Below, piece by piece: positions 1 to 64,000 of a stretch of 64,000 nucleotides of DNA. The stretch is taken from contig NZ_CP140614.1 in NCBI RefSeq assembly GCF_036556685.1, forward strand, positions 496,001-560,000. Reading direction: 5' to 3'. How positions within the stretch are numbered: the stretch's first letter is position 1; every line of letters starts with the position of its first letter. Source of the stretch: Sulfurospirillum sp. 1612 (GTDB taxonomy: Bacteria > Campylobacterota > Campylobacteria > Campylobacterales > Sulfurospirillaceae). The translations under genes and the position numbers were made by a program. A model generated the notes under the pieces. The model was not told where the DNA came from, did no database searches, and saw nothing but the letters and a program-made list of their open reading frames with translations.

Positions 1-265
1 AGTCTTTATCCTCTTTAAAATCGCAAAATGTTCCTGGTGGAAAAACCGTATCCATATGTCCTATCAGCAATAGTTTTCGCCCAGCTCTTTTAGAAGATTG
101 AAATAATAAATGATTTCCTATCGCTTCGCGTTCAAAGACTTTGCAAGTGAAGTCTAATGGGAACATTTTCGTTTTATAAAGTGCTCCATTTTGATCGGTT
201 CCGTTTTTATTCTTTGTGTATGAATTGATCATGATGAGTTCTTTTAATTCATCAAAATCTCTCAT
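1..265 (-). CDS. M20-family metallopeptidase (carboxypeptidase G2-like), N-terminal part
   Basis: The gene is cut by the left edge, so only about the first 88 residues are visible. Reading leftward, the protein starts MRDFDELKELIMINSY and reaches LLLIGHMDTVFPPGTF at about residues 65-80. H70 and D72 in that motif are the first zinc ligand and its neighbouring Asp in M20 peptidases such as glutamate carboxypeptidase. The family hydrolyses peptide or acyl bonds with a di-zinc centre; the substrate cannot be told here. The start is the ATG at 265, 8 bases after an AAGG ribosome site; an in-frame stop lies 12 codons upstream. It lies 62 bases downstream of the DUF1232 gene on the same strand and may be co-transcribed. 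Confidence 0.8.
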   Translation of the reverse strand, partial: MRDFDELKELIMINSYTKNKNGTDQNGALYKTKMFPLDFTCKVFEREAIGNHLLFQSSKRAGRKLLLIGHMDTVFPPGTFCDFKEDKD

Positions 266-327
266 CGAGTTGCCTTGAAATTTTTGGAATGATGAAAATG
301 CGCGAAGATTCTATTGGTTGCACGGAT

Positions 328-678
328 TTATTTTCCAAACCATTCTTCTAATTTATTTTTTGCTTTCTCTTTGGCCTCATCTGTGATGTACATGGCCACT
401 GTTGCGATGGCGGCGGTGAGGACGCCTAAATCATCAGTGAATCCCACGATAGGGGTGACATCAGGTATCGCATCGATGGGTGATATAAAGTATCCAAGCG
501 CTCCGATGATGACTGTTTTTGCCCATGTGGGAGTATTGGGATTTTGCATTGTATAATAAAGCTCCAAGGCTTTACCAATCACTTCAGCTCCTGCCATTTT
601 GGCAAAGTTTTTGATTTTTTCCCAAAAGCTGTTTTCTGAGTAATCCTCTGAAAACCCTATCTTTTTATTTTCTTCCAT
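328..678 (-). CDS. DUF1232 (YkvA-like) membrane-associated protein
   Basis: This 116-residue protein carries the short DUF1232 core. The hydrophobic, glycine-rich segment VIIGALGYFISPIDAIPD at about residues 55-72 is the hallmark: a membrane-dipping helix followed by the conserved SPIDxIPD motif. A second hydrophobic stretch, DDLGVLTAAIATVAMYI, follows. The N-terminus is charged and the C-terminus is a lysine/glutamate helix. The molecular function of the family is unknown. The start has a good ribosome site (AGGAG, 4 bases before ATG). The upstream gene ends only 16 bases away, so the two are probably one transcript. Confidence 0.85.
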   Translation of the reverse strand: MEENKKIGFSEDYSENSFWEKIKNFAKMAGAEVIGKALELYYTMQNPNTPTWAKTVIIGALGYFISPIDAIPDVTPIVGFTDDLGVLTAAIATVAMYITDEAKEKAKNKLEEWFGK

Positions 679-694
679 TTGATCTCCTATCGTT

Positions 695-1330
695 TTATAA
701 AGCTAGCAATTTAAAATCATTGCGCTCCAAACAAGCACTCTTGCAAAATGGCTCTTTGGCTCCATGCGAATGCGTGTGTCCGTGGATATTTAGCTCACAA
801 TTTGCCCGCACGAAAATCTTCTCTAATATTTGTGTGATACCATAGTATTTGATGTCATAGGGATTATTGTCAAAGACCGGGAAGTGCGAAAACATCACAC
901 GTTTTCCATTGAGATCCATGACCCAACATGCGAGGAGTTTATGGTGGAGTGCTTTTTGAGAAAAAGTATTGTTGAGCTCTTTTAATATCGCCTCTCCCTC
1001 AGGAATATCCAATCTCATAGAATCAATCACATCCCAGCCGAGCTCTTTATAGTACCGAAGATGTTTGCTTCTATCATGATTGCCTACGACCAGACTGATT
1101 TGACCTTTGAGATTTTGGGTTCTCTTAAAACCTTCTTTGAAGCTGACATCTCCCAGATGTAAGACATGATCTTCTTCTTTTACCGTCGCATTCCAAGTAT
1201 CAATAATCATCGCATCAAAATCTTCATAACCACATGCTCGCATTTTTTCGGCTCGTGAGGGCTCAAAGGTGAGAATATTGCTATGTTCAAAGTGCGTATC
1301 TGCTATGATAAATTTGGGACTGTTTGTCAT
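695..1330 (-). CDS. Calcineurin-like metallophosphoesterase
   Basis: The 211-residue protein has all five metallophosphoesterase motifs in order: IADTHFEH near the N-terminus, GDVSF (GD), GNHDRS (GNHD), a single His in FSHFPV, and HGHTHSH (GHxH) near the C-terminus. These bind a di-metal centre that hydrolyses phosphate esters. The small size and the DTHFEH start resemble phage-type or YfcE-like phosphoesterases rather than cyclic-nucleotide enzymes, but the substrate is unknown. No strong ribosome site precedes the ATG. It is probably the first gene of a short operon with the DUF1232 gene. Confidence 0.87.
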   Translation of the reverse strand: MTNSPKFIIADTHFEHSNILTFEPSRAEKMRACGYEDFDAMIIDTWNATVKEEDHVLHLGDVSFKEGFKRTQNLKGQISLVVGNHDRSKHLRYYKELGWDVIDSMRLDIPEGEAILKELNNTFSQKALHHKLLACWVMDLNGKRVMFSHFPVFDNNPYDIKYYGITQILEKIFVRANCELNIHGHTHSHGAKEPFCKSACLERNDFKLLAL

Positions 1331-1364
1331 GATATAAAACTTTATAAAATATTTTTATTCACAA

Positions 1365-2699
1365 TTATACAGTTTTTTTGTGTTCCCCTTCATGATCTAG
1401 CTTGGATTCCAAACTTTTTTGTATCATGATACTGGCATTTTTTAGCCCAACGCTGGATGTATTGATGCAAAGATCATAGACATTGATATCAGGAAATGCC
1501 CGTCCGGTAATCGTCTCTAAATAGATATTTCTATCTAAATCATCTTTTTCGACAATCTTGGTAGCTTCTGTTATGGAGACATGACGCATTTGGGAAATTC
1601 TCTGGATGCGATCTTCTTTTGGGGCATACAAAAAGACCTTCAAACAGCGCTTGTGGTGTCGCAAGATGTGATAGCTACCTCGTCCTAAAAAGATAGCAGA
1701 ACTTTGCGCTGCAATTTGTGCGATAAATTTAGACTCAAGCTCAAAGAGTTCTCGATCAGTAGGGAGATATCCCGCACGGATTTCAGTAGTTGGGTCATCG
1801 AGCAGTTGTAAATTTTTAAATGCTTCCCAAAAAGAGGTCACCCTCTCGTCTCGGTGTTCGATATCCTTTTCTGAAATATTGAAAAAATCTGCTACTTTTT
1901 TTAATAAGGTGCGATCTACAAAAGGAATCGCAAGTTTTTGAGAGAGTTGTTTCCCGATATAGCTACCGCCACTTCCAAGTTGATGGCTGATGGTGATGAC
2001 GTATTGATTTTTGGCATCAAATTTACGAGTTTTATGGGGACGCAGAAATGCTTTTTTGATTTTTTCTTCAAACTTGATGTATTTGATGGCACGGTCAATC
2101 ATTTTTATCATGAGGCCGGTGAGTATTGCAGAGATGATAGTACCCTCACGAATTCCTCGAATCTCACCAAAATAAAATAAAGAGAATGAAATCGCGATGA
2201 GAACGAGGGAGGAGTCAAAAAGGAGCTTGGTGGTTCCAAATTTGATACCGGTTTTTGTGGCGAGCGTTTTGACGATGGATTCTCCCGGATTAATCAAGAC
2301 ATTAGCGCTCACTTCCAAATAAACGCCCAATGCAATCAAAAAAGAACCCAGCACGACAAAACTCACTTTTTCAGCATAAAAGGTTGGATTCACAGAAGAC
2401 AACAATCCCATACTAAAATCAATAAAATAGCCAAAAATTACAGCAAGACTGACTTGAATCAAATTTTTCTTTTTAAAATCTTTCCTAAGAATCAGCAATT
2501 CAAGCAGGGTACATAAAATAGTAAAGTAAAATATAAAAGCACCAAAAGAGGGCTTAAATATCAAGCTTAACACATAAGAAGCACTCGAGATAGGGGACGT
2601 TCCGATATCTGATATGGTGATAAGACTGATGCCCAAGGCGATTAAAAATAGTCCGATGACTAATAAAATATAACGTTCAATGATTTTGGAATGTAACAA
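1365..2699 (-). CDS. YczE-like membrane protein fused to a cytidylate kinase-like domain
   Basis: This 444-residue protein has two parts. Residues 1 to about 200 hold five or so membrane helices with the ALGISLITISDIGTSPIS pattern of YczE/YyaS/YitT-type integral membrane proteins. Residues about 230-430 form a soluble P-loop-like kinase domain, beginning ITISHQLGSGGSYIGKQL and continuing IPFVDRTLL, which matches cytidylate kinase-like family proteins. The nucleotide motif is degenerate compared with a true GxxGxGK loop, so kinase activity is uncertain. The start codon is TTG at 2699, 7 bases after GAGG; no ATG lies nearby. It is transcribed divergently from the MarR gene at 2844, which may control it. 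Confidence 0.8.
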   Translation of the reverse strand: MLHSKIIERYILLVIGLFLIALGISLITISDIGTSPISSASYVLSLIFKPSFGAFIFYFTILCTLLELLILRKDFKKKNLIQVSLAVIFGYFIDFSMGLLSSVNPTFYAEKVSFVVLGSFLIALGVYLEVSANVLINPGESIVKTLATKTGIKFGTTKLLFDSSLVLIAISFSLFYFGEIRGIREGTIISAILTGLMIKMIDRAIKYIKFEEKIKKAFLRPHKTRKFDAKNQYVITISHQLGSGGSYIGKQLSQKLAIPFVDRTLLKKVADFFNISEKDIEHRDERVTSFWEAFKNLQLLDDPTTEIRAGYLPTDRELFELESKFIAQIAAQSSAIFLGRGSYHILRHHKRCLKVFLYAPKEDRIQRISQMRHVSITEATKIVEKDDLDRNIYLETITGRAFPDINVYDLCINTSSVGLKNASIMIQKSLESKLDHEGEHKKTV

Positions 2700-2781
2700 G
2701 ATGGTTCCTCTTAAATAGTGTGAAATATAGTTGTGTATGAAACTAAAATTATAGTCATAATTTCTTAAAATGTGATAAATA

Positions 2782-2810
2782 TTGACTAAAATGGCTTATT
2801 TAAGTAAAAT
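2782..2810 (+). promoter_or_regulatory. Candidate sigma-70 promoter of the marR gene
   Basis: TTGACT (2782-2787) and TAAAAT (2805-2810) are separated by 17 bases, close to the sigma-70 consensus. The predicted start is near 2817, about 27 bases before the MarR start codon, and AGGA lies in between. The region is shared with the divergent TTG-started gene at 2699, so a MarR autoregulatory site may lie here, but I see no clear palindrome. Confidence 0.5.
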
Positions 2811-2843
2811 ATTAGTTGCAGAGAAACTATATAGGACTATATC

Positions 2844-3269
2844 ATGAAAGATTTAACCAAATATATCTCAGTCTCTTATCGCCGGACTCAAATGTTTTAT
2901 ACTGAGCATTTAAAGGAGACTGAAATCAGTAGTGGACAATTTATGTATATTGTTTGTATTTGTGAGCATATCGGACTCACCCAAGATGAACTCTCCCATC
3001 GTCTTATTATTGATAAAAGTACCGTAGCGAGAGTGTTATCTCAGCTTGAATCTAGTGGCTTTGTCACTAAAAAGACAAATACCCACGACCGACGTGAATT
3101 TCATCTTTTTCCGACGGAAAAAGCGCTGGCAATTTATCCCAAGATTGTACAATTAAAAGAAGAATGGCATCACAAATTAGTAGAAAATTTGAGTGATATA
3201 GAGCGCGATATTTTAGCCAAACTACTTGAAAAAGTGATGGAAAATGCGGTGAATCATTGCAAAGGATAG
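2844..3269 (+). CDS. MarR-family transcriptional regulator
   Basis: The 141-residue protein has the MarR layout: an N-terminal dimerisation helix, a winged helix-turn-helix with LTQDELSHRLIIDKSTVARVLSQLE as helix-turn-helix at about residues 53-77, the wing VTKKTNTHDRREFHLFPTEKA, and a C-terminal dimerisation helix. DRRE is the conserved wing-tip signature. MarR proteins are ligand- or redox-responsive repressors that often control a divergent membrane-protein gene; here that is the YczE/kinase fusion at 1365-2699. The ligand is unknown. Confidence 0.88.
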   Translation: MKDLTKYISVSYRRTQMFYTEHLKETEISSGQFMYIVCICEHIGLTQDELSHRLIIDKSTVARVLSQLESSGFVTKKTNTHDRREFHLFPTEKALAIYPKIVQLKEEWHHKLVENLSDIERDILAKLLEKVMENAVNHCKG

Positions 3270-3349
3270 TAAGCACAAGTAAATATTTGTTTTGCTAAAA
3301 TTAGCGAAAATTGATTTTCTCACAAATCATTGATATAAAGGTATAAATA

Positions 3350-4453
3350 ATGAATTTAGCTGATAAAGTATTGGCCGTCAATAACGACCTCCCAATACGC
3401 ACGGATTTGCCCGTACACAGTGGTAAGGTACGCTCAGTTTATTGGTTGCGAGATGAGGACAGTCGTCGTCTCATCAAAGAAAAATCCTATGATGTGCCAC
3501 TTGATACGCCACTTGCTATCATGGTGATTAGTGATCGCATCTCTGCTTTTGATTGTATTTGGAGAGGTGAGGGCGGTATGAATGGAGTGCCCGGTAAAGG
3601 GGCGGCTTTAAATGCTATCTCAAATCACTGGTTCAAGCTTTTTAAAGAGCGCCATCTCGCAGATAGTCATATCCTCGATATTCCCCATCCTTTTGTTTGG
3701 ATTGTCCAAAAAGCAAAACCCGTGATGATTGAAGCGATTTGTCGTCAATATATTACTGGCTCGATGTGGCGGGCGTACGAAAAAGGAGCGCGCGAATTTT
3801 GTGGTATCAAACTACCTGATGGACTCAAAAAAGATTCCAAACTTCCAAAACTCTTGCAAACTCCTTCGACTAAAGGCATCTTAAAAGGGATTCCTGGTGT
3901 ACCTGAGGCTGATGATGTCAATATCACACGTCAAAATATAGAAGAGAATTTTGATGCTTTTAATTTCAAATCACTTGAAGATATCACACTGTATGAAAAA
4001 CTCTTGACGGAGGGTTTTGATGTGATTTCTGAAGCATTGGCCAAAATCGATCAAATTTTTGTCGATACCAAATTTGAGTTTGGTTATGTCAAAGACCGTC
4101 AAGGTCACGATAAGCTCATCTATATGGATGAAGTGGGAACGCCGGATTCTTCACGTATTTGGGATGCCAAAGCTTATGCCAAAGGCAAAGTCGTAGAAAA
4201 TTCCAAAGAGGGATTTCGCCAACTGTTATTGCATCATTTTCCTGATCCTGATATTTTACTCAACAAATCACGCATGAGTGAGCGGGTTGCTTTGGCACGT
4301 GATAATGTATTGCCAGCAGAAGTGTTGATGGAGGTTTCAAAGACTTATATCGATATTGCGGAGAAGATTACGGGTGAGAAAATTGTACTTTCGGATAATC
4401 CAAAAGCTGAAGTGATTGAGATTTTAAAAGAGCAGTACCAATTGATCGATTAA
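3350..4453 (+). CDS. purC: Phosphoribosylaminoimidazole-succinocarboxamide synthase (long form)
   Basis: SAICAR synthetase joins aspartate to CAIR with ATP in purine synthesis. The protein is 367 residues, clearly longer than the roughly 237-residue E. coli PurC and similar to the long form known from Vibrio-type bacteria and yeast Ade1. Recognisable elements are [11 protein letters not shown] (the phosphate-binding KVR region), [10 protein letters not shown] at about residues 62-71, [19 protein letters not shown], and the C-terminal [12 protein letters not shown]. It stands alone between a MarR gene and hcp with a hairpin after it. I infer from length and family pattern that it may be a second or transferred copy; a short purC could exist elsewhere. 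Confidence 0.92.
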
Positions 4454-4462
4454 AGTTATCAT

Positions 4463-4498
4463 GATATACCATCACGCCTCTTGGCACGATGGTATATC
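4463..4498. terminator. Bidirectional terminator hairpin between purC and hcp
   Basis: GATATACCATC (4463-4473) and GATGGTATATC (4488-4498) form a perfect 11-bp stem with a 14-base loop. It lies between two converging genes, nine bases after purC and ten before the hcp stop, and can serve both strands. Confidence 0.75.
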
Positions 4499-4508
4499 TT
4501 TGTTTCGC

Positions 4509-5834
4509 TTATGAAGCTTTTGGAATCAGAAGATTGGCAAGATCCTCTTTTGCATTACCGGTAGTATGCAGATTAAAGGTCTCAGCCAAAAAGTTGAAGA
4601 TATCTTCATTCACAAATTGTGGTGGTTTTGGTCCTAAATAGATATCTTTAATCCCCAAACTAAACAATGCTAACAAAATAATGACAGCTTTTTGTTCCAT
4701 CCATGAGAGTACGATAGAGATTGGCAAGTCATTGATAGGTGTATTTAGTGCGCCACTAATCGCTTTGGCAATCTCAACCGCACCATTGGAATCATTACAT
4801 TGACCCAAATCTAAATAGCGTGGAATCCCTGTGCCTTCAATCTCTCCAAAGTCGATATCATTAAATCTAAATTTTCCACAACTAGAGGTAATAATCACAC
4901 AATCTTTAGGTAGATTTTCTGCTAGTTCTCTATAATAATTTCCCGCCTTACCCGGTGCATCACACCCTGCAATGACAAAAAATTGACGGATTTTTCCAGA
5001 ATTGATGGCCTCTAAGATTTGTGGTGCTAGTGTTAAGATTGTTTTATAGTGATGTCCGGTGCTGAGTGTGGTATTGGCATCCATATTGGTATCTTCACAC
5101 GCCAGCGTACGCTCGATTAATTCACTAAAATCATCATCAACAATCGGAGTACCCCCTTCGATACCTACGAGTTTATAAGTAAAAACTCTATCGACATAAT
5201 CAGCATTTTTCTTTGGCGGAATGATACAGTTGGTATTGACGACAAAGGTGCCTTTGAATGTTTTCATTAATTGTACTTGATCAAACCAAGCTTTCCCGAT
5301 ATTCCCTTTTAGGTGCGGATATTTCCTTAGTTCAGGATAGCCGTGTGCTGGCAACATTTCTGAGTGGGTATAGACATTGATTCCTGTGCCTTCTGTGGCC
5401 TTCAACAGTGCTTCAAACATCTCTAAGTTATGTCCGCTGACTAAGATAGCTTTGCCTTCTACCTTATTTTGGGCAACTCTTACAGGTGTTGGAATACCAA
5501 ACTTATTCGTGTGTGCATTCGATAATTTATCCATCACTTCAACTCCCGCACTTCCCACTTTCATCAGTTGTGCAATATGGTCGTTAAAATTAAAATTCAC
5601 ATTAGTAAGTGTGAAATAGAGTGTTTCACTGATGACATCATCGACATTTTTTGTTTGTAGTGGTGCCAACTCATTTAAATGCTCTCTATACGCACTTAAT
5701 CCCTTTAGACCAAAGATCATGATATCTTGCAGACGGCTTAAATTTTCGTCTTTTCCGCAAGTACCGACAGTTGCGCCAGTGCTACCACATCCATTGGGTG
5801 CACTCATTTCGCATTGATAACAAAACATACTCAT
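4509..5834 (-). CDS. hcp: Hybrid cluster protein, short (class III-like) form
   Basis: Hcp binds a [4Fe-4S] and a hybrid 4Fe-2S-2O cluster and reduces NO or hydroxylamine in nitrosative stress. Visible are the N-terminal cysteines (MFCYQCEM...NGCGSTGA...GTCGK), GHNLEMFEALL and HSEMLPAHGYPEL with His and Glu ligands, NTNCIIPPK, AGCDAPGKAGNYY, SSCGKFRFND, DLGQCND and the C-terminal WMEQKAVIILLAL with Glu and Lys. At 441 residues it is about 100 shorter than class I/II Hcp, as expected for class III, which lacks the second helical bundle. I start it at the ATG at 5834, ten bases after AGGGGG; the open frame runs on to 5912 but that overlaps the regulator box. The spacing of the N-terminal cysteines (2, 7, 9) is unusual. 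Confidence 0.93.
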   Translation of the reverse strand: MSMFCYQCEMSAPNGCGSTGATVGTCGKDENLSRLQDIMIFGLKGLSAYREHLNELAPLQTKNVDDVISETLYFTLTNVNFNFNDHIAQLMKVGSAGVEVMDKLSNAHTNKFGIPTPVRVAQNKVEGKAILVSGHNLEMFEALLKATEGTGINVYTHSEMLPAHGYPELRKYPHLKGNIGKAWFDQVQLMKTFKGTFVVNTNCIIPPKKNADYVDRVFTYKLVGIEGGTPIVDDDFSELIERTLACEDTNMDANTTLSTGHHYKTILTLAPQILEAINSGKIRQFFVIAGCDAPGKAGNYYRELAENLPKDCVIITSSCGKFRFNDIDFGEIEGTGIPRYLDLGQCNDSNGAVEIAKAISGALNTPINDLPISIVLSWMEQKAVIILLALFSLGIKDIYLGPKPPQFVNEDIFNFLAETFNLHTTGNAKEDLANLLIPKAS

Positions 5835-5870
5835 TTCTAAATTTCCCCCTAAATTTTTTTTGCAAGTGCA

Positions 5871-5912
5871 ATGATATGTAATTTTTTGTAATTTAATATT
5901 GATATATGTCAA
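5871..5912 (-). promoter_or_regulatory. FNR/HcpR-type operator and -10 box of the hcp promoter
   Basis: On the plus strand TTGATATATGTCAA (5899-5912) is a near-perfect palindrome that fits CRP/FNR-family sites (TTGAT-N4-ATCAA) and HcpR-type sites (TTGAC-N4-GTCAA). Reading toward hcp, a TATCAT -10 box (5871-5876 on the plus strand as ATGATA) follows 22 bases later, which puts the centre of the box at -41.5 from the predicted start. That is the classical class II activator position. The predicted 5' leader is about 30 bases. Confidence 0.65.
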
Positions 5913-5980
5913 GGGTTGAAAAATAATTTGTGCTAATAGAAGTGGAGGAAATTGATACCATATAGAAAAAAATAAGACGT

Positions 5981-6056
5981 TGGTGGTCCGTGTAGGTTTC
6001 GAACCTACGACCCCATCATTAAGAGTGATATGCTCTGCCAGCTGAGCTAACGGACC
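5981..6056 (-). tRNA. tRNA-Lys (CTT)
   Basis: A 76-base cloverleaf with encoded CCA. Acceptor GGTCCGT pairs with ACGGACC, the D arm is GCTCAGCTGGCAGAGC, the anticodon loop CTCTTAA gives CTT, and the T arm is GTAGG-TTCGAAC-CCTAC-like. The anticodon reads AAG lysine codons. Confidence 0.93.
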
Positions 6057-6128
6057 GTTTTAAAAATAAAATAATATTCTTTCTTTGTTGAAACTCAGAT
6101 TAAATGGTCTGCTTTGGTGTAGATAGGG

Positions 6129-7940
6129 TTATTGATAATGACAGGTGATAAAAGGCAAGAGTGTCTGAAAAGAGGTGATTTTTTCTTTTTGTATGTGGAC
6201 TTCTCTGATGCTGAAATCTAGCTCTGGCGGTAGCTCAAAATGAGCAGATTCGATAGTATTGTCCCGAGGACAAAGGACGACAAATTTATCACCATGTACT
6301 CGAAATACCATTTGCGTTTTGTATTGCTCAGTGATGTGATGTGCCAAATCTATCAAGACGTGATTACCAGCTTCCCAGCCATATTTATTATTGTAATTAT
6401 GGAGATGGTGCAAATCGATGATATGTATTTTGGTATATTTTGACGCTTTGATATCATCATGTAAAAAAACATTGAGATAATCGCCATTGTAAACATTGGT
6501 GAGTAAGTCTTTGAAAAAATAGGCAAATCTGTGAGTGTTTTTGGGGTCAGTGGGCATGACTTCCTCGAAATCTATCGTCTTTAAAGTGGAAAAATATTGT
6601 TTTGCATAAGGAATAATCTTGGGGTCAAATTGTGTGCCACTGTTGTTTTCAAGTTCTTTAATAGCCTCTGCTATTTCCATTCTTGGTTTATAGACACGAT
6701 TGGTTGTCATTGCATCAAACGCATCGGCTACGGCCATGATACGTGAGAGCAAGGGAATCTTTTCGCCCTCTAAACCATCAGGATAGCCCTTGCCATCATA
6801 GCGCTCATGATGATGTCTGATGATTGTAGCGATAAACTTATAAGAGGCCATTTGATTTAAAATGCTAAAGCCAGAATGAGCATGTTCTTGCATCAATTGA
6901 AGCTCTCCTTGATTAAATTTACTAGGTTTCAACAAAATAGATTCTGGGGTGACGATTTTACCGATATCATGTAAATTTCCTGCACGAAAGATAATATCGA
7001 TATCTTCGGCTGAAAGGGCCATATTTTTGGCTATTTGGCGTGAATATTTTGCAACGCGTCTTGAATGTCCTGCTGTGTAGATATCTTTTTCTTCTAGAAT
7101 ATTGACAAAAGAGAGCATCACCGATTCAAAATTTTCTTTGAGTTCTCGTTCTTGTTGTCGCTCTTTTGATAAGTCATACAAAAGACAGTTGGTGTGATCG
7201 AGTACGCCATTTTCGTAATACGAGAGATTTCCATAGACGCGAATAGGAGTCAAAGAGCCATTCTTTTGATCAACCAATTCAAATTCCGCATCGTCCATAT
7301 AGCCTTGTTTTTGAAATCTACTAAAATCTTCTTTGAGATCTGGCGCGGTTTCTTTTGATAAAAATTCACTGAAATGTTTACCCAAATAATCGGTTTCGAT
7401 ATTGAGTAATTTTTTCCATTTTTTGTTTACTTTCACGATGTAGCCATTTTTATCTAAGGCCTGATATGCGATGGGAGCATTATCAAATAACTCTTCATAG
7501 AGTCGGTTTTTATTTTGAAGTTGAATTTGGTATTTTTTAAGCGCTATCGAGGTTTTTTCGAGTTGGGTGATATTTTGCATAATGACAACATAACGCAATT
7601 GCTCGTCGTAATCAAGTGGATGGACTTTGAGGGAGTGGATTTCTATTTTCCCATGAATATTGAGTTTGACTTTAATGTCTTGTTTGTCTTGATGGGCAAG
7701 TGCGTAATCAAGCCAATTTAAAGTACCGACGGTTTTACCAATATAGCCTTTTTTCTTATCTTCTATAAAAAAATCGCAAATACACGGATACTCTTTGAGA
7801 AGGTCTTCTATGGAATCATAGCCTAAAACGTCCAAAGTGTGTTGATTACACCAAAATAAATGCTCCCCTTTGATAGTGGAAATCACAATATTTTCTAAAC
7901 TATTGAGCGTTTGTTTTAATAACCTTGGAGAAGAGAACAT
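6129..7940 (-). CDS. PAS-PAS-HD-GYP protein with a degenerate GGDEF domain
   Basis: Two PAS-like sensor domains occupy roughly the first 270 residues (VISTIKGEHLFWCN..., then AYQALDKNGYIVKVNKKWK...). An HD-GYP c-di-GMP phosphodiesterase follows with all key motifs: HSRRVAKYSRQIA, HDIGK (near 323), HAHSGFSIL, RHHHERYDGKGYPDG (near 372) and DAFDAMTTNRVYK. The C-terminus resembles GGDEF (DLLTNVYNGDYL...), but the signature reads VHGDKF, so cyclase activity is unlikely. No membrane segment is seen, so sensing is probably cytoplasmic. I prefer the start at 7940 because AAGGTGG lies just upstream; the frame opens at 7982 without a ribosome site. Confidence 0.88.
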   Translation of the reverse strand: MFSSPRLLKQTLNSLENIVISTIKGEHLFWCNQHTLDVLGYDSIEDLLKEYPCICDFFIEDKKKGYIGKTVGTLNWLDYALAHQDKQDIKVKLNIHGKIEIHSLKVHPLDYDEQLRYVVIMQNITQLEKTSIALKKYQIQLQNKNRLYEELFDNAPIAYQALDKNGYIVKVNKKWKKLLNIETDYLGKHFSEFLSKETAPDLKEDFSRFQKQGYMDDAEFELVDQKNGSLTPIRVYGNLSYYENGVLDHTNCLLYDLSKERQQERELKENFESVMLSFVNILEEKDIYTAGHSRRVAKYSRQIAKNMALSAEDIDIIFRAGNLHDIGKIVTPESILLKPSKFNQGELQLMQEHAHSGFSILNQMASYKFIATIIRHHHERYDGKGYPDGLEGEKIPLLSRIMAVADAFDAMTTNRVYKPRMEIAEAIKELENNSGTQFDPKIIPYAKQYFSTLKTIDFEEVMPTDPKNTHRFAYFFKDLLTNVYNGDYLNVFLHDDIKASKYTKIHIIDLHHLHNYNNKYGWEAGNHVLIDLAHHITEQYKTQMVFRVHGDKFVVLCPRDNTIESAHFELPPELDFSIREVHIQKEKITSFQTLLPFITCHYQ

Positions 7941-8053
7941 AGTGACCACCTTGGTTTGCGCTAAAGTTTGACATAGGTTCATTGTTGGTGAGTCATAATT
8001 ATACTATAATTTCTGAAAAAAACCTATTTTATGGCGGTTTTTTTGGTATATAA

Positions 8054-8086
8054 TTTATCAGGATTTAAAATATGAATCCTGATAAA
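8054..8086. terminator. Terminator hairpin after the basic peptide gene
   Basis: TTTATCAGGATT (8054-8065) and AATCCTGATAAA (8075-8086) form a perfect 12-bp stem with a nine-base loop. It lies six bases beyond the stop of the minus-strand gene at 8093. The tail on that strand is AT-rich rather than a clean T run. Confidence 0.65.
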
Positions 8087-8092
8087 TCAGCG

Positions 8093-8272
8093 CTATGCTG
8101 AGAGTTTCTTGACGATCTTTTTCGCTGTTTTTTTGAGCGATTTTTTAGTTTTTAGTTTTTTGGCTATAACCTTTTTGATTGCTTTTTTTGTAACTTTTTT
8201 TCCTGCATCTGCTTTTTTTGCCGTAGATTTTACTACTTTTTTAACAGTTTTTTTCTTTAGAACTTTTGCCAT
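8093..8272 (-). CDS. Lysine-rich histone H1-like small basic protein
   Basis: The 59-residue product is almost entirely lysine, alanine, valine and threonine in AKK/VKK blocks (KKTVKKVVKSTAKKA), like the C-terminal tail of histone H1 and bacterial Hc1/AlgP-type proteins. It has no folded domain. Such peptides are thought to bind nucleic acid non-specifically; that role is inference here. The second ATG (8272) is chosen because AAAGG sits eight bases upstream of it and is too near the first ATG at 8278. It is monocistronic with its own hairpin. The low-complexity composition alone could mislead, but the ribosome site and terminator support a gene. Confidence 0.7.
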   Translation of the reverse strand: MAKVLKKKTVKKVVKSTAKKADAGKKVTKKAIKKVIAKKLKTKKSLKKTAKKIVKKLSA

Positions 8273-8471
8273 TTTCATGCCTTTGTCTTAGAATTTTACT
8301 ATTGGAGATAGTAAGTAATCACTATTATAGTTCTTCTGTGTATCAAAAGTCAAGTTGTTAAAAAAAACAAAACGATAAAGAGGTAAAGGTGAAAAAAAGG
8401 TACAAAAAATTAGCCAAATGTTTCAAATATTGGTTATAATTGAAACACAAAAAATATATCATGAGGTACAC

Positions 8472-9401
8472 ATGCATATTGCGATTATTGGAGCCGGTGG
8501 CGTTGGATGTTATTATGGTGCACGATTAGTCCAAGGGGGAGAGCGTGTCACTTTTGTAGCACGTGGAAAACATCTTGAGATGATGCAAGAAAAAGGTTTG
8601 GAAGTCATCCATCCAGATTTTACATTTCATCAATCCGTTGATGCTTGTGATATGAAGACACTGCTCACTCAACCATCTAAAACATTTGATGCTATTATTT
8701 TGTTAACCAAAGCGATGCAAACTGAATCCATAGCCATAGCGCTGTCGCATTGGTGTGAAGATCATACTCCTTATATCATCTCCTTGCAAAATGGTGTCGA
8801 GAATGAAGGCATCCTTGCGAAGTATTTGGACCCTAAAAAGATTATTGGGGGATTGAGTGTGAAGATTGGAGCGCATATCATGAGCCCTGGTATCGTGCAT
8901 GCTGTGGGCGTTGCGCAAACGCCTCTAGGACTTTGGGAAGAGAGTGCAGATGGCACGGCATTTTTAACGCAATTTGTGAGTATCATGAACGCAAACCATA
9001 TCCCCACAACAATCTCACCAGATATTCGATTGGAGCTTTGGAAAAAACTCATTATCAACAATGGCGTCAATGCGCTTTGTGCCTTGCTCGAAAAACGCAC
9101 GGGCGAGGTAATCGCAGATGCGCATCTCTCTAAAATCGTATTGGGACAAATGAAAGAGACGGCAATCGCGGCCAAAGCAGCATCTGTTACGATACACGAT
9201 CATGATGTCATCGAGATGTTTGATGTCATCAAAAAATTTGATTCGATTAAGCCCTCTATGTTGGTCGATAGAGAACATAATCGCCCGATAGAACTCGATG
9301 AAATTTGTGGTGTCGTCATCAGAAACTGCGAATCTCAAGGTCTGGATGCTCCTTATACGAGAAGTGTCTCGACATTACTGCGTAGTCTGTATCACGTCTA
9401 A
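8472..9401 (+). CDS. panE: 2-dehydropantoate 2-reductase family protein
   Basis: Ketopantoate reductase makes pantoate with NADPH in pantothenate/CoA synthesis. The 309-residue protein starts MHIAIIGAGGVGCYYGARL, an N-terminal Rossmann motif (GxGGVG at residues 7-12), followed by LLTKAMQT and SLQNGVENEGIL, and the C-terminal helical domain with ELWKKLIINNGVNALCALL (catalytic Lys region), KPSMLVDREHNRPIELDEI and GLDAPYTRSVSTLL. The frame is open from 8418, but GAGG four bases before 8472 and the motif position fix the start. Members of the ApbA/PanE family can act on other 2-keto acids, so the exact substrate is not proven. Confidence 0.87.
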   Translation: MHIAIIGAGGVGCYYGARLVQGGERVTFVARGKHLEMMQEKGLEVIHPDFTFHQSVDACDMKTLLTQPSKTFDAIILLTKAMQTESIAIALSHWCEDHTPYIISLQNGVENEGILAKYLDPKKIIGGLSVKIGAHIMSPGIVHAVGVAQTPLGLWEESADGTAFLTQFVSIMNANHIPTTISPDIRLELWKKLIINNGVNALCALLEKRTGEVIADAHLSKIVLGQMKETAIAAKAASVTIHDHDVIEMFDVIKKFDSIKPSMLVDREHNRPIELDEICGVVIRNCESQGLDAPYTRSVSTLLRSLYHV

Positions 9402-9503
9402 AATACCCAACATACTCTTTTATTAAGATGACATTAACACACGGTTGTCACTACATCAAGGTTCTGGTAGTAAAATTCTAATAAATTATTTATGGAGGAA
9501 AAG

Positions 9504-9989
9504 ATGAATCGATCGTCTTTAAAAGATATAGCGACATCAATGACCAGTTTGGTATTTTTAGTGATAGCAATCAGCGGGGTAATGTTGTATTTTCATATCT
9601 TAGATGGCAGTGTCAAGAGTATGCATGAGATTATGGGGTTGGTGTTTGTAGCCGTAGCGGCGTTGCACCTGTTTTTTAATTTTAAACCAATGAAGCGCTA
9701 CTTTGGCAAAAAGATTTTTATGGTTTCTGTCATTCTGGTTGGATTGGTGAGTACGGGATTTATTATCAACAGCAGCAACGGGAGCAATAATCCAAAACAA
9801 CTCATGATCAAAAGCCTTTTAAATGCACCGATTGCCGATAGCTTGAAAGTGTTAAACATCGAGTACAATCATGCTACACAAATTTTGAAATCTAAAGGTA
9901 TCATGATAGAAAATAATCAAAACATTGATGCCATCGCAAAAGCCAATCAACTCAGCCCGATTGCCGTGGTTAAAATGCTACAAGAGTAA
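9504..9989 (+). CDS. DUF4405 membrane protein
   Basis: A 161-residue membrane protein with three hydrophobic helices in the first 90 residues: SLVFLVIAISGVMLYFHIL, EIMGLVFVAVAALHLFFN and IFMVSVILVGLVSTGFII. The His in MHE and LHLFFNF are arranged like the haem-ligand histidines of small b-type cytochromes, which DUF4405 resembles. The C-terminus is soluble and ends in a helix-turn-helix-like LSPIAVVKMLQ. A GGAGG ribosome site precedes the ATG at 9504; the earlier in-frame ATG at 9492 overlaps it. Function is unknown; a redox role is inference. Confidence 0.75.
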   Translation: MNRSSLKDIATSMTSLVFLVIAISGVMLYFHILDGSVKSMHEIMGLVFVAVAALHLFFNFKPMKRYFGKKIFMVSVILVGLVSTGFIINSSNGSNNPKQLMIKSLLNAPIADSLKVLNIEYNHATQILKSKGIMIENNQNIDAIAKANQLSPIAVVKMLQE

Positions 9990-10081
9990 ATACTTCGAGT
10001 ATTTTTGTCTATTTTTTCTACAATTTTTTATTTGATATGTTCCATTGTGGGTGTAAAATTATCGCAAAGGAAATGATTGAA

Positions 10082-10789
10082 ATGAAACAACTGTATATTA
10101 TTAAAACGGGTGATACTTTTGAGGAAATCAAGGCATCACTCGGAGATTTTGAGGATTGGATTGCCAATCGTACCGGCCTCTCTCAACCCGTCGTGATAGA
10201 TGTGCAAAAACACGATGCGCTACCTGATGTGACATCGTGTCGGGGAGTCATTATCAGTGGCTCTCATGATATGGTGACTGAGAATCTAGAATGGAGTTTA
10301 CAAGTCGAAGATTTTATCCGACTTTTAGCCCGCCACCATGTGCCGACATTGGGTATTTGCTATGGACATCAACTCATCGTCAAAGCTTTGGGCGGACGTG
10401 TGGATTTTCATCCTCGCGGTATGGAATTAGGGAGTGTGAGGGTTCAGATGAAGCAAGAGGCTAAAGATGATGCTATCTTTAAGCATCTCCCGAGTACATT
10501 TGTAGTGCATGTGGTGCATTCACAAAGTGCTATGAGTTTGCCAGCAGGAGCTAGGGTATTGGCTTTTAATGATTTTGAAAATTTTCATGCCTTTCGAATG
10601 GAGTCCAATATCTGGGGCGTGCAGTTTCACCCTGAATACACCCAAGATGTCATGAATGCGTATATCAAAAAAGTTTGTGACGTAGAAAATAGAGGGCAAG
10701 AAACGCTTCAAACGCTTCTTGCAAATACTCAAGATACAACATTTGCCAATCAAGTGATTCCTCTATTTGTGGATGTGTGTATGCGCTAA
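10082..10789 (+). CDS. Class I glutamine amidotransferase (GATase1) protein
   Basis: The 235-residue protein is a stand-alone GuaA-like amidotransferase domain. The nucleophile elbow is PTLGICYGHQLIVKALGG, with the catalytic Cys, and the His/Glu of the triad are in WGVQFHPEYTQDVM. There is no synthetase domain, so it is the YbgA/GMP synthase-like or gamma-glutamyl hydrolase-like group of unassigned role. The ATG at 10082 follows AAAGGA by ten bases; upstream in-frame ATGs have no ribosome site. It converges with the SDR gene, whose stop is only three bases away. Confidence 0.85.
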   Translation: MKQLYIIKTGDTFEEIKASLGDFEDWIANRTGLSQPVVIDVQKHDALPDVTSCRGVIISGSHDMVTENLEWSLQVEDFIRLLARHHVPTLGICYGHQLIVKALGGRVDFHPRGMELGSVRVQMKQEAKDDAIFKHLPSTFVVHVVHSQSAMSLPAGARVLAFNDFENFHAFRMESNIWGVQFHPEYTQDVMNAYIKKVCDVENRGQETLQTLLANTQDTTFANQVIPLFVDVCMR

Positions 10790-10792
10790 ATA

Positions 10793-11548
10793 TTACGACT
10801 CTTTGGCAACTTTCAAGCCTCCCCAAGTTTGACATGTTGGCATCACTTCAAGAGTATTGACATTGACATGTTCTGGTAACATGGAGAGTGTATAGATGAG
10901 GTTGGCGATATCCTCAGCGACCAAAGGCTCAATTCCCTCATACACCTTAGCGGCTTTTTCAGTGTCACCTTTAAAGCGCACATCGGAGAATTCTGTCTTA
11001 GCGGCACCCGGTTCGATGTTGGAAACTCTGATATTGGTGCCAACTAAATCAGTACGGAGATTTCTGGAAAATTGTTGGACAAATGCTTTGGTGGCTCCAT
11101 AGACGTTACCCCCTTCATAAGGCCAATTTCCCGCAGTGGAGCCAAGGTTGAAGATGTAGCCGCTTTTGCGAGTGACCATCACCGGCAACACCGCTTTGGT
11201 GACATACAAAAGGCCTTTGATATTGGTATCTACCATGATATCCCAATCTTCAATCAGGGCATCATTTGCATGGCCAAGACCGAGTGCTAAACCCGCACTG
11301 TTGATGAGAATATCAATATTTTTATAGTCTGAGGGCAATTCTGCAATTGCTGAAAATACCGCATTTTTATCGCTAACATCAAAGGCTACTGTATGGACTT
11401 GACAATCTTTGAGCTCATTTTTCAATGATTCTAATTTATCTAATCTTCTGCCTGTTGCGATGACTTTGTGTCCATTTTGGGCAAATAATAAGGCACACTC
11501 TCTACCAAATCCTGAAGTCGCTCCGGTTATGAAAACTGTTTTTGACAT
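10793..11548 (-). CDS. Short-chain dehydrogenase/reductase (YdfG-like)
   Basis: The 251-residue protein is a classical SDR. It has the NAD(P) motif FITGATSGFGRECALLF with ATGRRL after beta-2, which suggests NADP preference, INSAGLALGLG (NAG-like), the catalytic Ser in FNLGSTAGNW and the Y-x-x-x-K pair in VYGATKAFVQQF, and the NIEPGAAKTEFSDVRF loop. The overall pattern matches YdfG, an NADP-dependent 3-hydroxy acid/serine dehydrogenase. The precise substrate is not proven. Confidence 0.88.
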   Translation of the reverse strand: MSKTVFITGATSGFGRECALLFAQNGHKVIATGRRLDKLESLKNELKDCQVHTVAFDVSDKNAVFSAIAELPSDYKNIDILINSAGLALGLGHANDALIEDWDIMVDTNIKGLLYVTKAVLPVMVTRKSGYIFNLGSTAGNWPYEGGNVYGATKAFVQQFSRNLRTDLVGTNIRVSNIEPGAAKTEFSDVRFKGDTEKAAKVYEGIEPLVAEDIANLIYTLSMLPEHVNVNTLEVMPTCQTWGGLKVAKES

Positions 11549-11714
11549 GTCGTATATTCCTTTTCACTATAAATTTTTACTTCTTATTAATTATAGCAAA
11601 AGAGCGTTGAGAGAAAGCACGAAATGTGCTATATTTTTATGATAATATTTATTATAATCTAATCGAAATAATATTATGATGTGAACGATAAAAATAATAA
11701 AACAAGGAGAATAG

Positions 11715-12071
11715 ATGAGTGTATTGATTGTCTTTAATCATGAACCCTATGATGATACAGATGTGACATGGAATGGTTTGAGATTGGCTGATAAATTGCA
11801 AGAAGCGGGAGAGGAAGTTCGCATATTTTTGATGAATGATTCTGTTGATATGGCACGAGATGTTTGTAAAAAACCGGATAATTATGACCAAGATCTCTCA
11901 CAAATGTTAAAAGATTTGATAGCAAAAAATGTTCAAGTCAAAGTTTGCGGTACGTGTATGTCTCGATGTGGTATCTATAAAAATCATCCCTATTTTGAAG
12001 GAGCCGAAAAATCGACAATGCCAGAACTCGCCTCATGGGTTATAGACAGCGATAAAGTCCTCACGTTCTAA
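11715..12071 (+). CDS. DsrE-family sulfur-relay-like protein
   Basis: The 118-residue protein has the DsrE/DsrF-like fold pattern: an N-terminal strand SVLIVFNHEPYD, an AAD-like helix with LRLADKLQEAGEEVRIFLMND, and a C-terminal conserved segment KVCGTCMSRCGI. The cysteines in that segment (CGTCMSRCG) are where DsrE-family proteins carry persulfide. Proteins of this group serve sulfur transfer in sulfur-oxidising or tRNA-thiolation pathways; the partner here is unknown and no dsr or tus genes are near. AAGGAG lies seven bases before ATG. It is alone, divergent from the SDR gene. Confidence 0.8.
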   Translation: MSVLIVFNHEPYDDTDVTWNGLRLADKLQEAGEEVRIFLMNDSVDMARDVCKKPDNYDQDLSQMLKDLIAKNVQVKVCGTCMSRCGIYKNHPYFEGAEKSTMPELASWVIDSDKVLTF

Positions 12072-12099
12072 ATCGTTACTTTGGCATTAATATCAAAGA

Positions 12100-12124
12100 G
12101 CTGAGGGAGATAAAATCCCCCAGC
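12100..12124. terminator. Candidate terminator hairpin between the DsrE gene and putA
   Basis: GCTGAGGGA (12100-12108) pairs with TCCCCCAGC (12116-12124), nine base pairs with one A-C mismatch and a seven-base loop. It lies between converging genes. No T run follows on either strand, so it may act weakly. Confidence 0.4.
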
Positions 12125-12145
12125 GTGTGGTAACACCATAGTGTG

Positions 12146-15100
12146 TTATTTGTCAATCCCACGTGCTCCCAAGTTACCATATCGATGGTAACTGTGTGAG
12201 ATACTTTGTTCATGGAGATAGTTGAGCAGTTCTAATCTTCCCTCCATCATCGGTTTTTGTCGGATGATAAACGTGGCGAGTTTTGCTGCCTCTTCAAAGA
12301 CAAAATCACTCACTTTAGTGATATCTGAATAGAGAATACGATCTACTTTTTTGAAGCATTTTACGAAATCTTCTTCACGCTCTCGTGCGATAAAATCGGT
12401 TGATTTAAGAAGGGCGTCTTTATTTTCAAATAAAAATGCAATCGTTTCACTCTCAGCATAATCGACGCTAATATGGAGCTTAACCCCACAGATATGTGCG
12501 GCCATAATCCTTGAAATCGTTTCAAATACACTATCGTCTTTGGAAACTCTGAGGGCGACTTTGTTCAAAGGTAAATATCGGAAGATATTGTCTTCTCCCC
12601 GAAGTTTGAAATAATCTTGCTCGATATTAAATTCAGTTTCAAAATTATAAAGATAACTCTCAAGTGCTGCTTTTAGTTTTTCAAAATCTGTTGTGAAATT
12701 TGTATAGAGACCTTTTTTGGCATCAGAAATCCATTGATCGATTTTCTTGTGCATTGGTCCCACAGGTACCGATGGTGTCTTAGGTGTGGCAACCTCTTCA
12801 TAGTTAGAAAATTGTGTGACATAATTATAATGTCCCGCTTTTCTTCCCGCTCCGATGGCAGATTTTCCCATACCGCCAAATGGCTGTCTGAGTACCACAG
12901 CACCGGTAGTCCCACGGTTAATATAAAGATTTCCCGCTTTGATGTGCTCTTTCCAATATTCTACTTCTCTGGCATCCAAAGATTCTAAACCCGAAGTCAA
13001 ACCATATCCGGTTTTGTTGACGATATTGACGGCTTCTTCGAGATTTTTTGCTTTCATGACAGAGAGTACTGGTCCAAAGAGTTCATTCATATGACAAAAG
13101 TTACCATCTTTGACACCCCAACGAATCGCTGGTTTGAGCATGTACTCATTATCATCTGCAAATTCTGGTTCCAATGCCCAAGATTCGCCCTCTTGCAAGG
13201 AATCGATTGCTTTTTTAAGATTGCCTCCGATTGGATTGGCGAGCGTTCCGATGCGGTTGACAAAATTCCAAACTGAACCGGTTTCCATACTTTTGGCGGC
13301 ATCAACAAGCGCACTTTTGAATCCTGGGTCGTTGTAAACTTCTTCTTCTAAAATCAACAAAGAAGTAGCCGAACATTTTTGACCACTGTTTGAAAAAGCA
13401 GAATGAATGACATTTTTAATCGCTTGTTCACGGTCACTCATCGCGGTGACAATCGTAGCATCTTTTCCGCCAGTTTCTGCTGTGAGTAAGAGATCCGGTC
13501 GTGCTTCTAGCATCTTGTATGCGGTATCTTCTCCACCGGTTAAAATCACGAAATCAACATCTTTATTTTTGATAAGATGTTCTCCTGCTAATGCGCCCGG
13601 ACAAGGGAGATATTGGAGCGTATTTTTGCTCACACCTGCGTCCCAAAAACATTGACATAATTGATAAGCAGACAACGCTGCGGCACTTGCTGGCTTGATA
13701 ATGACGCAGTTACCCGCGGCTAATGCTGCGGTAATACCACCGGTTGGAATAGCAATAGGGAAATTCCATGGTGGGGTGACGACACCCACGCCTTTGCCTT
13801 CAAATTTCAGATTTTCATAGGCTTCAAAATGTCGTATTGCATGGGAATAAAACTCTAAAAAGTCAATCGCTTCACTCACTTCAACATCGGTTTCTCCAAA
13901 TACTTTTCCCACTTCTGCTGCGGCAATTCCGACTAAATCACCCCGTTTTTTTCTAAATTCGTTGGCAACATTGCAGATGATTTCATGTCTTTTTTCATGG
14001 CTAAGTGCGCGCCATCCATCCACATCCGCTTTAGCGACTTTGACAGCTTCTTGAAGGTCTTCTGCGGTTGCTAGCGTAAATTCTCCTGCGATGATATTGT
14101 CTTTAAGTTGTGATTTATCGAGGGCTATTTGTGTTTTACGATCTTGGCTGATTTCTTTGCCTCCCACAACGATAGGCACTACAGTGTGTTGGGTATCTTT
14201 TGAGGCCATCCATTTTGCACGGATATCCTTGGCCCATTGTTTATTGTCGGTCATGATAAAATCAGTATCTGGTTCATTCGTAAATTTTCCGGTTTGGAAA
14301 CTACTGTTTTTAAAATCGTCCCAGTTTTCTTTGAGTCTGCTTTGTTGTCTTTTGGCACCGATGAAGATATTACTGGCGTTTTCAAAAGAGTCGATAAAAG
14401 CTTGTTTGAGCATTTCCCAATCGGCTGATCCGACTTTGAGACCAAAAGAGTATCGAATAAAGTTCTCTTTTCCGGTATTTTCATCAAGTCGTCGTACCAA
14501 ATACGCGATTGCATTGGTAAATTGCTCTTTTTTTGCAGCCGGGGCATAAAGAATAATATCAGTACTAATCTCTTTGATGGCAAGACGTGCGGATTCACTC
14601 ATCCCCTCAAGCATCTCCATAGAATAATAATCCAACACATCGTACTCTTTGGCGAGCGTATAAGCATAAGCTTGTTCAAAGAGGTTATGCGATGCGGTAC
14701 CAAGATTGAGATATTGGATGTGTTCTTTTCTCATGCCGTATTCTGCCATGATTTTAAAGTTACTATCGGTATCTTGTTTCTTGTCATAAGGAGCACAAGC
14801 CCACCCTCGCAAGGAGGCTTCGGTCTCTTCCATCTCCATGTTCGCACCTTTTACCAGACGCATTTTGAGTGGCACACCGCCATCCTCGACTCGTTTCTTT
14901 GCAAATTTAATCAATTTTTGTTGCCAAAGATGAGAATCAGGGAGATAGGCTTGCAATACAATTCCGGCTCTAAAATCTTTGAATTCTGGTTGGCTGAGTG
15001 TTTCTGTAAATGCTTGATAAGTGAGTGCCAAATCACGATACTCTTCCATATCAAGATTGATAAATTTATTCTCTTGTTCTCCTTTGCTGTTAGTAAAGCT

Positions 15101-15742
15101 GAACTTTTTCGCTTGGGCAAAGATGGTGCTTAATCTCTCTACTAATTTACTCACCGTATCTTCAAAAGAGACGGGGTTGATCTGTGAGAAGAGTGTGGAA
15201 ATCTTGATGGAGATGTAATCGACATTGGGATTTTCGAGTAGTTTGAGGTATTTTTCCATGCGACCTTTGGCTTCTTCTTCACCTAATACAATCTCTCCAA
15301 TCAGATTGATATTGACTCTTGTTCCTTCTGCTTTTCTTTTTTGTAAATGTGCATTGAGTATGTCGTCTTCGCCTTTAATGACGACGGTTTTGGTATCCTC
15401 TCTGATATTATTGATAAACAGAGGGATTGAAATATTGGGTAAATAAATACCAATATTTAAAAATAAAAAGATGAGAAATCGCTCACTACTGGTGAAAAAG
15501 GAAGCGAGTCCGTATTTGGTAAAAAGGTACTCGATTTGATTTGCGACTCTCTTTGTGTTTTTGCTACGAAAACTTTGATCCATCAACTCGATAAGCATCA
15601 CTTTATCTTTTGGATGGCTGAGCATTTTATTCATTTTGACATGGAATTTTTTGTCAAAATCACTGACTAATTCATCCGCTCTTGATTGCCAAACTTCAGC
15701 CAATTTGATGGCTTGCTCCATAACCGCCTTATTCTTTAACAT
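12146..15742 (-). CDS. putA: Bifunctional proline dehydrogenase / P5C dehydrogenase
   Basis: PutA oxidises proline to glutamate: FAD-dependent proline dehydrogenase, then NAD-dependent pyrroline-5-carboxylate dehydrogenase. The protein is about 1198 residues. The first ~480 hold the proline dehydrogenase barrel (INLIGEIVLGEEEAKGRM, RLVKGANMEMEE, MLEGMSESARLAI). An aldehyde dehydrogenase follows with TPPWNFPIAIPTGGI, ETGGKDATIV and SNSGQKCSATS, the catalytic Cys near residue 790. A C-terminal part of about 190 residues follows. The N-terminal ribbon-helix-helix repressor domain of E. coli PutA is absent. Three ATGs in a row open the gene; the third, at 15742, is best placed after AGGGG. It starts 19 bases after livF, as the last gene of the liv operon. 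Confidence 0.95.
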   Translation of the reverse strand: MLKNKAVMEQAIKLAEVWQSRADELVSDFDKKFHVKMNKMLSHPKDKVMLIELMDQSFRSKNTKRVANQIEYLFTKYGLASFFTSSERFLIFLFLNIGIYLPNISIPLFINNIREDTKTVVIKGEDDILNAHLQKRKAEGTRVNINLIGEIVLGEEEAKGRMEKYLKLLENPNVDYISIKISTLFSQINPVSFEDTVSKLVERLSTIFAQAKKFSFTNSKGEQENKFINLDMEEYRDLALTYQAFTETLSQPEFKDFRAGIVLQAYLPDSHLWQQKLIKFAKKRVEDGGVPLKMRLVKGANMEMEETEASLRGWACAPYDKKQDTDSNFKIMAEYGMRKEHIQYLNLGTASHNLFEQAYAYTLAKEYDVLDYYSMEMLEGMSESARLAIKEISTDIILYAPAAKKEQFTNAIAYLVRRLDENTGKENFIRYSFGLKVGSADWEMLKQAFIDSFENASNIFIGAKRQQSRLKENWDDFKNSSFQTGKFTNEPDTDFIMTDNKQWAKDIRAKWMASKDTQHTVVPIVVGGKEISQDRKTQIALDKSQLKDNIIAGEFTLATAEDLQEAVKVAKADVDGWRALSHEKRHEIICNVANEFRKKRGDLVGIAAAEVGKVFGETDVEVSEAIDFLEFYSHAIRHFEAYENLKFEGKGVGVVTPPWNFPIAIPTGGITAALAAGNCVIIKPASAAALSAYQLCQCFWDAGVSKNTLQYLPCPGALAGEHLIKNKDVDFVILTGGEDTAYKMLEARPDLLLTAETGGKDATIVTAMSDREQAIKNVIHSAFSNSGQKCSATSLLILEEEVYNDPGFKSALVDAAKSMETGSVWNFVNRIGTLANPIGGNLKKAIDSLQEGESWALEPEFADDNEYMLKPAIRWGVKDGNFCHMNELFGPVLSVMKAKNLEEAVNIVNKTGYGLTSGLESLDAREVEYWKEHIKAGNLYINRGTTGAVVLRQPFGGMGKSAIGAGRKAGHYNYVTQFSNYEEVATPKTPSVPVGPMHKKIDQWISDAKKGLYTNFTTDFEKLKAALESYLYNFETEFNIEQDYFKLRGEDNIFRYLPLNKVALRVSKDDSVFETISRIMAAHICGVKLHISVDYAESETIAFLFENKDALLKSTDFIAREREEDFVKCFKKVDRILYSDITKVSDFVFEEAAKLATFIIRQKPMMEGRLELLNYLHEQSISHSYHRYGNLGARGIDK

Positions 15743-15761
15743 CATCATCCCCTATAATTTT

Positions 15762-16484
15762 CTATTTTTTCTTGCCTAAATAAGCTTCCTGGATCGCTTC
15801 AGAATTGAGTAGTTCATCGCTACTGCCTTCGTGTGTGATCTTCCCTAGCTCGAGGACGTAACCTCGATCTGCCAATTTTAATGCCGCTTTTGCATTTTGT
15901 TCTACGAGCAAAACGGTGACACCGGCATTACTGATTTCTCTAATTGCTTTAAAGATAACTTTGACCAAAACAGGAGCCAAACCGAGACTTGGTTCATCAA
16001 GTATGAGTAGCTTTGGATTGCTCATGATGGCACGTCCGATAGCCAACATTTGTTGTTCACCGCCACTTAATGTCCCCGCTAACTGTTTTTTTCTCTCTTT
16101 AAGTCTTGGTAATATTTGATAAATCCAATCCAATGTTTTGGAGTCAAATTTTTTGAGTGTGTATGCACCCATCAAAAGATTTTCTTCGACACTTAAGGTA
16201 CCAAATACACGTCTTCCTTCTGGTGAATGGCTCATCCCAAGAGATACGATTTCGTGAGCTTTGATTTTGGTGATGTCCTTACCATCAAAGATGATTTGCC
16301 CATCATTGGATTTTAATAATCCGCTAATCGTTCGCAGTGTGGTTGTTTTTCCTGCTCCATTAGCGCCCAAAATCGTTACCACTTCGCCCTTATTAACATA
16401 AAGGTCAATGCCTTTGATTGCTTGAATGGCACCATAGCTGACTTGTAAGTTTTTGATTTCTAGTAATACTTCATTGTGACTCAT
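15762..16484 (-). CDS. livF: Branched-chain amino acid-type ABC transporter ATPase LivF
   Basis: One of two ATP-binding subunits of a high-affinity amino acid importer. The 240-residue protein has Walker A GANGAGKTT (about 36-44), LSGGEQQMLAIGRA signature, Walker B LLILDEPSLGLAP and the switch His region LLVEQNAKAAL. The SLGLAPVLV wording is typical of LivF rather than LivG. It overlaps livG by four bases and is followed after 19 bases by putA. The HAM (hydrophobic amino acid) transporter family imports leucine, isoleucine, valine or other amino acids; linkage with putA suggests proline may be among the substrates (inference). Confidence 0.95.
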   Translation of the reverse strand: MSHNEVLLEIKNLQVSYGAIQAIKGIDLYVNKGEVVTILGANGAGKTTTLRTISGLLKSNDGQIIFDGKDITKIKAHEIVSLGMSHSPEGRRVFGTLSVEENLLMGAYTLKKFDSKTLDWIYQILPRLKERKKQLAGTLSGGEQQMLAIGRAIMSNPKLLILDEPSLGLAPVLVKVIFKAIREISNAGVTVLLVEQNAKAALKLADRGYVLELGKITHEGSSDELLNSEAIQEAYLGKKK

Positions 16485-17263
16485 GATGCATCCTCATCTT
16501 CGTCGCTTCCGACATAGGCTTCAATAACAACGGGATCATTTTGTACCACAGATGGAATCCCCTCGCTGATTTTGGCTCCGAAGTTAATCACGGTGATGTA
16601 TTCGCATAAGCTCATCACCATCTCCATATGATGTTCAATCATCAGTACCGTCACGCCTTTGGCTTGGATTTCTCTGATGGTGGCGGCGAGTTCCATCGTC
16701 TCATTATCATTGAGTCCTGCCGCAGGTTCATCTAATATCAAAATTTTGGGCTCTGCGGCCAATGCGCGCGCCATTTCGATTTTTCGTTGCACCCCATAGG
16801 AGAGATCACCCGCTGGTGTCGTGGCATATTGCGTGAGTTTGAAAAATTCCATCAATTCGCCGACTTTTTCCCATTGGGCGTGTTCATCGCGTCGCATTGC
16901 TGGAGTGTGAATGATGCCGTTGTACCATTTTTGCTTGGATTTGATGTGGCGTCCTGACATAATGTTTTCTGCGACACTCATCTCAGAGAATAAACGAATC
17001 GTTTGAAACGTTCGCAAAATTCCACGCTCTGCTATCTTATAAGGAGCGACTCCTTTGATACTCTCGCCTTCAAATAGGATTTCTCCCTCTTCGGGAGTAT
17101 AAATTCCTGTAATACAGTTAAACAGCGTGGTTTTTCCTGCACCATTTGGACCAATAATTCCATAAATTTGTCCCTTTTTGACTTTCATAGAAAGCTGATC
17201 TATTGCTACTAATCCACTAAATAATTTTGATACGTTTTTGACTTCTAGTATGTATTGGCTCAT
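16481..17263 (-). CDS. livG: Branched-chain amino acid-type ABC transporter ATPase LivG
   Basis: The 260-residue protein has Walker A GPNGAGKTTLFN, the LSYGVQRKIEMARAL signature (a typical LivG form of the LSGGQ loop), Walker B ILILDEPAAGLND and LMIEHHMEMVMSLC. The AAGLN motif and the RTFQTIRLFSEMSVAENIM segment mark LivG. It overlaps livM and livF by four bases each, so translation is probably coupled. Confidence 0.95.
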   Translation of the reverse strand: MSQYILEVKNVSKLFSGLVAIDQLSMKVKKGQIYGIIGPNGAGKTTLFNCITGIYTPEEGEILFEGESIKGVAPYKIAERGILRTFQTIRLFSEMSVAENIMSGRHIKSKQKWYNGIIHTPAMRRDEHAQWEKVGELMEFFKLTQYATTPAGDLSYGVQRKIEMARALAAEPKILILDEPAAGLNDNETMELAATIREIQAKGVTVLMIEHHMEMVMSLCEYITVINFGAKISEGIPSVVQNDPVVIEAYVGSDEDEDAS

Positions 17264-18219
17264 TTGACATCCTTTTTAAGGAAGTTTGGAATATTCCCAA
17301 AGCGAACCGGCCAGATGCCACGAGGTCTCAAAATCATGGTCAAAATCATCGCAATACCAAAAACAAGGTATCGTGCGGTTTGAAATTCTCTAAAAATCTC
17401 AGGCAAGACAAACATCACAAAGGTTCCGATTAAGACTCCCGGAAGTGATGCAGATCCTCCCACTAAGACAATCGTAAAGAACATAATTGATTGGATAACA
17501 TTAAAGGCTTCAGGTGAAACCGCAGAGTATTGCACCGCAAACATGCTCCCAGCAGCTCCGGCAATCCCCGCTCCAAGAGCAAAAGCATACAATTTATAGT
17601 ATCGTACATTGATACCCATACTTTGTGCGGCAATGTCATCTTTATTGATATAAAACATCGCGCGACCGAATTTGCTTGTATCGAGGTTTTTCATGATAAA
17701 AAGTGTGATACCCAGTAAGATAAAAGCCATATAATACATGGCGGTTTGGCTCATAAATTCAATACCAAAAACTCGCACCACATCAATACCAAAAATCCCA
17801 TTTGGACCTCCTGTGAGACCAAAAACATCATTTTGTAAAATTTGTATAAAGATGATATTGAATCCAATTGTAGCCACGAGAAGATAATCACCCCTGAGGT
17901 GAATAATCGGACCAGCGAGTAAAATCGCGATGATGACCGGAACGATGACTGCGGGAATCCACGTGGCTAAGATAGGCCACCCAAAATGGACATTTAAAAT
18001 CGCAGTAGAATACGCACCCAGACCAAAAAAGAGGGCATGACCCATATGAAAAGCACCCGCACGTCCTAGGATAATATCTTGAGAAAATGCTACAACAGCA
18101 TAGACCAAAAAGGTGGTACCAATGGCAAGCCAAGCAGAATCGGCAACAAGTGGAAGAATTCCCATAACGATTAGAAAACCTAATGCTATTAGATTTGTTT
18201 TATTGATTGATTTCATCAT
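17260..18219 (-). CDS. livM: Branched-chain amino acid-type ABC transporter permease LivM
   Basis: The 319-residue inner-membrane permease has about nine hydrophobic segments and the conserved LivM elements GRAGAFHMGHALFFGLGAYS near residue 52 and RGDYLLVATIGFNII. The cytoplasmic coupling region is MGINVRYYKLYAFALGAGIAGAAGSMF. It pairs with LivH to form the channel. Both neighbours overlap it by four bases. Confidence 0.94.
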   Translation of the reverse strand: MMKSINKTNLIALGFLIVMGILPLVADSAWLAIGTTFLVYAVVAFSQDIILGRAGAFHMGHALFFGLGAYSTAILNVHFGWPILATWIPAVIVPVIIAILLAGPIIHLRGDYLLVATIGFNIIFIQILQNDVFGLTGGPNGIFGIDVVRVFGIEFMSQTAMYYMAFILLGITLFIMKNLDTSKFGRAMFYINKDDIAAQSMGINVRYYKLYAFALGAGIAGAAGSMFAVQYSAVSPEAFNVIQSIMFFTIVLVGGSASLPGVLIGTFVMFVLPEIFREFQTARYLVFGIAMILTMILRPRGIWPVRFGNIPNFLKKDVK

Positions 18220-19118
18220 ACTTTCTCCGCCACTACTTCACCTAAAATTCCTGTTGGTCTAAAGATCAAAATAATGACCAATAAAACAAAAGTAAAGGTT
18301 TCAGCCCATGCACTCGAGATATAGCCGCTAATCATAGCATTAAACAATCCGAGTAACAAACCGCCTAGCATTGCGCCGGGAATATTTCCGATACCACCAA
18401 TAATAGCGGCGATGAAGGCATTGAGCCCATACATCCAACCCATATCAAAGGTAATACCACGATAATTGATACCGATGAACAATCCTGCAACCGCACCAAG
18501 AGCAGAGCCAATGATAAAGATGGTCATGATAACTCTATTGACATTGATACCCATCAATTTTGCGGCATCTTGATCAATCGCTGTGGCACGGATTGCGGTG
18601 CCGATTTTGGTTTTGTTGATAAAGAAATATAAACCCAGCATTAAAACAGCAGAGACTCCAAGAATCATGGCTTGCGTAAAGGTAAAAACCACACCTTGAA
18701 TTTGCCAAATGGTTGAAGGAAATAAATCTGAAGGGAAAATCTTCATATTTGGTCCCCAAATTAGCATGATGGAGTTTTGTATCACCAATCCTGCGCCCAA
18801 TGCAGAGACAACTGCACTCAATCTAGGTGCCGTTCTTAAAGGCCTATATGCGAGGCGTTCAAGAAGAACACCGACTACTGCAATTAGTAATGCAGTGATG
18901 ACAAAAACGCTCAATACCAAGAGGATTGATGTTTTTCCTTCACCAAAGATTTGCGTGTAGATAGTAAGTCCAGCAAAAGCAGAGAGGGCCACGAGGTCCC
19001 CGTGAGCGAAGTTGATAAGCTTCATAACTCCGTAAACCATCGTGTAACCCAATGCAACCAATGCATATAAACTTCCTACTGTCAAACCGTTGATAAGTTG
19101 CTGTAGAAATATATCCAT
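18216..19118 (-). CDS. livH: Branched-chain amino acid-type ABC transporter permease LivH
   Basis: The 300-residue permease opens with LINGLTVGSLYALVALGYTM, a LivH hallmark, followed by YGVMKLINFAHGDLVALSAF. The coupling loop with IRATAIDQDAAKLMGINVNR and the C-terminal segment FIAAIIGGIGNIPGAMLGGL complete the family pattern. It starts 12 bases after livK and overlaps livM by four. Confidence 0.95.
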   Translation of the reverse strand: MDIFLQQLINGLTVGSLYALVALGYTMVYGVMKLINFAHGDLVALSAFAGLTIYTQIFGEGKTSILLVLSVFVITALLIAVVGVLLERLAYRPLRTAPRLSAVVSALGAGLVIQNSIMLIWGPNMKIFPSDLFPSTIWQIQGVVFTFTQAMILGVSAVLMLGLYFFINKTKIGTAIRATAIDQDAAKLMGINVNRVIMTIFIIGSALGAVAGLFIGINYRGITFDMGWMYGLNAFIAAIIGGIGNIPGAMLGGLLLGLFNAMISGYISSAWAETFTFVLLVIILIFRPTGILGEVVAEKV

Positions 19119-19130
19119 GGTTTTTTCTTT

Positions 19131-20258
19131 CTATTTATATACTATTTTATAGCTATTATCGCCTTGAATTTCATAAGCCATATATCCGCCGCCGATTCGT
19201 TCACCATCATCTCTAAAGGTTACCGGTCCTGTGATTCCTGGGAAATCTTTTAGTTTGTGTAGATAATTAGAGATTGTTTTGGTATCGGTACTTTTTGTCT
19301 CTGTTGCTGCATGCAAGATTGCTCTTAAACCATCGATGTTTAACAGTGTCCAAATAGAAGCTGGAGCCATTCCGTATTTTGCTTTATAATCACTCAAGAA
19401 TTTTTTCGCAATATCATACGGGAGAATATCTGGGGTTGGAACATTGATTAAAAATGCACCCTTAGCACTGCTTCCTGCTAGTTTGAGGAAATCTGGATTA
19501 TCATTAGAATCTCCACCTACGAAATCAGCTTTGATACCCAGTTGAAGTTCTTGTGCTCTTAAGAGTCCACCATCATTGTAGTATCCACTATAATAGATGA
19601 CATCGGGGTTCATTGATTTGATTTTTGTCAGTACAGCTGTAAAATTTTGTGTTCCTGATTTGATTTTGCCACGATAGACGATGTTGCCATTAAGCGCTTT
19701 AATCGCTTTTGCAGTAGCATCTGCTAACCCTGTGGCATAGCTTGAGTAATCTGAGAGTACGACGATTTTTTTGTAACCTTTGTGTTGTACCATGTATTTG
19801 GCAGTAAAATCTGCTTCGGCACTGTTTGGAAATGAATTTCTAAAAAAGGTCCAATATTTGTGTTTGGTTAATGAGTCGCTAGTACCGTCACTTGTTTGAA
19901 GTACTTTGTTTCTGTAATACGTAGTTTGTGCGGCTTCTGTTGCTCCTGAAGTATAAGAGCCGATGACAGCCATGACGCCTGCATTGACTAGTTTTCTCGC
20001 ACAAATCGCAGCTTTTTGAGCTGTTCCTTCATCATCACAGCTGATGACTTCAATCTTTTTACCAAGAATGCCGCCTTTGGCATTATACTGATCAACGATG
20101 AGTTTCACACCATTGTCAATACTCTGTCCTTCATTGGCATATTTCCCGGTAATTGGCGCTTGAACACCTATCTTTATAACATCAGCAGCATTTGCCGATG
20201 CAACTAATGCGGTACAAGCTACTACTGAAGCAGCCAATTTTATCCATGCTCGTTTCAT
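19131..20258 (-). CDS. livK: Periplasmic amino acid-binding protein (LivK-like)
   Basis: This 375-residue substrate-binding protein has a Sec signal peptide (MKRAWIKLAASVVACTALVASANA, cleaved before AD). The mature part begins VIKIGVQAPITGKYANEGQS, the standard start of Peripla_BP_6 proteins, with YTSGATEAAQ and FRNSFPNSAEADF in the ligand pocket. Type I periplasmic proteins of this class bind branched-chain or other amino acids; binding specificity cannot be read from the sequence. It is first in the operon, with AAGGAG seven bases before ATG, and is probably the most strongly expressed. Confidence 0.93.
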   Translation of the reverse strand: MKRAWIKLAASVVACTALVASANAADVIKIGVQAPITGKYANEGQSIDNGVKLIVDQYNAKGGILGKKIEVISCDDEGTAQKAAICARKLVNAGVMAVIGSYTSGATEAAQTTYYRNKVLQTSDGTSDSLTKHKYWTFFRNSFPNSAEADFTAKYMVQHKGYKKIVVLSDYSSYATGLADATAKAIKALNGNIVYRGKIKSGTQNFTAVLTKIKSMNPDVIYYSGYYNDGGLLRAQELQLGIKADFVGGDSNDNPDFLKLAGSSAKGAFLINVPTPDILPYDIAKKFLSDYKAKYGMAPASIWTLLNIDGLRAILHAATETKSTDTKTISNYLHKLKDFPGITGPVTFRDDGERIGGGYMAYEIQGDNSYKIVYK

Positions 20259-20300
20259 TCAATCTCCTTTGAATTTTGCTTGAAAATGCATAACATTACA

Positions 20301-20339
20301 AGTTTAGTAAAAATGATGCGCCATCATCTTTACTAAACT
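20301..20339 (-). terminator. Terminator hairpin upstream of the liv operon
   Basis: AGTTTAGTAAAAATGATG (20301-20318) pairs with CATCATCTTTACTAAACT (20322-20339): 18 pairs with one mismatch and a three-base loop. Its right arm contains the stop codon of the gene at 20333. It ends transcription of that gene and separates it from livK. Confidence 0.7.
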
Positions 20340-20992
20340 CTTCTTATAGTGTATGCACCAATGAGCCACTCACCGATATCTTTTTCTGTGATTACCCCCG
20401 TATTTTTATATTCTGATTTTAACTGTGGAAATGTTGCAACGACGGCTTCAAAACTGTTTATAATTTCATCCAATCGCACCGCTAATTTTTTTCTCGCACT
20501 ACTAGGTAAATCTGTATAAAATGCGAAAATGCCGTACTCTAATGTTGATTGGTCTTCTGGTTTGCTATTGAGCATTTTACAAATGCGTTCAATCTCTTCT
20601 GTATATTCTCGTTTGACATTGCGGATATTTTTTTTAATAGATATGATGGCACGTGAGATAGAATCGTTATCATTTTTGTGTTTAAAGCGTTCATCTAATG
20701 TGATGCTAAAGCTTCCTGCTGCTAAATTGTTACGCTTCATGTATTCTAAAAATCCATCGCGTTTGGCTAAAGAGCATCGGAGCGTATCATAAACAGTGGC
20801 ATCGATAAAGATTTCAGGAGTGTTTTTTTTGATTTTAGCAAGAGCTTGCGCGACATGAATACTGATAATCTTTTCGGGTCCATGAGAGAGAAACAAACGA
20901 TCATGGGTCCAAAACAAAAAGTTTTTTCTTGCCTCTTCTATACCTTTGAGAATGGCTGTGACGATGCTATCAATCTCAGGGAATTTACTCAT
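20333..20992 (-). CDS. Protein of unknown function coupled to an RHH regulator (possible toxin-like partner)
   Basis: I do not recognise this 219-residue protein. It is soluble, without signal peptide or membrane helices, mixed alpha/beta in the first half (EIFIDATVYDTLRCSLAKRD) and helical and lysine-rich in the second (SIKKNIRNVKREYTEEIERICKML). Its start ATG overlaps the stop of the RHH gene by eight bases (ATGAGTAA), with GAGGAG just upstream, so the two are translationally coupled. A small upstream RHH gene with repeated operators is the arrangement of many toxin-antitoxin or mobile-element maintenance modules. No known toxin motif was identified, so the toxin idea is inference. Confidence 0.75.
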   Translation of the reverse strand: MSKFPEIDSIVTAILKGIEEARKNFLFWTHDRLFLSHGPEKIISIHVAQALAKIKKNTPEIFIDATVYDTLRCSLAKRDGFLEYMKRNNLAAGSFSITLDERFKHKNDNDSISRAIISIKKNIRNVKREYTEEIERICKMLNSKPEDQSTLEYGIFAFYTDLPSSARKKLAVRLDEIINSFEAVVATFPQLKSEYKNTGVITEKDIGEWLIGAYTIRRV

Positions 20993-21209
20993 AATAATTC
21001 TCCTCGACTTCTTCTATGATACCACTTTCATATAAGATATCTTCGATCAATTTGTTTTTTGATATTTTGAGTGCGCGTGACAATGTATGCAAGGCATCAT
21101 CGAGTTTAGAATCTATTTTGATACTGAGTTGGGATATCTCCCTTTTTTTTGTTTGGTTTTTTGTTATCACGGTTTTGATAATGTCTTTTCCAAATTTTTG
21201 TTTTGCCAA
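20985..21209 (-). CDS. Ribbon-helix-helix DNA-binding protein
   Basis: This 74-residue protein has a basic N-terminal tail of about 23 residues (KDIIKTVITKNQTKKR) followed by a 45-residue RHH core: ISQLSIKIDSKLDDALHTL as strand and first helix and LKISKNKLIEDILYESG as the second. RHH proteins dimerise through the strand and bind repeated operators. A matching array of AGTATTACT repeats lies 24 bases upstream. The acidic C-terminus (EEVEENYYE) could contact a partner. It is first in a two-gene operon with the unknown 20333 gene. Confidence 0.8.
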   Translation of the reverse strand: MAKQKFGKDIIKTVITKNQTKKREISQLSIKIDSKLDDALHTLSRALKISKNKLIEDILYESGIIEEVEENYYE

Positions 21210-21230
21210 AATAACTCCATTTAATTTTTT

Positions 21231-21256
21231 TTAGTATTACTAAAAGTATTACTAAA
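21231..21256. promoter_or_regulatory. Direct-repeat operator upstream of the RHH gene
   Basis: AGTATTACT occurs at 21233-21241 and 21245-21253, a 12-base step, and each copy is itself an AGTA-N-TACT palindrome. A related TTACTAAAAGTA recurs at 21237-21248 and at 21417-21428. Tandem palindromic boxes a helical turn apart just upstream of an RHH gene are typical of autoregulation. Confidence 0.6.
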
Positions 21257-21447
21257 AATGCATAACACAATATTAGTATATTTTTTGTTTTTTTGCCTTA
21301 AACGAATGGTTAAAATTTACACACTATGATATTTTATCATGATATATTTTGAAGAAAATAGTTGGAAAATGGTGATATGGGGAAATTATTTAGAGAAAAT
21401 GAATTTTATGTATGCGTTACTAAAAGTAGCAAATATGGAAAAATAAG

Positions 21448-21476
21448 AAAAGATTAAGGGGAAACCTTAATCTTTT
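21448..21476 (-). terminator. Intrinsic terminator of the small coiled-coil gene
   Basis: AAAAGATTAAGG (21448-21459) and CCTTAATCTTTT (21465-21476) form a perfect 12-bp stem with a GGAAA loop. On the minus strand the stem is followed by CTTATTTTT. The stop codon of the gene at 21467 lies within it. Confidence 0.75.
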
Positions 21477-21706
21477 AATTTAGAAAGTATTTGTTGATTG
21501 AGATCAATATGCTCTCTATTTTTCTTAATTTTTTCATGATGTCCGTCAAGTTTTGACTTGTTTTCTTCGATACGCTCTTTATTAGCATTGATTTCATTCT
21601 TATTGATTTCAACCAATTCATTGAGCTCATTTAATCTTTTTTCATATTTATTTACTAAAAAATAAATAACATAGACTAAAATAGCTACGATAATCCATTG
21701 TAACAT
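21467..21706 (-). CDS. Small membrane-anchored coiled-coil protein
   Basis: The 79-residue product has one N-terminal membrane helix (MLQWIIVAILVYVIYFLV) and a long charged heptad-rich helix with Asn/Glu/Lys repeats (NELNELVEINKNEINANKER). The topology is probably N-in/out with a cytoplasmic or periplasmic coiled coil; no known domain is visible. It stands alone between the RHH operon and the two-component genes, with its own hairpin and GAGGATG ribosome site. Similar short anchored coiled coils are frequent in this phylum but unassigned. Function unknown. Confidence 0.65.
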   Translation of the reverse strand: MLQWIIVAILVYVIYFLVNKYEKRLNELNELVEINKNEINANKERIEENKSKLDGHHEKIKKNREHIDLNQQILSKLKD

Positions 21707-21808
21707 TTCATCCTCCTATTATGATGATAAATTTGAAGTGGCATTCTACTATAAATATGCAAAACAAATCAATGGCTTTTATATTAACATGATAGTTTAA
21801 ACCTAACT

Positions 21809-23512
21809 TCAATTCTCGCACACAGGCAAGACAATGGTAAATCTTGCGCCTGTTTCTATATTTTTGGCATCTAAGGTGCCTTGCATATTTTTTTCTATGA
21901 TGAGTTTTGACATATAAAGCCCCAATCCAGTGCCTTGTTGTTCTTCTTTGGTTGAGATATAAGGTTCAAAAATCTTTTGAATCACCATCGCATCAATACC
22001 ACCTCCATTGTCACTGATTTGAAGGGTGATATTGTCTTTTGTGCGACTCATTTCTATCTCAATAATACCTTTTATATCACTCTTTGTTTGGACTCTTTTG
22101 ACAATCGCATCGCATGCGTTGGTAAGAATATTGATGATGACTTGTCGTAGCTCATTTTCATATCCACATGTTTGGTAGGCTTGGTCTTGATGATGATGTT
22201 GATCGGTGATGATGGTTTGTATATTCTGCTTTTTAAGTTTTGTTTTAACGATGGCGAGGGATTGGTGGATGGTGTCTCTTATATCAAACTTTTCTTTGCT
22301 TTTTGAGGGTTTAAAAAAGTCTCTAAAATCATTGATGGTGTTAGACATATAATCCAAGTGTGTTTGGATTTGCTCTGTCAATGGGTCAATTTCACTCTCT
22401 TTTAAGAGTCCCCTTTTGAGTTTAAATTGTACCTCTTGAGTCAGGACACCAACGGCATTGAGCGGCTGTCTCCATTGGTGGGCGATGGATGCGAGCATCT
22501 CTCCCATGGCGGCGAGTTTGGATTGTTGTATCAACATTTTTTGCTGCTCTTCAATAGCATCAAAAAGTCTTTTTGGGATTCGAGATAAAAAATAAGCCAA
22601 TATAAAAGAGAGCGGGATGAGAATAAGACTTAAGATGATGATGGCATCTTTAAAGTCATGAATCTTAAAAGGATTACTATTCATAAGTCCGACCCCAAGA
22701 TAGATGGGTTCATTTTTCAGTTTTGGAAATATCACATCACTGTCAATAAGCGCATGGACATCAAAATGACAGGGGGCGCCTAAGTACTGAGACCATGAAG
22801 GAATCTTGGGGTTATTAGAGACAAGCAGGCATTGTTTTTTGTCATAAATATAAAAATAAAACATATCTGAGCGTATTAACATCGTAAGATATTCTTGCAT
22901 AAAGATATTGACAATCACGATTCCTTTTGCTTTGCCTTTTGAAAAGAGAGGCATAGCAAAGCGAATAACGGGTTTGTAGGGAATCTCAATCTTGTTGTGT
23001 TCTACATTTAAATCCAGTTTGGATATATATAGTTGAGATTCTTTTCGTTGCATCGCTGCTTTAAAATAGTTGCGTGATGCTTTGTTTTGGAGTTTGTTTT
23101 TTGCTATCTCTTTTGGTTTTGCATTGATATGTGAGCGATCAAATCGTATTTTCTCGTTACCATTTTCATCAATATAACGCAATTGCATGATGTGAGGATT
23201 GCTCCATGTGATAGTACGAAAAGACTCAATCGCATCATGATAATTTGTAGCTGATGGATGGAGAAGATACTCTTGGAAAAATCGGTTTTCAATTGTGGCG
23301 GTGAGTAAGTTCTTAAATTGTAAAGAGAGATCATGACTCGTCTCTAATTTCAGGGCTAATTCACTAATGGCTTCTTTTTGATCTAGAGATTTTTGTAATC
23401 GGGATTGTTCAAAATAAAGGATGGTAAGACTCATAAGAGAGAGTGAAAAGCTTACCAAAATAAACAGTGTCGTAAAGCGTCTAAAATAGTTAACCTTTTT
23501 TAAGACTCCCAT
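21809..23512 (-). CDS. Membrane sensor histidine kinase
   Basis: The 567-residue kinase has a first membrane helix (FTTLFILVSFSLSLMSLTILYF), a periplasmic Cache-like sensor of about 240 residues, a second helix (AIIILSLILIPLSFILAYFL), then an H-box SIAHQWRQPLNAVGVL typical of Campylobacterota kinases, and an HATPase with N-box NILTNACDAI, DNGGGID and GTGLGLYMSK. The signal is unknown. Its start overlaps the response regulator gene by 13 bases, and both read the same way, so the pair is one unit: the regulator gene comes first and the kinase second. Confidence 0.9.
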   Translation of the reverse strand: MGVLKKVNYFRRFTTLFILVSFSLSLMSLTILYFEQSRLQKSLDQKEAISELALKLETSHDLSLQFKNLLTATIENRFFQEYLLHPSATNYHDAIESFRTITWSNPHIMQLRYIDENGNEKIRFDRSHINAKPKEIAKNKLQNKASRNYFKAAMQRKESQLYISKLDLNVEHNKIEIPYKPVIRFAMPLFSKGKAKGIVIVNIFMQEYLTMLIRSDMFYFYIYDKKQCLLVSNNPKIPSWSQYLGAPCHFDVHALIDSDVIFPKLKNEPIYLGVGLMNSNPFKIHDFKDAIIILSLILIPLSFILAYFLSRIPKRLFDAIEEQQKMLIQQSKLAAMGEMLASIAHQWRQPLNAVGVLTQEVQFKLKRGLLKESEIDPLTEQIQTHLDYMSNTINDFRDFFKPSKSKEKFDIRDTIHQSLAIVKTKLKKQNIQTIITDQHHHQDQAYQTCGYENELRQVIINILTNACDAIVKRVQTKSDIKGIIEIEMSRTKDNITLQISDNGGGIDAMVIQKIFEPYISTKEEQQGTGLGLYMSKLIIEKNMQGTLDAKNIETGARFTIVLPVCEN

Positions 23513-25509
23513 GATAATTCACTAAAGGGTTTGGGCTTAGCAAAATAGTACCCTTGAAACATGTCGATACCGAGATTTTTGAGCTGTAAAAATGCCTTTT
23601 CATCTTCGACATATTCTGCTACGGTTTTGACGCCGATATTCTGAGAAAAATTGACAATAGACTCTAAGATTTTATAGCCTCTGTATTCATGGACGTGTTT
23701 GACCAAAGAGCCATCTATTTTGAGAATATCAAGCGGAATATCCAAGAAATAGGCAAAGCTTGAATATCCACTACCAAAATCATCAATGGCGATTTTTGCA
23801 CCATAATTTTTGACTTCATTACAAAACTCTAAAGTCCGCTCAATATCGATAATCCCCTCGCTTTCAAGTAGCTCAATAGTGATGTTTGCCTCTGGAAATT
23901 GCTGCATATAGGAGATGAGAAAAGATACCGTTTCTGGGTTCATGATATCTTCAAAAGAGAGATTGATACTAAATTCTGAGCTGCCATTACCAAAATCTCT
24001 AAAAGCATTTTCGATGACTTTTCGCGTGAGCATCGGATAATCTTTAGATTGTTTTGCAATATCCAAAAAATAATATGGCGTTAGGATTTTATCGTTTTCA
24101 TAAGGGTCTTTAATACGAATTAAAGATTCATATTTGATATGACGCTCATTTTGATCTACTATGGGTTGATAGTAGTTTATCACACCATCTTGTTCCAATG
24201 CTTTTTTGATTTTTCTTTGCGTATTGATATTGTGTTCAAAACGTTCTTTGAGATTGCTGAGGTCATTAAAACAGGCAAAAGAGATTTTGCGACTCTTTGC
24301 AGCACTCAAAGAGATGAGTGCTTCTGTAAAGATATCATTTTTGCCCAGGCAACTTGCTCCAATAGTCGTACTAAGATTGATAGAAATGTCATTTTTAATT
24401 AAAAAAGTGTGCGCTTTTATTTTGTTATTAATCTGCATGGCTAACTGCTTGACAGTTTTTGGATTGGTGCGTGTTTTATCATTGAGAAGGAGCACAAAAT
24501 GGTCCATATCAGAACGATACAGTAGTTGAGAGGATTGAGACGACCAATATTGTTTGAGGAGATTTGCGAGTTGGACGAGGATCTCATCACCGCCATCAAA
24601 ACCAAAGAGATGATTGATATGAGAAAAATGGTCAATATCGACAATCAAAATCGCATTTTTTGATTGATTGTCTAAGAGGTCTTTGAAAAGTTTTTGGCGA
24701 TTTGGCAGCTGGGTGAGGTCATCAGTATAAAGTTTTTGGATTGTATTGTCTTTGTCTGTCACAATAGGAGATATATCGTTGAGAATCAAAGTGATTTCAT
24801 TAATATCATGATGATGAAATACTGATGCAAATCCGGTGACAACAACCATAAAAGAGTCTCCCGAAAAATACAAAGGAATGGTTTTATTATAGATATTCAA
24901 GGCGGTCGTGGTTGTGAGTATTTCCTCGATATCTTTCTCTTGGAAGAGATCACTCGCTTGGTTGATGATGTGATTGTTTTCTATTGGTTTGATATGAAAG
25001 TACGTCGCAAACTCTTTGTTGATAGAGGTCAGCACTCCGTGGCGATTGAACGTGAGTATGAGATTCGTTTGTTCGATGGCTTTTTTATAATTTTCTAACT
25101 GCTGTTGTTTGATTTTGAGTTCTTTTTTGTTTTGAATGATTTCGCTAAAAACCGTAATGACGTCGATTAATTCAGAAATTTTAATAGGTTTGTTAATAAA
25201 TTTATCTACTTTGAGTTCTAGTGCATTGATGATGTATTCGGTTTCATTAAATGCTGAGGTAATAATCACAGGGATTTGCATCTTTAAATCGCGGATTTTT
25301 TGGATAAGCGTGAGCCCATCCATCTGTGGCATTTTAATATCAGTAATCAAAATATCAATCTCATGAGATTTGAGAAATTCAAGCGCTTCTAGGCCATTTT
25401 TGGCAACAGCAATCTGCTTGAAAATTAGCGACAATGATCTCGCGATTGAATTTCGCACCGCATCATCATCTTCAATATAAAGAAGAGAAGTCTCTATAAG
25501 TGTGCCCAC
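23500..25509 (-). CDS. Response regulator with PAS, degenerate GGDEF and EAL domains
   Basis: The 669-residue protein has a receiver domain (acidic EDDDAVRN, phospho-acceptor Asp in ILITDIKMPQMDG), a PAS-like region, a GGDEF domain whose signature has become SDMDHF, so probably not a cyclase, and an EAL domain. The EAL domain keeps the catalytic residues: Glu in YESLIRI, Asn in INLSFED, Glu in LLESEGI, the DDFGSGYSSF pair, Lys in ILKIDGSL, Glu in AEYVED and Gln in FQGYYFAKP. This fits an active c-di-GMP phosphodiesterase controlled by phosphorylation. The start codon is GTG at 25509 with AAAGG upstream. The downstream kinase overlaps by 13 bases and is the likely partner. Confidence 0.9.
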   Translation of the reverse strand: MGTLIETSLLYIEDDDAVRNSIARSLSLIFKQIAVAKNGLEALEFLKSHEIDILITDIKMPQMDGLTLIQKIRDLKMQIPVIITSAFNETEYIINALELKVDKFINKPIKISELIDVITVFSEIIQNKKELKIKQQQLENYKKAIEQTNLILTFNRHGVLTSINKEFATYFHIKPIENNHIINQASDLFQEKDIEEILTTTTALNIYNKTIPLYFSGDSFMVVVTGFASVFHHHDINEITLILNDISPIVTDKDNTIQKLYTDDLTQLPNRQKLFKDLLDNQSKNAILIVDIDHFSHINHLFGFDGGDEILVQLANLLKQYWSSQSSQLLYRSDMDHFVLLLNDKTRTNPKTVKQLAMQINNKIKAHTFLIKNDISINLSTTIGASCLGKNDIFTEALISLSAAKSRKISFACFNDLSNLKERFEHNINTQRKIKKALEQDGVINYYQPIVDQNERHIKYESLIRIKDPYENDKILTPYYFLDIAKQSKDYPMLTRKVIENAFRDFGNGSSEFSINLSFEDIMNPETVSFLISYMQQFPEANITIELLESEGIIDIERTLEFCNEVKNYGAKIAIDDFGSGYSSFAYFLDIPLDILKIDGSLVKHVHEYRGYKILESIVNFSQNIGVKTVAEYVEDEKAFLQLKNLGIDMFQGYYFAKPKPFSELSWES

Positions 25510-25622
25510 GTGACGACCTTTGTTGGTAATATATCGTTAGCAAACACAATAGTATCATATTTTCAAAGATATCCCATGATTTTATTATTGATACTTATAA
25601 TTTGTTGCTATAAAGTACCATT

Positions 25623-26363
25623 TTAAGTGATTTGGTAACATACCTCAGTTCGCAAGCCTTGTTTTTTTATCTCATAAATATGTAATCCGTCTATATCCAT
25701 GTGCATGAGTGCGTCAACCGTGTCAATATTTTTCAAAGCAAGCATACGAAGCACGATACCCCGATAGGCCTTAGCCCAATGACTCACGACTTTGCCATTT
25801 TTGATAAATTTCAAAGAAAGAAAGGGTTGTTTGATTTTATAAAATTTTTCATAAAATCCGGCTCGAAGGTCCAAAATCTCTTCATCTTTTAAAAAATCAT
25901 CTAATGCTGGAGTCAGATGTTCTTTGTAAAATTGTTCGAGACGCAGGGCTCCTAATTTCTCTCCTTGTTTTAATTTATAGTCAGGGAGGCCTCTATCACC
26001 TGCGAGAATCGGACCGAAAAGATTTGAAAAAATAATCGTATTGTGATCGAGATAATCCTTTGAAGTTGCATTTAATGAAGCATAATCGAGATATTGGAAT
26101 GCCACACCATCATAACGTTCGATGGCTTTGCGTGTCTTTTGTGTGTAGAGATTAGCCCGATAATAGTCAATCATTTTTTTATCTTTGATGCCAAAAAGTT
26201 TTGAGAGTGTGTTAATATCTGCATTATTTATAACATCATGATACAAATCAATCATCTTTTTTCTGTATTGGAAACATTCTGGAAAGAGAAAACTTTGCTT
26301 GTGAAATGGGGCATCTGTGCCCCCTTTTTGCTTTGATTCGCTAGGTGAAAAGAGAATTTTCAT
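25623..26363 (-). CDS. yaaA: YaaA-family peroxide-stress protein
   Basis: The 246-residue protein begins MKILFSPSESKQ and carries the DUF328 conserved GVAFQYLDYASL, NTIIFSNLFGPILAGDRGLPDYKLKQG and VSHWAKAYRGIVLR. In E. coli YaaA lowers intracellular iron and DNA damage during peroxide stress; DNA binding via a helix-hairpin-helix-like part has been described. It is monocistronic, upstream of the tRNA block. The length is close to the family norm. Confidence 0.9.
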   Translation of the reverse strand: MKILFSPSESKQKGGTDAPFHKQSFLFPECFQYRKKMIDLYHDVINNADINTLSKLFGIKDKKMIDYYRANLYTQKTRKAIERYDGVAFQYLDYASLNATSKDYLDHNTIIFSNLFGPILAGDRGLPDYKLKQGEKLGALRLEQFYKEHLTPALDDFLKDEEILDLRAGFYEKFYKIKQPFLSLKFIKNGKVVSHWAKAYRGIVLRMLALKNIDTVDALMHMDIDGLHIYEIKKQGLRTEVCYQIT

Positions 26364-26476
26364 GAGTTGATACCACCCCTTGTTTTTAGGATATTTAATT
26401 TTTTTGATATTGTACCTAAAAAAGTATTGACATTGGCATTTAATTGAGATATAATTTCACCTCACAAATATTGGGT

Positions 26477-26552
26477 GCTGGTGTAGCTCAGCTGGTAGAG
26501 CAGCTGTCTTGTAAACAGCAGGTCGGCGGTTCGACTCCGTTCACCAGCTCCA
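26477..26552 (+). tRNA. tRNA-Thr (TGT)
   Basis: Acceptor GCTGGTG pairs with CACCAGC, discriminator T, CCA encoded; anticodon stem-loop CTGTCTTGTAAACAG gives TGT. It is first of a four-tRNA cluster ahead of tuf. Confidence 0.94.
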
Positions 26553-26604
26553 TATTTTTTGTGTTGTAACAGTGTTTGACCAGACAAAAATGGTGTAAAT
26601 ATTA

Positions 26605-26690
<86 letters not shown>

Positions 26691-26700
26691 TTTAACATTT

Positions 26701-26777
26701 GCGGGAGTAGCTCAGTTGGCTAGAGCATTAGCCTTCCAAGCTGGGGGTCGCGGGTTCGAGTCCCGTCTCCCGCTCCA
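26701..26777 (+). tRNA. tRNA-Gly (TCC)
   Basis: Acceptor GCGGGAG pairs with CTCCCGC; anticodon loop CTTCCAA gives TCC; CCA is encoded. It follows tRNA-Tyr by ten bases. Confidence 0.94.
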
Positions 26778-26910
26778 TGTTTATTTACTGGGAGCTGTTG
26801 AATTTTTTCTGTTTTTAACTCTTCAGGACAAGTTCATTGCTCACAGACTTAGATATGTAATCAATTTGTTATTTTTTGTATGGTAAACTAAAGCGGTTAT
26901 TGAGCATTTT

Positions 26911-26985
<75 letters not shown>

Positions 26986-27086
26986 TAACTAATATTAATT
27001 ATCGACTACGGTCGAAGCTTGAGAAACATGAGTGATACCTGGATTTATCTAGGTTATAAAAGTCGAAAATTTTTCTTAGCAACACC

Positions 27087-27138
27087 CAAAGCTTAGTGCA
27101 ATCATTTGCTTCGAGCTTTGCTTGAAGTGAAGAAAACA
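27087..27138 (+). promoter_or_regulatory. Leader element upstream of tuf, related to the rplJ repeat
   Basis: CAAAGC (27087-27092) is followed by TTAGTG and then by an 8-bp hairpin, CTTCGAGC...GCTTGAAG (27109-27127), whose top reads GCTTTGC; AAGAAAAC follows. The order CAAAGC...GTG...GCTTTG hairpin...AAGAAAA is shared with the elements ahead of rplJ and rplL. CAAAGCT and AGCTTTG are complementary, so the upstream part can pair with the hairpin instead. GGAGG of tuf lies 26 bases further on. Confidence 0.5.
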
Positions 27139-27172
27139 ATCAAATCAAAAACAAACCCACACGGAGGAAGAA

Positions 27173-28372
27173 ATGGCAAAGGAAAAGTACACAAGATCTA
27201 AACCACATGTTAATATAGGAACAATCGGTCACGTTGATCACGGTAAAACTACATTAACAGCAGCAATATCAGCAGTTCTATCAGCAAAAGGACTTGCAGA
27301 TTTTAAAGACTTTGACGGTATCGATAACGCACCTGAAGAGAGAGAAAGAGGGATTACGATTGCAACGTCTCATATTGAATATGAAACAGACAATCGTCAC
27401 TATGCTCACGTGGACTGCCCAGGTCACGCGGATTACGTTAAAAACATGATTACAGGTGCTGCTCAAATGGACGGCGCTATTTTAGTTGTTTCTGCAGCTG
27501 ATGGTCCTATGCCACAAACTAGAGAGCACATCCTATTGTCTCGCCAAGTTGGTGTTCCATATATCGTTGTATTTATGAATAAAGCCGATATGGTTGATGA
27601 TGAAGAATTGTTGGAACTTGTTGAAATGGAAATTAGAGAACTTTTAAGTGCTTATGATTTTCCAGGTGATGACACTCCAATCGTAGCAGGTTCTGCACTT
27701 AAAGCGCTAGAAGAAGCAAAAAGTGGTACACTTGGCGAATGGTCAGAAAAAATCTTAGAGCTTATGGCTGCTGTTGATTCATACATCCCAGAACCAGTTA
27801 GAGAAACTGACAAAACATTCCTTATGCCAGTTGAAGACGTATTTTCAATCTCAGGCCGTGGTACAGTTGTGACCGGTAGAATTGAAAAAGGTACTATCAA
27901 AGTTGGTGAAGAAATCGAAATCGTTGGTATCAAAGATACACAAAAAACAATTGTTACCGGTGTTGAAATGTTCCATAAAGAAATGGATCAAGGTGAAGCA
28001 GGTGATAACTGTGGTATCCTTCTTAGAGGAACTAAAAAAGAAGATGTTGAAAGAGGTATGGTACTTTGTAAACCAGGCTCAATCACACCACATACAAACT
28101 TTGAAGCTGAAGTTTATATCCTAAGCAAAGAAGAAGGTGGTAGACATACTCCATTCTTTAATAACTACAGACCACAATTTTATGTAAGAACAACAGACGT
28201 TACTGGTTCAATCACATTGCCAGAAGGCACTGAAATGGTTATGCCAGGTGATAATGTTAAAATATCAGTAGAATTGATTACTCCAATTGCATTGGATGAA
28301 GGTACAAGATTTGCTATCCGTGAAGGTGGTAGAACTGTTGGTGCCGGTGTCGTTTCTAAAATAAACAAATAA
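27173..28372 (+). CDS. tuf: Elongation factor Tu
   Basis: EF-Tu carries aminoacyl-tRNA to the ribosome with GTP. The 399-residue protein has all G motifs: [11 protein letters not shown] (G1), ERGITI (G2), DCPGHADY (G3), NKAD (G4) and GSALKA (G5), and the two beta-barrel domains with [14 protein letters not shown] and [15 protein letters not shown]. The ATG at 27173 follows GGAGGAAG. It is co-directional with the four upstream tRNAs, and ends before a hairpin. Confidence 0.98.
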
Positions 28373-28382
28373 ATATATAGAA

Positions 28383-28408
28383 AAACAAGGGATGATTATC
28401 CCTTGTTT
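28383..28408 (+). terminator. Hairpin after tuf
   Basis: AAACAAGGGAT (28383-28393) and ATCCCTTGTTT (28398-28408) form an 11-bp stem with a GATT loop, 11 bases after the tuf stop. The downstream run is short and AT-rich, so read-through into rpmG-secE-nusG is possible. Confidence 0.7.
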
Positions 28409-28427
28409 ATTTCAAAAGGACAATTGA

Positions 28428-28586
28428 ATGAGAGTAAAAATCGGTTTAAAATGTAGTGAGTCTGGTGATATTAACTATACAACTACAAAAAATAGCAAGA
28501 CAACTACTGAAAAAGTTGAATTAAGTAAGTATTGTCCACGACTTAAAAAACACACAGTTCACAAAGAAACAAAGTTAAAAAGTTAA
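28428..28586 (+). CDS. rpmG: 50S ribosomal protein L33
   Basis: The 52-residue protein begins [19 protein letters not shown] and ends [11 protein letters not shown]. The pattern KCSE...[15 protein letters not shown] matches the L33 family; two of the usual four zinc cysteines are present (KCSE, YCP), so it is a partly degenerate, probably zinc-free form. Its place between tuf and tRNA-Trp/secE is a conserved bacterial arrangement. AAAGGA lies about ten bases before ATG. Confidence 0.93.
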
Positions 28587-28614
28587 ATTCTTTTTGAATT
28601 TGATTTTTGATTGT

Positions 28615-28691
28615 AGGGCAGTAGCTCCAATTGGTAGAGCGTCGGTCTCCAAAACCGCAGGTTGTGGGTTCGAGCCCCTCCTGCCCTGCCA
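28615..28691 (+). tRNA. tRNA-Trp (CCA)
   Basis: Acceptor AGGGCAG pairs with CTGCCCT, discriminator G and encoded CCA; anticodon loop CTCCAAA gives CCA. It sits between rpmG and secE, a conserved arrangement. Confidence 0.95.
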
Positions 28692-28710
28692 CTAGTCTAA
28701 GGTATGCGTA

Positions 28711-28890
28711 ATGGAAAAAATAAAAAATTATTATCAGCAAGCAAAATCTGAATTAACGAAAGTAATATTTCCTACAAAAGATCAAATCAGAAATGCATTT
28801 GTATCAGTATTTGTTGTTGTGGCTGTTGTTTCATTGTTCCTCGCAATGATAGATATGATTATGTCATATACATTATCAAATATCATATAA
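28711..28890 (+). CDS. secE: Preprotein translocase subunit SecE
   Basis: The 59-residue protein has one membrane helix. The N-terminal amphipathic part MEKIKNYYQQAKSELTKVIFPTKDQ has the family-typical LTKVxFPTK, followed by FVSVFVVVAVVSLFLAMID. It is the short single-helix SecE of most bacteria and joins SecY and SecG in the protein channel. nusG begins 12 bases further on. Confidence 0.93.
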   Translation: MEKIKNYYQQAKSELTKVIFPTKDQIRNAFVSVFVVVAVVSLFLAMIDMIMSYTLSNII

Positions 28891-28902
28891 GCAGGGTCAA
28901 TT

Positions 28903-29433
28903 ATGTCACACAAATGGTATGCGATACAAACATATGCAGGTAGCGAACAAGCTGTAAAACGAGCGATAGAAAATCTAGTCAAAGATAACGGTATAGAAGA
29001 AAAACTTAAAGGCGTGCTTGTGCCTACAGAAGATGTTATGGAAGTTAAAAACGGAGAAAAAAAGATCAGTGAGAGAAGTTTGTATCCTGGATATGCCTTT
29101 GCAGAATTAGATCTTGATACGGCGTTATGGCAACAGATACAATCTCTTCCTAAAGTAGGACGATTTATCGGCGAATCAAAAAAGCCAACACCATTAAGCG
29201 AAAAAGACATCAATGTCATATTAGAAAAAGCAAACAAGAAAGGTGCCCCACGACCTAAAATATTTTTTGAAAACGGTGAAAATGTTAGAATTACTGAAGG
29301 GTCTTTCGCAAACTTTACTGGAATTGTTGAAGAGTATGACATGGAACATGGCAAGCTACGACTAAATGTCTCTATTTTCGGTAGAAGTACCCCTGTGGAG
29401 ATTTTATATTCACAAGTTGAAAAGATAGTTTAA
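28903..29433 (+). CDS. nusG: Transcription termination/antitermination factor NusG
   Basis: The 176-residue protein has the NGN domain (HKWYAIQTYAGSEQAVKRAI at the start, SLYPGYAFAEL) and the KOW domain (ENVRITEGSFANFTGIVEEYD). NusG couples RNA polymerase to the ribosome and to Rho. It is co-directional with secE and rplK, though a structured leader separates it from rplK. Confidence 0.97.
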   Translation: MSHKWYAIQTYAGSEQAVKRAIENLVKDNGIEEKLKGVLVPTEDVMEVKNGEKKISERSLYPGYAFAELDLDTALWQQIQSLPKVGRFIGESKKPTPLSEKDINVILEKANKKGAPRPKIFFENGENVRITEGSFANFTGIVEEYDMEHGKLRLNVSIFGRSTPVEILYSQVEKIV

Positions 29434-29447
29434 AAGAAATTAACGTG

Positions 29448-29519
29448 AGCAACAAGCAGGTTTGTTGAAGTTGCTTCGATCGATATATCGTGTAGATTGA
29501 ATTAATCTGCGCTTTTTTT
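29448..29519 (+). promoter_or_regulatory. Structured leader/attenuator between nusG and rplK
   Basis: Two hairpins are mutually exclusive: AGCAAC (29448-29453) with GTTGCT (29470-29475), or CAACAA (29450-29455) with TTGTTG (29462-29467). Then AGATT (29494-29498) and AATCT (29504-29508) form a stem, and after four bases a run of seven T follows (29513-29519), resembling a weak terminator. This is the location of the L1-controlled L11-L1 leader in many bacteria; L1 binding is inference. Confidence 0.5.
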
Positions 29520-29581
29520 GATCAATTGATTTGGAATCATCTAAGTCAAATAAGATAAATATTGTACAAAGGAATTATAAA

Positions 29582-30004
29582 ATGGCAAAGAAAGTAATTG
29601 GTGAAATAAAATTACAAATTGCAGCTACAAAAGCAAATCCATCTCCACCGGTTGGTCCAGCTCTTGGACAAAAAGGTGTCAATATTATGGAATTTTGTAA
29701 AGCTTTCAATGAAAAAACAAAAGATATGGTAGGTTACAATATCCCTGTTGTTATTACCGTTTATGCTGATAAAAGTTTTACTTTTATTACAAAGCAACCA
29801 CCGGCAAGTGATTTGATAAAAAAAGCAGCTGGTATCAAAAAAGGTAGTGACAATCCTCTGAAAAATAAAATTGCTAATTTGACAAAAGAACAAGTACTTG
29901 ACATTGTTGACAAAAAAATAGCAGATCTTAATACCAATGACAGAGAACAAGCTTCTAAAATTATTGAAGGAAGCGCAAGAAGTATGGGAATCACTGTTTC
30001 ATAA
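29582..30004 (+). CDS. rplK: 50S ribosomal protein L11
   Basis: The 140-residue protein begins [54 protein letters not shown] is the L11 signature that contacts the GTPase centre of 23S rRNA. The C-terminal RNA-binding part has [11 protein letters not shown] and [11 protein letters not shown]. The start is at 29582, after AAAGGAATT; the open frame extends upstream without similarity. rplA follows after 61 bases. Confidence 0.97.
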
Positions 30005-30022
30005 AAATTGATCAACCCTTTA

Positions 30023-30040
30023 CCGCCAGGTTTCAGGCGG
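30023..30040 (+). promoter_or_regulatory. Small hairpin between rplK and rplA
   Basis: CCGCC (30023-30027) and GGCGG (30036-30040) enclose eight bases just upstream of the rplA ribosome site (GCGGAGATAT). A GC-rich stem here in an AT-rich gene end is conspicuous; it may modulate translation or RNA processing between the two ribosomal genes. Confidence 0.4.
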
Positions 30041-30065
30041 AAGCAAAAAAATGCGGAGATATATA

Positions 30066-30770
30066 ATGGCAAGCAAAGTTACAAAGAGATTTAAAGAATT
30101 ATTGACTAAAGTAGATACAACTAAAAAATATGCAGTTGAAGAAGCTTTAGCAAATATAAAAAATTTAGCGAGTGCAAAGTTTGATGAAACAATCGAAATA
30201 GCACTAAAATTAAACGTGGATCCACGACACGCTGATCAAATGGTAAGAGGCTCAGTGGTGCTTCCAGCGGGTACGGGAAAAACAGTGAGAGTTGCAGTGG
30301 TTGCAAAAGATGCAAAAGCTGATGAAGCAAAAGCAGCAGGTGCAGATATTGTAGGTAGTGATGATTTGATTGCTGATATTCAAGCCGGTAAAATTGATTT
30401 TGATGTTTTAATCGCGACTCCTAACATGATGGGTATGGTTGGTAAAGTCGGTAGAATCTTGGGACCAAAAGGTATCATGCCGAACCCAAAAACTGGTACG
30501 GTTACTATGGACGTTGCAAAAGCTGTTGAAAATTCTAAAGGTGGACAAGTTAATTTTAGAGTTGACAAACAAGCTAATATTCATGCAGGAATTGGTAAAA
30601 TCAGCTTCACACCAGAACAAATAAAAGAAAATTTTGAAACATTTATAAAAGCTGTCAATAAACACAAACCAGCATCAGCAAAAGGTAAATACATAAAATC
30701 AGCAGCTATTTCTTTGACCATGAGTCCTGCGATGGCGCTTGATAATCAAGAATTAATCGATTTAAAATAA
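30066..30770 (+). CDS. rplA: 50S ribosomal protein L1
   Basis: The 234-residue L1 forms the mobile stalk. Features are [38 protein letters not shown] (the L1 signature) and [19 protein letters not shown] at the C-terminus. The ATG at 30066 follows GGAG. L1 often represses its own L11-L1 operon. The long rplJ leader follows. Confidence 0.97.
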
Positions 30771-30783
30771 CACGTTTCACAAT

Positions 30784-31063
30784 GCGAAAGCTTTAGTGAG
30801 ATGAATTGGGATTGGGCTTTGCTCAAACCCAAGAAGAAAAAGAGGCATCTTCGCAACGCGAAAGCTTTAGTGAGATGAATTGGGATTGGGCTTTGCTCAA
30901 ACCCAAGAAGAAAAAGAGGCATCTTCGCAACGCGAAAGCTTTAGTGAGATGAATTGGGATTGGGCTTTGCTCAAACCCAAGAAGAAAAAGAGGCATCTTC
31001 GCAACGCGAAAGCTTTAGTGAGATGAATTGGGATTGGGCTTTGCTCAAACCCAAGAAGAAAAA
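30784..31063 (+). repeat. Four tandem 74-bp two-hairpin units in the rplJ leader
   Basis: Units begin with GCGAAAGCTTTAGTGAG at 30784, 30858, 30932 and 31006; three are complete 74-base copies and the last stops after about 58 bases. They are almost identical. Each can form hairpin A, with a GAAA tetraloop flanked by GC and TCAC/GTGA (30777-30799 in copy 1), and hairpin B, TTGGG...CCCAA outside and TTGG...TCAA inside, capped by GCTTTGC (30806-30832). The spacer is ATGAA and AAGAAGAAAAA follows. There are no unique spacers, so it is not CRISPR. The stretch to the rplJ start (31064-31163) holds another small AGTC...GACT hairpin and may be an L10-type leader. Confidence 0.9.
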
Positions 31064-31163
31064 AAATAGAACAGTAAATCTTTGATTGGAGATAGTCGAG
31101 GTCTTTGACTTAATTTGGAATTTTCCAACTCTGCTTGAAATCACCGGTCGGAAAGGAGAAAAA

Positions 31164-31643
31164 TTGACAAAAAATGAAAAAGTTGACATTGTTAACGCGT
31201 TAACTGAAGGATTCAAATCTTCCGATGCATTGATCGTTTGTGACTTTAAAGGTCTTGATACTAAGACTGTAGAAGGTCTAAGAAATAGTGCAAAAGACTT
31301 GGATGTTAATGTTCAAGTTGCAAAAAATACTCTTGCTGCTATTGCGCTAAAAAATGCTGACATTGATGGCATTGATTTAAAAGATACTAATATATTCATT
31401 TGGGGCGAAGATCAACTCAATGTCACAAAAGTAGTGGCAAAATTTGCTGAAACCAATAAAGTATTCCAAATTAAATGTGGATTTGTTGCTGGTGAAGTTG
31501 TAGATGAAGCTAAAATTGATGCGTTGTCTAAGCTACCGTCTCGCGACGAGCTTATTGGTATGCTTTTACAAACATGGATGGCTCCTGTTACCAATTTTAC
31601 AATTGGCTTGGATGCATTGCGTGCTAAAAAAGAAGAAGCATAA
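31164..31643 (+). CDS. rplJ: 50S ribosomal protein L10
   Basis: The 159-residue protein begins LTKNEKVDIVNALTEGFKSS and has SSDALIVCDFKGLDTKTVEGLR, then VAKNTLAAIAL and the helical C-terminus MAPVTNFTIGLDALRAKKEEA that binds L7/L12 dimers. The start is TTG at 31164, six bases after AAAGGAG. The frame is open from 31086, but the added residues do not look like L10 and lack a ribosome site. The rare start codon may limit synthesis. It heads the L10-L12 pair. Confidence 0.93.
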   Translation: MTKNEKVDIVNALTEGFKSSDALIVCDFKGLDTKTVEGLRNSAKDLDVNVQVAKNTLAAIALKNADIDGIDLKDTNIFIWGEDQLNVTKVVAKFAETNKVFQIKCGFVAGEVVDEAKIDALSKLPSRDELIGMLLQTWMAPVTNFTIGLDALRAKKEEA

Positions 31644-31701
31644 GTTTTGTGTAGAAATACACATTTGAGTTTACTCAGATAGTGAAAATGATATAAATTC
31701 T

Positions 31702-31757
31702 GCACAAAGCGCAAGCTTTCGTGCAATGAAGTTAATATGGGCTTTGTCCATATTTAA
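31702..31757 (+). promoter_or_regulatory. Two-hairpin leader element upstream of rplL, related to the rplJ repeat
   Basis: Hairpin A is GCAC-AAAGC-GCAA-GCTTT-C-GTGC (31702-31724), nine pairs with one bulged C and a GNRA GCAA tetraloop. Hairpin B is AATATGG-GCTTTGT-CCATATT (31734-31754). AATGAAG separates them, and AAGAAAAC follows. The order matches the rplJ units, but the stem bases differ while pairing is kept, which supports a conserved RNA. Confidence 0.6.
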
Positions 31758-31781
31758 GAAAACAATGAAGGAAACAAAAAC

Positions 31782-32153
31782 ATGGCAATTACAAAAGAAG
31801 ATGTATTAGAATATATTTCAGGTCTTACAGTTCTTGAACTTAGTGATTTAGTTAAAGAATTTGAAGAAAAATTCGGTGTATCTGCTGCTCCAGTTATGGT
31901 TGCTGGTGCTGCTGGTGCTGCTGGTGCTGCTGCTGAAGAAAAAACAGAATTTGATGTTATTCTAAAAAGCGGTGGAGAAAAGAAAATCAATGCTATTAAA
32001 GTGGTTCGTGCAATCACTGGCCTTGGTCTTAAAGAAGCAAAAGAAGCTGTTGAAAGTGCACCAACTGTACTTAAAGAAGGTGTGGCTAAAGACGAAGCAG
32101 AAGATCTTAAAAAACAAATCGAAGAAGCAGGCGCAGAGGCTGAAATCAAGTAA
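31782..32153 (+). CDS. rplL: 50S ribosomal protein L7/L12
   Basis: The 123-residue protein has the N-terminal dimerisation helix ([24 protein letters not shown]), a short Ala-Gly hinge ([15 protein letters not shown]) and the C-terminal factor-binding domain with [22 protein letters not shown]. It forms the flexible stalk that recruits EF-Tu and EF-G. GAAGGAAAC lies before ATG. The hinge is repetitive at DNA level (GCTGGTGCT units). Confidence 0.97.
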
Positions 32154-32162
32154 CGCAATGAT

Positions 32163-32183
32163 TTGGGAGTGTGACACTCCCAA
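32163..32183 (+). terminator. Hairpin in the rplL-rpoB gap (possible attenuator)
   Basis: TTGGGAGTG (32163-32171) and CACTCCCAA (32175-32183) form a perfect nine-bp stem with a three-base loop. No T run follows. Such hairpins between rplL and rpoB reduce the transcription of the polymerase genes or are RNase III sites in other bacteria. Confidence 0.55.
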
Positions 32184-32271
32184 ACACACAACGGAAACCA
32201 ATTGGTCGACTAATTTTCTGTTACAAAACAGACAAACTACATATCCTTTTTATACAACTACACGAGGGTGA

Positions 32272-36426
<4,155 letters not shown>

Positions 36427-36443
36427 TAATAGCCAAGCAACGG

Positions 36444-36464
36444 TTTTTCTTCGAGCAAGAAAAA
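36444..36464 (+). promoter_or_regulatory. Hairpin between rpoB and rpoC
   Basis: TTTTTCTT (36444-36451) and AAGAAAAA (36457-36464) pair across CGAGC in the 77-base rpoB-rpoC gap. It is U/A-rich and may be an RNase cleavage or pausing site. The rpoC ribosome site AGAGGGG lies about 30 bases beyond. Confidence 0.4.
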
Positions 36465-36488
36465 TTTCGATAGATACAAAATCTTTGA

Positions 36489-41021
<4,533 letters not shown>

Positions 41022-41028
41022 GGTGTTA

Positions 41029-41060
41029 GAAGGTTAAATTAAGCTTAATTTAACCTTCTT
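41029..41060 (+). terminator. Long perfect palindrome after rpoC
   Basis: AGAAGGTTAAATTAAG (41029-41044) and CTTAATTTAACCTTCT (41045-41060) are exactly complementary, a 32-base palindrome starting eight bases after the rpoC stop. The DNA beyond is AT-rich with a second small hairpin (41066-41084). It likely terminates the rpoBC transcript and separates rpsL-rpsG-fusA. Confidence 0.7.
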
Positions 41061-41118
41061 ATAAGCTATTTTTAAATAAAATAGCGCGTATTTTTGTAAA
41101 AATAGTAAAGGAAAGAAT

Positions 41119-41490
41119 GTGCCAACAATTAACCAATTGGTAAGAAAAGAAAGAAAAAAGGTGATTAAAAAATCAAAATCACCTGCGTTAGTCGGATGCC
41201 CTCAAAGAAGAGGCGTTTGTACGAGAGTTTATACTACAACTCCAAAAAAACCAAACTCAGCTTTGAGAAAAGTTGCAAAAGTTCGGTTGACAAGTGGATT
41301 TGAAGTTATTAGTTATATCGGTGGTGAAGGCCACAACTTGCAAGAGCACTCTATTGTTCTAGTACGTGGCGGTAGAGTCAAGGATTTACCGGGTGTTAAG
41401 TATCATGTCGTCCGTGGTGCACTCGATACAGCAGGTGTTGCAAACCGAACGGTAGCAAGAAGTAAATACGGTACTAAAAAACCTAAATAA
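41119..41490 (+). CDS. rpsL: 30S ribosomal protein S12
   Basis: The 123-residue protein begins [20 protein letters not shown] and has [22 protein letters not shown] and [21 protein letters not shown], the S12 hallmarks. The start is GTG at 41119, after AAAGGAAAGAAT. The ATG two bases earlier is in another frame. Lysines in KKPNS and GVK, sites of streptomycin resistance mutations, look wild-type. Confidence 0.98.
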
Positions 41491-41552
41491 ATTTAATCCA
41501 CAGGTATTGTCCGTTTCGATTTGACAATATTTGAGTAAAATTTAAAATTTGA

Positions 41553-42035
<483 letters not shown>

Positions 42036-42047
42036 GAAGGAAACATT

Positions 42048-44126
42048 ATGGCAAGAAAAAACCCTATTGAAATGGTCAGAAACATTGGAATTGCTGCACA
42101 TATTGATGCCGGAAAAACAACAACAACAGAAAGAATTCTTTTTTATACCGGTATTTCACACAAAATTGGAGAAGTTCATGATGGCGCTGCTACTATGGAC
42201 TGGATGGAACAAGAAAAAGAAAGAGGTATTACCATTACTTCTGCGGCTACAACATGTTTTTGGAATAACCACCAAATTAATATCATAGACACTCCGGGCC
42301 ACGTTGACTTTACTATTGAAGTGGAACGAAGTATGCGTGTTCTTGATGGTGCTGTGGCAGTATTTTGTGCCGTTGGTGGTGTTCAACCACAAAGTGAAAC
42401 CGTTTGGAGACAAGCGAATCGATATAAAGTTCCAAGAATGGTTTTTGTAAATAAAATGGACCGAACGGGTGCAGATTTTTATGAAGTCGAACGTCAAATC
42501 AAAGAGAGATTAAAAGCAAATCCAGTGGCCATTCAAATTCCTATCGGTGCTGAAGAAAATTTCAAAGGGGTGATTGATCTCGTCCAAATGAAAGCATTGG
42601 TATGGGAAGACGAAGCAGCAATGGGATCTCACTATGAAGTAGAAGAAATTCCGGCTGATCTTCTTGAAAAAGCACAAAGTTATAGAGAAAAACTCGTCGA
42701 AGCAGTTTCTGAAACTGATGATGAACTTTTGGAAAAATATCTTGGTGGTGAAGAATTAACTGAAGAAGAAATCAAACGTGGTATTAAACAAGGATGTTTG
42801 GACCTTAAAATTGTTCCGATGCTTTGTGGTACTGCCTTTAAAAACAAAGGGGTACAACCTCTTCTTGATGCTGTTGTTGATTACATGCCAGCTCCAACTG
42901 AAGTTGCGGCAATCCGTGGTGAATATGAAGATGGTACTGAAACTATAGTTGAGTCAACAGATGATGGTGACTTTGCTGCATTGGCATTTAAAATTATGAC
43001 CGATCCATTTGTGGGTCAATTGACATTTGTAAGAGTGTATCGCGGTAAAATGGAAAGCGGCTCTTATGCGTATAACACAACAAAAGATAAAAAAGAAAGA
43101 GTCGGTAGACTTCTTAAGATGCATTCTAACAAACGAGAAGAAATCAAAGAATTGTATGCTGGTGAAATCGGCGCGGTTGTAGGATTGAAAGATACCCTAA
43201 CGGGTGATACTCTAGCTGGCGAAAAAGATCACGTAATCTTAGAGCGAATGGATTTCCCAGATCCTGTTATCTCTGTTGCGGTTGAACCAAAAACAAAAGC
43301 GGATCAAGAAAAAATGGGTATTGCTTTGCAAAAACTTGCACAAGAAGATCCAAGCTTTAGAGTTGAATCTGATGAAGAAAGCGGACAAACTATCATCTCA
43401 GGTATGGGTGAATTGCACCTTGAAATCCTTGTTGATAGAATGCTTAGAGAATTTAAAGTTGATGCGGAAGTTGGTCAACCACAAGTGGCGTACCGTGAAA
43501 CTATCAAGAAAACAGTGGAACAAGAGTACAAATACGCAAAACAGTCAGGTGGTCGTGGACAATATGGTCACGTTTATCTTAGACTTGAGCCTAGAAAACC
43601 AGGCGAAGGTTATGAATTTGTGAACGATATCAAAGGGGGATCAATTCCAAAAGAGTTTATTCCAGCTGTTGATAAAGGGCTCAAAGAAGCAATGCAAGGC
43701 GGTGTTCTTGCAGGTTATCCTGTAGAAGATGTTAAAGTAACACTTTATGATGGTAGTTATCATGATGTGGATTCATCTGAAATGGCATTTAAATTGGCTG
43801 CGTCAATGGGTTTCAAAGAAGGTGCTAGAAAAGCTGATGCGATTATACTAGAACCTATGATGAAAGTTGAAGTGGAAACTCCAGAAGATTTCATGGGGGA
43901 TGTTATCGGTGATCTCAATAGAAGAAGAGGACAAATCAACTCTATGGACGATCGTGCAGGACATAAAATTGTCAATGCATTCTGCCCACTCTCTGAAATG
44001 TTCGGATACTCAACTGACTTGAGATCACAAACTCAAGGACGTGCTTCTTACTCTATGGAATTTGATCATTATGAAGAAGTTCCAAGAAATGTTGCAGAAG
44101 AAATTATCAAAAAACGAAACGCGTAA
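42048..44126 (+). CDS. fusA: Elongation factor G
   Basis: EF-G drives ribosomal translocation and recycling. The 692-residue protein has [19 protein letters not shown] (G1), [10 protein letters not shown] (G2), [12 protein letters not shown] (G3), [10 protein letters not shown] (G4), and domain IV with [24 protein letters not shown] lies before ATG. The fusidic acid region looks ordinary. It ends the str operon at a strong terminator. Confidence 0.98.
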
Positions 44127-44138
44127 ATTTAAAAATAT

Positions 44139-44182
44139 AAAAAGCTAGGCACCTCATCACTGAGGTGACCTAGCTTTTTTTT
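44139..44182 (+). terminator. Strong terminator after fusA
   Basis: AAAAAGCTAGGCACCTCA pairs with TGAGGTG-A-CCTAGCTTTTT with one bulged A and a TCAC loop, followed by a run of T's. It lies 12 bases beyond the fusA stop. Confidence 0.85.
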
Positions 44183-44200
44183 TCTCCATATACCAGATGT

Positions 44201-44277
44201 GACCCGGTAGCTCAGCTGGATAGAGCACTCGATTCCTAATCGAGAGGTCATGCGTTCAAATCGCATCCGGGTCACCA
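44201..44277 (+). tRNA. tRNA-Arg (CCT)
   Basis: Acceptor GACCCGG pairs with CCGGGTC, discriminator A, encoded CCA; anticodon loop TTCCTAA gives CCT. It lies just after the fusA terminator. Confidence 0.93.
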
Positions 44278-44326
44278 TCACAATTAATTTCCTTCCTTTT
44301 AATAATACTTTAAATTATCGCTGTTT

Positions 44327-45553
44327 TTATAATCTCACCGGTTTGGTTTTGGGTTTGGTATCTTCTATGAGAAGTACCGGCTGGCTAAAGGGGGCAAGGC
44401 GCTCTAGAAGGTCGATAACACTCAGTAAAGGGGTAGCATAAAAAAATTTGAGATGTTGCTCAAACTGCCACAGTTGGTCTGCATAGATGAGCACTTGATA
44501 GGGAATATCGCTGATTCCATCTTTATCTTTATCAAATCCAACATATCGATCCCAATAATTCATCTCGATGTCATTGTGATAATACTGCCCACCTCTTATG
44601 TCTTTGACGACATCTTCAAGATTGCCGATGACATTATTATATTTGATAGTGTTATTTTTGATGGCATTATAAAAATGAAACGCGACATTGTTATTGATGA
44701 TTTTGTTATATTTTATATATCGTTGCATCCCGATTTCTGCACTGCTGGCATTGATAAAAAATGCCTGAGAATGTCCAGTCAATACATTGTGCGTGACATG
44801 TATATTTTTGCCCCCTTCGAGCATGATACCCGTACCGGTTGTGAGGTGAGTTTTGACGATTTGATTGTTTGTAATATCAATATTTTTACTTCCCACACAG
44901 CGCACTCCTGCATAATTTGAGTAGATGTTATTGGCGTTGATGGAGACATCATGACTCATATTGATGAGGATACTAAATCGACCATATTCCAAAGTGTTGT
45001 GATTGATTTTATTGTGGTTCGACCGATTCAAAGACAAATCTCTGCTTCCTATGAGATGGTTTTTGGCTATGAGATTGTTGTGTGAATTCCACAACCTTAT
45101 CCCATCGCCTCGATTATCAATGACGCTGTCTTGGTATGATTTTATAGTATTGTTGATGATTTTAGAATGTGAGGTATCAAAGAGGATGATGCCAAAGAGG
45201 GTTTTGTAAATATGGCAGTTTTCAATCGTCACATGGTGAGCTTGATCGACTTTTATCCCACTATCAAGGCGATGTCTTTGATGGCCGCTGTTTGTGATGC
45301 TGAGATTTTGTATCGTGACATAAGAGCTTTTTATCATGATGACCGTGCCGTTGCCATCGCCTTGGATGATGCTCTCTTTGCCTGAGCCTTCTAATATCAG
45401 TGGCTTATCAATCACAATAGGACCTCTAAAGACTCCTTTTGGGAGCGTTATCTTTGATCCTGCTTGGGCATGAGCGATGATGTGATTGATGCTTTGATCT
45501 GCAAAGAGGGACAATGTGCAAAAAAGAGTGATAAAAAAGAGAATTTTTTTCAT
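44327..45553 (-). CDS. NosD-like periplasmic right-handed beta-helix protein
   Basis: The 408-residue protein has a signal peptide (MKKILFFITLFCTLSLFA) and a series of beta-helix coils rich in Asn-Asn-x-I repeats (IINNTIKS, ITNNQIVK, IINNNVAF). Residues 30-70 (GSKITLPKGVFRGPIVIDKP) and WDRYVGFDKDKDGISDIPYQV match NosD, the periplasmic factor for maturing the copper site of nitrous oxide reductase. No nos genes are visible nearby. It could be an orphan NosD or a NosD-like carbohydrate-binding protein. The stop is at 44327, close to tRNA-Arg, convergent. Confidence 0.78.
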   Translation of the reverse strand: MKKILFFITLFCTLSLFADQSINHIIAHAQAGSKITLPKGVFRGPIVIDKPLILEGSGKESIIQGDGNGTVIMIKSSYVTIQNLSITNSGHQRHRLDSGIKVDQAHHVTIENCHIYKTLFGIILFDTSHSKIINNTIKSYQDSVIDNRGDGIRLWNSHNNLIAKNHLIGSRDLSLNRSNHNKINHNTLEYGRFSILINMSHDVSINANNIYSNYAGVRCVGSKNIDITNNQIVKTHLTTGTGIMLEGGKNIHVTHNVLTGHSQAFFINASSAEIGMQRYIKYNKIINNNVAFHFYNAIKNNTIKYNNVIGNLEDVVKDIRGGQYYHNDIEMNYWDRYVGFDKDKDGISDIPYQVLIYADQLWQFEQHLKFFYATPLLSVIDLLERLAPFSQPVLLIEDTKPKTKPVRL

Positions 45554-45608
45554 AAAACTACAATCTTTCTGTTGTTTATTTTTTGCTATTGTAGCATATC
45601 TTGAAGAT

Positions 45609-46280
45609 TTAGTTTTTGGTATTGCCGTTAATTTTGTATTGCATTCTGCGCTCTAAGTGTTTGGATACAAACGCAATCGTATAGGTCATGATAAAATAAA
45701 AGACACCTAAAGTCAGATAGATTTCAAACGGCTCATAGGTTCTCACATAGATGAGTTGTCCCGCTCGTGTGAGCTCTGTGATGGAGAGTACTGAGACCAG
45801 GGAGCTGTCTTTGAGTATGGCCGCATAAGAATTCGTCAGCGGCACCAAAACCAGTCGCAAGGCTTGAGGGTAGAGAATGTGTATCAAAGCGGTGAGGGTA
45901 TTCATCCCCAGGGATTTAGCTGCTTCGTGCTGCCCTTTATCAATCGATTCCATGCCCGAGCGTACAATTTCTGATATATAAGCGGCGTAATTGAGTGATA
46001 GTCCTAAAATCGCCGCCTCATGACTGGACATCGTAATATGAATTTGGGGCAAACCATAATAGATAAAAAAGAGTTGAATCAACAATGGTGTACCCCGGAA
46101 GATTTCAATATAAACGACAAAAATCTTGTCAAGAATCCATGGGATTTTATAGCTTCGCGCTGTCCCCATCACAATCCCGATACATAAAGCCAACACAAAC
46201 GAGATGAATGAGAGATAAACCGTGAGCCATGAGGCCTCCAAGAGGAAGCCGATGTTATCCCATATGATACTGAAATTCAA
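45609..46280 (-). CDS. Polar amino acid ABC transporter permease
   Basis: The 223-residue inner-membrane permease has five or so helices and the conserved EAA loop (SGMESIDKGQHEAAKSLGMN...ILYPQALRLVLVPLTNSYAAILKDSSL) of HisMQ/GlnP-type permeases. The IFRGTPLLIQLFFIYYGLP segment is a family signature. Its start is one base after the binding-protein stop. No ATP-binding subunit is adjacent; it must come from elsewhere or be shared. Confidence 0.9.
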   Translation of the reverse strand: MNFSIIWDNIGFLLEASWLTVYLSFISFVLALCIGIVMGTARSYKIPWILDKIFVVYIEIFRGTPLLIQLFFIYYGLPQIHITMSSHEAAILGLSLNYAAYISEIVRSGMESIDKGQHEAAKSLGMNTLTALIHILYPQALRLVLVPLTNSYAAILKDSSLVSVLSITELTRAGQLIYVRTYEPFEIYLTLGVFYFIMTYTIAFVSKHLERRMQYKINGNTKN

Positions 46281-46281
46281 A

Positions 46282-47007
46282 TTATTTTACAGCCAACCAT
46301 TTTTGGATCAATGCATCATAAGTGCCATTTTTCTTGAGCACATCCAAGGCATGATTGATTTGTTGTGTCAGTTCATCTTGTCCTTTTTTCATGACGACAA
46401 CCAACTCAGCAGGAGCCAATTTATCGATGATTTTGTATTGTGTTTTAAAATCTTTTTGATTGATGGCATAAGTATATCCGACAACAACGGCATCAATTCG
46501 GCCATTTTTTAAATCCAAAAATGCTTCGGGATTATAGTTGTATCGTGCTACTTGTTTGAGACCTTTGAGTTTATCGACGATTTGCTCACTCCCACTTCCT
46601 AGTTGTACTCCAACACGTTTGCCTACCAAATCTTTTTTCGATTTGATGGTGTCATTGTTTTTGTTGACGACAATGACATCATTGAGCAAATAGTAAGTAT
46701 TAGAGAGATTGACATTGTTTTTACCTGCTTCTTGTCGTGCCATCGCACTGATGATGACGTCGAATTTATTGGTTTTTAAACCCCCTAGTAATGCTTGCCA
46801 CTCTGCATCATGAATGACGATTTTTTTACCGATGATTTGACCGATTGCATTGGCTAAGTCAATATCAAAACCGACGATTTTTCCATTTTTTGCATCGCGT
46901 GATTCAAAGGGCGGATAAGCCGCACATAATCCTACATTAATCGTATCTTGGGCCGCATGGGCCAACAATCCAAAAGCCAACATGGCCAGGAGTAATAATT
47001 TTTTCAT
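46282..47007 (-). CDS. Amino acid-type ABC transporter substrate-binding protein
   Basis: The 241-residue protein has a signal peptide (MKKLLLLAMLAFGLLAHA) and a type II periplasmic-binding fold: TINVGLCAAYPPFESRDAKNG, GFDIDLANAIGQIIGKK, WQALLGGLKTNKFDVIISAM and VGVQLGSGSEQIVDKL. The motif set is that of GlnH/FliY-like polar amino acid or cystine binders. Its start codon lies within four bases of overlap with the desulfidase-like gene. The ligand is not known. Confidence 0.9.
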   Translation of the reverse strand: MKKLLLLAMLAFGLLAHAAQDTINVGLCAAYPPFESRDAKNGKIVGFDIDLANAIGQIIGKKIVIHDAEWQALLGGLKTNKFDVIISAMARQEAGKNNVNLSNTYYLLNDVIVVNKNNDTIKSKKDLVGKRVGVQLGSGSEQIVDKLKGLKQVARYNYNPEAFLDLKNGRIDAVVVGYTYAINQKDFKTQYKIIDKLAPAELVVVMKKGQDELTQQINHALDVLKKNGTYDALIQKWLAVK

Positions 47008-47555
47008 AATAGTTCCTTTAAAATACCCTCTACACTGATTGATGGATTTGCTTCATCAATCGCATAAAAGTTTAATTTGAGATTATTTTGCGCTAATAAT
47101 TCTTGAAAAATTTCAATAAAAACACCCGCCTCAGGGCTCTCTTTGAGTGTTCCCATAATCTTGGGAAGTTGTGGATTATTACTCAATTCGCCTCCCCAAG
47201 CAGCGCTACAGGTGAGATTGACGCCACAGTTTGGACTACCATCCACGCCGATACAGCCGCTAAGCTCATAACCGTTAGCGTGATAATCAAGCAATTGATC
47301 GATGATGGGCTCTAAGAGGGCACGACAATGTTTGCGATAATAAGGGGTGTTGTATTGCTCTTTTACCTGTCCCCAGCGCGTCAAACCTTGTGCGAGCAGT
47401 TCAGGGCAGGGAAGTTGCACCAGCCCATAACCTCGCGAGATAAGAGGTACCACCAACTCTTGAATGGCTCCTTGATACAGAGCAATACCCTCGATTTTAG
47501 AGTTTGCATTGAGAATGCAGTGACTTAAGAGTATTATTTTTTTATTGCGTTGCAC
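47004..47555 (-). CDS. TudS-related putative desulfidase (DUF523-like)
   Basis: The 183-residue protein has LLSHCILNANSKIEG, LVQLPCPELLAQG, SGCIGVDGSPNCGVNLTCSAAWGG. The cysteines in SHC, PCPE and SPNCG are those proposed to hold an iron-sulfur cluster in thiouracil desulfidase TudS and its CD3072-type relatives, which remove sulfur from small molecules. The start codon is GTG with AAGG upstream. It overlaps the binding-protein gene by four bases and is first in the operon, so its substrate is perhaps what the ABC proteins import (inference). Confidence 0.8.
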   Translation of the reverse strand: MQRNKKIILLSHCILNANSKIEGIALYQGAIQELVVPLISRGYGLVQLPCPELLAQGLTRWGQVKEQYNTPYYRKHCRALLEPIIDQLLDYHANGYELSGCIGVDGSPNCGVNLTCSAAWGGELSNNPQLPKIMGTLKESPEAGVFIEIFQELLAQNNLKLNFYAIDEANPSISVEGILKELL

Positions 47556-47764
47556 GTTGTGCCTTTGGATTGAGTTATTAAGCGGAGTGACTCATGCTAG
47601 AAGCAGTCTTGTCGTCCCAAATCTTGGGAATGTGCTTTAAAGATTGTCGGCATTATATTCAGTTTTTTCTTAAGTCATACTTTAAGCAAATACCCCAAAA
47701 TATCGCTTGAAATACTAGGGTAGATGCAAAAATAGTGTGGAGCAGTAAAGAGACTATTGTATCA

Positions 47765-47784
47765 TGACCGATATAAATCGGTCA
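47765..47784. terminator. Hairpin after the haem-binding protein gene
   Basis: TGACCGAT (47765-47772) and ATCGGTCA (47777-47784) make a perfect eight-bp stem with an ATAA loop. It is seven bases beyond the stop of the minus-strand gene at 47792. Confidence 0.55.
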
Positions 47785-47791
47785 CGTAGAT

Positions 47792-48232
47792 TTATGATTT
47801 TTTTAATTTTTGTATTTGTTTATCAAAAAATTCTTCAAGCAGCTTTTTTTGTTTTGGCTTGAGTATGGCATTTTTATGCATCCATGTGTAATTACTAATC
47901 GGCATCAAATCGCGTTTGATGAGATGGTTGACCCGTTTGAGTCTTGAGAGTTTTACTTTTGGATCTATCATGGCCCAATTGGAGAAATTTAGTGCTTTAC
48001 GCCCTCTGTTGATATGATCGGCCATGAACCAAGATACTGGTGCGATGTTACTATACCATGGGTATTTTGTCTCATTGGAGTGACAATCATAACATGAACT
48101 TTTTAAAACCTTCATGACTGGCACACTCGCGTGGAGTTCTTCTTGTGGATTGACTTTGGGATTTGTAAAATCCGGTCTGATAACCTGTATAACCAGTAAG
48201 ATTCCAAGCACAATAAAAATAGCGTATTTCAT
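47792..48232 (-). CDS. Haem-binding domain protein (CxxCH, PF14376-like)
   Basis: The 146-residue protein has an N-terminal membrane anchor (YAIFIVLGILLVIQVI) and a periplasmic domain with a single CYDCHSNETKYPWYSNIAPVSWF motif, the haem c-attachment CxxCH and conserved aromatic region of the haem-bd family. The HxxxGRKALNFSNW segment follows, with a KxK-rich end. It probably binds one haem c; its role and redox partner are unknown. It stands alone with a hairpin after it. Confidence 0.83.
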   Translation of the reverse strand: MKYAIFIVLGILLVIQVIRPDFTNPKVNPQEELHASVPVMKVLKSSCYDCHSNETKYPWYSNIAPVSWFMADHINRGRKALNFSNWAMIDPKVKLSRLKRVNHLIKRDLMPISNYTWMHKNAILKPKQKKLLEEFFDKQIQKLKKS

Positions 48233-48464
48233 CTATATTCCATCCTTTTTTCTAAAAATTAAGGTGAAGATTATATCCTTAAAGATTAAATATTAATAAA
48301 ACAGATATCCTATTGTTATTAATAATGTGTAAGCTTTAATACAATATCATGATAAGACACACCACGTCTCATCAGCATGACATGAGTATAAAAGAAGAAC
48401 GAAAATAATAATGAGGTATACTGTCCTTTAAGACAGTAAGATTTATATCAGGGATTATGGAAAC

Positions 48465-50351
48465 ATGCAAAACAATACGCTATTTCATATGTTCTTAGAT
48501 ACATGTGAAAAAAATAAAGAACAAATAGCATTTATATATAAAATCAAAAATCAAAAATTTGAAGTCAGTTATGCAAAACTTTTTGATGATGTTGTGATAC
48601 TCTCACGAGAATTAAAATCTAAAAAAATCACGAAAAACTCAAAAGTGATGTTCGTGTGTGATAATAGATATGAATGGATGGTAACAGACTTAGCGCTTAT
48701 CTCCCTTGGTGCTATTAGCATACCAAGAGGTAGTGATACCCCTACGCAAGAGTTAGAATTTATCATGAATCACAGCGAGTGTGAATTTTTGATTTTGGAA
48801 ACAGAAAAATTGTACGAGATGCATGAGGCGATGATAAAAAAATTGTCGTTAAAAGCGATTTTTATCTTAGAAGCTGAAAAAATACATACGATTTTTGACA
48901 ATCGGTACTCCTATCAAGATATGCTAAAAGAAAAAATCATTTTTAAAAAAGATATCGAACAATTTTATGAGCGTAAAAACAACTTAAATGAAGATGATAT
49001 CTTTACGCTGATTTACACATCAGGCACTACAGGGACTCCAAAAGGTGTCATCTTGACGCATAAAAATATCATGTACAATGTGCGAGAATTACCCTATCTT
49101 ATCGGTTTGACACGTGAGGATTTATGGGTGAGTATTTTGCCTTCTTGGCATATATTTGAGCGAGCGGCTGAGTATCTAGCGGTCTCAAAAGGATGTTGTG
49201 TTGTGTATTCAAGCATCAAAACATTTGCGGATGATTTGATAGAATTCAAGCCGACTTTGGTTGCAACCGTACCGAGACTTTGGGAATCAATGTACACCAA
49301 AATCAACACCAAACTCAAAAAAGAGAATCCTAAAAAAGCAAAAATATTCAATAAATTAGTAAACATATCTTCTGCTTACAATTACAATCTTCGTGTACTC
49401 AAAGATGAATTACCCATCTTTTCAAAACAAAATTGGCTGTTGCGATATGGTAAAAAAATCCTAAGTGCCATCAAGCTTGGCTTGCTCTATCCTTTGAATC
49501 GTTTTGCAAAAGATAAACTCAAAGCTGTTCAGGAAAAATTTGGAGGGAGACTCCGACTCGCTATCAGTGGGGGAGGAACGCTTCCGGATTTCTTAGACAA
49601 TTGGATTGATGCCATTGGCATCAGAATCGTCAATGCTTATGGGATGACAGAATGTGCTCCAGCCATCACAGGTAGAGCGCTCAATTGTAATACTTTTTCT
49701 ACTTTGGGGACACCCATCAAGGGAACTGAGTTAAAAATCATCGGCGAAGATGGCAGTGAGCTACCTCGCGGGAGCGTTGGAGAGATTATCATCAAAGGGG
49801 AACAAGTCACTCCTGGGTATTATAAAAATGAAGAAGAAAATAAAAAATCATTTACCAAAGATGGGTACTTTAAAAGTGGGGATTTGGGCAAAGTCACTCT
49901 GAAAAATGAGCTTGTCATCACCGGACGCTCCAAAGAGATTATCGTGCTTGCAAGTGGTGAAAATGTTGATCCAAGCAGAATTGAATCGATGATATCCAAG
50001 CTCCCTTTTATAACCGATACCGTACTTGTGGGGCAAGATAAAAAAGGTTTGGGTATGTTGGTGGTCCCAGATTTTGAAGAGTTGAAAGAGTACATCTTCA
50101 AGCATTTTAATAAAGTGGTTCAAAATATGGAACATGTACTAGAAGATAAGAGTATCGTGAGCAAGATTAAAAATGATATGAACAAACAGTTGAATCGTAA
50201 AACGGGATTTAAGCCTTTTGAAAAGCTTCAAAATATTCATTTTTTGAGCGAAGAGTTTAAAGTGGGCGAAGAATTAACCAATACTTTAAAGAAAAAACGC
50301 CATATCATAGAGCAAAAATACAAAGGAATCATCGATAAATTTTTGCATTAA
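48465..50351 (+). CDS. Long-chain fatty acid-CoA ligase (AMP-forming)
   Basis: The 628-residue enzyme activates fatty acids as acyl-adenylates, then acyl-CoA. It has the AMP-binding signature TLIYTSGTTGTPKGVILTHKN (P-loop), ILPSWHIFERAAEY, RLRLAISGGGTLP, NAYGMTECAPAIT and the hinge TGRSKEIIVLASGENVDPSRIE. The ATG at 48465 follows GGAAAC closely. The gene is alone, with its own hairpin upstream (48420-48437) and downstream. Fatty acid length preference is unknown. Confidence 0.9.
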   Translation: MQNNTLFHMFLDTCEKNKEQIAFIYKIKNQKFEVSYAKLFDDVVILSRELKSKKITKNSKVMFVCDNRYEWMVTDLALISLGAISIPRGSDTPTQELEFIMNHSECEFLILETEKLYEMHEAMIKKLSLKAIFILEAEKIHTIFDNRYSYQDMLKEKIIFKKDIEQFYERKNNLNEDDIFTLIYTSGTTGTPKGVILTHKNIMYNVRELPYLIGLTREDLWVSILPSWHIFERAAEYLAVSKGCCVVYSSIKTFADDLIEFKPTLVATVPRLWESMYTKINTKLKKENPKKAKIFNKLVNISSAYNYNLRVLKDELPIFSKQNWLLRYGKKILSAIKLGLLYPLNRFAKDKLKAVQEKFGGRLRLAISGGGTLPDFLDNWIDAIGIRIVNAYGMTECAPAITGRALNCNTFSTLGTPIKGTELKIIGEDGSELPRGSVGEIIIKGEQVTPGYYKNEEENKKSFTKDGYFKSGDLGKVTLKNELVITGRSKEIIVLASGENVDPSRIESMISKLPFITDTVLVGQDKKGLGMLVVPDFEELKEYIFKHFNKVVQNMEHVLEDKSIVSKIKNDMNKQLNRKTGFKPFEKLQNIHFLSEEFKVGEELTNTLKKKRHIIEQKYKGIIDKFLH

Positions 50352-50380
50352 AACGTGCTTACAATCACACTCCCTATAGC

Positions 50381-50408
50381 TTAAAAGCCTTAATATAGGG
50401 GCTTTTAA
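50381..50408 (+). terminator. Terminator hairpin after the acyl-CoA ligase gene
   Basis: TTAAAAGCC (50381-50389) pairs with GGCTTTTAA (50400-50408). An overlapping CCCTATA (50372-50378) and TATAGGG (50394-50400) offers an alternative stem. The DNA after is U/A-rich. Confidence 0.65.
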
Positions 50409-50804
50409 ATATCTGTTTTTAAATTGTTTTAAAACTGAACCAAGAGTGGTTAGTGTCGTAAAAAAGTTAAGAGATAAACTATGAGACCGAGAGCGTGCCA
50501 TTTGTGAAAAAGGCTTTGTAGGCGTGGATTTAATTGCTTAGAATAGGACCGATATTGAATGAAACTTCAAATATATAATTGAAAGTTTATTTTTTTTCAT
50601 AATCTCTTAAGGTTTGTTGGACTTTGTAGTTTTTTCTTTTTGAACACTTTGTAAAATATACAAAATTAGTATGAATGTTTGGCGTTTCAAAACCTAGAAA
50701 TTTAGAAGAGACTGCTCAGTATTTTATGTCATATTCAGTGTAATCCGAGCACATTGTTATATTTGGCATTGTTAACCTTTGTGTTTTAATTATGATATTT
50801 AATA
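50409..50804. other. AT-rich gene-free stretch at the left end of the island
   Basis: No convincing gene, RNA or repeat is visible between the terminators. The sequence is AT-rich and has short T runs. It contains no integrase remnant that I can recognise. It marks the left boundary of the defence island. Confidence 0.6.
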
Positions 50805-50828
50805 TATAGAGCTAATTGAAGCTCTATA
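50805..50828 (-). terminator. Terminator hairpin at the methyltransferase end
   Basis: TATAGAGCT (50805-50813) and AGCTCTATA (50820-50828) form a perfect nine-bp stem with an AATTGA loop. It overlaps the stop codon of the methyltransferase gene and ends the island transcript. Confidence 0.7.
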
Positions 50829-52083
50829 GTAAATCAGTAATTTTTTTTGCAATTTGCTCCGCCATTTTAGGTGGTACAGCATTACCAATTTGTCTAAATA
50901 TAGATGTACGTGGCCCTTCAAAATAAAAGTCATCTGGAAAACTTTGTAACCTTGCAGCTTCTCTTATAGATAACGACCTTAATTGTTTAATATCTGGATG
51001 AATGTAATAATGTCCATCCATAGCCATATGAGCTAAAATAGTATGCGAAGCTTTTTGATCTGATTTAATTACATTAAATCTATTTGTAAAAGTAGTTTTA
51101 TTTTTATGAGTGCACAAATCAGGTCTTCTTCTTGATAATTCACTATAGCAAAGTCTTTCTTTTCTCTCATCCCATGCAATAATTGCTTCTTGATATATCT
51201 CTCTGTCTCTATCATTATGAGGTCTTGTTTCATGTTGAGTTAAAATATTAAAATCCTTTTCCCTTATATGACTTAATTCCAAATATTTATTTGTATTCTC
51301 TACATAGAGATTTTCGCCTTCAATTTTATTACCAGGAAGAGTGAAAGGCAAATCCCTTAATACATCATTTACGGTGATATCTTTATCTAAAATGATTTTA
51401 CTAAAAATAACTTTTGGAAAATTCTTTTGATTTTTTCTCTTTCTTATTCCAACAATTATAATTCTTTTTCTAGTTTGTAAAACACCATAATCACTAGCTA
51501 CCATTTCTTGTTCTTCAAGATGATAACCAGCATTTTCTAAAGCAATTTGTAAATGTCTATAATATTCACCATTGCCTGCCGTTTTGAGTCCAGGAACATT
51601 TTCAAAAACAAATATTTTTGGTTTATATTTTTCTAAAAACTGTACATAAAATTTATATAAAAAATTTCTATGATCATTTTTTACTGACTCTTTCATTCTT
51701 GCTCTTCCAACAATAGAATACGCTTGACAAGGAGGTCCACCAATTATAACATCAATCTTTTTTACTTTATTTCTTTTAATATTAATTGATATATTTTTAT
51801 ATATATCATTCATTGTATCTTCTGAAATTGCTTTATTTATAATTTCATGTTCCTCGTCGATATTAGCTAATCTCAATAATTCAGTGTTTGATATTTTATT
51901 TAATAAATAATCATAATAAATATCAAGTTTATTTTGCTTTCTTAATTTCCAATATGCTTTTCTTGTTTTTAACGTTTGGCATGCATAGTTATCTACTTCT
52001 ACGTGTCCAACAAATGTAGCACCTTGTCTAAAAAAACCTTCTGACAAACCACCTGCACCAGAAAACAAATCTAAAACTACCAT
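50824..52083 (-). CDS. DNA (cytosine-5) methyltransferase
   Basis: The 419-residue enzyme transfers a methyl group to C5 of cytosine. Motif I is DLFSGAGG (residues 5-12), IV is GGPPCQAYS with the catalytic Cys near 119, VI ENVPG (161-165), VIII QTRKRIIIVG (203-212), then IX RREAARLQSFP-like and X GNAVPP. A roughly 75-residue insert lies between motifs II and IV, with a charged KLRKQNK start, so it is larger than Dcm minimal cores. The recognition site is not known. It is the last gene of the island, 78 bases after the AIPR gene, and has its own possible promoter. The ribosome site GGAG is five bases before ATG. The AT content is as high as in the rest of the island. Confidence 0.95.
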   Translation of the reverse strand: MVVLDLFSGAGGLSEGFFRQGATFVGHVEVDNYACQTLKTRKAYWKLRKQNKLDIYYDYLLNKISNTELLRLANIDEEHEIINKAISEDTMNDIYKNISINIKRNKVKKIDVIIGGPPCQAYSIVGRARMKESVKNDHRNFLYKFYVQFLEKYKPKIFVFENVPGLKTAGNGEYYRHLQIALENAGYHLEEQEMVASDYGVLQTRKRIIIVGIRKRKNQKNFPKVIFSKIILDKDITVNDVLRDLPFTLPGNKIEGENLYVENTNKYLELSHIREKDFNILTQHETRPHNDRDREIYQEAIIAWDERKERLCYSELSRRRPDLCTHKNKTTFTNRFNVIKSDQKASHTILAHMAMDGHYYIHPDIKQLRSLSIREAARLQSFPDDFYFEGPRTSIFRQIGNAVPPKMAEQIAKKITDLL

Positions 52084-52116
52084 AATTCTCCATTTTTAAA
52101 TGAATATTTTTTTTGA

Positions 52117-52125
52117 ATTATAACA
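52117..52125 (-). promoter_or_regulatory. Candidate extended -10 promoter of the methyltransferase gene
   Basis: Read on the minus strand, TGTTATAAT is a full extended -10 box (TGnTATAAT). It lies in the 78-base AIPR-methyltransferase gap, with a predicted start about 26 bases before the ATG. The -35 is poor (GGTCTT). It could give methylation an expression route independent of the upstream genes. Confidence 0.45.
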
Positions 52126-52161
52126 GGGGCTCTCTTAATAAGACCTGTATTTAATAGATTA

Positions 52162-54228
52162 TTAAAAATCAATAGAAGACATTCCTTCATCTACAAGTTT
52201 ATTTATTATTTGTATTATTCTTTTTTGTTCCTTATCTGTGGGTATTTTACCAGTTATATTTACATCTCTAATTTTTTGAAGTAATTTTATTTCTGTTTCA
52301 ATTAACATTCTTTTTTCATTTCCCCAATTAATTATTTCATTCCAATTATCTGTAGAAATATGAAATAATTTTTTTAGTAAGTGTAATTCATTATCTATCT
52401 TTTGTTCTTTTTTAGCTTCTTTATTCTCATAATTTAATTGTTGTTGAGAAATCATATTTTCTTTAAATTCTTTCGATAGAATCAAATCATCAGTATTATT
52501 AATAATATCTTTTAATTTAGTCCAACACAATTCTTTTTTACACCATTCAGATATATTTGTAAAATTTTCAGGTGTTTTTGAAATATAAGTATTTATATAT
52601 TTGCTTATATTCTTGATTTCATCCTCAAAATATTGATCAATTCTTTGATTTTTCCATATATTAGAATAATCAATGCTTAACTTCTCTTTTGAAAGTAAAT
52701 ATGAAATTGTCGATAATGTGTATGCTACAATATTTGCTTTATACCCGCCATACCATGGTTCTTTAAATACAATTTTATCACATGTTTTAAAAATTATAAT
52801 TTTTGCTATTGCATGCATATAATAGAGATCATTAAACTCTTTATCATTTTTATTCCACATTGGAACAATAATATTACCAAAAGCTAGGAAATTTTTTTGA
52901 GCACCTTGACTTACTATATGAGGTTTTTCTTCCCAAACCATTAAATATTTAGCTAAATCAGTTTTAGAGAATAATTGATTTTTTGGATTAATTTCCTTAA
53001 ATTCTCTTTTTTTTGCATCTGTTAATTTAGATTGTAATTCAAGATATTGACCTCTAGCTCTTTCATAAAACCATTTAGTTTTATTTAGTTGTCCTTCTTG
53101 TGCTGGTGCCCAAATTCTTCTTGATTTTTCCTCCATTCGAATATGATAAATATCATTTGAGAAAAAATCAGCATCACTTACTTTATTTTGAGTATTTGCA
53201 AATCTTGAAATATTGGGGACAACCTCATTGACATTTTCATCATCGATTATTGTTAACTTCATTTGTACAAATATGTCAGATAAGTCAACTTTATCCATCT
53301 TCATAGTATTAAATAATGAAGCTGTAGTTTGTCCACCATTAACTATTTGAAAATTTTTTAGAGATTTAATTTCATTCTTATCGGTAAGTTTAATATCTTC
53401 AGCAGTTGCTGTTAATCCATTATTGTAAGCAAAAAACATACTTGGATTATCATTAATAGTTTTTCTAATACCTTTGTTTATTTTAGCTCGGAATTGTAAA
53501 AAACTTCTAACATTTGATTCTAATAATTTAGCACCATATTTTTCGTAAAGGCTTGCCAAAACTTTTCCATTGATAACACACAAATATGAACGATAAGGTG
53601 AAGAAGAAATATGTGCAGGTAATGATGGTATTAAGCTATTGAAATCTTCTTCAAAATTTATAATCAGTGTTTCATTCTTATTTTTTGAAGTATCAATATC
53701 GAAAAATCTTTTCATTTCCCAAATATCATATAAAACTTTATAGTCTTTTATTTGTTCCTTAGGTAATTGTTTAACACTTTTACTTAATAATTTATTACTT
53801 ATATAAATGATATTTATAGTTTTAAATCTATTTTGATTTTGATATAAAAAATAAGATATTGCATAACCAGGAGATGTTTCTTCTAAATCTTCATATAGTT
53901 TTTTTTCTATTGATTGATTGAAAAATTTAATTAATCTTTTGATATTTAACTCAATATCTGAGTTCCTCAATGATTTTAGCTCACAATCATCCTCAAAATC
54001 ACAAATAAATAAATTTAAAATCTCTCTATCTTCAATAAACTCAAATCCATCTATTTTCATTCCAATTTTTTTAAAGGGTAAATACGTATAATCTTCTACA
54101 CTACCTTCATCTATTATATATTCTAAAGCTTTATCAAAGAATTGGCTTTCTTTAAAGTCTTCTCCAACATCAGCAGATGTGTAAACTTGTTGCATAAAAT
54201 CATCATAAAATTCTTCTAATTCATTCAT
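52162..54228 (-). CDS. AIPR-family abortive infection/restriction protein
   Basis: The 688-residue protein has the AIPR core: NKGIRKTINDNPSMFFAYNNG and KNFQIVNGGQTTASLFNTM, then NISRFANTQNKVSDADFFSND and IRMEEKSRRIW. The family is linked to phage resistance (first seen in lactococcal Abi proteins) and to R-M systems; its biochemical activity is not fully defined. The start at 54228 follows GGAGATAAAT; the frame is open 36 bases further. It overlaps the nuclease gene by eight bases. The C-terminal half is lysine-rich and unassigned. Confidence 0.85.
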   Translation of the reverse strand: MNELEEFYDDFMQQVYTSADVGEDFKESQFFDKALEYIIDEGSVEDYTYLPFKKIGMKIDGFEFIEDREILNLFICDFEDDCELKSLRNSDIELNIKRLIKFFNQSIEKKLYEDLEETSPGYAISYFLYQNQNRFKTINIIYISNKLLSKSVKQLPKEQIKDYKVLYDIWEMKRFFDIDTSKNKNETLIINFEEDFNSLIPSLPAHISSSPYRSYLCVINGKVLASLYEKYGAKLLESNVRSFLQFRAKINKGIRKTINDNPSMFFAYNNGLTATAEDIKLTDKNEIKSLKNFQIVNGGQTTASLFNTMKMDKVDLSDIFVQMKLTIIDDENVNEVVPNISRFANTQNKVSDADFFSNDIYHIRMEEKSRRIWAPAQEGQLNKTKWFYERARGQYLELQSKLTDAKKREFKEINPKNQLFSKTDLAKYLMVWEEKPHIVSQGAQKNFLAFGNIIVPMWNKNDKEFNDLYYMHAIAKIIIFKTCDKIVFKEPWYGGYKANIVAYTLSTISYLLSKEKLSIDYSNIWKNQRIDQYFEDEIKNISKYINTYISKTPENFTNISEWCKKELCWTKLKDIINNTDDLILSKEFKENMISQQQLNYENKEAKKEQKIDNELHLLKKLFHISTDNWNEIINWGNEKRMLIETEIKLLQKIRDVNITGKIPTDKEQKRIIQIINKLVDEGMSSIDF

Positions 54229-55186
54229 ATTTATCTCCATTAAAAATGATAGGAATATCTTCAACCAAAAATTCTTTGCAAGTATCTAAATTTATTTTGT
54301 AAGTTAGTTTTTCTACTCCATAAGGAATATTTTTTATTTTAGGAAAATTATCTCTAACATTATAAAACTCATCTTTAATGAATAAGAAATAATATTCGGA
54401 GTATTCCTCAATATCCAAAAAACCATAATCCATTAAAAGACTATTAAATTTTTCTTCAAGTAAACTATTTTTCTTTTTTATAATGTTTTTAATATCATTA
54501 ATAAGGTCAAAAATATTAAAAGATTTATCTTCTTTATCTGTACTTTCATTTAATGTAACCACGTATAGTAATAAATTCTTGTATTCACTATACAATTGTT
54601 CAAAAGAAGAAATAGTAATACTATTAACAGAACCTTTAGTTTTAACCTCAACTGCTAAATTATTAAATTCAAAATCTTGAACCGATTTTAAAGGAGCTTT
54701 CCAAAAATTTAATGATTCATCAATACTATACCTATGCAGTAAATGTTCTTTTATAAAGATAAGTTCTCCAACTAAACCTTTTAATTGTCTTTTGTCTATG
54801 ATTTTTTTTGAATTTTTTAAAAAATATTGCCATTTTTCTAATCGTCTAAAAATTATTTTAACTGCTATCTCTTCATTAGTGCTATTTTTAGAAGATTTTA
54901 TAAGATCTTTACATAGTGTATAAAAGATATCTTTATCTTCACTTGATGAAAGTGTAAATATCAATTGTTCAATATTATTGTATGTCCCAATTTTTAAAGA
55001 TATTCCATTTAATTTAGGAAGCTTATTAATTGTAAGTTTTGAATTAGTTTTCATTACAAACAATAAACTGCCATTAATATCTTTGGCCCAATAGAATTCT
55101 AAGATATTATTTTTATCAGCTAAAATACCATTAATATTACTTTTTTTCCCTGAATTTTTAATTTTTTTCCAAGGGTTATTTGTCAT
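54221..55186 (-). CDS. PD-(D/E)XK motif protein (DUF4420-like nuclease)
   Basis: The 321-residue protein carries the restriction-endonuclease-like core GLVGELIFIKEHLLHRYSID (Glu at about 141), QDFEFNNLAVEVKTKGS with Asp at about 171 and the Glu-x-Lys at about 180-182. These are the metal-binding residues of PD-(D/E)XK nucleases. The motif protein family travels with Z1 and AIPR genes. The start at 55186 follows GAGGAAG; the frame is open from 55213. It overlaps Z1 by 11 bases and AIPR by eight. It is the likely cleaving subunit (inference). Confidence 0.85.
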   Translation of the reverse strand: MTNNPWKKIKNSGKKSNINGILADKNNILEFYWAKDINGSLLFVMKTNSKLTINKLPKLNGISLKIGTYNNIEQLIFTLSSSEDKDIFYTLCKDLIKSSKNSTNEEIAVKIIFRRLEKWQYFLKNSKKIIDKRQLKGLVGELIFIKEHLLHRYSIDESLNFWKAPLKSVQDFEFNNLAVEVKTKGSVNSITISSFEQLYSEYKNLLLYVVTLNESTDKEDKSFNIFDLINDIKNIIKKKNSLLEEKFNSLLMDYGFLDIEEYSEYYFLFIKDEFYNVRDNFPKIKNIPYGVEKLTYKINLDTCKEFLVEDIPIIFNGDKYE

Positions 55187-57878
55187 TTTCTTCCTCAATT
55201 TCTTCAAATTCATCCCAATAAGGTTTAATATATTCCTCCCACCATTTTTGATTTACTTTATATAAACCTTTTCTGTTACCATCACAAGAATCTCCATTAG
55301 AAATTTTTGGAAAACTTATAGCATAAGCAGGAACATTTTTAAATTTTTCTGAATCTTTAACTTCAATGATATATAAAATTAATAATGGTTTTTTTCTAAA
55401 TTCTCTGTAATGATTACCAATAGGTTTTACTTTAATTAAATGTTCTTCTATTTCTTCATCAGATAAACCATCTCCTTTTAGTTTGTCTTTTTTAAGGCTT
55501 ATTGCAAATTCAGTGGCTTTTTGAATATCGTCAGGAGTTAAACCTATTTTTTCATCGCTTGGTTGTCCTACTCTATGATTTTTACCACTAATAACTAATA
55601 CATCATCTTCTTGAGGTGCATTCCTTCTAATCTTTCCCGTCTTAAAACCATTTTTAAATGTATAATTTTTATTGTTTGATATATTTATTAAAGAAACATC
55701 CCATATTTTTAATTCTTCAGTTTTTCCTTTTTCAATATAATTAACTAAAGCTTCTGTATCTGTGCTTTGATTTAAAGGATGATTTTTAAAATTATTTAAA
55801 AAGTTGATCACATAATCTACAGAAACATCATTCCATAAATAATTATTGGAATTAGGTATTTTATCTTCTCCAAGAATTAGAATAAAATTATCAAAAGATT
55901 CAAGATTACTTTCAATTACAGTCAGATTACTGCTTAACACCCTAGTTTCAATAAGCTTATTTGAATAACAAACTTCAACAATTGCATCTCTAGCATTGTG
56001 CATTTTGTTTCTAGCTGTTACAATCAAAGATGCAGGATGATCTTTGATTTTTAATCCATAATCACGAGGACTACGCCTATAATATTCCATAATTTTTAGT
56101 TCTTCTTTTAATTCTTCAACTACCTCTGCAATATATCCATACCAATCAATTGCTTCTGCTCTCATAAATACTTTACATAAATCCTCGTATTTATCTCTGT
56201 ATCCAAACCATCTTCCCATTTGTAATAATGTATCATACATCTGAGTATTTCTTAAAAAATAACTTATAGTTAAACCTTCTAATGTAAAACCCCTTGAAAG
56301 AGAATACCCACCTATAGCAATAACATTTAATCCTGTGTCATCATAATCACTATATCTTAAAGGTTCATTTCTACTATTAATTACTAATACTTTAGTTAAT
56401 TGTTCATAATTTACTATTTCTTTAAGAACTTCTTGAAAATCAAATTTATCTAAATTTGAATACTCACCTTCCCATAAGCGATACATTGAGGAAAGTATGT
56501 CATTTTTTAGGATTTCTTTTAGAGTTTTGTTATGATTATATTTTATAAAACGTAGCATGGATTGAACATCTTCATAAAGAATATTTTTTATCTGTTCTTG
56601 AATATCAATACGAAAAGAAACATTAATTAACATTGAATGATGTTTATTTTTGATTCCTCTTAAGCGCTTTATAGCACCTGATAATAAAAATAAATAAACA
56701 GCTTTATACAAACTTTCTGGAAGATATTCAACAATAAAATCTTTAGTATGTTTAACAGGTAAAAATTTTTCATTATCATCAATTTCTATTAAAATATTAG
56801 AACTATCATCTAAAAATATTTTTTTAGCCCCTACATAATTAGATGGAGCCTCAAGTGCAATAATGAAATCTTCTGGAAATAAATCTTCGCCTAAAACTTT
56901 ATCATCATTTTCAGGGTTAATAAATATATTAGCAAATGGTGTTGCTGTATAGCCAACATAACATCTTCTTACAAAAAGTTTTAATATTTCTCTAATTTGT
57001 TTATTAATTTTTGTCGCTTCATCTAAATTTTTTTTAGTATTAACAGATGCATTATCTGCTTCATCATCAATAATTAATAATGGATATTCTGATAGTCTTT
57101 CTTCTGTTGTTGTACTTCTTAACCATTTTAAAATATTATCAAGTGTTCTATAATTTTTTTTAATAACAAGAATCATTGGTTCTTTATAGTCTTTTGGATC
57201 AATACCAAGAGAACGAAGATTTGAAGTTTTAAAATCATTTAGTGTACTTGTCAAACTTCCAGGTCTTCTTTTACAATTTATTTCACCTACCCCGATAATT
57301 TCCTTTTCAAGATTATCAAAGCCTATAAAACCTTCATTAATCCTTTTCTGAGTTTGTTCTCGCAAATTATTATGAATACCCGCTATCAAAATTATAAGCT
57401 TATAACCTACATCAGCAGCTTTGTTAATCAATGAAATATAATTTGCAGTTTTACCAGATTGCACATATCCCATAACAAGACCTTTTTTAATCCAAGAACC
57501 TTCTCGATGGGGGTTCTCTAGATAATCTAGTATTTTTTCATTTTTTTCAAAAATACTATTAACTACTTTTGGTGGATAATTTTCATAATAAAGTAAATAA
57601 TCTTTGTATCTATCTTCATAGTATCTACTTCTTGTTTCAATTTTGTGTAACCAAGGTTCCCAACCTTTTTTTATTACTTCGGTTCCTAGTGGTATAGAAA
57701 TTTGATTTTCTGATATAATTTCTTTGATCAATTGTTCTCTATCTAAATCTGATAAATTGCAATTTAAAACTTGCTCAAATAATGGTATTTTTAAATTTAA
57801 TTCTTCTTTTGTGGGTATCTCTTTATTACTTATAATCAACGTTTTAAGCTGACTTTTTATTTTTTCAAAACAATTCAT
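55176..57878 (-). CDS. Z1-domain protein, helicase-like ATPase
   Basis: The 900-residue protein has Walker A GYVQSGKT (137-144), Walker B-like DDEAD (271-275), and the Z1 domain after residue 400, with NVIAIGGYSLSRGFTLEGLTISYFLR, MYDTLLQMGRWFGYR and RDYGLKIKDHPASLIVTARNK. This is a superfamily II helicase-like arrangement with a Z1-type C-terminal part. In such operons it is thought to translocate on DNA and work with the GHKL ATPase (established by comparative genomics, not by experiment here). It overlaps the GHKL gene by four bases and the nuclease gene by 11. Confidence 0.88.
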   Translation of the reverse strand: MNCFEKIKSQLKTLIISNKEIPTKEELNLKIPLFEQVLNCNLSDLDREQLIKEIISENQISIPLGTEVIKKGWEPWLHKIETRSRYYEDRYKDYLLYYENYPPKVVNSIFEKNEKILDYLENPHREGSWIKKGLVMGYVQSGKTANYISLINKAADVGYKLIILIAGIHNNLREQTQKRINEGFIGFDNLEKEIIGVGEINCKRRPGSLTSTLNDFKTSNLRSLGIDPKDYKEPMILVIKKNYRTLDNILKWLRSTTTEERLSEYPLLIIDDEADNASVNTKKNLDEATKINKQIREILKLFVRRCYVGYTATPFANIFINPENDDKVLGEDLFPEDFIIALEAPSNYVGAKKIFLDDSSNILIEIDDNEKFLPVKHTKDFIVEYLPESLYKAVYLFLLSGAIKRLRGIKNKHHSMLINVSFRIDIQEQIKNILYEDVQSMLRFIKYNHNKTLKEILKNDILSSMYRLWEGEYSNLDKFDFQEVLKEIVNYEQLTKVLVINSRNEPLRYSDYDDTGLNVIAIGGYSLSRGFTLEGLTISYFLRNTQMYDTLLQMGRWFGYRDKYEDLCKVFMRAEAIDWYGYIAEVVEELKEELKIMEYYRRSPRDYGLKIKDHPASLIVTARNKMHNARDAIVEVCYSNKLIETRVLSSNLTVIESNLESFDNFILILGEDKIPNSNNYLWNDVSVDYVINFLNNFKNHPLNQSTDTEALVNYIEKGKTEELKIWDVSLINISNNKNYTFKNGFKTGKIRRNAPQEDDVLVISGKNHRVGQPSDEKIGLTPDDIQKATEFAISLKKDKLKGDGLSDEEIEEHLIKVKPIGNHYREFRKKPLLILYIIEVKDSEKFKNVPAYAISFPKISNGDSCDGNRKGLYKVNQKWWEEYIKPYWDEFEEIEEENDK

Positions 57879-59338
57879 TTAATATTGCCTTCTTCTAGCT
57901 TATTATCAAAAAATTCTTTCCAATCTTTTGTATATTTATTGAAAGGTTCCATTTTATTGAGAACATCTATATTTTCCAATTTAAAGATATTATTTTCATA
58001 TAAAACTATTGCCTTTTCTTCTAACTCTAAATCTGAAATACCATTGTCTAAATTTACTTCTTTAGGATTATTCCCTAAATCTGAATATAATACATCTTTT
58101 GGGAAAAAGCTTGATATCAAGTCTAATATCTCATTTAAATTATGTTTTTGTTCAGTACTTAGTTCTTTAATAAAATTTTTAATCAAAGGATGTTCTTTAT
58201 TTATTAAATATCTTATTTTCCCTCGGGCTGTTATCCGTTCCCAAAAAGCAACATCTGTTGAAATAGCTTTTGTGCCTCTAGACTTATAAATTCTTGAGGA
58301 ACTACCAGCAATTTTATCTATAATTTTTTTTAGTCTTTCTCTAATTATCGATGGAGGAGAAGCATAAGATTTTTTTACATCAATTTTCCATAAGTAATCT
58401 AAACTATTTGGTAAATCAATTTGAATTCGTGCTAGCTTAAACATTTCTGATTGTGGAATTAATCTAAACCAAGTACCTGAAATCAATAATCTTTTGTTTC
58501 TATAAACATAAAAGCCTTGATTTTTTAAATAACCACCTTCTCCTGCATAATAATCATACTCATGTACTGATACTTTTGTATAATGAGGTAAGATATATGG
58601 TCTAATTATTATTTTTTTATTATCAATTTGTATTGATTCTTCTGATAATTCTTGAGTTGCAGGATGATTTATATGAAAAGGATCAAAAGGTTTTAGCTGT
58701 AAATCATTGATATAAATATTTATTTTATCTTTACCTTTTAAAAACCTATGAAAAACTAATTCTAAATGTTTTTGAAGTAAATTAATCTTTTCATAAACTA
58801 TATCTTCAGTTAGGGAAGTTACAGTAGTATCAATAATTCTATCTGTTTCTTCCCATAAAACTAAAGTTCCATGTTTATTCAATGATTCAATTTTATAAAT
58901 ATTATTTATCTCATCATCTTCTAACAATTTTAAAGACCAATCTTCAGTTTCTGCAACATAGTCTAAATCCCATTGTGCTGCAACATTTATTGAATAATTT
59001 GAAGAGATTACCGTAAGTTTTCTACATTGTGAAAATGAAGCAGTTTTTAAACCTAATCCAAATCGTCCTAAATCATTTTCATCTCTATCATCTAATGGAT
59101 TTTGACTTCCAGGTCTCATAGCTTCTATTAATTCATCTTTGTTCATACCAATACCATCATCAATAATAGCAATTGACAATTTTTGATCATAAAAGTCAAA
59201 ATAAATTTTGATATTTTTAGCATTAGCTGTAATACTATTATCAATAATATCAGCAATAGCACTCTCAAATGAATAACCTATATCTCTCAAAGACTCAATA
59301 AGTGAAGATGCTTTAGGTAATAGTCTAATTGAATGCAA
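57875..59338 (-). CDS. GHKL (MORC/MutL-like) ATPase of an R-M system
   Basis: The 487-residue protein has the GHKL ATP-binding elements: SFESAIADIIDNSITANAKN (N-box, about 23-42), IDDGIGMNKDELIEAMR (G1, 59-75) and GRFGLGLKTASFSQC (G2, 91-105). The rest (FHINHPATQELSEE, KNQGFYVYRNKRLLISGTWF) resembles the S5-like transducer of MutL/MORC relatives found in restriction operons. The start is TTG at 59338, with AAGGA just before; no ATG occurs in the first 60 residues. It is the first gene, probably promoter-proximal. Confidence 0.85.
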   Translation of the reverse strand: MHSIRLLPKASSLIESLRDIGYSFESAIADIIDNSITANAKNIKIYFDFYDQKLSIAIIDDGIGMNKDELIEAMRPGSQNPLDDRDENDLGRFGLGLKTASFSQCRKLTVISSNYSINVAAQWDLDYVAETEDWSLKLLEDDEINNIYKIESLNKHGTLVLWEETDRIIDTTVTSLTEDIVYEKINLLQKHLELVFHRFLKGKDKINIYINDLQLKPFDPFHINHPATQELSEESIQIDNKKIIIRPYILPHYTKVSVHEYDYYAGEGGYLKNQGFYVYRNKRLLISGTWFRLIPQSEMFKLARIQIDLPNSLDYLWKIDVKKSYASPPSIIRERLKKIIDKIAGSSSRIYKSRGTKAISTDVAFWERITARGKIRYLINKEHPLIKNFIKELSTEQKHNLNEILDLISSFFPKDVLYSDLGNNPKEVNLDNGISDLELEEKAIVLYENNIFKLENIDVLNKMEPFNKYTKDWKEFFDNKLEEGNIK

Positions 59339-59361
59339 GCTTTTCCTTATAAAATAAACTT

Positions 59362-59390
59362 AAAATATATTATTTAAATATCTCTGACAA
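59362..59390 (-). promoter_or_regulatory. Candidate promoter of the defence operon
   Basis: On the minus strand TTGTCA (59385-59390 as TGACAA) is followed after 17 bases by TATTTT (59362-59367). The predicted start is near 59355, giving a leader of about 17 bases, with AAGGA before the TTG codon of the GHKL gene. The match is moderate. Confidence 0.4.
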
Positions 59391-60028
59391 AGAACTGAAA
59401 TAAATATAATTATCTCTTAGTAAACAAGATTTTGATTCTCTCTATTTATCTATTAACTTCATTATCAATAGTATTTTCATTTAATACTTGAGTGTTTTTA
59501 AAATATTTATTATCATTTTCTCAAGTCTTACAGACATCACTATTTATATCAAGTGGCTATTTTGTATAGAATCTTTTGATTCATTGCTTAAAAAGTCTAT
59601 CTCTATTTGTTTTACTACTATAAATCTCTCTCCAATATTCTATAATCACGTTAATATCTAAGAAAGCATCTTAACTTATTATAAAATTTCACCTATTCTT
59701 CAACATCATGTATTTTCATCAATTTCTCATCTTCCAACAGCTCTAATATTCTTACTAACTGTACGTTTTAGAACTTTCTCTAAATTTCAAACTAAATTGT
59801 TCAACTATGATATAATTTTAATTACTATCGACTACAAATGCAAGACTCAGAGATGTCTCGTTTAATTATCAATAGGTTCAAAGTTTCATTTAGATAAAAA
59901 TAAAACTCTTCCAATTTTGTTCCAACTGTCTCAAAGCTAGACAAGAACTAGATTATTTATAATGGTTACTAAGTTGCCTTTCAAAGGCATATAGTAGTTA
60001 TTTACTCATTATCAGATAAAATTTACAC
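59391..60028. other. AT-rich gene-free stretch at the right end of the island; possible decayed gene
   Basis: No intact gene is seen in these 638 bases. On the minus strand one frame runs from 59670 to 59446 with three internal stops, and another from 59947 to 59825 is open for 40 codons. They may be worn remains of a gene that came with the island, but in such AT-rich DNA this could be chance. It marks the right boundary next to ovoA. Confidence 0.5.
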
Positions 60029-62140
60029 TTAGGCGCCTTTTTTCTTTTTCCAAACCGAAAATTTACTCAGTGTGTGTTGGAATTTTCTCACATGTTCTTG
60101 TATGACAAAGGCGACATCAAAAGGCTCGCTTAATGGCTCAAAATGTTCTTGTAAGATTTCACTGAGCCTATCTTGTGAGTAAATCGCTTTGCCATTTTCC
60201 ACTTTTCCTCCAAGCCAATTTTCTTTTTTGACATACTCCTCACTCCAAGTAAAAGGGCTTGCTACGATGAAAATCCCCTCATCATTGAGTCTTTTTGAGA
60301 CATCTTGTAAGAAGAGTTTTGGGTTGTACAACCGATCAAGCAAGTTGATGGCAACGATCATATCATAATGCTCAAAGTGCGGTTTGAGATTGCACGCATC
60401 GCCTTGCCAAAATTCCAGTTTGTTAAAATCAACTCGATCTAGTCCCAAATCCTTTAACGTGATCTCTTTTTGTTCTTTGATATCGCCTTCGATTTTCTTC
60501 TCATATCTTAAAAATCCGTTTTCTTTCAAAGATTGGGCGACATTGATAAATCTGGCACTAAAGTCGATGCCCGTCACGCGCTCAAACGTTTTGCACAATT
60601 CAAACGAAGTTCGCCCGACACTACAGCCGATATCTAAAACGCTTCCCTTGTTGATGGCATATTTCTCGGCAATCTCGGCAATCTTTTTAGCAAAATTTTT
60701 GACACCAAAGTGCTCATCCCCATAGTGAAACTCACAATACTGCGAGATGATTTCATCTTTTTCATAATATAATTTATCAAAAGTATTGGTGTAATTGCTT
60801 TGTACATAGCGAAATCCGGCATGTTGAAAGAAGTGTCGTCTAAATGCGTAGCGGCTGTTGGTGAGCACTTCATTGCCCGTGCTAGCCCAAGAGCCTCCTT
60901 TCATGATATTGTGTCTGGTATCAAATGTTGGCACAGAGAAATCATCATAAAGCGGATGGACTTGAAACCCTTCAAAGCCATCGATTGGAGTGGTTGTCCA
61001 CTGCCAAACATTGCCTATAACATCATAAAATTTTCCCTGTTTAAATCTGTCAACCGGAGTGGATGAGGTAAAATGCTCAAAGTTTAGATTGGCATCGACT
61101 TGAGGTTCGTTTGCGATCTTGCAAGCATCAACGAGACATCGATACATCGCTTCATTGGGGAGTGTGATGTTTTTGTTAAGCTTTTGACTTTTGTAATTGC
61201 AAAATGCTTCGGCTTCGAGGAAGTTCACATCAACGGGCCAATTCAGAGGCAAAGGCAGGACTTTGGTGATGCTTTTGTATTGAAAATCTTCGCCATCTTT
61301 GATCCAAAATGTGGGGAATTTCGCATTTTTGTACGCTTTCCATTGTTTGCCCTCATCACTCCAATAGCTATCATTTTCATACCCGCCATCACGCACAAAT
61401 TCCAGGTATTCACCATTGCTAACCAAGTATTTTGAAGCTTTAAAATCTTCGACTTCTTCTTTATAAGTGCCGTATTCATTGTCCCAGCCATAAAAATCAA
61501 ATAGCTCTCTTTCTTTACCCAGTTTTACTGTTTTGCCTTTGACACTAAGAAGTTCATTTTGGGGATATTGGGTGCTGATGTCTTCACAAATTGGAAAATC
61601 AGGATGCTCTTTGACTTTGGCGCTATCGAGTTGTCGGTGCAACACTGAAGAAGTCTCGATATGGATGCGCTCATGTTCGATGCCCATCAAGATGACCCAC
61701 ATGGGGCTATCCCATCCGATAGGAGAGGAGAAATTCACGGAGTCGATGTAATCAAGCACAACTTTCTTGACCGCTTCTCGATACACGCGCACGTCATCAA
61801 CACTCGGCCAATTGTATTCTACCTTGTCCAAATCATCCCAACTCATCTCATCGACACCGATGGAAAAAATCGATTCAAAAGTAGGATTGATGCGTTTTTG
61901 TATCTGTTTGCCAAGGAGTAATTTATTCATAAAAAAAGTGGCGGTGTGTCCAAAATAAAAGATTAATTGATGCCTGAGGGGTTCGGGTTTTTCGTAAAAG
62001 ACGCTATCATCTGTAAAGATCTCAAATTGCTTTTCAAAGAGAGTATACGTCTTCAAAAAGTATTCTCTAATTTCTGCTCTTTTTGCGGAGGTATCGTCAA
62101 ATTTTAGTGCGATATTTTTTGTTATTAAGTTTTTTTGCAT
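60029..62140 (-). CDS. ovoA: 5-histidylcysteine sulfoxide synthase / 4-mercaptohistidine N-methyltransferase (ovothiol)
   Basis: OvoA joins cysteine and histidine through a sulfoxide and later methylates 4-thiohistidine to ovothiol. The roughly 703-residue protein has a DinB-like domain with iron ligands H66 (FGHTATFF) and H157/H161 (EHERIHIE), the FGE-sulfatase domain (VSNGEYLEFVRDGGYEND, VIGNVWQWTTTPIDGF, KGGSWASTGNEVL) and a C-terminal SAM methyltransferase (VLDIGCSVGRTSFEL at about 490-505, VAINLLDRLYNPKLFL). Length and domain order match OvoA, not EgtB, which lacks the methyltransferase. The second ATG (62140) is five bases after AAAGGA. It stands alone. Confidence 0.93.
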   Translation of the reverse strand: MQKNLITKNIALKFDDTSAKRAEIREYFLKTYTLFEKQFEIFTDDSVFYEKPEPLRHQLIFYFGHTATFFMNKLLLGKQIQKRINPTFESIFSIGVDEMSWDDLDKVEYNWPSVDDVRVYREAVKKVVLDYIDSVNFSSPIGWDSPMWVILMGIEHERIHIETSSVLHRQLDSAKVKEHPDFPICEDISTQYPQNELLSVKGKTVKLGKERELFDFYGWDNEYGTYKEEVEDFKASKYLVSNGEYLEFVRDGGYENDSYWSDEGKQWKAYKNAKFPTFWIKDGEDFQYKSITKVLPLPLNWPVDVNFLEAEAFCNYKSQKLNKNITLPNEAMYRCLVDACKIANEPQVDANLNFEHFTSSTPVDRFKQGKFYDVIGNVWQWTTTPIDGFEGFQVHPLYDDFSVPTFDTRHNIMKGGSWASTGNEVLTNSRYAFRRHFFQHAGFRYVQSNYTNTFDKLYYEKDEIISQYCEFHYGDEHFGVKNFAKKIAEIAEKYAINKGSVLDIGCSVGRTSFELCKTFERVTGIDFSARFINVAQSLKENGFLRYEKKIEGDIKEQKEITLKDLGLDRVDFNKLEFWQGDACNLKPHFEHYDMIVAINLLDRLYNPKLFLQDVSKRLNDEGIFIVASPFTWSEEYVKKENWLGGKVENGKAIYSQDRLSEILQEHFEPLSEPFDVAFVIQEHVRKFQHTLSKFSVWKKKKGA

Positions 62141-62247
62141 CATGATCCTTTGTACATCTTTCGTGACTTGATGGTTTTAATCATAACGAAATTTATTAAA
62201 CAAGCACCGCAATTGTATTTATTATGTATTTAAAATTCTTATATATC

Positions 62248-62276
62248 TTGACATTGTTACTAATTAGTAATATAAT
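62248..62276 (+). promoter_or_regulatory. Consensus sigma-70 promoter with internal palindromic operator
   Basis: TTGACA (62248-62253), 17 bases, TATAAT (62271-62276): an exact consensus promoter. The spacer contains TTACTAATTAGTAA (62257-62270), a perfect palindrome. A protein bound there would block polymerase, so it is a repressor operator candidate. The leader to yceI is about 100 bases and contains a long AACACAAA (62298-62305)/TTTGTGTT (62327-62334) hairpin. Confidence 0.7.
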
Positions 62277-62382
62277 CTTGGAATAGAATTTTAGTTGAAC
62301 ACAAAATCGTAGTCTAAATGACAGCCTTTGTGTTTTCATTGTCAATAACAAGATTAGCTCATGCTAGAAAAAGGGGAGAAAG

Positions 62383-62949
62383 ATGAAGAAGATAAGAGTA
62401 TTTTTGATGATAATCGCGATGGCTAGTACGCTGTTTGCGAGTCATTATAATTTGGACAAAACCCATTCACACGTCTCATTCAAAGTCAAACACATGATGA
62501 TATCTACAGTAGAAGGTCAGTTTAATAAATTTGACGGGAGTTTTGTTTATGATGAAAAAACCAAGAAACTCATCTCTATAAAAGGAACAGCCCAAACCGC
62601 TTCAATCGATACCAAAGTTCTCAAAAGAGACAATCACTTACGAAGTGCCGATTTCTTTGATGCGACCAAATATCCTACGTTGAGTTTTGTATCGGATAAG
62701 ATTCAAGGGGATAAAGTCTCCGGAAAGTTGACGATGCACGGCGTGACCAAAGAAGTGACTTTTAAACTCAATGTTGCAGGAACCATCACCGACCCTTGGG
62801 GCAATGTCAGAACGGGATTGACACTAAGTGGTGAAGTGAATAGAAAAGATTACGGCTTGATGTGGAATAAAGCAATGGAGGCCGGTGGCGTCCTTGTCGG
62901 AGATGATATTAAGATTAATATCGGATTAGAAGGTATCAAAACCAACTAA
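62383..62949 (+). CDS. YceI-family periplasmic protein
   Basis: The 188-residue protein has a signal peptide (MKKIRVFLMIIAMASTLFAS) and the YceI beta-barrel: YNLDKTHSHVSFKVKHMMISTVEGQF, LRSADFFDATKYPTLSFVSD, GKLTMHGVTKEVTFKLNV and the C-terminal NRKDYGLMWNKAMEAGGVLVGDDIKI. YceI proteins bind isoprenoid quinones or lipids in the periplasm and are often induced by stress. AGGGGAG lies before ATG. A strong promoter with a palindromic operator suggests repressor control, perhaps by a MarR/HxlR-type quinone sensor (inference). Confidence 0.92.
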   Translation: MKKIRVFLMIIAMASTLFASHYNLDKTHSHVSFKVKHMMISTVEGQFNKFDGSFVYDEKTKKLISIKGTAQTASIDTKVLKRDNHLRSADFFDATKYPTLSFVSDKIQGDKVSGKLTMHGVTKEVTFKLNVAGTITDPWGNVRTGLTLSGEVNRKDYGLMWNKAMEAGGVLVGDDIKINIGLEGIKTN

Positions 62950-62959
62950 GACGCAGTGG

Positions 62960-63436
62960 TTATTTTGTCTTAAATTCAAATATCGCGCCGACACTTCGGT
63001 CTGTTTTGTTGGCGATGATATTTGCATTCCATATCATGTTGCCCACGATACAAGAGGGTAGGGTGATATTTCCCTCATAAAGATTTTCTTTGACTTTTTT
63101 CAGTGTCGATTCATGAAAGCCCATGTTCATATTGGTTGCATAAACTTTGAGTGCGAGTTGGTCCGTATGGATGCCTTGTGTTACCACTTGAAACTGTAAG
63201 GGTTTCATCAAAGGGATGGAACGTGGCGTGATTGAGAGGGTCATCTCGCTTGAATCTTGAAGGGTGACATGACATTTTTCATCATGTAGGTCACAGTTTT
63301 TACTTTGTTTTACAAAATTTGTATTACCGACATACCATCTATAAATATCGCTCGAATCTATCAAAAAGTACGCAGATATCAATCCTAGAGCAACAATCTC
63401 CAATAAAAGTAATGTATAAAATCGTTTTGTTTTCAT
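62960..63436 (-). CDS. Membrane-anchored periplasmic protein of unknown function
   Basis: The 158-residue protein has one N-terminal membrane helix (FYTLLLLEIVALGLISAYFLI) and a soluble part with VTLQDSSEMTLSI, VYATNMNMGFHESTLKKVKENLYEGNITLPSCIVGNMIWNANI-type strands. The NMNMGFH wording recalls FixH/YtkA-like immunoglobulin domains, in which Met and His may bind copper. Two cysteines (CDLHDEKC) lie after the anchor. The gene converges with yceI, only ten bases apart. The family is not certain; no function is proposed. Confidence 0.7.
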   Translation of the reverse strand: MKTKRFYTLLLLEIVALGLISAYFLIDSSDIYRWYVGNTNFVKQSKNCDLHDEKCHVTLQDSSEMTLSITPRSIPLMKPLQFQVVTQGIHTDQLALKVYATNMNMGFHESTLKKVKENLYEGNITLPSCIVGNMIWNANIIANKTDRSVGAIFEFKTK

Positions 63437-63617
63437 GGCAAAAGTCTATCATTATATCGTTAAATATGTATTAAAAATAAAAGCGATATTTTTGTAATAT
63501 TCTTAGATTAATTATGAATTCTATCATAGATTTGACAGCTAGTTTAAAGTTTGTGCATTGTAGAATACACACAATATTTGAAATACAATACCAAGCTAAA
63601 CAAGGTTTTAAAATCAT

Positions 63618-64000
63618 ATGGTAACGATTACAGTTGACGGAAAAACAATAGAAACTGAGGATGGAGCATTGCTCATAGAGGTGCTACTAGCAAATGGCAT
63701 CAACATTCCTCATTTTTGCTACCATCCCGCTCTTGGAAAAGATGGAAATTGTAGGATGTGCATGGTGGAGATAGAGGGGAGTAAAAGACCCCAAATCGCA
63801 TGCGATACTCCAGCAAAAGAGGGCATGGTCATACGAACAAAGGGCGAAAGTATTGAGAGGGTCAAGCGCTCAATCTTGGAGTTAGAACTCATCAATCATC
63901 CGATTGACTGTCCTATTTGTGATCAAGCAGGAGAGTGCTCCTTGCAAAACTACTATATGGATGTCGGCTTGTATGACAGTCGGCTTGATACTCCCAAAGT
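63618..64000 (+). CDS. nuoG: NADH-quinone oxidoreductase subunit G, N-terminal part
   Basis: The gene is cut by the right edge after about 127 residues. It begins MVTITVDGKTIETEDGALL and has the [2Fe-2S] cysteines in FCYHPALGKDGNCRMCMVEIEG and a fourth Cys in PQIACDTP. The HxxDCPICDQAGECSLQ segment is the [4Fe-4S] ligand region of NuoG (His plus three Cys). The closest alternative is the diaphorase subunit of a hydrogenase, but the order fits NuoG. The ribosome site is weak. In this phylum the nuo complex usually takes electrons from ferredoxin or flavodoxin rather than NADH; whether the nuoE/F genes are unusual lies beyond this window. Confidence 0.88.
   Translation, partial: MVTITVDGKTIETEDGALLIEVLLANGINIPHFCYHPALGKDGNCRMCMVEIEGSKRPQIACDTPAKEGMVIRTKGESIERVKRSILELELINHPIDCPICDQAGECSLQNYYMDVGLYDSRLDTPK

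Follow-up and report, generated by a model that had tools for sequence, protein, structure and literature searches.

Five uninterrupted open reading frames were found on the minus strand at positions 50824-59338 of the window, the 64-kb stretch of DNA analysed here. They encoded, in this order, a MORC ATPase, a Z1 protein, a DUF4420 nuclease, an AIPR protein and a DNA cytosine-5 (C5) methyltransferase (Table 1). An earlier note, made from the letters and their open reading frames, had given these coordinates, this order and overlaps of four, 11 and eight bases, all of which were borne out, and the frames were intact. The overlaps lay at 57875-57878 (MORC/Z1), 55176-55186 (Z1/DUF4420) and 54221-54228 (DUF4420/AIPR), and AIPR was separated from the methyltransferase by 78 bases. 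All starts were chosen according to the N-termini of relatives. These supported the TTG at 59338 (MORC), which was preceded by AAGGA, as well as 57878 (Z1) and 52083 (methyltransferase), and favoured 55186 (MTNNPW) over the longest frame at 55213 for DUF4420 and 54228 (MNELEEF) over 54264 for AIPR.

Table 1. Features of the operon and of the segment that carries it (positions in the window).
Feature	Position	Strand	Evidence
MORC-family GHKL ATPase (MzaB-like), 487 aa, TTG start	57875..59338	-	HATPase_c_3, PADLOC MzaB, motifs
Z1 superfamily-2 helicase-like ATPase (MzaC-like), 900 aa	55176..57878	-	Z1, MzaC, motifs
DUF4420 PD-(D/E)XK nuclease (MzaD-like), 321 aa	54221..55186	-	DUF4420, MzaD, invariant residues, model
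AIPR protein (MzaE-like), 688 aa	52162..54228	-	AIPR, AIPR_N, MzaE, invariant residues
DNA cytosine-5 methyltransferase, 419 aa	50824..52083	-	PF00145, DrmMII, motifs
Non-coding, AT-rich region preceding the operon	59339..60028		ORF list, three-frame reading, tblastn
Low-GC block marking the acquired segment	50352..60028		composition profile

Catalytic motifs were intact throughout. The MORC protein matched HATPase_c_3 (6.5e-39) and the PADLOC model MzaB (8e-85); its GHKL motifs were DIIDNS at residue 30, DDGIGM at 60 and GRFGLGLK at 91, and the S5-domain motif GhXhhpXXRhl read GFYVYRNKRLL at 275. In the Z1 protein (PADLOC MzaC, 1.8e-132) the Z1 domain covered residues 389-618 (7e-71). Its motifs were a Walker A GYVQSGKT at 137, DDEAD at 271, YTATP at 310 and DTLLQMGRWFG at 549, the last corresponding to the helicase signature DThhQXuRhFG. 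The methyltransferase matched PF00145 (C5 methylase, 2.5e-61) and scored best against the PADLOC model DrmMII (2e-154, full length). It displayed all C5 motifs checked (PPCQ at 117, ENV at 161 and QTRKR at 203) and was the sole PF00145 protein found in the source genome.

The third protein belonged to family DUF4420 (9.8e-63; PADLOC MzaD, 1.9e-14). E141, D171, E180, K182 and Q197 were invariant in 52 diverse sequences, forming a charged E-D-ExK pattern followed by the invariant Q. Its structural model (pLDDT 92.9) had a helix-strands-helix-strand core, in which these residues fell on a helix, two strands and a short helix after them, matching the succession of elements in a PD-(D/E)XK core. 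A fold search with this model returned no match at E <= 0.001, and no solved homologue backs it or the AIPR model.

The AIPR protein matched AIPR (8.1e-98), AIPR_N (4.5e-35) and the PADLOC model MzaE (1.6e-74). Thirty residues, many of them polar, were invariant in 60 sequences. The model was confident (pLDDT 90), and a fold search detected no significant solved relative; four of the top five PDB matches were pNOB8-type N-domains of ParB, at non-significant E values of 0.07-0.32. A relationship to ParB, GmrSD or DndB was rejected, profile-profile probabilities being below 1 % for all three and no better than controls. At approximately residues 270-360, the strand-helix order and the segments IVNGGQT and ANTQNKV resembled the GxHR and ENIQRE boxes of ParB, a resemblance that received no support from profiles and was retained as a lead only.

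Related loci were gathered in a survey seeded from Z1. At least 586 relatives were present in a collection of 84,980 genomes; the 80 best of these were read, along with 27 viral contigs and a set of 18 relatives from the class. The sample is biased towards close Z1 relatives, and two of its entries (L024 and L087) are the same operon. The gene order MORC-Z1-DUF4420-AIPR was invariant in the 107 loci carrying the full set, which came from bacteria and viral contigs, and the arrangement is thus not a product of chance. Overlap or abutment of these core genes was near-universal: taking the longest frames, gaps did not exceed 20 bases at 102, 107 and 106 of the 107 loci for the three successive junctions. 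The S5 motif was displayed by 104 out of 107. Two operons were broken, L038 by splits in MORC and AIPR and L030 by a stop interrupting Z1. Several loci carried additional genes. AbiEi/AbiEii toxin-antitoxin pairs lay near the operon at L027:6889-8530 and L034:4000-5680, and a second AIPR-domain protein, which scored better as AbiU, followed the operon's own AIPR at L097:15807-18014. At L031:14255-14758 a small gene matching PADLOC models of methyl-directed restriction overlapped the end of AIPR, the methyltransferase being convergent.

A C5 methyltransferase was encoded nearby in 102 of the 107 loci, most often upstream on the same strand (52), then downstream on the opposite strand (29), downstream on the same strand (17) and upstream on the opposite strand (four). 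Among the five remaining loci, the methyltransferase was present farther off in two (L022 and L117), one was cut by the end of its contig (L067) and one was L038 with its broken core. The fifth, L036, had an intact core, and its genome displayed only a partial PF00145 match, elsewhere. Vsr endonucleases repair the T:G mismatches left by deaminated 5-methylcytosine. They were found at 82 of the 107 loci (for example at L022:6598-7011), in 80 cases within 2.5 kb. Vsr was not found in the source genome or at most operon copies of its class. Its presence in MORC operon neighbourhoods was already noted by Iyer et al. (PMC2292703).

The methyltransferase was less tightly coupled to the core than the core proteins were to each other, pairwise-distance correlations (rho) reaching 0.61-0.75 within the four core proteins versus 0.34-0.40 with the methyltransferase. 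On two viral contigs (L132:6570-8240 and L129:4905-6590), the methyltransferases were 94 % identical, compared with 35 % for the cores and 29 % for DUF4420; either the whole core or the methyltransferase was exchanged recently. Likewise, the methyltransferases of the window and of L031 were 70 % identical and their cores 28 %. Methyltransferase class changed at least 21 times on the core tree, against a minimum of nine and a shuffled mean of 41.3, so that the methyltransferase is best described as a modular component, retained among close cores and exchanged over longer distances. No discordant methyltransferase was encountered in 33 pairs with core identities of 80 % or more. Locus L062 was considered as a candidate for a foreign methyltransferase beside a close core and was discarded, as its contig stops where its relatives have the methyltransferase. 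Partial Mantel tests for a specificity subunit gave weak signals for Z1 (0.17) and DUF4420 (0.15) and none for MORC and AIPR, and no clear peak was seen along any protein; no conclusion was based on these tests. Within the DrmMII-like class, the recognition region was conserved almost like the catalytic part. Exchange may be harmless through one target common to this class, or through loose sensing of methylation by the core.

The source genome (2.38 Mb, single contig) has its named relatives among Campylobacterota. The operon was flanked by an AMP-binding acyl-CoA ligase on one side and OvoA on the other, both housekeeping or metabolic, and RpoB, RpoC and EF-G were encoded farther out in the window. 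The term defence island, used in the earlier note, was therefore too strong for one operon among housekeeping genes within 64 kb. Its segment displayed ~25 % GC versus 32-42 % in both flanks. Z1 was absent from nine congeners, the operon thus being confined to one genome out of ten sampled in the genus, and was present in 19 out of 397 genomes of the class. From the low GC and this scattered occurrence, horizontal acquisition is the simplest reading. Relatives were also encountered on viral contigs and plasmids. The ligase gene (48465-50351) was followed in four congeners by a gene of 610-611 aa (an ABC ATPase in L152, where this was scanned) and here by the operon, indicating that the junction was rearranged. 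No clean empty site was found in congeners, scans of the edges for repeats gave nothing convincing, and promoter and terminator scans gave no excess over shuffles. The stretch upstream of the operon (59339-60028) contained neither a frame of at least 60 aa on the operon strand (three-frame reading and ORF list) nor an Rfam match. Its interpretation as a pseudogene was rejected, matches being short and at chance level (three-frame reading and tblastn).

The PADLOC search that the earlier note had proposed matched MORC, Z1, DUF4420 and AIPR to MzaB, MzaC, MzaD and MzaE, respectively. System Mza (mzaABCDE) is said to have been tested against phages by Gao et al. in 2020. It was called validated by Miller et al. 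(PMC9523054), whose gene list comprises the sigma factor mzaA and mzaBCDE and names no methyltransferase. The window contained homologues of MzaB to MzaE in the same order (PADLOC and NCBIfam models) and, unlike Mza, a C5 methyltransferase. No sigma factor gene was found next to the operon in 59339-60028, the next gene being OvoA, and all four NCBIfam equivalog cut-offs were missed (MzaB 354.6 of 850, MzaC 545.2 of 1500, MzaD 101.8 of 420 and MzaE 343.3 of 1050). The operon is on these grounds classed as Mza-like and not as Mza in the strict sense.

The attribution to Iyer, Abhiman and Aravind (2008) made in the earlier note held (PMC2292703). Their type 3 MORC-SF2 helicase-NRE operons carry a MORC S5 motif, a DThhQXuRhFG helicase and an E-D-ExK nuclease, with C5 methylase and AIPR neighbours, and all three signatures were present here (GFYVYRNKRLL; DTLLQMGRWFG; E141/D171/E180/K182). 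Vsr, frequent in the neighbourhoods of those operons, was absent from the source genome. Judged by these signatures, the operon is a MORC type 3 operon. The same five-gene set was presented in 2022 as putative defence system Type II, wide in bacteria, by Miller et al. (PMC9523054). It comprises a Z1 protein of ~925 aa, a PD-(D/E)XK protein (printed as DUF4220), a C5 methyltransferase, AIPR and a MORC-family associate; the present operon corresponds to this definition, no essential difference being found. The gene identities of the earlier note stood, while its account had missed the nearest known systems, namely Mza and this set. The operon type, predicted in 2008 and again in 2022, is widespread; the find is real and not new.

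Systems CglI and NgoAVII (PMC4267653, PMC5737866) likewise combine a C5 methyltransferase with a Z1 ATPase that is required for restriction. They are three-gene systems without MORC and AIPR, in which the nuclease is of the PLD-B3 type instead of DUF4420. N.CglI, a Z1 protein, is a DNA-dependent ATPase needed to cleave unmethylated sites, and the CglI complex was proposed to translocate along DNA before cutting (PMC4267653, PMC5737866). The earlier note had called the mechanism little studied. This applied to the operon type itself, for which no mechanism study was found in the literature searched, and not to restriction by Z1 ATPases, whose biochemistry has been addressed in these two systems. 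DISARM (PMC9142583) resembles the operon in having a DrmMII-like methyltransferase and an SF2 ATPase in methylation-dependent defence. No PADLOC match to DrmA, DrmB (DUF1998), DrmC or any other Drm model was obtained here, except for the methyltransferase. By gene content the operon is neither of the CglI type nor DISARM.

Overall, this was probably an intact, acquired, ATP-dependent anti-phage operon of the restriction-modification type, MORC/Mza-like and licensed by methylation. Under this reading, the methyltransferase would mark host DNA at cytosine C5 and thereby license the host, and on unmarked DNA the four co-translated core proteins would work as one machine. Z1 would act as a DNA-dependent motor; in CglI, the model for this assignment, the Z1 ATPase consumes ATP on DNA that carries unmethylated sites. 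MORC would act as an ATP-gated clamp or loop-former, since Iyer et al. proposed looping or clamping by analogy with MutL and topoisomerases (PMC2292703). DUF4420 would be the metal-dependent nuclease that makes the DNA break, and its cutting of unmethylated DNA is plausible. AIPR, the weakest part of the scheme, is probably regulatory and would serve as a sensor or regulator. Support comes from the intact motifs, the invariant order with overlapping frames, the linkage to C5 methyltransferases and Vsr, the characterised Z1 protein N.CglI, the related Mza and the signs of acquisition; every step that goes further than motifs and linkage is inferred.

Against this reading, the loose coupling between methyltransferase and core is unlike that of a strict pair with matched sites, L036 has an intact core with no methyltransferase close to it, and the Mza gene list names none. 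A machine repressed by methylation and having no matched site, a model proposed for DISARM, would load by structure or a generic cue, its ATPase being damped by 5-methylcytosine in the host context. The exact methylated sequence would then matter little and methyltransferases would be swappable. The near-identical methyltransferases beside divergent cores (L132/L129, window/L031), the 21 class changes where nine would suffice and the best score against DrmMII all point in this direction. However, close cores kept their methyltransferase, class was strongly clustered on the tree (21 changes versus 41.3 after shuffling), a single target common to the DrmMII-like class may also allow swaps, and DrmA and DrmB were absent; this alternative is thus considered possible and rather unlikely. 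The core might otherwise form a phage-sensing or abortive-infection system that responds to a structure or a protein of the phage, with the methyltransferase as a passenger or regulator. In favour of this are the name of AIPR, which refers to abortive infection, the gene list of Mza, which includes a sigma factor and no methyltransferase (PMC9523054), and locus L036, where the core is intact and no methyltransferase lies close by. The linkage to C5 methyltransferases (102 of 107) and to Vsr, the expected companion of 5-methylcytosine (82 of 107), speaks against it, as does the fact that the sole clearly broken core (L038) was one without an adjacent methyltransferase, and we regard it as improbable. 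That the operon is a decayed or silent acquisition, functionless in this strain, would agree with its narrow distribution among congeners and the lack of Vsr; the five frames are full-length, retain every catalytic motif and have overlapping starts, which makes this very improbable.

A bolder reading, quite doubtful at present, would be a MORC-clamp restriction machine held off by cytosine methylation without one matched sequence. C5 methyltransferases would be pluggable, and AIPR would regulate the machine and might have a nucleotide-gated fold like that of ParB. A question raised by the survey is how the methyltransferase gets exchanged without the machine attacking its own host. The machine may tell own from foreign DNA by a matched site as in CglI or by looser sensing as in DISARM. 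Eukaryotic MORC ATPases compact or silence chromatin. This very common operon type brings a MORC ATPase together with a nuclease and a cytosine methyltransferase, and its compact, intact copy offers a tractable route to what bacterial MORC does to DNA; if the bolder reading were true, a bacterial relative of eukaryotic MORC would be a methylation-responsive DNA clamp.
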